The position numbers and the translations under genes are program-made. Below are positions 1-32,180 of a stretch of DNA of 32,180 nucleotides, in pieces; the stretch's first letter is position 1; every line of letters begins with the position of its first letter. The stretch is from Phycisphaerae bacterium (GTDB lineage Bacteria > Planctomycetota > Phycisphaerae > UBA1845). The stretch is from assembly GCA_023133475.1 (NCBI GenBank), contig JAGLWJ010000147.1, positions 1 to 32,180 of the forward strand, read 5' to 3'. Below the pieces are notes generated by a model. It was not told where the DNA came from, did not search any database, and worked only from the letters and a program-made list of their open reading frames with translations.

Positions 1-387
1 CAGCTTCTCCTTTTCCGGATCGATCTGGCCCACCATAATGGTTACAGCCGAGTCGCCGCAATATCCATTCAGCTTTACGCCGCAGTCTATGCTGACAATA
101 TCACCGGATCGCAGCTTTCGCTGTCCCGGTATTCCATGCACCACTTGTTCGTTGATACTGGCACAAATACTCGATGGAAACGCCATTTTCGCATCGGGAT
201 TTTCAACGCCCTTAAACAGGGCGATTGCTCCCGCGTCTTTAATCACTTCATCGCTTATCTGAGCGAGTCTGGCGGTGGTTACTCCTTCAACTGCTTCTTC
301 CTCCAAACGCTTCAGAACTCGGCCGACAACTTCCCCCGCGGCTCGCAGTAACTCTATCTCGCGTTTGCTCCTTATTGTAACAGCCAT
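1..387 (-). CDS. map: Type I methionine aminopeptidase, N-terminal part (cut by window edge)
   Basis: Removes the initiator methionine from nascent proteins in the cytoplasm. Only the first 129 residues are in the window; the gene continues past base 1. The ATG at 387 gives a start reading MAVTIRSKREIELLRAAGEV, which fits the family. Visible motifs are the substrate-binding His in VVHGIPG (about residue 79-85) and the metal-binding Asp pair in the segment SIDCGVKLNGYCGDSAVT (about 103-120). It starts 8 bp after the adk stop, so it should be translated from the same message; secY-adk-map is the usual end of the spc operon. Genes such as infA, rpmJ or rpsM would be expected beyond the edge but cannot be seen. 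Confidence 0.95.
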   Translation of the reverse strand, partial: MAVTIRSKREIELLRAAGEVVGRVLKRLEEEAVEGVTTARLAQISDEVIKDAGAIALFKGVENPDAKMAFPSSICASINEQVVHGIPGQRKLRSGDIVSIDCGVKLNGYCGDSAVTIMVGQIDPEKEKL

Positions 388-395
388 AAGTGATA

Positions 396-1052
396 TCAGG
401 CAATCGTCATCTCGTCCATCGCCACTCGGATGGATTGGGTTACTTTGTCAATACTTACATTTCCGTCGATATTCACGATATTTCCCTTCGCCTGGTAGTA
501 TTCCACCAGCGGCGAGGTTTGTTCGTGATAAGTCTTAATACGGTTTTGGACAACTTCCGAGGTATCGTCGGGCCGTTGCGTCAGTTCGCTGCAACCGGCG
601 TTACACTGGTTCTCCCGTTGAGGAGGGTTAAACGTTATATGGTAGGCCGCTCCGCACACGGGACAACTGCGCCGGCCGGTAATTCTTTCTTCGAGTTTGC
701 TGTCATCCACTTCCAGATTAAGAACAACATCCACTTTTGCTTCGGTTTTGGCCAGGGCGGCATCCAGTTCCTCGGCCTGTCCGATTGTACGCGGAAAACC
801 GTCCAGTATAGCTCCGTTTCCCTGTTCGATATTCTTCATTTCATCCATCATCATCGCAACGATAAGGTCATCAGGAACTAATGTACCCTGGTCCATATAC
901 GATTGCGCTTTTTGGCCCAGTTCAGTGCCTTCCTTACGATGGCGGCGAAGGGCGTCCCCACTGGAAAGATGCAGCAGGCCGTAACGCTCTACAAGCTCCT
1001 TGCACTGGGTGCCTTTACCGGCTCCGGGAGGTCCCAAAAAAACCACAATCAT
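396..1052 (-). CDS. adk: Adenylate kinase
   Basis: Catalyses AMP + ATP = 2 ADP in the cytosol. 218 residues, the long bacterial form with a full LID domain. The P-loop GPPGAGKGT lies at residues 8-16, DGFPRT follows the AMP-binding region, and the LID carries a cysteine set: CPVC, then CNAGC about 17 residues later. This resembles zinc-type LIDs, but the last Cys sits one position later than the usual CX2C pair (CX3C here). The ATG at 1052 overlaps the secY stop in ATGA, implying translational coupling. map follows after 8 bp. Confidence 0.97.
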   Translation of the reverse strand: MIVVFLGPPGAGKGTQCKELVERYGLLHLSSGDALRRHRKEGTELGQKAQSYMDQGTLVPDDLIVAMMMDEMKNIEQGNGAILDGFPRTIGQAEELDAALAKTEAKVDVVLNLEVDDSKLEERITGRRSCPVCGAAYHITFNPPQRENQCNAGCSELTQRPDDTSEVVQNRIKTYHEQTSPLVEYYQAKGNIVNIDGNVSIDKVTQSIRVAMDEMTIA

Positions 1053-2392
1053 GCGTATGCTCCTTTAATACGGCCGCCGTCCATAAACCCGGCATAGTTT
1101 CGCATAATAAGGTTGGTTTCTATCCGCTGTACTATGTCTAACGAAACCGATACAACAATCAGCAAACCGGTCCCGCCCAAAAACTGGGCTACCGCGAAGG
1201 GAATATCAAGCCAGACCATTATCAGGGTGGGCACAACAGCTATAATCGCTAAAAATGCCGCCCCGACGTATGTGATTCGTGTCATAACACGTTCGAGGTA
1301 TTCCGCGGTACGGCGTCCGGGCCGCAGGCCGGGGATAAAACTGCCGTAATCACGCAGATTATTAGCCATTTCTTTGGGCTGAAACTGGACCGTGGTCCAG
1401 AAATACGCGAAGAAGTACACCATACCCACATAGGTGACGTTATACAGATACGCCCCGGGAGAAAAGGCATTGCCCATGAAAACCCAACCCGACCACAAAT
1501 GCCAACCGCTAAGCGACTGGAAGATCATCGGGGGGAAAATCAACAACGAACTGGCGAAGATGATCGGCATCACCCCACCGTGGTTGACCCGCAACGGCAG
1601 GTACTGACGTTGCCCACCGTAAACCCGACGCCCGCGGGTTTGCTTCGCCTGCTGAATCGGAATCCGACGCTGCCCCTGCGTGATCAGGATCGAACCGGCA
1701 ACCACCGTAACGAAGGCAATAACAAGGAACAGAACCTTCGACGGGCCTATGGTCGAACTCGTGGCGGCACCAACGTCGAAGTCGAAGTTCCGTATCACCT
1801 CGATAACCGCGTTGGGCATCCGCGCCACAATCCCCGCCATAATGATCAGGGAAATGCCGTTGCCGATCCCGTATTCGTCGATCTGTTCGCCCAACCACAT
1901 CAGGAACACGGTCCCGGTGGTCAGCACCACCACCGCCATAACATAGTAGATGGGCGTCATGAAGTCGGCATAGATCAGCCCGCTGCTCCGAAGGTACTGA
2001 ATCCAGATGGTCGCCTGAATCAGACATAAGCCGACAGTCGCGTAGCGCGTATACTCGGTGATCTTTTTCCGCCCGGACTCGCCCTCTTTTTGCAGCTTCT
2101 CCAACGCCGGAACCACCGTCACCAGCAATTGGAAGATAATCGAAGCCGATATGTACGGCATGATCCCCAAACCAAAGATGGTGCTCTGCTGCAAGTTGCC
2201 GCCGGTGAAAAGTGCAAAATACTCCGCCAACCCGCCCAACGCCCCACCGCCACGCTGGGACATTGCCTCCTGGTCGACACCGGGAATGGCTATGTAAAAA
2301 CCGATGCGATAGATCGCCAGCAACCCCAGCGTGAACAATATCTTGTTCCGCAAATCGGGGATCTTGAAGATATTGATAAACGTCCGAAACAT
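1049..2392 (-). CDS. secY: Protein translocase subunit SecY
   Basis: Channel subunit of the SecYEG translocon in the inner membrane. The start is the ATG at 2392 (MFRTFINIFKIPDLRNKILF). A longer reading frame back to 2509 would overlap rplO by about 75 bp and adds a basic, non-SecY sequence, so it is rejected. The product is 447 residues, normal for the family, with about ten hydrophobic segments. It has the plug region after RIGFYIAIPGVD, the cytosolic loop GQRRIPIQQAKQTRGRRVYG, and VNHGGVMPIIFASSLL, a variant of the common VNxAGVIPxIFA. The C-terminus runs GGRIKGAYA and overlaps adk by 4 bp. It lies 40 bp after rplO. Confidence 0.97.
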   Translation of the reverse strand: MFRTFINIFKIPDLRNKILFTLGLLAIYRIGFYIAIPGVDQEAMSQRGGGALGGLAEYFALFTGGNLQQSTIFGLGIMPYISASIIFQLLVTVVPALEKLQKEGESGRKKITEYTRYATVGLCLIQATIWIQYLRSSGLIYADFMTPIYYVMAVVVLTTGTVFLMWLGEQIDEYGIGNGISLIIMAGIVARMPNAVIEVIRNFDFDVGAATSSTIGPSKVLFLVIAFVTVVAGSILITQGQRRIPIQQAKQTRGRRVYGGQRQYLPLRVNHGGVMPIIFASSLLIFPPMIFQSLSGWHLWSGWVFMGNAFSPGAYLYNVTYVGMVYFFAYFWTTVQFQPKEMANNLRDYGSFIPGLRPGRRTAEYLERVMTRITYVGAAFLAIIAVVPTLIMVWLDIPFAVAQFLGGTGLLIVVSVSLDIVQRIETNLIMRNYAGFMDGGRIKGAYA

Positions 2393-2432
2393 GAGCTTGC
2401 TGCCCCCACGGCAAAGCCGCCAGAGCCTCTCC

Positions 2433-2879
2433 TTAAACGATCTTCGCCTCGCCGCCGACCTTGGTGATCTTATCCATCGCCGACTTGCTGAACCTGGATG
2501 CCTCGACAATCAGCTTCTTGCTCAGCTCGCCGTTGCCCAGAATCTTGACATCGACCCGCACGCTGCGCAACAAACCCGCCTCCACCAACGCCTGCCGCGT
2601 CACGTGGTCGCCGACCTCGAACCTCTCCTCCAGGTCCGCGATATTCACGATGCTGTAGACGCGGCGGAAATCGGCATTGCTGAACCCGCGCTTGGGAATC
2701 CGCCGGAACAGCGGCATCTGCCCGCCTTCCGCCATACCCCGCGCCGTCCAGCCGGCCCGCGAACCACAACCATTACTCCCTCGGCCGGAGGTCTTGCCCA
2801 TTCCGCTACCACGCCCACGCCCTACACGCCGGCGCTTCTTGTCTCGACCAGCCGCTTTGGTAATCTCTGCAATATCCAT
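2433..2879 (-). CDS. rplO: 50S ribosomal protein L15
   Basis: Large-subunit protein that joins late in 50S assembly. 148 residues, usual length. The glycine- and arginine-rich N-terminal extension (RVGRGRGSGMGKTSGRG, about 18-34) that threads through 23S rRNA is clear, followed by FEGGQ-like MAEGGQMPLFRRIPKRGF. It starts at ATG 2879, only 6 bp after rpsE. In many bacteria rpmD (L30) lies between these two genes; there is no room for it here. Confidence 0.97.
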   Translation of the reverse strand: MDIAEITKAAGRDKKRRRVGRGRGSGMGKTSGRGSNGCGSRAGWTARGMAEGGQMPLFRRIPKRGFSNADFRRVYSIVNIADLEERFEVGDHVTRQALVEAGLLRSVRVDVKILGNGELSKKLIVEASRFSKSAMDKITKVGGEAKIV

Positions 2880-2885
2880 CAGACC

Positions 2886-3410
2886 TTACCCCGATATCTC
2901 GACGCCACGCAACCGCCCAATCTCTTCCCGATTCAGCAGACCGAGCAGCGCCTTATATGTCGCCCGGACCAGGTTCTTGGGGCTGTTGGACCCATAGCTC
3001 TTGGTCAGAACGTCGTGAATACCCGCCAACTCCAATACCGGGCGGACACTGGCTCCTGCAATCACCCCCGTGCCCGGGCTCGCCGGGACCAGAACCACTT
3101 GGGACGCGCCGTATTTGACGGTCACCTGATGTGGGATCGTGGTCCCCTGACGCCCGATGGGTTTCATCTCGCGGGTTGCAATTTTGCGGGCCTTCTCAAC
3201 TGCCGACGGAACCTCCGGGGCCTTCCCGTAGCCGACCCCCACACGCCCGTTGCGATCGCCAACCACGACCAGCGCCGAAAAACTGAAACGCCGCCCGCCT
3301 TTGACCACCGTGGCACAGCGGTAAATCTTAACGACCTCTTCGTCGAATTCCCGCTCACCAGCGTCACCACCGGGAGCCTTGCCACGAGCTTTTTTTCCAA
3401 ATTGTGCCAT
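2886..3410 (-). CDS. rpsE: 30S ribosomal protein S5
   Basis: Small-subunit protein involved in translational accuracy. 174 residues. It shows the S5 N-terminal domain ([20 protein letters not shown], about 36-55), [17 protein letters not shown], and the C-terminal domain with [19 protein letters not shown] and the segment [20 protein letters not shown] (written here [11 protein letters not shown]). The N-terminus is a short Lys/Gly-rich tail. It lies between rplR (97 bp gap) and rplO (6 bp gap). Confidence 0.97.
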
Positions 3411-3507
3411 AAAGCCATCCCGCCAGCCTGTGCAGCATTCCCCGGAAACCCGGCGTCACACTGCTCCCAGTGCTCCAGCACCACTGATTCGACAGATCAT
3501 CGAAGCA

Positions 3508-3876
3508 CTAGAACTTCAACCCACCTTCGCGAGCGGCGTCGGCCAAAGCCTTGATCCGCCCATGAAACCTGTATCCGTTACGATCGAAACGCACCGCCTC
3601 GACCCCTTTGCTCTTGCCACGCTCCGCCAGCGCCGCCCCGACGATCTTGGCCGCCGCGACATTCCCGCCATACTCGACGCTGTCGCGCAGGTCCTTGTTC
3701 ATCGAACTAGCCTGACACAACGTCACGCCCTGCTCATCATCGATGATCTGAGCACTGATGTGCAGCAGGCTACGAGTCACGGTCAGCCGCGGGCAGCCCG
3801 TATCACCAAAAATCAGTTTTCGCACCCGGACCTTGCGGCGACGACGGCGAACGGCTTTTAGCTTGTCTGCTTTCAT
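3508..3876 (-). CDS. rplR: 50S ribosomal protein L18
   Basis: 5S rRNA-binding protein of the central protuberance. I place the start at ATG 3876 ([20 protein letters not shown]), giving 122 residues, the family length. An in-frame TTG at 3897 would add seven residues, but a GAAGG motif about ten bases before the ATG supports the shorter form. Typical segments are [19 protein letters not shown] and the end [20 protein letters not shown]. It follows rplF by 65 bp. Confidence 0.95.
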
Positions 3877-3941
3877 CCCTTGCGAACCTTCAACCAAACA
3901 TGAACCCTAACTTGACAATCCCTCAAATCCGCTCAAACCAT

Positions 3942-4538
3942 CTAGCCGCCACTGGCAAACGCCTTGCCCTGCTTCTTGCGGACATGCTCGTCATCGTACC
4001 GAATACCTTTACCTTTGTAAGGCTCGGGGGGGCGAATCTTGCGAACTTCGGCGGCAAACTGACCAACAACCTGCTTGTCGCAACCACGCACCACAAACTT
4101 GGCCGGCTCTATGTCGCCACGAGCCGCCGCCGTCTCAATATCAATATCAAGGCTATCCGGGACAGGTATCCTGAATTGCGACTTATCCTTGGACCCGCGA
4201 CCCATGAACCCCACGTTAAGGCACAGAAACTTGCCGTCCAGCTTGCAACCGTAGCCCGTCCCGTAGATCAGCAATCGGCGCTCGTAACCCTGGCTCACAC
4301 CACGAACCATGTTGGCCAGCAAGGCACGCGACGTCCCGTGCAACGCTCGCGACTGTTTCGTCTCCGCCACCGGGTGGACCTCTATGGCCTTTGCCCCATC
4401 ATCGTACCTGGCAGATACGCACTCGGGCAGCTCCCAGCTCAATTGCCCCTTCGGCCCAGAGACGTTGCACTTCTTCCCGGCGATGTCAATCTTGACACCA
4501 TCGGGGACCGCCACCGGTTTCTTACCTATCCGCGACAT
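3942..4538 (-). CDS. rplF: 50S ribosomal protein L6
   Basis: Large-subunit protein near the factor-binding site, made of two repeated domains. The start is ATG 4538, giving the canonical MSRIGKKPVAVPDGV; an upstream TTG at 4544 is less likely because AGAGGTG lies at good distance from the ATG. 198 residues. The signature YKGKGIRYDDEHVRKKQGKA near the C-terminus is typical (PEPYKGKGIRY). It lies between rpsH (49 bp gap) and rplR. Confidence 0.97.
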   Translation of the reverse strand: MSRIGKKPVAVPDGVKIDIAGKKCNVSGPKGQLSWELPECVSARYDDGAKAIEVHPVAETKQSRALHGTSRALLANMVRGVSQGYERRLLIYGTGYGCKLDGKFLCLNVGFMGRGSKDKSQFRIPVPDSLDIDIETAAARGDIEPAKFVVRGCDKQVVGQFAAEVRKIRPPEPYKGKGIRYDDEHVRKKQGKAFASGG

Positions 4539-4587
4539 TCTCAAGCACCTCTGGAGAGCAACCGCCCCACGGCAAAATTGCCCGCTG

Positions 4588-4983
4588 CTAATAGACCGTG
4601 CAGATCAACTCACCACCGACACGCTTCTGGCGGCAAACCCGGTCACTAAGAACCCCAACACTGGTCGAAACGACCGCGATGCCCAAACCGTCCAACACAC
4701 TGGGGAGGTCGTCCACCTTGGAGTATCGCCGACACCCGGGTTTCGACACACGTTTGATCTCGTGAATCAAATCCTCCCCACGTGGGCCATACTTAAGCTC
4801 GACGCGCAGAATCCCCTGCTTGTCGTCTTCCACGACATCGTAGTCAGTGATATAGCCTTCGGATTTAAGCACCTCAGCCACACCAACCTTCACCTTTGAC
4901 GCCGGAATCTTAACGGTCTTGCGGCGAACACGAGCCGCATTGCGAATCCGCGTCAGCATGTCGGCTAACGGATCACTCCACAT
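4588..4983 (-). CDS. rpsH: 30S ribosomal protein S8
   Basis: 16S rRNA-binding protein of the small-subunit platform and, in E. coli, the repressor of the spc operon. 131 residues starting MWSDPLADMLTRIRNAARV. The C-terminal signature appears as GIAVVSTSVGVLSDRVCRQK (usual form GxxIxSTSxGxxxxxxAR), with Val-Cys where Ala is common. It ends with GGELICTVY. No S8-binding structure was identified near rplE. Confidence 0.96.
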   Translation of the reverse strand: MWSDPLADMLTRIRNAARVRRKTVKIPASKVKVGVAEVLKSEGYITDYDVVEDDKQGILRVELKYGPRGEDLIHEIKRVSKPGCRRYSKVDDLPSVLDGLGIAVVSTSVGVLSDRVCRQKRVGGELICTVY

Positions 4984-5005
4984 CTTTTAGTCTTTCCAGC
5001 TATCG

Positions 5006-5191
5006 CTACCAACTCGCCTTACGAACGCCTGGAATCTTCCCTTCGTGTGCCAGTGTTCGAAAACAAATACGGCAAATCTTGAACTTGCGGTAAACAGCAC
5101 GCGAACGCCCGCAAAGCTCACAACGCCGAACCCGCCGAGTGGAAAACTTCGGCGTAGCCTTCGCCTTATTAATCCAAGCTTTCGTCGCCAT
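5006..5191 (-). CDS. rpsN: 30S ribosomal protein S14, zinc-binding short form
   Basis: Small-subunit head protein. Starting at ATG 5191 it is exactly 61 residues, the length of the zinc-ribbon (type Z) S14. The four zinc ligands are Cys24, Cys27, Cys40 and Cys43 (CELC and CRIC). An in-frame TTG directly after the rplE stop (5197) would add two residues. The gap to rplE is only 6 bp, so the two are probably translated in coupling. Confidence 0.97.
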
Positions 5192-5197
5192 AAACAA

Positions 5198-5752
5198 TCA
5201 AACCTGTTCTTCAGATCGCCTAAACGGCATCCCCAACCGGGTCAGCAACTCACGCCCCTCCGCGTCGTTACGCGCCGAGGTCACCAGTGTGATATTCATG
5301 CCCTGAGGAAATTCCACCTTGCCGATGTCAATCTCAGGGAATATCGACTGCTCCATGATACCCAGCGAATAATTGCCGTGCCCGTCGAAACTACCCAAAC
5401 CAAGCCCGCGAAAGTCACGAACACGAGGGATCGCAGTGTTGATCAGCCGATCAACAAATTCCCACATCCGCTTACCCCGAAGGGTAACCTTCAGCCCAAC
5501 CTCGTAACCCCGGCGAAGCTTGAAGTTCGACACGCTCTTGCGCGCCTTGCACACCGCCGGTTTTTGACCCGTGATCTTCGTAAGGTCCACAATGGCCGCC
5601 CCAAAGCGCTTCTTCTCTGCAAGGCTTTTGCCGACGCCCATTGAAACCACAACCTTGCTCAACCGCGGAAGCGACAGCACATTGCCACGCTCCAACTCGG
5701 CACCCAAGGCTGGGCGAACCTCCTGCATGTATTTATCCAGAAGTCTGGCCAC
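5198..5752 (-). CDS. rplE: 50S ribosomal protein L5
   Basis: 5S rRNA-binding protein of the central protuberance that contacts tRNA in the P site. 184 residues. The start codon is GTG at 5752, giving MARLLDKYMQEVRPALGAEL, which matches family N-termini and has GGGGAG eight bases upstream. Recognisable segments: LPRLSKVVVSMGVG (about 27-40), KKRFGAAIVDLTKITGQKPA, FKLRRGYEVGLKVTLRG and the end RELLTRLGMPFRR. It lies 30 bp after rplX. Confidence 0.97.
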   Translation of the reverse strand: MARLLDKYMQEVRPALGAELERGNVLSLPRLSKVVVSMGVGKSLAEKKRFGAAIVDLTKITGQKPAVCKARKSVSNFKLRRGYEVGLKVTLRGKRMWEFVDRLINTAIPRVRDFRGLGLGSFDGHGNYSLGIMEQSIFPEIDIGKVEFPQGMNITLVTSARNDAEGRELLTRLGMPFRRSEEQV

Positions 5753-5782
5753 TGCGCCAACTCCCCATAGTCCAATTTCCGC

Positions 5783-6139
5783 TTACGCGGACGAAACCAC
5801 TTGCCTCAGCGTATCCAACGTCGTCCCGCTGCGAGCAATGCGAACCTTCCTCATAACCTTGCCCGAGTCACCATACTCCGTCTCGAAGTGGACCCGAGAA
5901 CCACGACCGATCTTGGTATCCACCGGCAATACATTGGAGATATGAATCGGAGCCTCTTTCTGAATCCGACCACCCTGCGGGTTGCGTTTCGTCGGGCGAA
6001 CATGCCGATACACCATGTTCACTCCCTCGACCACAACTCGTTGATTATCCCGGTCAATCCGCAGCACTTTACCCCGGGCTCCCTTATGGTCGCCGCTGAT
6101 CACCTCCACGGTGTCGTTTCGCTTTACATGGTAAGCCAT
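5783..6139 (-). CDS. rplX: 50S ribosomal protein L24
   Basis: Early assembly protein of the large subunit with a KOW motif. The start is ATG 6139 (MAYHVKRNDTVEVISGDHKG); an in-frame TTG at 6163 is rejected because GAGG lies about nine bases before the ATG and the longer form adds no family sequence. 118 residues. The KOW region is TVEVISGDHKGARGKVLRID (about 10-29), followed by VEGVNMVYRHVRPT and GGRIQKEAPIHISNV. Confidence 0.96.
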   Translation of the reverse strand: MAYHVKRNDTVEVISGDHKGARGKVLRIDRDNQRVVVEGVNMVYRHVRPTKRNPQGGRIQKEAPIHISNVLPVDTKIGRGSRVHFETEYGDSGKVMRKVRIARSGTTLDTLRQVVSSA

Positions 6140-6194
6140 CGCCAAAACCTCAATAACCCGCAATGCCCGCCAACACCGGCGGGGAACCTCAAAC

Positions 6195-6611
6195 CTAAAC
6201 CACTTCCTCCGCCAGCGAGATAATCTTCATATATCCCTTCTCGCGAAGCTCGCGGGCCACCGCACCAAAAATGCGCGTCCCCCGCGGATCGTTGTTGTCG
6301 TCCAAAAGAACAACCGCGTTGCTGTCGAACCGCACGTAACTCCCGTCACGCCGTGCCGTCGAACGCCGTGTGCGGATAACCACCGCCTTGGCCAGCCGCC
6401 GAGTCGACCGGTCTTTCCGGGTCGCGCCACCGGTGAAGTCGCTGTTGGGCAACGCCTTCTTCACCGTCACAACCACAATATCACCAATCCGGGCATGCTT
6501 AAGCCGCTTCTTGCCATGACGAGCAGTGCTTCCCTTCAGCACCGTGATCACCTGGGCCTGCTTCGCGCCGGTGTTGTCCGCTACGTCAACCTTGGTTTGC
6601 ATCTGAATCAT
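6195..6611 (-). CDS. rplN: 50S ribosomal protein L14, with two insertions
   Basis: 23S rRNA-binding protein next to the decoding-factor interface. It opens [20 protein letters not shown] and ends [13 protein letters not shown] with [11 protein letters not shown], both diagnostic. The product is 138 residues against about 122-123 in most bacteria. By eye the extra residues are about six near 31-39 (Lys/Arg/His-rich) and about nine near 57-72 (around [15 protein letters not shown]). These lie in loops between conserved strands and are basic. Confidence 0.97.
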
Positions 6612-6679
6612 CGTTACAACCCGCTCCGCTCAAACCATTCCACCAGCAAACTCCAGGCAGCGCAAACTCCAAGCAACGC

Positions 6680-6946
6680 CTAAACACCCAGCACGCGGAT
6701 CAACCGCCAGCACTTCGTCTTCGAGATAGGCCGGCACGCCATCACTTCAACACGGTTTCCAACTTTGGCTTTGTTCTGCTCGTCGTGGACGTGCAGCGTC
6801 GTTCGCCGCCGGAGATATTTACCGTACTTCGGATGCTTCATACTATACCGGTAAGAGACCCGAATGGTCTTGTCGCCCTTGTCCGACGTCACCAGCCCGG
6901 TGCGCTTTGGTTGGGGCCGCCTCTCGCTAGTGCTACTTTCGGTCAT
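6680..6946 (-). CDS. rpsQ: 30S ribosomal protein S17
   Basis: Primary 16S rRNA-binding protein with an OB fold. With ATG 6946 the product is 88 residues; a GTG at 6958 would add four. Neither has an ideal SD, so the start is uncertain. Family segments are GLVTSDKGDKTIRVSYRYSM (about 17-36), HPKYGKYLRRRTTLHVHDE and GNRVEVMACRPISKTKCWRL, with the I-S-K-TK-W pattern typical of the C-terminal half. Between rpmC (41 bp gap) and rplN. Confidence 0.95.
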   Translation of the reverse strand: MTESSTSERRPQPKRTGLVTSDKGDKTIRVSYRYSMKHPKYGKYLRRRTTLHVHDEQNKAKVGNRVEVMACRPISKTKCWRLIRVLGV

Positions 6947-6987
6947 CACGTCCTGCACGCCTCTCGTCTGTATCCAGGGAGTCGAGC

Positions 6988-7236
6988 CTACCCGCCGCGA
7001 CGGTGGGTGGCTGACGCCTCAAGATGGTACTGACCTTGTTCGATGTCCGTCTCTCCCCGTTCACGCAACAGGGTATACACCCGCGCGATGTCGCGCTTGG
7101 TCTGGGTCAACCGGTTCGGGTTTTCCAGCTTTTCGGTAACCGCCTGGGCCCGCAGATCGAACAGATGTCGGCGCAACCGATCTATCTCGCCGTGCAGCTC
7201 CTCAGTTTTCATCTCGCGGAGTTCTGAGATTTTCAT
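6988..7236 (-). CDS. rpmC: 50S ribosomal protein L29
   Basis: Small alpha-helical protein at the peptide exit tunnel. The ATG at 7236 (MKISELREMKTEELHGEIDR) has GAGG eight bases upstream and gives 82 residues. Longer in-frame starts at 7254 and 7269 are rejected. Typical pattern: LFDLRAQAVTEKLENPNRLT and KRDIARVYTLLRER. The C-terminal tail of about 20 residues after RERGETDIEQ is longer than in most L29. Confidence 0.95.
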   Translation of the reverse strand: MKISELREMKTEELHGEIDRLRRHLFDLRAQAVTEKLENPNRLTQTKRDIARVYTLLRERGETDIEQGQYHLEASATHRRGG

Positions 7237-7311
7237 GGCATCAGCCTCAACCATCAACCTCGGTGGCACCGGCGTCTCGCCGGTGATCCTCGGTTTACCA
7301 AGCGTCCCCTG

Positions 7312-7731
7312 CTACACTCCGACCCGGCGAGTGACGAACCTGCACCGGTAAGGCATCTTGGCTGCAACTCGCCGAAAAGCATCTCGGGCAACGTCCTCAA
7401 CCACGCCGCCGATTTCGTACATGATCGTCCCGGGTCGCACACACGCCACCCAAAACTCCGGATCGCCCTTGCCCTTGCCCATCCGCGTCTCCAGCGGCTT
7501 GGCTGATACCGGCTTGTGCGGGAACAACCGCACGTACACCCGCCCCTCACGGTGCAGAAAGTGCGTCGCCGCCACACGACCAGCCTCGATCTGCCGGGCG
7601 GTAATCCACCCGCACTCCAGGACTTGCAGACCGAACTCCCCATAGGAGACGCTATTGCCGCGAGAGGCTCGCCCGCGAATCTTGCCCCGTTGCGATTTCC
7701 TGTATTTGATCCGCTTGGGCATCAACGCCAT
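7312..7731 (-). CDS. rplP: 50S ribosomal protein L16
   Basis: Protein at the A-site tRNA entry of the large subunit. 139 residues from ATG 7731 (MALMPKRIKYRKSQRGKIRG); GGAG lies nine bases upstream. Conserved segments: FGLQVLECGWITARQIEAGR (about 33-52), VYVRLFPHKPVSAKPLETRM and GKGKGDPEFWVACVRPGTIM. Located 36 bp after rpsC and 75 bp before rpmC. Confidence 0.97.
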   Translation of the reverse strand: MALMPKRIKYRKSQRGKIRGRASRGNSVSYGEFGLQVLECGWITARQIEAGRVAATHFLHREGRVYVRLFPHKPVSAKPLETRMGKGKGDPEFWVACVRPGTIMYEIGGVVEDVARDAFRRVAAKMPYRCRFVTRRVGV

Positions 7732-7767
7732 CGGATTATCTCCACTTCACCGGGCCGGCAAACATGC

Positions 7768-8466
7768 CTACCCACGTTTGCCACGCGACCGCATCCCATG
7801 ACGCGGAACATCTATGCCCTCGACTTCCTCACCATAGCGGCCTTGGTACAGCCAAACCTTCACGCCGATGACCCCATAATTGGTGCAACTTCTGGCCAGG
7901 GCGTAGTCCACATGGGCCTGTAAAGTGTGCAAAGGAATCGAGCCCATCATCTTGGTCTCCCGGCGGGCCATTTCCGCCCCGCCCAGACGACCCGAGCACA
8001 TGATCTTCACACCTTTGGCACCTGCCGCCATGCAACCTTCCGCTCGCTGCTTCATCGCCCGGCGAAACGCCCCACGCTTTTTAAGTTGCTCGGCAAGGGC
8101 CTCCGCCACCAGGGTCGCATCCAGGTCCGGATGCCGAATCTCCACGATGTTCAGGCTGATCTTACGCCCGACCATGTTCTCCAGCGCGTCCCGCAGCTTG
8201 TCCACCTCCGAGCCCTTGGGGCCTATCACCAGACCAGGCCTGGCGGTGTGCAGGATCACCTTCACCTCGTTGCGCGTACGCTCGATCTCAATCTTGGCCA
8301 CGGCGGCGTACGGCGGTTGACGGTTCAACTGATGATCGATGTACTTGCGAATCCGTTGATCCTCAACCAGAAACTCGCCGTACAACGACTTCGGTGCGTA
8401 CCACCGCGATCGCCAACCTTCGGTGATACCAACCCGAAACCCAAGTGGATGGATTTTCTGACCCAT
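7768..8466 (-). CDS. rpsC: 30S ribosomal protein S3
   Basis: Small-subunit head protein at the mRNA entry channel. 232 residues starting MGQKIHPLGFRVGITEGWRS. The type II KH domain has the GPKG loop at residues 82-85. The C-terminal domain has GCMAAGAKGVKIMCSGRLGG and ends in YGRYGEEVEG-like GRYGEEVEGIDVPRHGMRSR. 73 bp separate it from rplV. Confidence 0.97.
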   Translation of the reverse strand: MGQKIHPLGFRVGITEGWRSRWYAPKSLYGEFLVEDQRIRKYIDHQLNRQPPYAAVAKIEIERTRNEVKVILHTARPGLVIGPKGSEVDKLRDALENMVGRKISLNIVEIRHPDLDATLVAEALAEQLKKRGAFRRAMKQRAEGCMAAGAKGVKIMCSGRLGGAEMARRETKMMGSIPLHTLQAHVDYALARSCTNYGVIGVKVWLYQGRYGEEVEGIDVPRHGMRSRGKRG

Positions 8467-8539
8467 GGCTCACTCCACCACGTCGAAAGACCCTATTGTC
8501 ACACCCCGCGTCAAACGCCCGCCTTCACCCAAAAGCACA

Positions 8540-8893
8540 TTACCGTTCAGCCACCTTGATAATCAAATGACTGGTCCGCTTTGCGATCGGATGGGCCCGC
8601 CCCCGATCCTTGGGGCGCCACCGGCGATAATACGGGCCTTCGTCAACCCGCGCTTCCTTGATAAGCAGATGGGCCATCTCCGCCTCTTTCTCATTGGCGT
8701 TGGCCATCGCCGACTTCAAAACGTCCGCGATCATGCCGCTGGCCCGATGGCGGTCGAACCGCAAGGCATCCAAAGCCTGGTCGCATTCCATGCCTCGGAT
8801 CGTATCCATCACCAGCCGCGACTTGCGGGCGCTAATGCGTGCATAACGGTGGGTCGCCACCCAGCTTTTATCGAGAGCAATCGTATCTGCCAT
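8540..8893 (-). CDS. rplV: 50S ribosomal protein L22
   Basis: Exit-tunnel protein. The open frame extends upstream to 8986 but would overlap rpsS; the family match begins at ATG 8893 (MADTIALDKSWVATHRYARI), giving 117 residues. Segments: ARISARKSRLVMDTIRGMEC (about 18-37), the alpha-helical LKSAMANANEKE and the tunnel hairpin region GPYYRRWRPKDRGRAHPIAK. It follows rpsS by 40 bp. Confidence 0.96.
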   Translation of the reverse strand: MADTIALDKSWVATHRYARISARKSRLVMDTIRGMECDQALDALRFDRHRASGMIADVLKSAMANANEKEAEMAHLLIKEARVDEGPYYRRWRPKDRGRAHPIAKRTSHLIIKVAER

Positions 8894-8933
8894 CTCTCTG
8901 ACCGCCTGACTCGTGCCCAACACACTAACCTGA

Positions 8934-9200
8934 TTACTTCCGCCGACCACCGTGCCCACGATAAGTCCGCGTCGGGCTGAACTCACCCAGCTTATGCCCG
9001 ACCATGTCCTCGGTCACGTAAAGCGACATAAACACTTTCCCGTTATGAATCTCGAACTTCTGCCCGACAAACTCCGGGACGATTGTGCAACGTCGTGCCC
9101 ACGTGCGAATGGGTGTGGTCGCACCGATCTCTTTGGCTTTTGCCACCTTCCCAAAGAGCCTCTCGTCCACATACGGACCCTTCTTCTGTGAACGTGCCAT
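8934..9200 (-). CDS. rpsS: 30S ribosomal protein S19
   Basis: Small-subunit head protein that complexes with S13. 88 residues starting [20 protein letters not shown]. The signature stretch [20 protein letters not shown] followed by [17 protein letters not shown] is diagnostic. It lies 84 bp after rplB and 40 bp before rplV. Confidence 0.97.
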
Positions 9201-9284
9201 TCCCTAGGTCACCTCATCATTGCACTACCGGCATCAAAGCCGCTGTTCGACCCGCTCGGCGCGTCGCATACAGCTTCCAGCCTG

Positions 9285-10151
9285 TTATTTCCTGGACAGA
9301 GTCAACTGCCCGTAACGCTTACTCTTGCGCCGTCTTAGAATACGACGGTTCGAACTCTTGTGAACCTTGCGGGTCCGCCCGCCCTTGGCCAACACGCCAG
9401 TGGGACTGCAAGGATGACGCCCACCCTTGCGGTGGCCTTCACCGCCACCCATCGGGTGGTCGTGCGGGTTCATCGCGTTGCCGCCCACGTGCGGGCGGCG
9501 ACCCATATGCCGTTTGCGACCCGCTTTGCCCAACCGCAGGTTCTGATGCTCCGCGTTGCCCAACACCCCAATCGTCGCCCGACAATCCGAGCGAACCTGA
9601 CGCATTTCACCGGACGGCATCACCAGCGTCGCCCAGTCACCCTCACGCGCCAGCAAACGCGCACTGCCGCCCGCGCTACGGGCCAGCTTGCCACCCTGAC
9701 CGGGGTTCATCTCGACGTTATGCACGTCCATCCCCACCGGAATCGAACGTAGCGGCATGCAATTGCCGAGCTTGGGCTCGGTCTTCAGGCCGCTTATCAC
9801 CGCATCGTCCACCTGAATCTTGACAGGGGCCAGAATATACCGCCGCTCGCCGTCGGCATACTCCAAAAGCGCGATGTGGCAACTACGGTTAGGATCATAC
9901 TCGATTCGCAGCACCTTCGCTTCGACGTCATCTTTGCGACGCTTGAAGTCGATCTTGCGGTACAACCGCCGGGCACCACCGCCACGATGGCGACAGGTGA
10001 TCACCCCATGATGATTACGGCCACCAGTCCTGACCAGACGTTCGGTCAGCGACTTCTCCGGGTGGCTTCGCTTGTCCGTCAGCTCGGCGTAGTCGTTCAC
10101 CGACGCCACACGTCTTCCCGCGGTAGTAGGCTTGTATTGCTTAACACCCAT
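9285..10151 (-). CDS. rplB: 50S ribosomal protein L2
   Basis: 23S rRNA-binding protein needed for subunit association and peptidyl transfer. 288 residues starting [20 protein letters not shown]. Conserved parts: [20 protein letters not shown] (about 49-68), [24 protein letters not shown] and [16 protein letters not shown]. The C-terminal catalytic-site loop reads [12 protein letters not shown], where most bacteria have a second His (DHPHGGGEG); here it is Met. Confidence 0.97.
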
Positions 10152-10189
10152 GGTTGCTAACTAGTTCACAAAACCGTCGCCTCTCGGCG

Positions 10190-10501
10190 CTAGAACAGAT
10201 CGATGTGGTGGTCGGCTTTCAGCACAACCACCGCCTTTTTCCAATCACGCGTCTTGCCGATCTTGTAACGAACCCGCCGCCGCTTGCCGCAACGATTCGC
10301 AGTGCGCACCGACGAAACCTTCACGTTGTAGATCATCTCGATGGCCTGCTTGATCATCGGCTTGCTGGCATCGGGATGCACCTCGAACGCAAAAGACCCG
10401 CCACGGGCCGGCTGCGTGCGTGTGGCTGCGAACGATTGCGTGCTCTGGTGCGTGCCCTTCTCGGTTACCAGGGGACGTTTAATTATGTGGTAAATATCCA
10501 T
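10190..10501 (-). CDS. rplW: 50S ribosomal protein L23
   Basis: Exit-tunnel rim protein that docks signal recognition particle and trigger factor. 103 residues starting MDIYHIIKRPLVTEKGTHQS. Core segments: FAFEVHPDASKPMIKQAIEM (about 37-56), IYNVKVSSVRTANRCGKRRR and the end DWKKAVVVLKADHHIDLF. The segment TQSFAATRTQPARGG (about 20-34) is longer than the usual turn before the first strand. It starts 8 bp after rplD. Confidence 0.96.
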   Translation of the reverse strand: MDIYHIIKRPLVTEKGTHQSTQSFAATRTQPARGGSFAFEVHPDASKPMIKQAIEMIYNVKVSSVRTANRCGKRRRVRYKIGKTRDWKKAVVVLKADHHIDLF

Positions 10502-10509
10502 GGCAAACG

Positions 10510-11169
10510 CTACTCGTTCTCGCTTTTCGCTTCCGCCGGGCGCAACCGCACCGGATCACCCCGCAACACCTCGAACGCCGACAGTGAGAAAATCACCTTC
10601 TTACGCCGCAAAATCTCATAACCGTGCAGATCGGTGACTCGGCGAACCTCCGTCTTGGGGACGTTCCGCCCCGAAAGCCAGACGTTCTTCTCGCCCTCAG
10701 CGATCGCCACCACACAACCCTGATCCGCCCCAAGGGCACCCAGCATGGAAGCAAAATGCCTGGTCTTGGGAACCTCGAAACCAAGCTCCTCCACGATCAA
10801 GACATCCCCGGAGTTGATCCGGGCGAGAATGGCATTATTGCGAGCCAACCGACGCATCTTCTTCGGGAAACCGCGATGCGGGTTTTGGTTGCCCTTGGCA
10901 AAAGCCACCCCGCCACCACGCCGAATGCACGTCCGGTTGGCACCCATACGCGCGTTGCCGGTGCCCTTCTGGCGATACAGCTTCCGCGTCGAGCCCCTCA
11001 CCATCCCCCGGCTCTTGGTCGCCGCGGTGCCTTGATGCTGGTTCGACAAAAACCGAACCACGGCTTGCTTCAGCAGCTTAGGCCTGACGTGACCGCCCAG
11101 CACAGCGGCATCGATCTCACGCTGCCCCGTGCGCTCCCCGTCCATGTTGAAGACCGGCACTTCCAACAT
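10510..11169 (-). CDS. rplD: 50S ribosomal protein L4
   Basis: Tunnel protein and, in E. coli, autogenous regulator of the S10 operon. 219 residues. Diagnostic internal loop: RGMVRGSTRKLYRQKGTGNA and ARMGANRTCIRRGGGVAFAK (about 54-90). C-terminal half shows NAILARINSGDVLIVEEL. The last 12 residues (RPAEAKSENE region) form a charged tail. It starts 6 bp after rplC. No obvious L4-responsive leader was recognised upstream of rpsJ. Confidence 0.97.
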   Translation of the reverse strand: MLEVPVFNMDGERTGQREIDAAVLGGHVRPKLLKQAVVRFLSNQHQGTAATKSRGMVRGSTRKLYRQKGTGNARMGANRTCIRRGGGVAFAKGNQNPHRGFPKKMRRLARNNAILARINSGDVLIVEELGFEVPKTRHFASMLGALGADQGCVVAIAEGEKNVWLSGRNVPKTEVRRVTDLHGYEILRRKKVIFSLSAFEVLRGDPVRLRPAEAKSENE

Positions 11170-11175
11170 CGCCGT

Positions 11176-11832
11176 TTATCCTTTGCACTTCGCCTGGCGG
11201 ACCAGCAGCAACCCACCGTTGGGGCCAGGGACGCTTCCCTTGATCAACAACAGGTTGTTGTCTTTGTCAACCGCCATCAAACGCTGGTTCCGGGTGGTAA
11301 CTCTGACGTTCCCCATATGCCCGGCCATACGCTTACCTTTTTTAACAGAGCGCCCGCAACCCAGTGAGGCAGACCCGCCGATACTGCCCGCCGAGCGGTG
11401 TTTTCGCTCGGTTCCGTGGCTGGCTTCCTTGCCGCCGAATCCGTGGCGTTTCATCACACCGGCGAACCCGCAGCCTTTGGAAATACCGCACACGTCCACA
11501 TAATGGATCGGGCCATCCTCGCCCTCGAATTGGGCGACGCTAAGCACCTCGCCAAGCTTCAAGTCGTCAGGCTCGCCCAGACGCACCTCGCGATGGATTC
11601 GCTTGGGGCCTGTCCCTACCACCGCGGCGTGCCCGATCAGCGGTTTGGTCGAGCGGTGCGGCTTGGCATCCTCGAAGCCGAGCTGAACCGCATGATAACC
11701 GTCCCGCTCGGGGGTGCGAATCTGCATGACCGTGCAAGGCCCCGCCTGCACCACCGTCACCGGCGTCACCACGCCATCCCCGTCATAAATACGGGTCATC
11801 CCAACTTTTCTTCCGACAATGGCCGGTTTCAT
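11176..11832 (-). CDS. rplC: 50S ribosomal protein L3
   Basis: Early assembly protein near the peptidyl transferase centre. The start is ATG 11832 (MKPAIVGRKVGMTRIYDGDG), giving 218 residues; an in-frame TTG at 11847 is less likely. Conserved segments: TVVQAGPCTVMQIRT (about 27-41), GFAGVMKRHGFGGKEASHGT with the conserved Gln/His-bearing loop, RSAGSIGGSASLGCGRSVKK and GKRMAGHMGNVRVTTRN. A 168-bp spacer separates it from rpsJ, larger than elsewhere in the operon. Confidence 0.97.
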   Translation of the reverse strand: MKPAIVGRKVGMTRIYDGDGVVTPVTVVQAGPCTVMQIRTPERDGYHAVQLGFEDAKPHRSTKPLIGHAAVVGTGPKRIHREVRLGEPDDLKLGEVLSVAQFEGEDGPIHYVDVCGISKGCGFAGVMKRHGFGGKEASHGTERKHRSAGSIGGSASLGCGRSVKKGKRMAGHMGNVRVTTRNQRLMAVDKDNNLLLIKGSVPGPNGGLLLVRQAKCKG

Positions 11833-12000
11833 AGCAATACCGCCCAACCTTGGTCTCGCCCGAGGGCGGCGAGATCATATCACCAAGTATCTCATGCCAC
11901 GCAACCAAACTCACGCAGCCAACTTTATTTTGGTCCCAAAATCCCGCTGAAACAATCCCACACCGGGAGCGGTGGACCCGACCCGCCACACAACCGTGCT
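11833..12000 (-). other. 168-bp spacer between rpsJ and rplC
   Basis: An unusually wide spacer inside a compact operon. On the minus strand it contains a TATGAT box followed by a small GC-rich palindrome (CCGCCCTCGGGCG), about 45-60 bases before rplC. This could be a secondary promoter or a regulatory hairpin, but the -35 match is poor and no known riboswitch or ribosomal-protein leader could be recognised. Confidence 0.3.
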
Positions 12001-12318
12001 TTAAGTCTTGATCTTAATAAACACCCCCGCGGGGACAACCAGCCGATTGAGCGCCTCGACGGTTCGGGCCGTCGGCTCGAAAATGTCTATGACGCGCTTG
12101 TGCGTCCGCATCTCGAATTGCTCGCGTGACTTCTTGTCTATGTGCGGGCCACGCAGCACAGTGAACCGCTCAATGCGCGTTGGGAGTGGAATAGGCCCCT
12201 GAACGGTCGCGCTCGTCCGCTTCGCGTGGTCGACGATTTCTTTGGCTGACGCATCGAGGGCACGATGGTCATAAGCCTCCATCCGAATTCTGATTCGTGT
12301 TGTCTTGCTCACCGTCAC
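12001..12318 (-). CDS. rpsJ: 30S ribosomal protein S10
   Basis: Small-subunit head protein and first gene of the S10 operon. 105 residues from a GTG at 12318; a second GTG at 12312 is equally possible. Family sequence: [20 protein letters not shown] (about 9-28), [20 protein letters not shown] (about 41-60), [20 protein letters not shown]. It is preceded by a candidate promoter at 12381-12408 rather than by tuf, which precedes rpsJ in many bacteria. Confidence 0.97.
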
Positions 12319-12380
12319 ACCACTGTTGAACTTACTATAGCACCTACGCTACGGCTTCCACTAAGCGCGAAAGTTCAGCT

Positions 12381-12408
12381 ACAGTAGCCCGTTTCGCACG
12401 GATGTCAA
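12381..12408 (-). promoter_or_regulatory. Candidate promoter of the S10 operon
   Basis: On the minus strand a perfect -35 TTGACA (12403-12408) is followed after 16 bp by a weak -10 TACTGT (12381-12386). The start of transcription would be near 12374, giving a leader of about 55 nt before rpsJ. The A/T tract of the terminator at 12421-12451 lies just upstream and could also act as an UP element. Confidence 0.5.
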
Positions 12409-12420
12409 CGCCTTGAGCAA

Positions 12421-12451
12421 AAAAAACAAAAAAAGCTGAGAAGCTATCAGC
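12421..12451 (-). terminator. Intrinsic terminator after the EF-G2 gene
   Basis: Read on the minus strand, a small stem GCTGA/TCAGC (loop of 7) is followed by a run of T broken once by G (about 15 T). This is the form of a Rho-independent terminator, placed between the EF-G2 gene and the rpsJ promoter. The stem is short and made from the AGCTATCAGC repeat arm, so its strength is uncertain. Confidence 0.5.
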
Positions 12452-12706
12452 TTTCAGCCATCAGCTATCAGCCTCCGTAGGCATGGTCCGCAGACCCGAC
12501 ATCCCCCGGTGGAGTCGTTGGGAATCCCGAACGTCGGGTCTGAGGACCCGACCTACGGGGGCTACGCCAAGCACCCAAGGTAGGAGCCGTATGCGGTAAT
12601 TCTGCACGTGCGGATCTGTGCGGGGGGCTGGGGCAACCCAGGCCCCTACCGCAATTGTTCCATGCGGGTCTTTTAGCTGATGGCTGATAGCTGATAGCTG
12701 ATAGCT
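12441..12706. repeat. Intergenic repeat composite with inverted AGCTATCAGC arms
   Basis: This stretch has no gene. The left arm (12441-12472) is built from AGCTATCAGC/AGCTTTCAGC units, and the right arm (12675-12706) from the inverted form GCTGATAGCT repeated four times. Inside lie a palindrome doublet (12475-12500 and 12533-12559, cores GTCGGGTC and GACCCGAC, ends CCGTAGG/CCTACGG) and a group II intron tail (12584-12655). The TAG stop codon of the EF-G2 gene (12705-12707) overlaps the right arm. Confidence 0.75.
12584..12655 (+). mobile_element. Group II intron 3'-end remnant (domains V and VI)
   Basis: Bases 12584-12616 fold like group II intron domain V: GAGCCGTATGCGG, a five-base loop, then CTGCACGTGCGGATC. 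The AGC catalytic triad is at positions 2-4 of the hairpin and a two-base CG bulge is in the 3' strand. Bases 12620-12652 form a domain VI-like stem (GCGG...CCGC outside, GGGGCTGGG/CCCAGGCCCC inside) with an unpaired A at 12648, seven bases before a terminal AT, matching the branch-point A and the AY intron end. No intron-encoded protein or domains I-IV are present. One stem position is a G-A mismatch, so it is probably a dead fragment. Confidence 0.55.
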
Positions 12707-14774
12707 AATAATCCATCATTCGCTTCACTTGGTCAGCGGGCACTTCCCCGTAGCGGCATGGCTCCATCGACACGTTTGCCCGCCCTTGCGAGAGGCTTCG
12801 CAGATTGGTCACGTACCCGAACATCGATGCCAACGCCACCTCCGCCTCGATGATCCGGTGATCACCCCGCAACGTCGATCCGGTGATCACCGCCCGCCGG
12901 GCGTGGAGGTCGCCGTTGATGCTCCCTAAATACTCTTCCGGAGTGATGATCTCGACCTTCATAATCGGCTCGAGCAGGACCGGCTCAGCCTGTTCCGCCG
13001 CCCGGTTAAATGCCTGACGGGCGGCATTCTCGAACGCCACCTCCGAGCTGTTATCCTCGTGCTGCCCCACCTCGATGAGCACTGCCCGCCAATCGAGCAT
13101 CGGGTAACCAAACAAAGGCCCACTGGTCGCCGCGTCCCGCACCCCAGTCTCGATAGGGTTCAAATAGCCGGAATCCAGCACCCCGTCCGCAAGCTCGCTG
13201 AGGAAGTTCTCCGCGTCCTGTTCGCTGGTTTTCAGTGGCTCCAAGCGCAAGCGCACGTGGGCGATATGCCACCGTCCCGCCAACTGGCGTTCAAACCGCC
13301 CTTCCGCCTCCACGCCAGACCGTATCGTCTCACGATACGACACCCGCGGTTTGCCCACGCGGACCGCGACGTTCATGTTGTGTCGCAGGCGGTGGGCTAT
13401 CACGTCCAGGTGCAGCTCGCCCATGCCCGACATGAGCATCTCCCCGGTGTCGGAATTGGTGGTGATCCGAAGCGTAGGGTCCTGACGACACAACGCCCGC
13501 AGAGCATCGTCCAACCGCTCGCGATCCCGCGAGGATTCCGGTTCGATGGTGCGGCTGATCACCGTATCGGGAAATTCGATGGTCTTGAACTCCACCGGGC
13601 GCTGGGCAGCACAAAGAGTGTGCCCGGTCAAAGCCGCCCGCGGGCCCACCACAGCCACAATGTCGCCCGCATAGGCAACGTCCAGTTGTTCCCGTTGCTT
13701 GGCGAACATGCGGTAGAGTTGGCTGATGTTCTCCTTCGCCCCGGTGACGGTGTTGAGCACGCGGCTGTTGGGCTTGAGCCGACCTCCGTAAATGCGGATG
13801 AAATAAAGGTCTACGGGCTTTTCCGCCACGATCTTGAAAACCAGCCCCGCGAACGGATCGTCCGGGTTCGTGGTGATTTTGACCGTCCGCTTCTTGTCCC
13901 GGGTGTCGATGGCCTCCACCGCCGGCATGTCCAGCGGGCTTGGTAGATAATCGCACACCGCGTCCAGCATCAGACGCACCCCGATGTACTTCAAAGCCGA
14001 CCCACACAGCACCGGCTGTAACACGTTCGCAATGGTCGCTGCCCGAATCGCCTGCTTCAGTTCCCCCACCTCCAGGGGTTCATCGTGGAGATACTTGTCC
14101 ATCAGGGCGTCAGAAGTCTCTGCCGCCGCTTCGATCAAAGCCTGTCGCCAATGATGAGCTTGCTCCTGGTATTGGGCGGGGATTGCTGCCCTGCGTATGC
14201 GATAACCCTGCTGCTCGGTGCCAAAGTGCACCGCCTCCATCGCCAGTAGATCGATCACCCCCTCGAACTGCAACTCGGCACCGATGGGGATTGCCAACGC
14301 GATCGGGTTTGCGTTCAAGCGTGTGCGTAGCGACTTGAAGGACATCTCGAAGTCCGCCCCGGGCTTGTCCATCTTGTTGACAAAGCACAACCGGGGCACC
14401 TCATATTTGTCTGCCTGCCTCCACACCGTCTCCGATTGGGCCTCGACCCCTTCCTTGGCATCGAACACCGCCACCATGCCGTCCAGCACTCGTAGCGAGC
14501 GTTCCACCTCGGCGGTAAAGTCGACGTGGCCGGGGGTGTCGATCAGGTTGATGGTGTGATCTTTCCACGGGCAGGTCACCGCCGCCGAGTAGATCGTGAT
14601 CCCCCGATCCTGTTCCTGCTTATCGAAATCGGTCTTGGTGGTCCCATCGTCCACGTCACCCATGCGGTGGGTCTTGCCGGTGTAATACAAGACTCGTTCG
14701 GTCGTAGTGGTCTTGCCCGCGTCGATATGGGCGGCAATGCCGATGTTCCGGATCTTACTTAGCTCCACTTTCAT
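12705..14774 (-). CDS. Elongation factor G, EFG2-like (recycling-type) paralogue
   Basis: Translational GTPase of 689 residues with all five EF-G domains. G1 is AHIDAGKT (15-22), G2 DRGITI (56-61), G3 DTPGH (79-83), G4 NKMD (133-136); domain III has GMGELHLD (450-457) and domain IV SYRETI (479-484). Two features point to the EFG2 subtype. The switch I region reads GDVDDGTTKTDF, much like mitochondrial EFG2. The domain IV GGRGQ-type loop of canonical EF-G is replaced by RFERQLAGRWHIAHV (493-507). EFG2 proteins are known in mitochondria and in planctomycete relatives (spdEFG2), where recycling rather than translocation is the proposed role. The start is ATG 14774 with AGGTG six bases upstream. 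It precedes rpsJ, the place of fusA-tuf in a str operon. Confidence 0.85.
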   Translation of the reverse strand: MKVELSKIRNIGIAAHIDAGKTTTTERVLYYTGKTHRMGDVDDGTTKTDFDKQEQDRGITIYSAAVTCPWKDHTINLIDTPGHVDFTAEVERSLRVLDGMVAVFDAKEGVEAQSETVWRQADKYEVPRLCFVNKMDKPGADFEMSFKSLRTRLNANPIALAIPIGAELQFEGVIDLLAMEAVHFGTEQQGYRIRRAAIPAQYQEQAHHWRQALIEAAAETSDALMDKYLHDEPLEVGELKQAIRAATIANVLQPVLCGSALKYIGVRLMLDAVCDYLPSPLDMPAVEAIDTRDKKRTVKITTNPDDPFAGLVFKIVAEKPVDLYFIRIYGGRLKPNSRVLNTVTGAKENISQLYRMFAKQREQLDVAYAGDIVAVVGPRAALTGHTLCAAQRPVEFKTIEFPDTVISRTIEPESSRDRERLDDALRALCRQDPTLRITTNSDTGEMLMSGMGELHLDVIAHRLRHNMNVAVRVGKPRVSYRETIRSGVEAEGRFERQLAGRWHIAHVRLRLEPLKTSEQDAENFLSELADGVLDSGYLNPIETGVRDAATSGPLFGYPMLDWRAVLIEVGQHEDNSSEVAFENAARQAFNRAAEQAEPVLLEPIMKVEIITPEEYLGSINGDLHARRAVITGSTLRGDHRIIEAEVALASMFGYVTNLRSLSQGRANVSMEPCRYGEVPADQVKRMMDY

Positions 14775-14830
14775 CAATCACACCTGGGGAATTCACACAT
14801 CCATCATGACAACATCACAATCGCGTGAGC

Positions 14831-14859
14831 ACTATATCCGCTGCCGTACCAGCTTGCCA
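14831..14859 (-). promoter_or_regulatory. Candidate promoter of the EF-G2 gene
   Basis: Minus strand: -35 TGGCAA (14854-14859), 17-bp spacer, -10 TATAGT (14831-14836). Transcription would start near 14824, about 50 nt before the ATG at 14774. No rpsL or rpsG gene precedes it, so the gene seems to have its own promoter. Confidence 0.5.
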
Positions 14860-14888
14860 CCCACGCCTTCAGCACCGCGGAGCACGCA

Positions 14889-15113
14889 GAGAATGGAGAA
14901 TGGAGAATGGAGAAGTGCGGTGATCACAACCGCGCCGGCGTGTTTAGCAGCGGCAAGTCCGTAGCGTTTAGCGGCTCCCCAACGGGGAGCGAGAAAAATG
15001 GAGCGTGAAAAACTGAGATAAACAGTTGTAGGGCGGGTTCCACCCGCCGTTGTGGCATCGTGCGGCGGGTAGAACCCGCCCTGCGTCCATTCTCAATTCT
15101 CAATTCTCCATTC
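14889..15113. repeat. Repeat composite with inverted GAGAATG / CATTCTC arms
   Basis: The left arm is three copies of GAGAATG plus a partial one (14889-14915); the right arm is the inverted form CATTCTC AATTCTC AATTCTC (15088-15113). Between them are a perfect hairpin GCTCCCCAACGGGGAGC (14974-14990) and a palindrome doublet of the GGCGGGTnnnACCCGCC type (15028-15048 and 15064-15084, in opposite orientation, each with a GTAG/CTGC end). No coding region is supported here. Confidence 0.8.
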
Positions 15114-15164
15114 CGGATTAGATGCGATTGCCCTGAATCGTGCCCCAGCATATTGATTGCCCCC

Positions 15165-15193
15165 TTGTCGACCGGCGTGGCGGTTTCTATGAT
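15165..15193 (+). promoter_or_regulatory. Candidate promoter of purD
   Basis: TTGTCG (15165-15170), 17-bp spacer, TATGAT (15188-15193). It lies in unique sequence between two repeat composites and would give a leader of about 270 nt that includes the palindrome doublet at 15280-15355. Confidence 0.4.
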
Positions 15194-15279
15194 CCGTGGT
15201 GCGCTACAGGGACAGAACCTGGAATAGTCCAGACCACCGAGACAGCTAATGATGCCATACGACCGAAATGGAACCCAGT

Positions 15280-15384
<105 letters not shown>

Positions 15385-15466
15385 CCCCCGTTTTTCGTGT
15401 CCCAGGCACGAGAGGGGATCGCCGGGCAGCCCCCGCTGCCCAATGCTTGCCGGATGGGAGCACATC

Positions 15467-16735
15467 ATGAAGGTGCTGGTGGTTGGGTCTGGTGGCAGGG
15501 AGCATGTGCTGGCTGAGCGTTTGGCGCAGTCCGACCACGTCGGGCAGGTTTTCTGTGCTCCTGGCAACGGGGGCACCACCGCGATCGCCGAAAACGTGCC
15601 CATCGAGCCCCATTGCCAGGCAGACCTGTTGAAATTCGCCAGGGAACAATCCATCGATCTCACGGTGGTCGGCCCCGAGGCGCCGCTGTGTGCCGGGATC
15701 GTCGATCAATTCCAAGCCGCCAACCTGCCCATCTTCGGGCCGACTCAGGCAGCCGCCCGCATCGAGGGAGACAAAGCCTACGCCAAACAGTTGATGCTCC
15801 AATCCCTCATCCCCACCGCAAAATCCCGCATCTTCACCCGCCATGAGGACGCAAGGGAATATGTAGCCACCCGCGATACCGCCCAGGTAGTCAAAGCCGC
15901 GGGGCTGGCTGGCGGCAAGGGTTCTATCGTCTGTGACGATCCTGCCGATGCCCTATTGGCTCTGGAGCGGATCATGGTGGACAAGCAGTTTGGCGATGCC
16001 GGCAATACCGTGGTGGTCGAGGAGAAGCTCACCGGGCCTGAGCTTTCGGTGTTCGCCGTCGTGGACGGGCACACGCTATACGTGCTGGAGCCGGCTCAGG
16101 ATCACAAACCGGTCGGCGAATCCACCACCGGGCCTAACACCGGCGGCATGGGTGCCCACAGCCCCGCCCCGATCGCAACCGAAAAGATTCTGCGGCGGAT
16201 CGACAGCGACATCCTGATCCCCATAATCAGCGCTTTGGAGCACGATGGGGCTGCGTATCGAGGTCTGCTGTATGCCGGGCTCATCCTCACCGCCGCCGGC
16301 CCGAAGGTGTTGGAGTTCAATTGTCGGTTTGGGGACCCGGAGGCTCAGGTTATCCTGCCCCGCCTGCGGAGCGATTTATTCGAGTTGTTGCACTCGGCGG
16401 TTCACGGCAAACTTGACCAGATCGAGTTGCAATGGGACCGGCGGTCGGCGGTTTGTGTGGTGATGGCTTCGGAGGGGTATCCCGGGGCATATGAGACGGG
16501 CAAGGAGGTTCACGGGGTTGACGCAGCCGAATCGCTCGCAGACGTTAGAGTCTACCATGCCGGCACCAAATGGATTAGTGAGCGTCTCATAACCACCGGA
16601 GGGCGAGTGCTGGGTGTCACGACGTTGGCGGACAGCCTCGCCGGGGCGCGTGAGCGGTGTTATGACGCCATCGAGCGTATTTCCTTCGAGGGTGCTTTCT
16701 ATCGCCGTGACATCGCTGCCGCCGCTCTCCCCTAA
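15467..16735 (+). CDS. purD: Phosphoribosylamine-glycine ligase
   Basis: Second committed step of purine synthesis: ligates glycine to 5-phosphoribosylamine using ATP, in the cytosol. 422 residues from ATG 15467 (MKVLVVGSGGREHVLAERLA), with GGGAG eight bases upstream; the longer frame from 15443 is rejected. ATP-grasp features: KAAGLAGGKG (143-152), QDHKPVG (211-217), NTGGMGA (224-230) and EFNCRFGDPE (283-292), where most PurD have EYNVRFGDPE. The C-terminal domain has ITTGGRVLGVT. It stands alone between repeat islands, with no other pur gene in the window. Confidence 0.96.
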   Translation: MKVLVVGSGGREHVLAERLAQSDHVGQVFCAPGNGGTTAIAENVPIEPHCQADLLKFAREQSIDLTVVGPEAPLCAGIVDQFQAANLPIFGPTQAAARIEGDKAYAKQLMLQSLIPTAKSRIFTRHEDAREYVATRDTAQVVKAAGLAGGKGSIVCDDPADALLALERIMVDKQFGDAGNTVVVEEKLTGPELSVFAVVDGHTLYVLEPAQDHKPVGESTTGPNTGGMGAHSPAPIATEKILRRIDSDILIPIISALEHDGAAYRGLLYAGLILTAAGPKVLEFNCRFGDPEAQVILPRLRSDLFELLHSAVHGKLDQIELQWDRRSAVCVVMASEGYPGAYETGKEVHGVDAAESLADVRVYHAGTKWISERLITTGGRVLGVTTLADSLAGARERCYDAIERISFEGAFYRRDIAAAALP

Positions 16736-16764
16736 CTCGATATTCACACCGCATACCGAGTGAG

Positions 16765-16977
16765 CCGGGCGGCCCATCGCTTTAGCCGGGTGGCCCATCG
16801 CTTTAGCGGTGGGGGACACGAATGGTTCATTCAAGCACCGCCGAACCCCGTAGCAACCTGGACGATCAGATTCGTGTCCCCCACGGCTAAAGCCATGGGC
16901 CACCCAGTAGGGCGGGTTTTACCCGCCGTCCATGGCGTTACGTGTCACTTGCCGGCGGCGGGTGAAACCCGCCCTAC
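16765..16977. repeat. Two palindrome doublets of different families back to back
   Basis: The stretch 16736-17237 has no gene. First comes a GCTTTAGC doublet: a partial extra copy (16765-16786), hairpin A (16786-16823, ending GGGGGACACGAAT) and hairpin B inverted (16870-16905, starting ATTCGTGTCCCCC). One base later comes a GGCGGGT doublet: 16907-16927 and 16957-16977 in opposite orientation, with GTAG and CTAC ends. Outer and inner arms of each doublet are complementary, so the whole unit could fold into two hairpins or one long cruciform. Confidence 0.8.
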
Positions 16978-16997
16978 TGCCTGCTGACAAATTCGCA

Positions 16998-17028
16998 TTG
17001 ACAGCCCCCCGGCAAATATGGTTATAAT
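16998..17028 (+). promoter_or_regulatory. Strong candidate promoter of the secreted multidomain protein
   Basis: Perfect TTGACA (16998-17003) and perfect TATAAT (17023-17028) with a 19-bp spacer, slightly long. Transcription from about 17035 would give a leader of about 200 nt before the ATG at 17238. The leader has no gene; it contains ATGTC...GACAT followed by ATTTTT (about 17146-17173), which might form a weak hairpin, and an AAGGA SD at 17225-17231. Confidence 0.65.
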
Positions 17029-17237
17029 AGGTGACGGAGGCCAGGGGAGAACGCCACTTCCAGTTCAGGCGCCCTTTCGAGAGAGAGATTCGTAGTTTGC
17101 AAAAAGCCGCGTTATGGTTGTGTTGGCGTGGCTCGGCTTGGAGCATGTCGTAACCGGCATGGGACATATTTTTCAAGGGATGCGGCAGTTGTCGATTCCA
17201 TATCCAGAGAAACCCAATCATTATTAAGGAAATTGCC

Positions 17238-20200
17238 ATGAGACTTTCCTGGACAACAAGACCTACAGTATTGATCCTGGCGGTGAGTGGGCTGATGCTC
17301 ATCGGGCCATCCATCGCCTTCGCCGGCTCGATTGTTGCGTGGGGCAGGGACGGCGATGGTATAGGCAACGCCCGCAACCGGACCTATGTCGATGTCAACG
17401 CCATCGGAGCAAACGACGGTTCGAGCTGGACGGACGCTTACACCGATTTACAGGATGCCCTGGCCGTCGCAATGGCCGGCAATGAAATCTGGGTGGCGGC
17501 GGGAACGTACAAACCCGCCGGCGCCGCCGGCGACCGATATGCCACGTTCCAACTTATCAGCGGTGTACCCATCTACGGCGGATTCGCCGCCACCGAAACC
17601 CAGCGCGACCAGCGCGACTGGACTGCCAACGAAACCATCCTCAGCGGCGACCTCAACGGCGACGATTCGGGCTTTACCAATAACGGCGAGAACAGCCACC
17701 ACGTCGTGACAGGCAGCGGCACCAACTCGTCAGCCGTCCTCGACGGGTTCACCATCATCGGCGGAAATGCCAACGGCTCCGACCCGTACAGCGACGGCGG
17801 CGGGATGTATAGCTCCGGCGGCAGCCCAACGGTGAAAAACTGCACGTTCACCGGGAACACAGCCGGCTACGCTGGTGGCGGAATGTGCAACGACAACTCT
17901 AGTGCCCCGCTGATCACGAATTCCTCTTTCATCGGCAATTCAAGCGATACCCACGGCGCCGGAATGACAAACTACTACAACAGCAACCCAACGATGACCA
18001 ACTGCAAGTTCATAGGCAACTCATCGGGGTGGTCCGGCGGCGGGATATACAGTTTCCGCAGTAGCCCGACGCTTACCAACTGCCTCTTCAGCGGAAACAC
18101 GACCACCCATCGGGGGGGTGCTTTGAGCAACGACGACGGTGCCAATCTGATTGTGACCAACTCTACCTTCAGCGGCAATTCGGGCACTGGCGGGGCTGTC
18201 GGCAACTACTTGAACTGCCACCCGACGTTGCGTAACTGCGTTGTCTGGGGTAATACGGGGGGGGCATTCTACAACTATCCCAACAACTGCTCGGTTACCG
18301 CCACTTACAGCGATGTTCAGGATGGCTGGTCCGGATCCGGCAATATCAACTCGGACCCTCTGTTCGTGGACGCCGACGGTGCGGACGACATTCTCGGCAC
18401 GGCGGATGACAACGTGCGCCTGTCGGACAACTCACCCTGTATCGACACAGCCAACAATAGCAATGTGCCGGCGGATGTCGCCGATCTCGATGGCGACGGC
18501 GACACCAGCGAGCCGACTCCGCTGGATCTCGACGGCAATGCCCGCATTGTCATCGATATCGTGGATATGGGTGCGTATGAAGCCGGAGTCGGTGACACTG
18601 ACGGTGACGGCGTGCCCGATGACGACGACAATTGCCCGAACCACTACAACCCCGATCAGGCTGACTGTGACGGCAACGGCGTGGGCGACGTATGCGCCAT
18701 CGCAGCCGGAACCAGCCAGGACTGCAACAGCAACAGCATCCCCGACGAGTGCGACATCGCCGAGGGCACGTCGTCGGATTTCGACGGCAACAGCATCCCG
18801 GACGAATGCGAACAGGCTGCCGGTGAGCTGCTCTTGGTGGTGGCCTCTGGGTCAGATTGTGTCACCAGCGTCGAGCAGGTTACGGTGACGCTGGATGTCG
18901 CCAATCTCACCCGTGCCATCAACGGTGTGCAGGCTTTGATCCATTATAACACGAACTATCTCACGCCGGTCGGCATCACACCAGCCACCGGTTGGGTGTT
19001 GATCGTTCCCGGCGACCCCAACAACCCTGATTTGAACGGTGACGGCGATTTCACTTGTGCCCTGTACTTCCCGGGCGATGAGGTGTCTGCCGACGGCACG
19101 GTGGCTACGCTGGTGTTTGCTCCTGCGGCTGAAGGGCCTACCCAGGTGACTTTCCAGGATGACAGCGATCCATTCTTCACCAAGTTGACAGTGGCGGAGG
19201 ACAACACCACAATTCTCCCGTACAAGGTAGACTCGGGTACAATCAGCATCGACGACACCGTAGCCACCGCCGGCAGCAACAGCCCCGTCTGTGAAGGTGG
19301 GGCCATCAACCTGTCCGGCGGCCCGGACAGTGGGCCTGATTGGCCTTATACGTATGCGTGGGTTGGGACCAACGGCTTTAGCTCCGCCGAGCAGAATCCG
19401 ACTATCAGCGATGCCACACTGGACATGAACGGCATCTACACGCTGACGGTGACCAATGCCAGCGGGTGCGAGTTTGTTGCCCAGACCGTTGTTGAAGTCT
19501 ACCTGTGCATGGTGGTGAACGTCGAGATCGAAGGCTTGGTCGGTGACAGTGGCACATATGGTTCTCCGTCTAGTGGTGGCGAGCTTGATCGTGAAGTGAC
19601 CTTCGTATTCACGGATTGCGATGGTGATACCGACACGTACACCATCCCGGTTACCTTTACGGCTGACACGGGCAACAACAAGGGTGTCGGGAGTGCGACA
19701 TTTACAGGCCTCGATGCCGGTTTCGGGTGGCTCAGCGTTCAGGAAGGCCACACGCTGCGCGAATTGGTGGCGGTGGACTTTGTGACTACGTTGGCTGACA
19801 GCGTGACGGTGTTCCTGCCGTCGGGCGATTTCCACACGGCGGTGGTGCCGCAGGACAATATGGTGGACATCACTGATTTCTCGATACTGGCGTCCAGTTG
19901 GGAGACGGCTATCGAGGCTAATCAGGGCATCGGCGGCGACGCCACCGGTGACGGCTACCACGACGCCGACGACTTCGCGCTAATTCAGCCGAACTTCCTG
20001 ACGTTCGGCGAGGGGATTAACGGTTGTGGCAAACTGCTGAGCCATGCAGGGCGGGTTCTACCCGTCGCGTCCGAGGATGGCGTGATATTGCGGACTCCGC
20101 GAACCAGCATTGATGTATCGGAGTTGCGTTTGAGAGTGCCCGATGCCCAGCGTGCGGACCTCGACGGCAATGGTGTTGTTGACGCACGTGACATCCGCGC

Positions 20201-20324
20201 ATTCGCGAGACGGCACAACCTACTGTTGCTGCCGGTGTTTGAGGCCAAGTTATCCAAGTTGGAGGCGTCGGTTCCAACTCTTGAATCGACGGTCGATCCG
20301 GGTCTTGAGCCGCCACCGCGATGA
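17238..20324 (+). CDS. Secreted beta-helix, cohesin-like and dockerin-like multidomain protein
   Basis: 1028 residues, exported. Signal peptide about 1-29 (hydrophobic VLILAVSGLMLIGPSIAFA). Residues 30-41 (GSIVAWGRDGDG) look like the beginning of an RCC1 repeat. YVDVNAIGANDGSSW (50-64) opens a right-handed beta-helix to about 360, with repeats such as NCTFTGNTAG and NCKFIGNSSG. Next come Asp-rich calcium-type repeats (453-526: DTDGDGVPDDDDNCP, then two SIPDEC units), a cohesin-like beta domain (about 531-672), a PKD/Ig-like domain (about 677-755), an unassigned beta domain (757-870) and a dockerin-like pair (PQDNMVDITDFSILASSW and DATGDGYHDADDFALIQPNF, 871-920). A further DLDGNGVVDARDIRAFARRH follows at 974-993. 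A palindromic repeat (20046-20066) is read through in frame between the last two. AAGGA lies before the ATG. The role is probably adhesive or structural on the cell surface; no catalytic domain is recognised. Confidence 0.85.
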   Translation: MRLSWTTRPTVLILAVSGLMLIGPSIAFAGSIVAWGRDGDGIGNARNRTYVDVNAIGANDGSSWTDAYTDLQDALAVAMAGNEIWVAAGTYKPAGAAGDRYATFQLISGVPIYGGFAATETQRDQRDWTANETILSGDLNGDDSGFTNNGENSHHVVTGSGTNSSAVLDGFTIIGGNANGSDPYSDGGGMYSSGGSPTVKNCTFTGNTAGYAGGGMCNDNSSAPLITNSSFIGNSSDTHGAGMTNYYNSNPTMTNCKFIGNSSGWSGGGIYSFRSSPTLTNCLFSGNTTTHRGGALSNDDGANLIVTNSTFSGNSGTGGAVGNYLNCHPTLRNCVVWGNTGGAFYNYPNNCSVTATYSDVQDGWSGSGNINSDPLFVDADGADDILGTADDNVRLSDNSPCIDTANNSNVPADVADLDGDGDTSEPTPLDLDGNARIVIDIVDMGAYEAGVGDTDGDGVPDDDDNCPNHYNPDQADCDGNGVGDVCAIAAGTSQDCNSNSIPDECDIAEGTSSDFDGNSIPDECEQAAGELLLVVASGSDCVTSVEQVTVTLDVANLTRAINGVQALIHYNTNYLTPVGITPATGWVLIVPGDPNNPDLNGDGDFTCALYFPGDEVSADGTVATLVFAPAAEGPTQVTFQDDSDPFFTKLTVAEDNTTILPYKVDSGTISIDDTVATAGSNSPVCEGGAINLSGGPDSGPDWPYTYAWVGTNGFSSAEQNPTISDATLDMNGIYTLTVTNASGCEFVAQTVVEVYLCMVVNVEIEGLVGDSGTYGSPSSGGELDREVTFVFTDCDGDTDTYTIPVTFTADTGNNKGVGSATFTGLDAGFGWLSVQEGHTLRELVAVDFVTTLADSVTVFLPSGDFHTAVVPQDNMVDITDFSILASSWETAIEANQGIGGDATGDGYHDADDFALIQPNFLTFGEGINGCGKLLSHAGRVLPVASEDGVILRTPRTSIDVSELRLRVPDAQRADLDGNGVVDARDIRAFARRHNLLLLPVFEAKLSKLEASVPTLESTVDPGLEPPPR
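20046..20066 (+). repeat. GGCGGGT palindrome inside a coding region
   Basis: A copy of the GGGCGGGTTCTACCCGTC palindrome family, otherwise intergenic, lies in frame in the secreted protein gene and encodes about HAGRVLPVA (residues 936-944), between the dockerin-like pair and the C-terminal DLDGNG motif. Confidence 0.7.
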
Positions 20325-20331
20325 TCGGTGG

Positions 20332-20357
20332 AACAAAGGTGTCAAACAAAGGTGTCA
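20332..20357 (+). repeat. 13-bp tandem direct repeat AACAAAGGTGTCA
   Basis: Two perfect adjacent copies of AACAAAGGTGTCA lie eight bases after the stop of the secreted protein gene, in the 106-bp gap between two convergent genes. No clear terminator hairpin is seen in this gap. Confidence 0.7.
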
Positions 20358-20430
20358 GGATGATTTTCTTGACCGCGGACGCCTCCCACAGGACGCCGAG
20401 AAGGCGGGTGATGCACTCGAACTCGTTCAG

Positions 20431-21840
20431 TTATGACTCTGACAGCGGTTTTGTAGGGTGCACCGCCAAAACCGAGCGCAATGCCTGGAGGCTCATTTTG
20501 ATGTCCTGCAGAGTGCGTAGGCGCATGAGCCGATGGAACAGATACCGCGGCCTCAGGTAAAACTCGCGGTACGCCACGCGATACATGCGGTTAACTTCGT
20601 CACCCGAAACGGTCGGCAGTTCCATTAGTGCGTTGGCTCCGTCATACTCACGCCAATCGCGGGTGCGCAGATACCCGTTGCGATTGGCCCACTCGAACAG
20701 TTGCGTTCCCGGGAACGGGACCGTGATATTGAACAGCACAATGTCCGGATCGAGCTTTTTGGCGAAGTCGATGGTGCGGCGCATGGTCTCTGCCGTCTCG
20801 CCGGGATTCCCAAGCATAAACGCCGCCCGCGCGGTTATGCCCACTTGCTGGGCTGTGCGAACCACCTCGCAGGCACGCCCCAAGTTGATCGGCTTGCGGA
20901 TGTTCTTCAGGATTCCCGGATCGGCTGACTCGATCCCGAACATGATCTGGTGGCACCCCGCCTTGTGCATCTTTTCCATCAGCGACCGGTTGATGCCGTC
21001 AATGCGGGCGAAGCAGGACCATGTCACGTCTATACCGCGTTCGACGATCAGATCGCACAGTTTGGCGACGTTGCGTTTGAAGATGGTGAACGTGTCGTCA
21101 TAGAAGTTGATCTCGCGGATACCATAACGGGCTTGGAGTTGTTCGATTTCGTTGACGATGTGCAGGGCTGACCGGGTGCGCAGTGGGGTTTGTGCCGAGC
21201 TACAGAAAGTGCACTTGCCGGGGCATCCCCGCGCGGTGGTCATTGCCAGGGCTGGAAGGCGCCGATATGCCCCGACCGCGGGTTTGTACAACTCGAAGCG
21301 GATCAGGTGATAAGCCGGCATTGGGAGAGAGTCGAGATCCTCAATGGGCGCACCGGGTGCGTTATGCCGGATCGGCCCGAGTGCGTTGTCGGATCGATAG
21401 GATAGGCCGGTGATCGATTCGATCGGCTCACCCTCTATTAGAGCCGCAAACGACTTCTCCCCTTCACCTCGGATGACGTAATCGATGTTGGCGTCCTCGA
21501 GCACCTCCTCCGGCAATGCGGTGGCGTGAGCACCACCCACAACGACCGTCGAGCCAGGCAATACGCTCTTCACGACAGCCGCCACACGGTGCACACTGCC
21601 GATCTGGATGGTAACACCAGTCAACCCGACGAACCGCGGCTGATGCTCACGGATGAACCGTTCGACCTGGTCGAGCGTGAGTTGTTCGGCGATGGCATCC
21701 AAAACCTGGACATCGTGCCCGCGGGCTTCGGCATAGGCGGCGACGGAGAGCAAGCCCAACGGCGGCCAGATGCCGTTGACGCCGTGCCAGATGGTGCCGT
21801 CGTGGGCGAGGTAGGGAGGTACGATGAGCAAGACATCCAT
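20431..21840 (-). CDS. B12-binding-type radical SAM protein
   Basis: 469 residues from ATG 21840, with AGGGA close upstream; a GTG start at 21861 is less likely. The N-terminal Rossmann-like half (1-150; LLIVPPYL, VVVGGAHATALPEEVLEDA, YVIRGEGEKSF) is typical of cobalamin-binding radical SAM proteins, although the DxHxxG cobalamin ligand motif is not seen. The radical SAM cluster motif is CPGKCTFC (Cys206, 210, 213), followed by INFYDDTFT, GIESADPGILKNIRKPINLG and MLGNPGETAETMRRTIDFAK. Members of this superfamily catalyse methylation at unactivated carbon, ring closure or other radical chemistry; the substrate is unknown. It is the last gene of the block, 17 bp after its neighbour, with which it shares the LKNIRK segment and the PGET region. 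Confidence 0.9.
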   Translation of the reverse strand: MDVLLIVPPYLAHDGTIWHGVNGIWPPLGLLSVAAYAEARGHDVQVLDAIAEQLTLDQVERFIREHQPRFVGLTGVTIQIGSVHRVAAVVKSVLPGSTVVVGGAHATALPEEVLEDANIDYVIRGEGEKSFAALIEGEPIESITGLSYRSDNALGPIRHNAPGAPIEDLDSLPMPAYHLIRFELYKPAVGAYRRLPALAMTTARGCPGKCTFCSSAQTPLRTRSALHIVNEIEQLQARYGIREINFYDDTFTIFKRNVAKLCDLIVERGIDVTWSCFARIDGINRSLMEKMHKAGCHQIMFGIESADPGILKNIRKPINLGRACEVVRTAQQVGITARAAFMLGNPGETAETMRRTIDFAKKLDPDIVLFNITVPFPGTQLFEWANRNGYLRTRDWREYDGANALMELPTVSGDEVNRMYRVAYREFYLRPRYLFHRLMRLRTLQDIKMSLQALRSVLAVHPTKPLSES

Positions 21841-21857
21841 GCGAATCCCTTTCCTGA

Positions 21858-23249
21858 TCACCAGCGTTTCCAGAACATGGCTGGTAGTGCCACCGACATC
21901 GTGTTGAGTCGGCTGAAAAAGTTCTCATACGGGTGACGTAAGCACTTCACTCCCCACTGCCAGGAAAGATAGAACGTGCGGTATGCGTGCTTGGCTGCCG
22001 CTCGGATTTCTCCGTTGCTGAAGTTCGGGTAGTCGGGTTCACCGTTCTCGGTCAACCAGCCGTCTGCCCTACATGCGGTGTGAAATGGCGTGCCCTCCAT
22101 GACGTTGGCGAGTTGGAACTGGACGGTGTCCGGGTTGAGCCGTTTGGCCCAGCGAATGGTTCGCTCAGCCGTTTGGGCTGTCTCGCCGGGGAACCCGATG
22201 GCGAAATCTGCATGGATTCGCAGGCCTGCACGCTTTGCGTTGGCCGTGAACTCCTCCATGGTCTTGATGCTGACCCCCTTACGGATGTTCTTGAGAATCT
22301 GCGGATCGCCTGATTCATACCCCACGTGCAGGTTGCGGCAGTTGGCTTTCTTCATGAGCTTCATCGTTTCGAGGCTGAGATTGCCGCGGGCGTAGCAGGA
22401 CCAGGGTATCTTGATCTTGCGGGCTGTTTTGAGGGCTGACAGCTCGGCGGCTCGCTCATCGGTGAGCGTATCATCCTGCACCATGACGGATCGCACCTCG
22501 GGCATGTCCTGTTCCACGCACCTGAGCTCTTCGAGAACGTTCTCGATGCTGCGAAGGTTGTAGGTCTTGCCTCGCACGAATGTGTGCACCCACAGGCAGA
22601 ACGTGCACTGCCCCCATGCGCACCCCCGACCGGTCATTAAATCAATGAACGGGTGGAATTCGGAGATGGTCTTGTAATTACGGATGTCAAGATGATTCCG
22701 AAAGAACCTGGTCACGAAGGGGAACTGATCAAGTTGTTCACCCGTGAGGTAGGGTCGTTGCGCATTGTGGGCAATCGTATCGCCATCCCGATACAACAGG
22801 TTCCGGATCGACGCGGGTTGGTTCCCCGCCGCCAGTTCCGCCAGCGCATAGTCAAACTCCCCTTCAACACCGTAGGCAACAGCGCGAGCCTGTCGCAGGG
22901 TTTCCTCCGGGCTCGAGGAGAACTGCGGGCCGACCAACACACTGATGCAGTCGAGCTTCTCGGTGAGGCGGTCGGCGATTTCGACATCGTTCGTGCGGCT
23001 TTTCTGCCCCGTGTAGACCACGAGCATGTCCGGCTGCCACTCGGTTACGATGCGTGTGGTGGCATCGTGGTCGAGATGGGACGATGGGGCGTCAACGAGT
23101 TTAACCTCGTGCCCGCAATGCTCAAGCCACGCCCCGGCGTACCCAAGCCAAAGGGGATACCACTGGGACGCCGACAGCGACACGAAGTCACAGCGGGCGT
23201 TGCGCATGTAATCCGGCAGATAGGGTGGGGAGAGAAGCAACACTCTCAT
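21858..23249 (-). CDS. B12-binding-type radical SAM protein with CX4CX2C motif
   Basis: 463 residues. The N-terminal domain (1-150; LLLSPPYLPDYMRNARCDF, GHEVKLVDAPSSHLD, GVEGEFDYALAEL) resembles the cobalamin-binding fold. The cluster motif reads RGCAWGQCTFCLW: Cys210, Cys215, Cys218, a CX4CX2C spacing instead of the canonical CX3CX2C. Downstream: VMVQDDTLTDERA, GYESGDPQILKNIRKGVSI, HADFAIGFPGETAQTAERTI. The C-terminus (SWQWGVKCLRHPYENFFSRL) resembles C-termini of radical SAM enzymes acting on lipids or glycans. It begins 16 bp after the methyltransferase gene stop and its stop lies 17 bp before the next radical SAM gene, so the genes are probably in one operon. Confidence 0.88.
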   Translation of the reverse strand: MRVLLLSPPYLPDYMRNARCDFVSLSASQWYPLWLGYAGAWLEHCGHEVKLVDAPSSHLDHDATTRIVTEWQPDMLVVYTGQKSRTNDVEIADRLTEKLDCISVLVGPQFSSSPEETLRQARAVAYGVEGEFDYALAELAAGNQPASIRNLLYRDGDTIAHNAQRPYLTGEQLDQFPFVTRFFRNHLDIRNYKTISEFHPFIDLMTGRGCAWGQCTFCLWVHTFVRGKTYNLRSIENVLEELRCVEQDMPEVRSVMVQDDTLTDERAAELSALKTARKIKIPWSCYARGNLSLETMKLMKKANCRNLHVGYESGDPQILKNIRKGVSIKTMEEFTANAKRAGLRIHADFAIGFPGETAQTAERTIRWAKRLNPDTVQFQLANVMEGTPFHTACRADGWLTENGEPDYPNFSNGEIRAAAKHAYRTFYLSWQWGVKCLRHPYENFFSRLNTMSVALPAMFWKRW

Positions 23250-23265
23250 AGACGTTCACCTGCTT

Positions 23266-23997
23266 TCAGTTCATCGCGTCCAATGGGGCGACGTGGGCTT
23301 CGATCACGTATCGAGTGGAAATCATCTTCAATGGGCCGCGGAGAACGTACCGATCCATGAGACCGAAGATGCGCTCCAAGAGCGGCGAATGCGAGAAAAA
23401 CCTTGTATTGTCCGGGCGCAGCCGGAACTGCGCAAACCCGCGAAATGCCCGCCTGAGCAGGCCCGGGCGGATTCGCAACAGCCCCCATTCGTCGCGATGA
23501 AACAGATTATAGGCCAACACCCAGGGTGACAGCATGGTAGTCTCAGCCGCCACGAAGCGACCACCGGGCATGAGCACCCGACGGATTTCCTCCGCCGCGG
23601 CGCCGATGTCCGGAACATGGTGGAGCACGTCGTAGGCAATGACCAAATCAAATGCACCGTCGGGAAATGGGAGTCGCTGCGCGTCCCCGTGCACCAATTC
23701 TGTGCCGAGGTTATAATCCTTGCTGAGCTGCTCAGCCCGGCGCAACATGGCCAGGCTCCGGTCCATGCCGACAAGTTGACCGACCATAGGGGCCAGGATC
23801 GGGTGATAGAGTCCCGTTCCGCAACCAAGGTCCAGCACCCGAGCCGGTCGACGTGGGCCGATGATCGACTCGAAGAATTCCCGGAATTTCTCGCGGGTCT
23901 GGGGATTTCGTTCCAGGATGGCTGGATCGAATCGGGACCAATACCGCCTTTCCTGTTCCGCGGCTGCCGGATCGTGGATTGTTTCGCCATATTGCAT
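23266..23997 (-). CDS. Class I SAM-dependent methyltransferase
   Basis: 243 residues from ATG 23997 (MQYGETIHDPAAAEQERRYW). The open frame runs further upstream but would overlap the preceding radical SAM gene, and the added sequence is not methyltransferase-like. Motif I is VLDLGCGTGLYHPI (54-67); GMDRSLAML follows the second strand (78-86), GDAQRLPFPDGAFDLVIAYD covers motifs II-III (104-123) and VLMPGGRFVAAE the post-motif (141-152). This pattern is of the UbiE/methyltransferase-11 type. The substrate is unknown. 5 bp separate it from the upstream SPASM gene. Confidence 0.9.
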   Translation of the reverse strand: MQYGETIHDPAAAEQERRYWSRFDPAILERNPQTREKFREFFESIIGPRRPARVLDLGCGTGLYHPILAPMVGQLVGMDRSLAMLRRAEQLSKDYNLGTELVHGDAQRLPFPDGAFDLVIAYDVLHHVPDIGAAAEEIRRVLMPGGRFVAAETTMLSPWVLAYNLFHRDEWGLLRIRPGLLRRAFRGFAQFRLRPDNTRFFSHSPLLERIFGLMDRYVLRGPLKMISTRYVIEAHVAPLDAMN

Positions 23998-24002
23998 CTT
24001 GT

Positions 24003-25097
24003 TTATTCCATGAACCGGATGTGGCGGTTGACTCTTTCGACGATCCCGCTGTGTTTCTTTTGCGTCAGGCTTGGCACAAGCACGGAGACCGCCATGGGGA
24101 GCTTCCCGGGCTGGAACGTGTTGCAGTTCCGGCAGAACGGCTCCTCCAGGCTGCGACCCGCCAGATGCGACCTGCGGACCTCCCGGATTCGAGGCGAATT
24201 CCACAACTCCTTCGCGGTTGCCTCTTGCATATTGCCAAACGACTTATCCGCCGCCCCGTAGCAACACGGGACAAACGACCCATCCGACTGAATCAGCGGT
24301 GTGCCACGCCAAAGAAACAAACAAGGCTGCTTACTCGCCCGCTTGCGTTGCCCGGGGAAGGCCAGGGATTCGTCAAACTGAAGTTCATCCTTCTTGACGC
24401 GCACGGCGTCTACACCGGGGATGCTCCACATCCGGCGGAATGCTTGAACCTGGCTTCGAGTGTCGCTCAGCTCGAGCATTTGGAGGATAAGCCATGGTTT
24501 CCCGAGGCTGCGTTCCACCTTCCGCGCGGCGAACCGCCGCACATTGTTGAAAACCCGGTCGAAGTCCGCTCCGACGCGAATCTTTTCGTAGGTCTCCTTG
24601 TCCGCTCCGTCGAACGAAACGACGAGCACATCGAGCCGGCTGTCGAGCAGGTGCTCTTGCCACTTGTCCGTGAGAAACGTGCCGTTGGTGGATGCCCCGG
24701 TCGCAATTCCCGCCTCGTGACACTCGGCGATCATCCGCATGAAGTGCTTGTTCATCATCGGTTCACCCAGGCCGGCTAACCAGATGAATGAGGCTGTCTC
24801 CCGGATACGATCCAGCGCCCGGTGGAACGTTGTCAGATCCATGTCACTGTTGCCCAGAGTGGTGCTGATCCGGCGTGGGCACATCGGGCACGAAAGATTG
24901 CAGCGGCTACTCACTTCGATGACGTACTCGAAGGGAACACCGCGAGCCTCCAAACGTGGTTGAAACACATCGTGCAACACTTTCAGGCGATGGTTGATGG
25001 TGCTGCCGAGGTGCCTGCCCGAGGTCGCTACCACCTCACGCCGACCCGCTGCAAGGGGGCCAATTGAAAAAGCAACATCTGTCTGTCTCCCGCTCAT
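24003..25097 (-). CDS. Radical SAM protein with SPASM domain
   Basis: 364 residues from ATG 25097. The radical SAM cluster motif is CNLSCPMC (Cys66, 70, 73) in EVSSRCNLSCPMCPRR; LAGLGEPMMNKHF and STNGTFLT follow, then VVSFDGADKETYEKIR. The C-terminal SPASM region has Cys259, Cys278, Cys279, Cys322 and Cys325 with GNMQEATAKELWNSP, enough for at least one auxiliary Fe-S cluster. SPASM enzymes act on peptides, sugars or lipid-linked substrates. No small precursor-peptide gene was found beside it, which argues mildly against RiPP maturation. It starts just after a repeat array (25134-25248) and runs into the methyltransferase gene 5 bp away. Confidence 0.92.
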   Translation of the reverse strand: MSGRQTDVAFSIGPLAAGRREVVATSGRHLGSTINHRLKVLHDVFQPRLEARGVPFEYVIEVSSRCNLSCPMCPRRISTTLGNSDMDLTTFHRALDRIRETASFIWLAGLGEPMMNKHFMRMIAECHEAGIATGASTNGTFLTDKWQEHLLDSRLDVLVVSFDGADKETYEKIRVGADFDRVFNNVRRFAARKVERSLGKPWLILQMLELSDTRSQVQAFRRMWSIPGVDAVRVKKDELQFDESLAFPGQRKRASKQPCLFLWRGTPLIQSDGSFVPCCYGAADKSFGNMQEATAKELWNSPRIREVRRSHLAGRSLEEPFCRNCNTFQPGKLPMAVSVLVPSLTQKKHSGIVERVNRHIRFME

Positions 25098-25133
25098 TGT
25101 GTTCTGATCATCCAGTTACCGGCGAAACCTCCT

Positions 25134-25248
25134 GTAGGGCGGGTTCTACCCGCCTTCTCGGCGTCCCGCGGCAGGTGGAACCCACCCTACGACGGTGTGG
25201 CGGGTGGAACCCGCCCTACGATGGCGTGGCGGGTGGAACCCGCCCTAC
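25134..25248. repeat. Array of GGCGGGT palindromes with 29-bp period
   Basis: Four palindromes: 25134-25154 (GTAG...ACCCGCC orientation), then 25170-25190, 25199-25219 and 25228-25248 in the opposite orientation (GGCGGGTGGAACCCGCC and CTAC). The last three start exactly 29 bp apart. The second copy is diverged (GGCAGGTGGAACCCACC). Copies three and four also contain the C-terminal codons and stop of the upstream methyltransferase gene. Confidence 0.85.
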
Positions 25249-26070
25249 GACGCCACGCGGCCGGGCTTCGAAAACGATCATCTGCTCCACGCATAGCCAA
25301 GACCAATCGCAGCACTCGTCAATCCATGCCAGCAAGCCGGAGATTTTCCGTTCCAAGGGATCACGCAATCCCTTCGACAGGAAATACTGAACCACGTTCA
25401 GCGCTACCACCGACAAGAAAAAAGGCGCCGACGCGACATTCCGACGGCGCGATACTTCTAACCCGTGACTCCGGAGAACTTCCAGGTCCCTTCGCCCTCC
25501 GAAGGGGATTTCGTTGCGGGTGGCTGAGCTGGAATACAATGGCCGACGGGTTACGATGCGGATCAGCTCCTTGCCCCAAATGCACATCCTCAGTAACAGC
25601 CCGGATACCAACGTGCCGTTGCGGTCAAAGCAGCAGAGCTTTCCGCCAACTCGGAGAACGCGACGGATTTCACCAATCGCTTCGGGCAACCGTCCCTGGA
25701 CAGCCAAGTGGTGAAACAATCCGTCGGCTATCACCACATCGAATGAATCCGTGTGGAAGGGCAGGTCTCCAGCCTCGGCACAACGCACGTAGCCCTCAAG
25801 CCCGTGCTGTCGGATCGCCGCTTCGATCATGGCTGGGGAGAAATCGACCCCCACCGCATCGACGCCCAAGGCCCGCAACCCCGCAACCGTCCCTCCCACT
25901 CCGCAACCTAAGTCGAGGACCCTTTGGCCCGGGCGGAGAGCATAGAACGATGCCCGCCGGCTCGCCAAAACACGCATCAGCGGCGAACGCTCGTCACTCC
26001 GGTAAAACGCCGCGTTGCGGTCCCAGTCTTCCCGTTCCATGCTCAGGATTTCATCCGGAGTCCTGTCCAT
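25216..26070 (-). CDS. Class I SAM-dependent methyltransferase
   Basis: 284 residues from ATG 26070 (MDRTPDEILSMEREDWDRNA); the frame is open further upstream but that part lies within the preceding gene. Motif I VLDLGCGVGG (51-60), GVDFSPAMIEAAI (74-86), EAGDLPFHTDSFDVVIADGL (99-118) and RRVLRVGGKLCCFDR (136-150) are methyltransferase-11 type. The C-terminal half has hydrophobic stretches (LVSGLLLRMCIWGKELIRIV and APFFLSVVALNVVQYFLS), suggesting membrane contact and a lipid or lipid-linked substrate. Its start overlaps the previous stop (TGATG). The last residues, GRVPPATPS, and the TAG stop come from the palindrome array, so the original C-terminus may have been replaced. Confidence 0.88.
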   Translation of the reverse strand: MDRTPDEILSMEREDWDRNAAFYRSDERSPLMRVLASRRASFYALRPGQRVLDLGCGVGGTVAGLRALGVDAVGVDFSPAMIEAAIRQHGLEGYVRCAEAGDLPFHTDSFDVVIADGLFHHLAVQGRLPEAIGEIRRVLRVGGKLCCFDRNGTLVSGLLLRMCIWGKELIRIVTRRPLYSSSATRNEIPFGGRRDLEVLRSHGLEVSRRRNVASAPFFLSVVALNVVQYFLSKGLRDPLERKISGLLAWIDECCDWSWLCVEQMIVFEARPRGVVGRVPPATPS

Positions 26071-27125
26071 CACCGCAACATCTTCAAATATGCCTTGGGG
26101 TGCATCAGGTTGCTGTTGGCTTGAAAGCACGAATGAGTGCAGTGGCATTTCTTGGCTCGGATTGCCCGGCGTAGCCGCTCAGCCTTGGGCGAACACCACG
26201 CGGCGCGGAATCCGTCTTCGAGCACGTTTCCGACCGGAGGCAGCAGTTCGCACAGCAGCACATCACCCTTGTAGTCCACCACACCCATTCCCACCCCGCC
26301 GACACAGTCAAATACCTGACGTTCCGTATCGAGGACCTGGAGACACTCATCGAAGAGATTGGCCTTCATGCGCTTGGCCAACCAGGATTTGACCCGTGAC
26401 TCGGGGAGGTATCGGTCGTTCGCCAAGACCATCCGCCGATGCACACGCCCGAACGACTGTAGCTCCTCCAGCGGCGGCAACATGTCGCAATACTCGCTGG
26501 GGCCGCCACGCACCAGCTCGAAATTGTGGGCGGAGATGCCCGGCATATTCCCCTTTACCCAGTCGATGAGCCGAGGCAGGTCTTTAACGTTGTCCCGCAT
26601 AATCGTAGTGGTCGCCTGGATACGAAAGCTCGAGCACTTCGCTTGCAACCGCACAAGCCGTGCATACGTTTGCAGGAGCTTGTCGAACCCACCCTTGACA
26701 CCTCGGATGGCATCGTGGCATTGCCGGGTCCCATCGAGGGAGAGCGATATCATCAGATCGAAGGAGCATGTATCGAGAATCTCCTCGACCACGGCGGCGA
26801 TGCGATCGACCAGTAAGCCGTTGGTCGGAATGGTGACGTTACTTACGTGGTTGTTGCGGTCGAAAACGCGGCATATCTCGACCAGGCCCTTCCTCAGAAA
26901 CGGCTCCCCTCCACCAAGATACAACTGGCACAGTTCGGTGAGTTCGCGGCTTAGGCATTCGTAGTTTTCCAGTGTCATGATGTCCGGCGTCTGGTTCAGC
27001 TCGTCGGCGAAGAAGCAATGCGTGCACCGCGCGTTGCAGCGCGAGGTGACCAGCAGGATCAATGTCAGCGGCGTATCCACGGTGCGATGAAGCAGGCTGT
27101 GCTTGATGTATGGGGCGAGTTTCAA
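26070..27125 (-). CDS. Radical SAM protein with SPASM-like C-terminus
   Basis: I place the start at TTG 27125, which overlaps the stop of the glycosyltransferase gene (TTGA) and has AAGGAG eight bases upstream; a GTG at 27173 would overlap that gene by 52 bp. 351 residues. The cluster motif is CNARCTHC (Cys30, 34, 37); LYLGGGEPFLRKGL (68-81), IPTNGLLVD and SLSLDGTRQCHDAIRG follow. C-terminal Cys274, 292, 311, 327, 329 and 333 with GMGVVDYKGDVLLCE and KCHCTHSCF suggest an auxiliary Fe-S cluster of the SPASM/twitch kind. Related enzymes are often encoded beside glycosyltransferases; the substrate is unknown. Confidence 0.9.
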   Translation of the reverse strand: MKLAPYIKHSLLHRTVDTPLTLILLVTSRCNARCTHCFFADELNQTPDIMTLENYECLSRELTELCQLYLGGGEPFLRKGLVEICRVFDRNNHVSNVTIPTNGLLVDRIAAVVEEILDTCSFDLMISLSLDGTRQCHDAIRGVKGGFDKLLQTYARLVRLQAKCSSFRIQATTTIMRDNVKDLPRLIDWVKGNMPGISAHNFELVRGGPSEYCDMLPPLEELQSFGRVHRRMVLANDRYLPESRVKSWLAKRMKANLFDECLQVLDTERQVFDCVGGVGMGVVDYKGDVLLCELLPPVGNVLEDGFRAAWCSPKAERLRRAIRAKKCHCTHSCFQANSNLMHPKAYLKMLR

Positions 27126-28066
27126 CCGTTTCGCTCCTTCCGCCGGAGATATCGGAAGGTGGCCCAGCACCACACCAGCTTGTCACAGAAGATGAAGGGC
27201 AAATAGCAGGGTATGGGCTTTTCTCGCCACGTGTGCAACCAGATTTTCATGGTTATCGCAGTGGCGATGGCCGGTGCCAAAAACAGGTAGAAGTAGGGAT
27301 TGGACGAGGCAAACCGCCCGTAGGTCGAATGTCGGCGGTGAGTCAAGTGCGCATCGACCTCACCGCGCAAACCCCATGCGTAAGCGCGACCGAGGGTGGA
27401 ACGTAGTGTGGCCCGCCCGTGGTTGTGGTGCACGATGCACTCCGGGCGGAATAGGGTTTTGAACCCTTTCGCCTGCATGCGTAAACCGAGGTCCTCGTCC
27501 TCGCCTGTTTTGATGGACTCGTCAAAACCACCCAACTCCTCGAACAACGATCTTCGGATACCGAAAGCACAACCGCAGGCGAACGTGCGCTCGGCGGCTT
27601 TGCTTTGCATCGACGGGTAGTACCGCGCGTAGTCGTGGCAACGGGCGAAGAAACGGCTCGAACCTCCGACGATCCGGGCAGCCACTTCGCCGGCTTCGGG
27701 ATGCTTCTCGAAAACCGCCACGGTCCGCTCGATCCAGTTCCGGTCCACCTCACAGTCGTCGTCCACGAACAGCAGATAGTCGCCGCCGGCTATCGAAGCC
27801 CCAAGGTTTCGGGTGGCTGCCGCGCTGGATCGGTCGTGCCGAACGTGTTTGATTGGGGCCGTCGCATCTCTACGGGTTTCGTCGATGATGGTTTTCGTCT
27901 GGTCGTCTCCGCCATCCTGGGCAACGATGACATCGAATGCGCCCGCCGGGTAAGCTTGGGCCGCCAACGTCTTCAGTAGGCACCGCAGGCCTTCGGGGCG
28001 ATCGTGTGTCGGCACCACGACGCTCACTCGGGGATAATCAGTGTGACAATGTTTCACGGTTGTCAT
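27122..28066 (-). CDS. GT2-family glycosyltransferase
   Basis: 314 residues from ATG 28066 (MTTVKHCHTDYPRVSVVVPT). GT-A fold: VSVVVPTHDRPEGLRCLLKT (14-33), VIVAQDGGDD (46-55), metal-binding VDDDCEVD (101-108, DXD region), GIRRSLFEELGGFDE (169-183) and the acidic GEDEDLGLRM (188-197). A hydrophobic C-terminal segment (FYLFLAPAIATAITMKIWL, about 259-277) and a basic tail suggest attachment to the inner face of the membrane. It transfers a sugar from a nucleotide donor to an unknown acceptor. The reading frame is open upstream into repeats but that part is not protein-like. Its first 15 codons are duplicated upstream (28176-28283). Confidence 0.92.
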   Translation of the reverse strand: MTTVKHCHTDYPRVSVVVPTHDRPEGLRCLLKTLAAQAYPAGAFDVIVAQDGGDDQTKTIIDETRRDATAPIKHVRHDRSSAAATRNLGASIAGGDYLLFVDDDCEVDRNWIERTVAVFEKHPEAGEVAARIVGGSSRFFARCHDYARYYPSMQSKAAERTFACGCAFGIRRSLFEELGGFDESIKTGEDEDLGLRMQAKGFKTLFRPECIVHHNHGRATLRSTLGRAYAWGLRGEVDAHLTHRRHSTYGRFASSNPYFYLFLAPAIATAITMKIWLHTWREKPIPCYLPFIFCDKLVWCWATFRYLRRKERNG

Positions 28067-28456
28067 TGCCTGGTTTGGGTGCCCCATCCCGTTTCGCCGG
28101 CCCGAAGGGCCGGCGAACGGGGTGGGGGACGGGCCAGGTGCTTTTTTGTTGGACAAGGCACTTTCTCCGTTTGAGTCAGTCCCCCACCCCGTCCGGATGC
28201 CTGCTACGCAGGTATCCGGAACGGGGTGGGGCACCCATACTCACTCGGGGATAATCAGTGTGACAATGTTTCACGGTTGTCATTGCCTGGTCTGGGTGCC
28301 CCATCCCGTTTCGCCAGCCCGAAGGGCCGGCGAACGGGGTGGGGGACGGGCCAGGTGCTTTTTTGTTGGACAAGGCACTTTCTCCGTTTGAGTCAGTCCC
28401 CCACCCCGTCCGGATGCCTGCTGCGCAGGTATCCGGAACGGGGTGGGGCACCCATC
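28023..28456. repeat. 217-bp tandem duplication of a palindrome doublet and gene start
   Basis: Copy 1 is 28023-28239 and copy 2 is 28240-28456, with about three differences (for example 28075 against 28292). Each unit has hairpin 1 (28077-28130; 28294-28347, centre GCCGGCCCGAAGGGCCGGC), a spacer containing CTTTTTTGTTGG, and hairpin 2 (28179-28237; 28396-28454, centre CCGGATGCCTGC and GCAGGTATCCGG). Both hairpins have CCCCACCCCGT-like arms in inverted orientation. The unit also includes the first 15 codons of the glycosyltransferase gene. The stretch 28067-28465 has no other feature. Confidence 0.92.
28176..28283 (-). pseudogene. Duplicated 5' fragment of the GT2 gene
   Basis: The second copy of the 217-bp unit repeats the ATG and first 15 codons of the glycosyltransferase gene (MTTVKHCHTDYPRVS), then reads into the palindrome and stops after 35 residues. 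It is probably a non-functional by-product of the duplication, although it could be translated as a short decoy or leader peptide in the message. Confidence 0.75.
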
Positions 28457-28465
28457 ACTCATGGG

Positions 28466-30100
28466 CTAGGCCCGGCATTTATGCCGGGTGAAACGGAGGG
28501 TTCGCAAGAATGCCCTCAACCCGCGCACTCGCCGGGCCAAACCGTGGGCAATCAACATCTCGAGGTTCGTCTTCGGCTTGTTGCACAGCACCGCCACCAC
28601 TCGTTGACACATGTGCCACGGTCGCAAGGGATAGTAAGCGGCGAAGAACAACAGATACGCGATAACAACAAACCACCGAACCTGGCAGTCACTCCAACGC
28701 GAGTGCCGGCTCTGTCTGTGGCAACGAATATTCGCGAAAGTGCGATCCAGACCCAGGAAGTATTCGTCGCTGTACTCGATGAGACCGCGCTCCAGGTAGC
28801 GGCGGTGGTACTCGGAGCCGGGATAACACGTAAACCTGCTACAAGTGACCGTATCATACCGGGCAAGGGCCAGCCTGATGATGAACACGTAGGTCTGGAG
28901 CAAGTCGCGGAAACTCTCTTGGGGGCTGCCAATGATTATGTAGGCGTTGAGGGTCAAGTCGATGTGATTGCGGCGAACAATCCTTCCGAGTTCGAGGAAC
29001 TGGGCAGGGTCAGCCTGCTTCCGCATCGATGCCAATACCCGCTTTGAACCGCTTTCCGGAGCGAAGGTCAGCGATCGGCAGCCGCCGGCGCTGAGTTTGG
29101 CGAACAACTTTTCATCAAAGGTTTCGCTACGTGTGCCGCTGGGGAGTGTCCAGGTGATCCCCAGGTCTCGCGAGCATATCTCGTCAGCCACACGCATTAT
29201 CCAGCGGTGGCTGACCCCGAAGGTGAGGTCTTGAAACTGGAACTCGGTGGCGCCGTAGCGATCCATGTAGAATTCCATTTCATCGACGATGTCTTGAGGG
29301 CTGCGCATGTAGAAACGCGTAGTCCACATCTGCGCACTGGAGCAGAATCGGCAGCGATAAGGGCATCCGCGCGTCCCCAGCATCGTCATCACACGTCGAT
29401 CGCTATGGTCGTGGGCGCGCTTGGCTTTCATATAGTTCTGAATGGGAAACAGGTCCCAAGCCGGCCATGGAATCGAATCCAGATCGCGGCGGCGTTGCCG
29501 GGCGGGGTTGCGAATAAAGGGCGACGGATGCTTCGTTTGCGATGGCGCGTTCATTCCGTCATCCTTGCCGGTCTCGGTTTGGGATACGTTTCGGTTCGAG
29601 CGATAGGCCAATCCGGCAATGCCCTGGAGCTTCTTTTCCCCCGGTCGAGCCAACGTGTCCAGTAACTCGATCAGGGTGTCCTCGCCCTCGCCAATGACAG
29701 CGTAGTCAATCGGCGCGCTCTCGAAGACGTGCGCCGTCGCGGCGGTCACGTGCTCACCGCCAACCACAATGGGCGTCGAAGGGAACGCTTCTCGCAGGGC
29801 AGCCAATAACCGTCGGGCCAACGGCCACTGGACGGAAAACATCGCGCTTAGCCCAATAACATCGGTTTGAGGATCGACGCGTTGCACGATCTCCTTGATC
29901 GACAACCCGTTGATATGGCATCCCCGAATGAACGGGTGAAAGGAGTGCAACGCTTCGCCTAAGCCGTCGATAACGGTAACCTTGTGCCCCGCGCTGCGAA
30001 CACTGGCAGCCAGATAGGCAATACCTATAGGAGGAACCTGAGGGTACTGCCAATTCCTGTCCGCAACGGTCATCGGTGGTGATATCAGACAGAGATTCAT
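28466..30100 (-). CDS. B12-binding-type radical SAM protein with membrane tail
   Basis: 544 residues from ATG 30100 (MNLCLISPPMTVADRNWQYP). The N-terminal domain (1-160) has GHKVTVIDGLGEAL, VVGGEHVTAATAHVFESA and YAVIGEGEDTLIELL, typical of cobalamin-binding radical SAM proteins, but no DxHxxG. The cluster motif is CPYRCRFC (Cys246, 250, 253). Then come FQFQDLTFGV, FAPESGSKRVLASMRKQADP and the IIIGSPQES region. After about residue 460 there is an extra tail with a hydrophobic segment (WFVVIAYLLFFAAYYPL) and a basic end, suggesting a membrane-associated substrate. The Ser/Thr/Lys-rich segment at 170-205 is a likely linker. It follows the GT39-like gene by 6 bp. Confidence 0.9.
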   Translation of the reverse strand: MNLCLISPPMTVADRNWQYPQVPPIGIAYLAASVRSAGHKVTVIDGLGEALHSFHPFIRGCHINGLSIKEIVQRVDPQTDVIGLSAMFSVQWPLARRLLAALREAFPSTPIVVGGEHVTAATAHVFESAPIDYAVIGEGEDTLIELLDTLARPGEKKLQGIAGLAYRSNRNVSQTETGKDDGMNAPSQTKHPSPFIRNPARQRRRDLDSIPWPAWDLFPIQNYMKAKRAHDHSDRRVMTMLGTRGCPYRCRFCSSAQMWTTRFYMRSPQDIVDEMEFYMDRYGATEFQFQDLTFGVSHRWIMRVADEICSRDLGITWTLPSGTRSETFDEKLFAKLSAGGCRSLTFAPESGSKRVLASMRKQADPAQFLELGRIVRRNHIDLTLNAYIIIGSPQESFRDLLQTYVFIIRLALARYDTVTCSRFTCYPGSEYHRRYLERGLIEYSDEYFLGLDRTFANIRCHRQSRHSRWSDCQVRWFVVIAYLLFFAAYYPLRPWHMCQRVVAVLCNKPKTNLEMLIAHGLARRVRGLRAFLRTLRFTRHKCRA

Positions 30101-30106
30101 GTGATC

Positions 30107-31672
30107 CTATTCCCCCGGCATACCCCGTGCGGGTGCCCCGGCGAGCACGGGGTTCTTCTCCGACCGCTCGATCAGGTAGGTGGCTACATCGTTAAAACGA
30201 TACTCATCGCGAATGTGATAGTGCTCTTTAATATGTTCCATCCATGGGCCTGTTTCAGCCGGCCGGCGGAGCATGAACACGAACCACACTCGCGGATGTT
30301 CCGCGATCCACGCATCGAAGCGATCGGTGAACAATGCGAGGTTGTCGCGGCTTTCCCACGGCTGCAACCGAACCGGGTGGCCTGTGTCTTGCCAATAGAA
30401 CCCGTAGGCATATCGGGTTTCGTAGTGGATGAAGATGGCATCATCTGGTTCAAGATGTTCCACCGTGTACTCAAACACGGGGCGCAGGTGCTCCTGCGGT
30501 GGCGGAGCGAATAGCGTGCTCTTGACCGCCCGGGCTCCGGGAATCCCAACGCACACCACTACCAGCATCACCATCGCCGGGGACACGCTCAGCTTGCTCG
30601 CGAGGTGACGCAGGCCGCAGCCGAGCGAGACGCACACGAGTGGAACCAGAAACGTCATCGTGTGGAAGCACCCGTAAGGCCATAGCTTCATCGACCCCGC
30701 CAGCACCGTGAACGCCAAAATGCATAGGGTGGCGATGCAGAAAGAACGCATTCTCCGCCATAATGGAGGAAGGGACGCGGCGGCGAGCACGAGTTCGAAT
30801 CCGCCGATGAGCGTGTCCAAGGGCGCCCAAACCCCACCAACACCCAAAACATATCGCAGCATCCCATGGCTCTTTATCACAAACCACTTCGCCAATGCTG
30901 CTATGTCGTAGTCGACAGGCCATGCCCCACCACAAACACCGTATTGGTGCGATGCTCCGTCACGGTTGTACGCTCCTGAAAACCAGAGAAACGCAAGTGC
31001 GGCGACCAGCGCTACAACCACAGCCACTCCGGATACTTGAATGAGCCTGTGGAGACGCTCGGTGCGGCCCTTTAACGCCGCGTATCCCAGCAGCATCGCC
31101 CACGAAGCCGCCACCAGCGACCCCGTGTAAGTCAGACTGATGCTCAGAATGGCGCATAATAAGAATCCCAGCAATCGGCGTCGCGACAACGTTCGGCACG
31201 CCTCGAAACCCGCCCAGGTCACCACCACGCACATCAGGGCTTCGATGCTGAATTCCTTAACTATCCTGGAGAGGGCCACCAACTCCGGATGGCAGGCCGC
31301 CACGGCAGCCACACAGATCCCTGACCAGGTGTCGGCGCACTTCCGCACAAACAGGAACAGCACCACAACACACGCGAATCCTGCCGCGGCGCTCGGCAGA
31401 CGCATCGCGAATTCGCTTCTGCCGAAAGCGTGCCGCACAGCCCACAGGATGGAGTACTGAAGCGGTGGAAACCAGCGCATCTCGTCCAGCGATGCCGACC
31501 AGGCGGCACTGGCACGACCAGCCTCATCGTGCCTCAAGCTAGTGTCACCCAGGTGTGCCGCGCGAACCACAAACGCGAACACTACGATCAACGCCAGCGC
31601 CCAGCACCAATGTCGCACGCGAGAGTGGATCAGGGCCTCCGGCAAACTGTTGCTGGAAAGCGTTCTAGTCAT
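30107..31672 (-). CDS. GT39-like integral membrane glycosyltransferase
   Basis: 521 residues from ATG 31672. Multi-spanning: a first membrane segment (WCWALALIVVFAFVVRAAHL, about 22-41) is followed by an outside loop with the conserved acidic pair in SLRHDEAGRA (45-54, HDE at 48-50), as in GT39/GT83 lipid-linked-sugar transferases such as ArnT and PMT. About ten hydrophobic segments follow to residue 400, then a soluble C-terminal domain (VFEYTVEHLEPDDAIFIHYE and onward). Such enzymes use a polyprenyl-phosphate sugar donor on the periplasmic face. It appears to be the first gene of the radical SAM block. Acceptor and donor are unknown. No convincing promoter was found upstream. Confidence 0.85.
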   Translation of the reverse strand: MTRTLSSNSLPEALIHSRVRHWCWALALIVVFAFVVRAAHLGDTSLRHDEAGRASAAWSASLDEMRWFPPLQYSILWAVRHAFGRSEFAMRLPSAAAGFACVVVLFLFVRKCADTWSGICVAAVAACHPELVALSRIVKEFSIEALMCVVVTWAGFEACRTLSRRRLLGFLLCAILSISLTYTGSLVAASWAMLLGYAALKGRTERLHRLIQVSGVAVVVALVAALAFLWFSGAYNRDGASHQYGVCGGAWPVDYDIAALAKWFVIKSHGMLRYVLGVGGVWAPLDTLIGGFELVLAAASLPPLWRRMRSFCIATLCILAFTVLAGSMKLWPYGCFHTMTFLVPLVCVSLGCGLRHLASKLSVSPAMVMLVVVCVGIPGARAVKSTLFAPPPQEHLRPVFEYTVEHLEPDDAIFIHYETRYAYGFYWQDTGHPVRLQPWESRDNLALFTDRFDAWIAEHPRVWFVFMLRRPAETGPWMEHIKEHYHIRDEYRFNDVATYLIERSEKNPVLAGAPARGMPGE

Positions 31673-31707
31673 CTAGCGCTCTGTTACAGCTCAAATGAGG
31701 CATTGGT

Positions 31708-31769
31708 GGGTGGCCCATGGCTTTAGCCGTGGGGGACGCGAATCGGCTGACCATTCGCGCGCCCACCGG
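31708..31769. repeat. GCTTTAGC palindrome, one full and one eroded arm
   Basis: Hairpin at 31708-31743 (GGTGGCCCATGGCTTTAGCC then GTGGGGGACGCGAAT), followed after nine bases by a shortened inverted partner (31753-31769, ATTCGCGCGCCCACC). It belongs to the same family as 15280-15355 and 16765-16905 and sits just upstream of the GT39-like gene. Confidence 0.75.
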
Positions 31770-31799
31770 ATTCCAATTTGCCTTTCTATCGCAGGCTGT

Positions 31800-32180
31800 T
31801 TAAGCCATCTCGAGTCTCCCGACCGATGGTATTGAAGCCGGGATTTCGCCGGCACTGCCGTCCCGGTCTTCCTGGCCCTTGCCTTTGTCCCTCTGCCCTT
31901 CGCCGGCCAACCGAGCGTAACAACTCGTTTGCCGGAAAAACGGATAAGTCAGAGCCGTGGCGATGAGAATCACCATCATGTAGCAATAGGCCAGCACGAC
32001 GCTCGCGAAGTTGTATCGCCCTCCCCCCGGCGGCAACTCGACAGACAACGTGGCCTTGCGCGTTGCCAGCACCCCCACCATCAACACCGCCGCGCTCAGC
32101 AAAACCACATCTACCTGCCCAAGGTTTATCAGGGTGACACCGGATACAAGCCAAATCAGCGTTCCCCACGGAAGCAGAAA
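31800..32180 (-). CDS. Membrane protein of unknown function, C-terminal part (cut by window edge)
   Basis: The frame is open from base 32180 down to a stop at 31800, so 126 residues are visible and the start lies outside. Three hydrophobic segments are seen: LIWLVSGVTLINL, VVLLSAAVLMVGVLA and VVLAYCYMMVILIATALTYP. The first loop contains TLSVELPPGGGRYNFAS. The tail of about 35 residues is charged and low in complexity (EGQRDKGKGQEDRDG), encoded by G/A-rich repetitive DNA that may be repeat-derived. No family was recognised. It is on the same strand as the radical SAM block, 127 bp upstream of the GT39-like gene, and could be part of it. Confidence 0.6.
   Translation of the reverse strand, partial: FLLPWGTLIWLVSGVTLINLGQVDVVLLSAAVLMVGVLATRKATLSVELPPGGGRYNFASVVLAYCYMMVILIATALTYPFFRQTSCYARLAGEGQRDKGKGQEDRDGSAGEIPASIPSVGRLEMA

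Follow-up and report, generated by a model that had tools for sequence, protein, structure and literature searches.

What does a run of nine genes with an unusual share of radical SAM enzymes make in a planctomycete? The question is raised by the window analyzed here, a stretch of 32,180 nucleotides from a Phycisphaerae bacterium that is one entire contig of its source genome (G000; 84% complete, 753 contigs). An earlier reading by a model that saw only the letters (the sequence-only reading) had counted five radical SAM proteins, two methyltransferases, and two glycosyltransferases on one strand, and had suggested a lipid or a lipid-linked glycan as their substrate.

Organization of the gene block

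All nine ORFs were confirmed on the minus strand, where they follow the transcription order A-B-C-D-E-F-G-H-I. One more glycosyltransferase gene (GT2*) lies upstream of A. The features are listed from the contig end downward.

31800..32180, minus strand: GT2*, membrane-bound family 2 glycosyltransferase truncated by the contig end, so that only its C-terminal fragment is present
30107..31672, minus strand: A, PMT_2/GT39-like polytopic (GT-C type) glycosyltransferase, 521 aa (PMT_2, 35.8 bits against a cut-off of 26.1)
28466..30100, minus strand: B, B12-binding radical SAM protein with a hydrophobic C-terminal tail, 544 aa, CX3CX2C (Pfam B12-binding and Radical_SAM)
28023..28455, no strand: tandem duplication of 216 nt, two copies, 99% identity, between B and C; it covers the start that the ORF list gives for C
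27122..28234, minus strand: C, second GT2, EpsD/MftF-like (Glycos_transf_2, 95.5 bits); likely true start at about 28066
26070..27173, minus strand: D, radical SAM/SPASM protein (Pfam); likely start TTG at 27125, TTGA overlap with C
25216..26148, minus strand: E, class I SAM methyltransferase (Methyltransf_11); likely start ATG at 26070, TGATG junction with D
24003..25097, minus strand: F, radical SAM/SPASM protein (Pfam Radical_SAM and SPASM)
23266..24204, minus strand: G, class I SAM methyltransferase (Methyltransf_11, 97 bits); likely start ATG at 23997
21858..23249, minus strand: H, B12-type radical SAM protein, sister to HpnJ and anchor of the module described below (Pfam; CX4CX2C)
20431..21861, minus strand: I, B12-binding radical SAM protein (Pfam); 4-bp overlap with H

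Judging from the sequence at the contig end, the block extends past nine genes; it holds at least ten and is incomplete there. The first reading missed GT2* because the contig end cuts this gene.

The profile searches that the sequence-only reading had called for placed all nine proteins in the expected Pfam classes, each assignment being above its Pfam cut-off. Pfam also agreed with the domains it had proposed for the radical SAM proteins. The B12-binding domain was found in three (H, I, and B, with PF02310 and PF04055 both above cut-off) and the SPASM domain in two (PF04055 and PF13186; 28.7 bits in D and 45.6 bits in F against 21.5). Among the NCBIfam matches shown, none was above the family cut-off for any of the nine proteins, and the B12 radical SAM family of the ladderane cluster (TIGR04072, 360 bits) was not reached by H (88 bits), I (139 bits), or B (105 bits). 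Five of the 30 Radical_SAM matches of the genome fall within the 11.2 kb of the block, where random placement would give 0.07 (Poisson P about 1.5e-8, under a null that ignores the clustering of related genes).

The tight spacing that had been described is true of part of the block. The TTGA overlap (27122-27125) and the TGATG junction (26070) agree with alternative starts for D and E, and the junctions C-D, D-E, F-G, G-H, and H-I are all tight, but several gaps are wider: 127 bp between GT2* and A, 231 bp between B and C by the ORF list (about 400 bp given the likely start of C), and 118 bp between E and F. The intergenic gaps of the block hold palindromic repeats beside the 216-nt duplication. 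Thus, the block may form two or three transcription units, and a single transcript is not established. Scans for promoters and terminators gave no more than chance level. A recent foreign insertion was rejected as an origin of the block, as GC content is even across the window. Searches of phage families gave no match for A, the contig-end ORF, or a 1028-aa neighbor. The purD flank was also compared in relatives, but same-genus contigs end there and the comparison was uninformative.

Gene H represents a family next to HpnJ

H is similar to the hopanoid enzyme HpnJ (TIGR03471) over its full length, but its score of 343 bits is under the cut-off of 577.6, while HpnJ proteins in the phylum of G414 score 704-805 bits to the same model. 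In the IQ-TREE phylogeny, sequences of the H family formed a clade (100/100) outside the HpnJ clade (100/100), and the sister node had support of 92/79. The cluster motif of the H family is CX4CX2C (CxWGxCxxC or similar), in contrast to CX3CX2C in the HpnJ copies of the tree; at three loci (L024, L115, L116) CC stands at the first motif position and either spacing is readable. On this sequence evidence, H belongs to a distinct and unnamed family that is sister to HpnJ. Since H is far under the HpnJ cut-off and has a different cluster motif, its reaction may differ as well.

The AlphaFold model of H is good (pLDDT 86, pTM 0.88), with two low-confidence parts, residues 12-25 and the cluster loop 213-224, that may become ordered around ligands. 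Residues Y14-D21 (YMRNARCD) are invariant across the 16-sequence alignment of H. In a Foldseek search with the model, MgmA and AprD4 ranked first and AprD4 gave the highest TM-score (0.72-0.75). AprD4 is also the top PDB sequence match of H, and its structure holds the aminosugar paromamine. A structure model was made for A too, with a pLDDT of 45.5 that is too poor for use.

A smaller module recurs around H

The sequence-only reading had advised looking for the same nine-gene order in other planctomycete genomes. The exact order was not found, but the outcome that it had named as fatal to the idea, homologues that are scattered and never co-occur, did not appear either, as homologues do co-occur at H loci. 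What is conserved is a smaller set of genes centered on H and GT2*, not the whole nine-gene block.

Among 60 relatives, H orthologues are present in four (70-74% identity) and GT2* in three, all among the four with H (hypergeometric, 1.2e-4). A second Phycisphaerae genome (G032) carries B-GT2*-A-E-F-H on one strand, with 45-70% identity for the common genes (45-48% for A, 60-61% for B, 50% for E, and 67-68% for F). The GT2* fragment is 52.6% identical to the GT2 of this block over 116 aa (1e-29). The G032 protein is the one clear orthologue of B, the remaining relatives being more distant, and among 397 genomes of the class, only G000 and G032 had a match to F at E <= 1e-60. In G007, relatives of C, D (31%), and E (34%) adjoin H. 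PMT_2 proteins, the class of A, adjoin H also in G774 and G586.

Gene I behaves in another way. Its family is found in 16 of the 60 relatives, independently of H, and among the relatives inspected most closely, G033 (G013 and G026 are similar) has it in a nucleotide-sugar context of Gfo/Idh, hexapeptide transferase, GT2, I, and DegT aminotransferase. Since I is spread through the relatives without regard to H, it is less firmly tied to the other genes, and it may be a mere neighbor of the module. The whole block might even be a loose aggregate, in which the GT2*-A-B-E-F-H module stands beside unrelated genes (C, D, G, and I) with no common product. The wide occurrence of I without H is consistent with an aggregate, as are its closeness to purD, both in the window and, at about 5 kb, in G033, and the gaps of 118-400 bp with repeats that interrupt the block. 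However, all genes share one strand, five junctions are tight, and C, D, and E have relatives beside H in G007; we consider an aggregate very unlikely.

When bacterial and archaeal genomes were scanned with H, 15 clear relatives (44-74% identity) were identified, in metagenome-assembled genomes (MAGs) labeled as Planctomycetota, Gammaproteobacteria, Nitrospinota, Myxococcales, Acidobacteriota, Elusimicrobia, Omnitrophota, and, once, Woesearchaeota. A search of the phylum with the H alignment gave four more planctomycete genomes (G586, G670, G692, and G774), so that there are 20 H loci with the window included. The carriers are mostly MAGs, and misbinning may affect some of the contigs. GT2* is co-located with H at 12 of the 20 loci (the window, L018, L019, L020, L021, L028, L029, L030, L031, L110, L113, and L115), a recurring methyltransferase group at 11 (L019, L021, L024, L026, L028-L031, L110, L113, and L115), and an HpnA-like epimerase at 10 (L021, L023, L024, L028-L031, L110, L113, and L116). 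All four core genes are found together at seven loci from five phyla (L021, L028, L029, L030, L031, L110, and L113), and at several remaining loci the contigs are too short for partners to show. SPASM radical SAM proteins and GT-C proteins of the PMT_2 type often accompany the core. Accessory genes differ from locus to locus; outside the window, H has neighbors such as Wzz, a flippase, an LPG_synthase_TM protein, and fatty acid desaturases.

The GT2* fragment of the window scored 100.6 bits to an HMM built from the GT2* proteins of other H loci. Full-length relatives carry GT2 domains, and in a PDB search they resembled the membrane GT2 of 6yv7 and ceramide glucosyltransferase. Against HpnA, the epimerase of L030 scores 189 bits and that of L031 scores 177 bits. 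Among the genes of the window, G is the best match to the recurring methyltransferase group, but a weak one (78 bits, where members reach 250-390). Members served to train the group HMMs, although G692, G774, and G586 were out of sample, and in these three genomes GT2* scored 417-429 bits and the methyltransferase 235-256 bits; the epimerase scored 309-310 bits in G692 and G774.

The two latter genomes are near-complete Planctomycetota (GC 41-42%) and carry a same-strand run of GT-C, SPASM, epimerase (SDR), methyltransferase, H, and GT2*, with PMT_2 checked in G774. The window block has the same classes minus the epimerase. Neither the window nor the part of G032 that was read showed an epimerase of the H-locus group, and that of the window genome may lie past the contig end.

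The module and the hopanoid pathway

In the hopanoid branch, HpnI puts N-acetylglucosamine on bacteriohopanetetrol, HpnK deacetylates it, and HpnJ converts it to the cyclitol ether (PMC12583986). The module could be a divergent form of this pathway, with H as the HpnJ orthologue and GT2* as the HpnI equivalent. The full-length similarity of H to HpnJ points in this direction, and so do the HpnA-like epimerases at H loci and the squalene-hopene cyclase in two Nitrospinota carriers. However, H is outside the HpnJ clade and under the HpnJ cut-off, and GT2* fits PgaC (88 bits) better than HpnI (41 bits). The squalene-hopene cyclase domain (PF13249) had no match in G000 (84% complete) and G023 (97%), and gave just fragments of 20-22 bits in G032, G007, and G031; it was strong only in G411 and G412 and intermediate in G413. 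The deacetylase HpnK (TIGR03473) was above cut-off in none of the 16 H-bearing genomes. Since most H carriers have neither a squalene-hopene cyclase nor an above-cut-off HpnK, the hopanoid pathway was rejected, on these searches together with the HpnJ cut-off and the tree, and we regard a divergent version of it as extremely improbable. As far as sequence comparison goes, the system resembles the HpnI-HpnJ pair in outline, yet it is outside the hopanoid pathway. The earlier claim that no characterized pathway matches the full set also held, as the NCBIfam, squalene-hopene cyclase, and HpnK searches fit none.

Proposed function of the block

We lean slightly toward the view that the block is an incomplete cluster for a modified lipid-linked sugar, either a glycolipid head group or a polyprenyl-linked glycan, built on the cross-phylum module. 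The lipid or lipid-linked glycan substrate of the sequence-only reading is still the best reading; what that reading lacked was the analogue, since a clear mechanistic one exists in sugar head-group remodeling of the HpnI/HpnJ type. Because HpnI glycosylates a lipid and HpnJ remodels the sugar, GT2* would by analogy glycosylate and H would remodel.

GT2* would transfer a sugar to a membrane lipid or to polyprenyl phosphate at the cytoplasmic face. In H, a 5'-deoxyadenosyl radical would take a hydrogen off the sugar ring, and either a rearrangement (an HpnJ-like contraction to a cyclitol) or a diol dehydration would follow. The latter would be like AprD4, a radical SAM diol dehydratase that acts on paromamine (PMC5461906). 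The SPASM and B12 radical SAM proteins (D, F, B, and I) and the methyltransferases E and G could introduce further C-, O-, or N-modifications, and C could add one further sugar. Finally, at the outer face, the PMT_2 protein A would use a polyprenyl-phosphate donor to transfer a sugar. Gene context, such as the nucleotide-sugar genes around I in relatives, lends moderate support to a role in sugar modification. That the ring is contracted is a guess by analogy, and a doubtful one. It is unlikely, in our estimate, that H is an undescribed family that acts on a non-hopanoid membrane lipid in Planctomycetota and a number of further phyla, and contracts the ring of its sugar head group or rebuilds this head group in another way.

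The main rival is that H, as a CX4CX2C B12 radical SAM protein, methylates. Most cobalamin-dependent radical SAM enzymes do so (PMC13142503). Since GenD1, the B12 radical SAM methyltransferase of gentamicin, has the same CX4CX2C motif and methylates an aminosugar (PMC4340712), methylation by H is possible. Consistent with it, the surroundings of H in G023 include Wzz, a flippase, and a GT1, and in relatives nucleotide-sugar genes are found around I. On the other side, HpnJ as the nearest family and AprD4 as the structure with the best TM-score are both non-methylating, and the partner most constantly found with H is a membrane GT2, accompanied by HpnA-like and PMT_2 proteins. The sequence-only reading had seen no precursor, polymerase, or flippase; none was recognized in the window block from ORF lists and Pfam, nor was a ligase, in a block that is incomplete at the contig end, but a flippase and Wzz are near H in G023. 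Taken together, methylation by H seems to us a tentative possibility.

The SPASM proteins could instead modify a peptide, with the other enzymes glycosylating and methylating it, and the product would be a RiPP or a small secondary metabolite. RiPP clusters commonly hold SPASM and B12 radical SAM proteins, and similarity to RiPP maturases was seen below threshold. However, the cut-off of a RiPP family was reached with no model, and no precursor peptide was recognized in or near the block in ORF lists that cover small ORFs incompletely. The recurrent partners of H are membrane glycosyltransferases and sugar epimerases, and we regard such a product as highly improbable.

If the preferred reading of a lipid-linked sugar is true in its form of head-group rebuilding, the product would be a class of glycolipids with carbocyclic head groups, like calditol lipids and hopanoid cyclitol ethers, on a different lipid. 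More generally, the H module predicts an unseen glycolipid or glycan. The literature that we searched contained no description of such a planctomycete cluster or of the H module. HpnJ is among the few cobalamin-type radical SAM enzymes thought to be non-methylating, and the role of cobalamin in such enzymes is speculative (PMC13142503). With its shifted motif, its link to a membrane glycosyltransferase across several phyla, and carriers that mostly lack hopanoid genes, a sister family would open a new place for this chemistry. The compact six-gene version in the two near-complete planctomycete genomes is a handy experimental starting point.

Comparison with known systems

One of the closest known systems is HpnI-HpnK-HpnJ. 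Both have a membrane GT2 and an HpnJ-type radical SAM protein, several H loci have an HpnA-like epimerase nearby, and the logic of glycosylating a lipid and then remodeling its sugar would be shared. Unlike HpnJ, H forms its own clade and has CX4CX2C, there is no above-cut-off HpnK, and most carriers are without squalene-hopene cyclase; the window block also has additional genes, for SPASM, B12 radical SAM, and PMT_2 proteins. Calditol synthase (Cds) of Sulfolobales, compared by description only, is a radical SAM enzyme that contracts lipid-bound glucose (PMC9385802), giving a cyclopentyl head group from a lipid-bound hexose, but its substrates are archaeal tetraether lipids. AprD4 from apramycin biosynthesis has the best TM-score to H among solved structures and was solved with an aminosugar bound, whereas it is only about 20% identical to H, acts on a soluble aminoglycoside, and has a partner reductase, AprD3. 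GenD1, likewise set beside H by description, shares with it the B12-type radical SAM architecture and CX4CX2C, and differs in its soluble aminoglycoside substrate.

Sequence elements in the window

Three kinds of repeat and the gene for one long protein were located in the window:

15283, 16791, 16886 and 31711: palindromic intergenic element, core TGGCCCANNGCTTTAGC
15028-15084, 16907-16977, 20046-20066 and 25134-25248: second palindromic repeat, GTAGGGCGGGTTNNACCCGCC
17238-20324, strand opposite to the block: predicted secreted, repeat-rich protein of 1028 aa
28023-28455: tandem duplication (216 nt, 99%), directly upstream of the GT2 gene C

The core of the first element has at least 200 matches per strand genome-wide, compared with 0 for the reversed control pattern; the element resembles REP or MITE repeats of very high copy number. 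For the second repeat, 12 matches were observed where 0.03 were expected (up to three mismatches allowed), and its sites include the gap between genes E (methyltransferase) and F (SPASM radical SAM protein) of the block. The tandem duplication overlaps the 5' end of gene C as given in the ORF list. The gene for the 1028-aa protein lies between purD and the block, and searches of this protein against Pfam and PHROG gave no matches.

Relatives of H in other genomes

A compact six-gene module around H, the radical SAM anchor gene of the block, is present in two near-complete planctomycete genomes (loci L110 in G692 and L113 in G774), where the local GC is 41-42%. Their GC and size would be compatible with anammox bacteria. 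Furthermore, two loci from the phylum of genome G414 (L063 in G431 and L064 in G458) form a third HpnJ-like clade, apparently one without an existing name. These sequences have the N-terminus DDFVRSARW and the motif CFAHCTFC, and in the tree they branch outside HpnJ and H.
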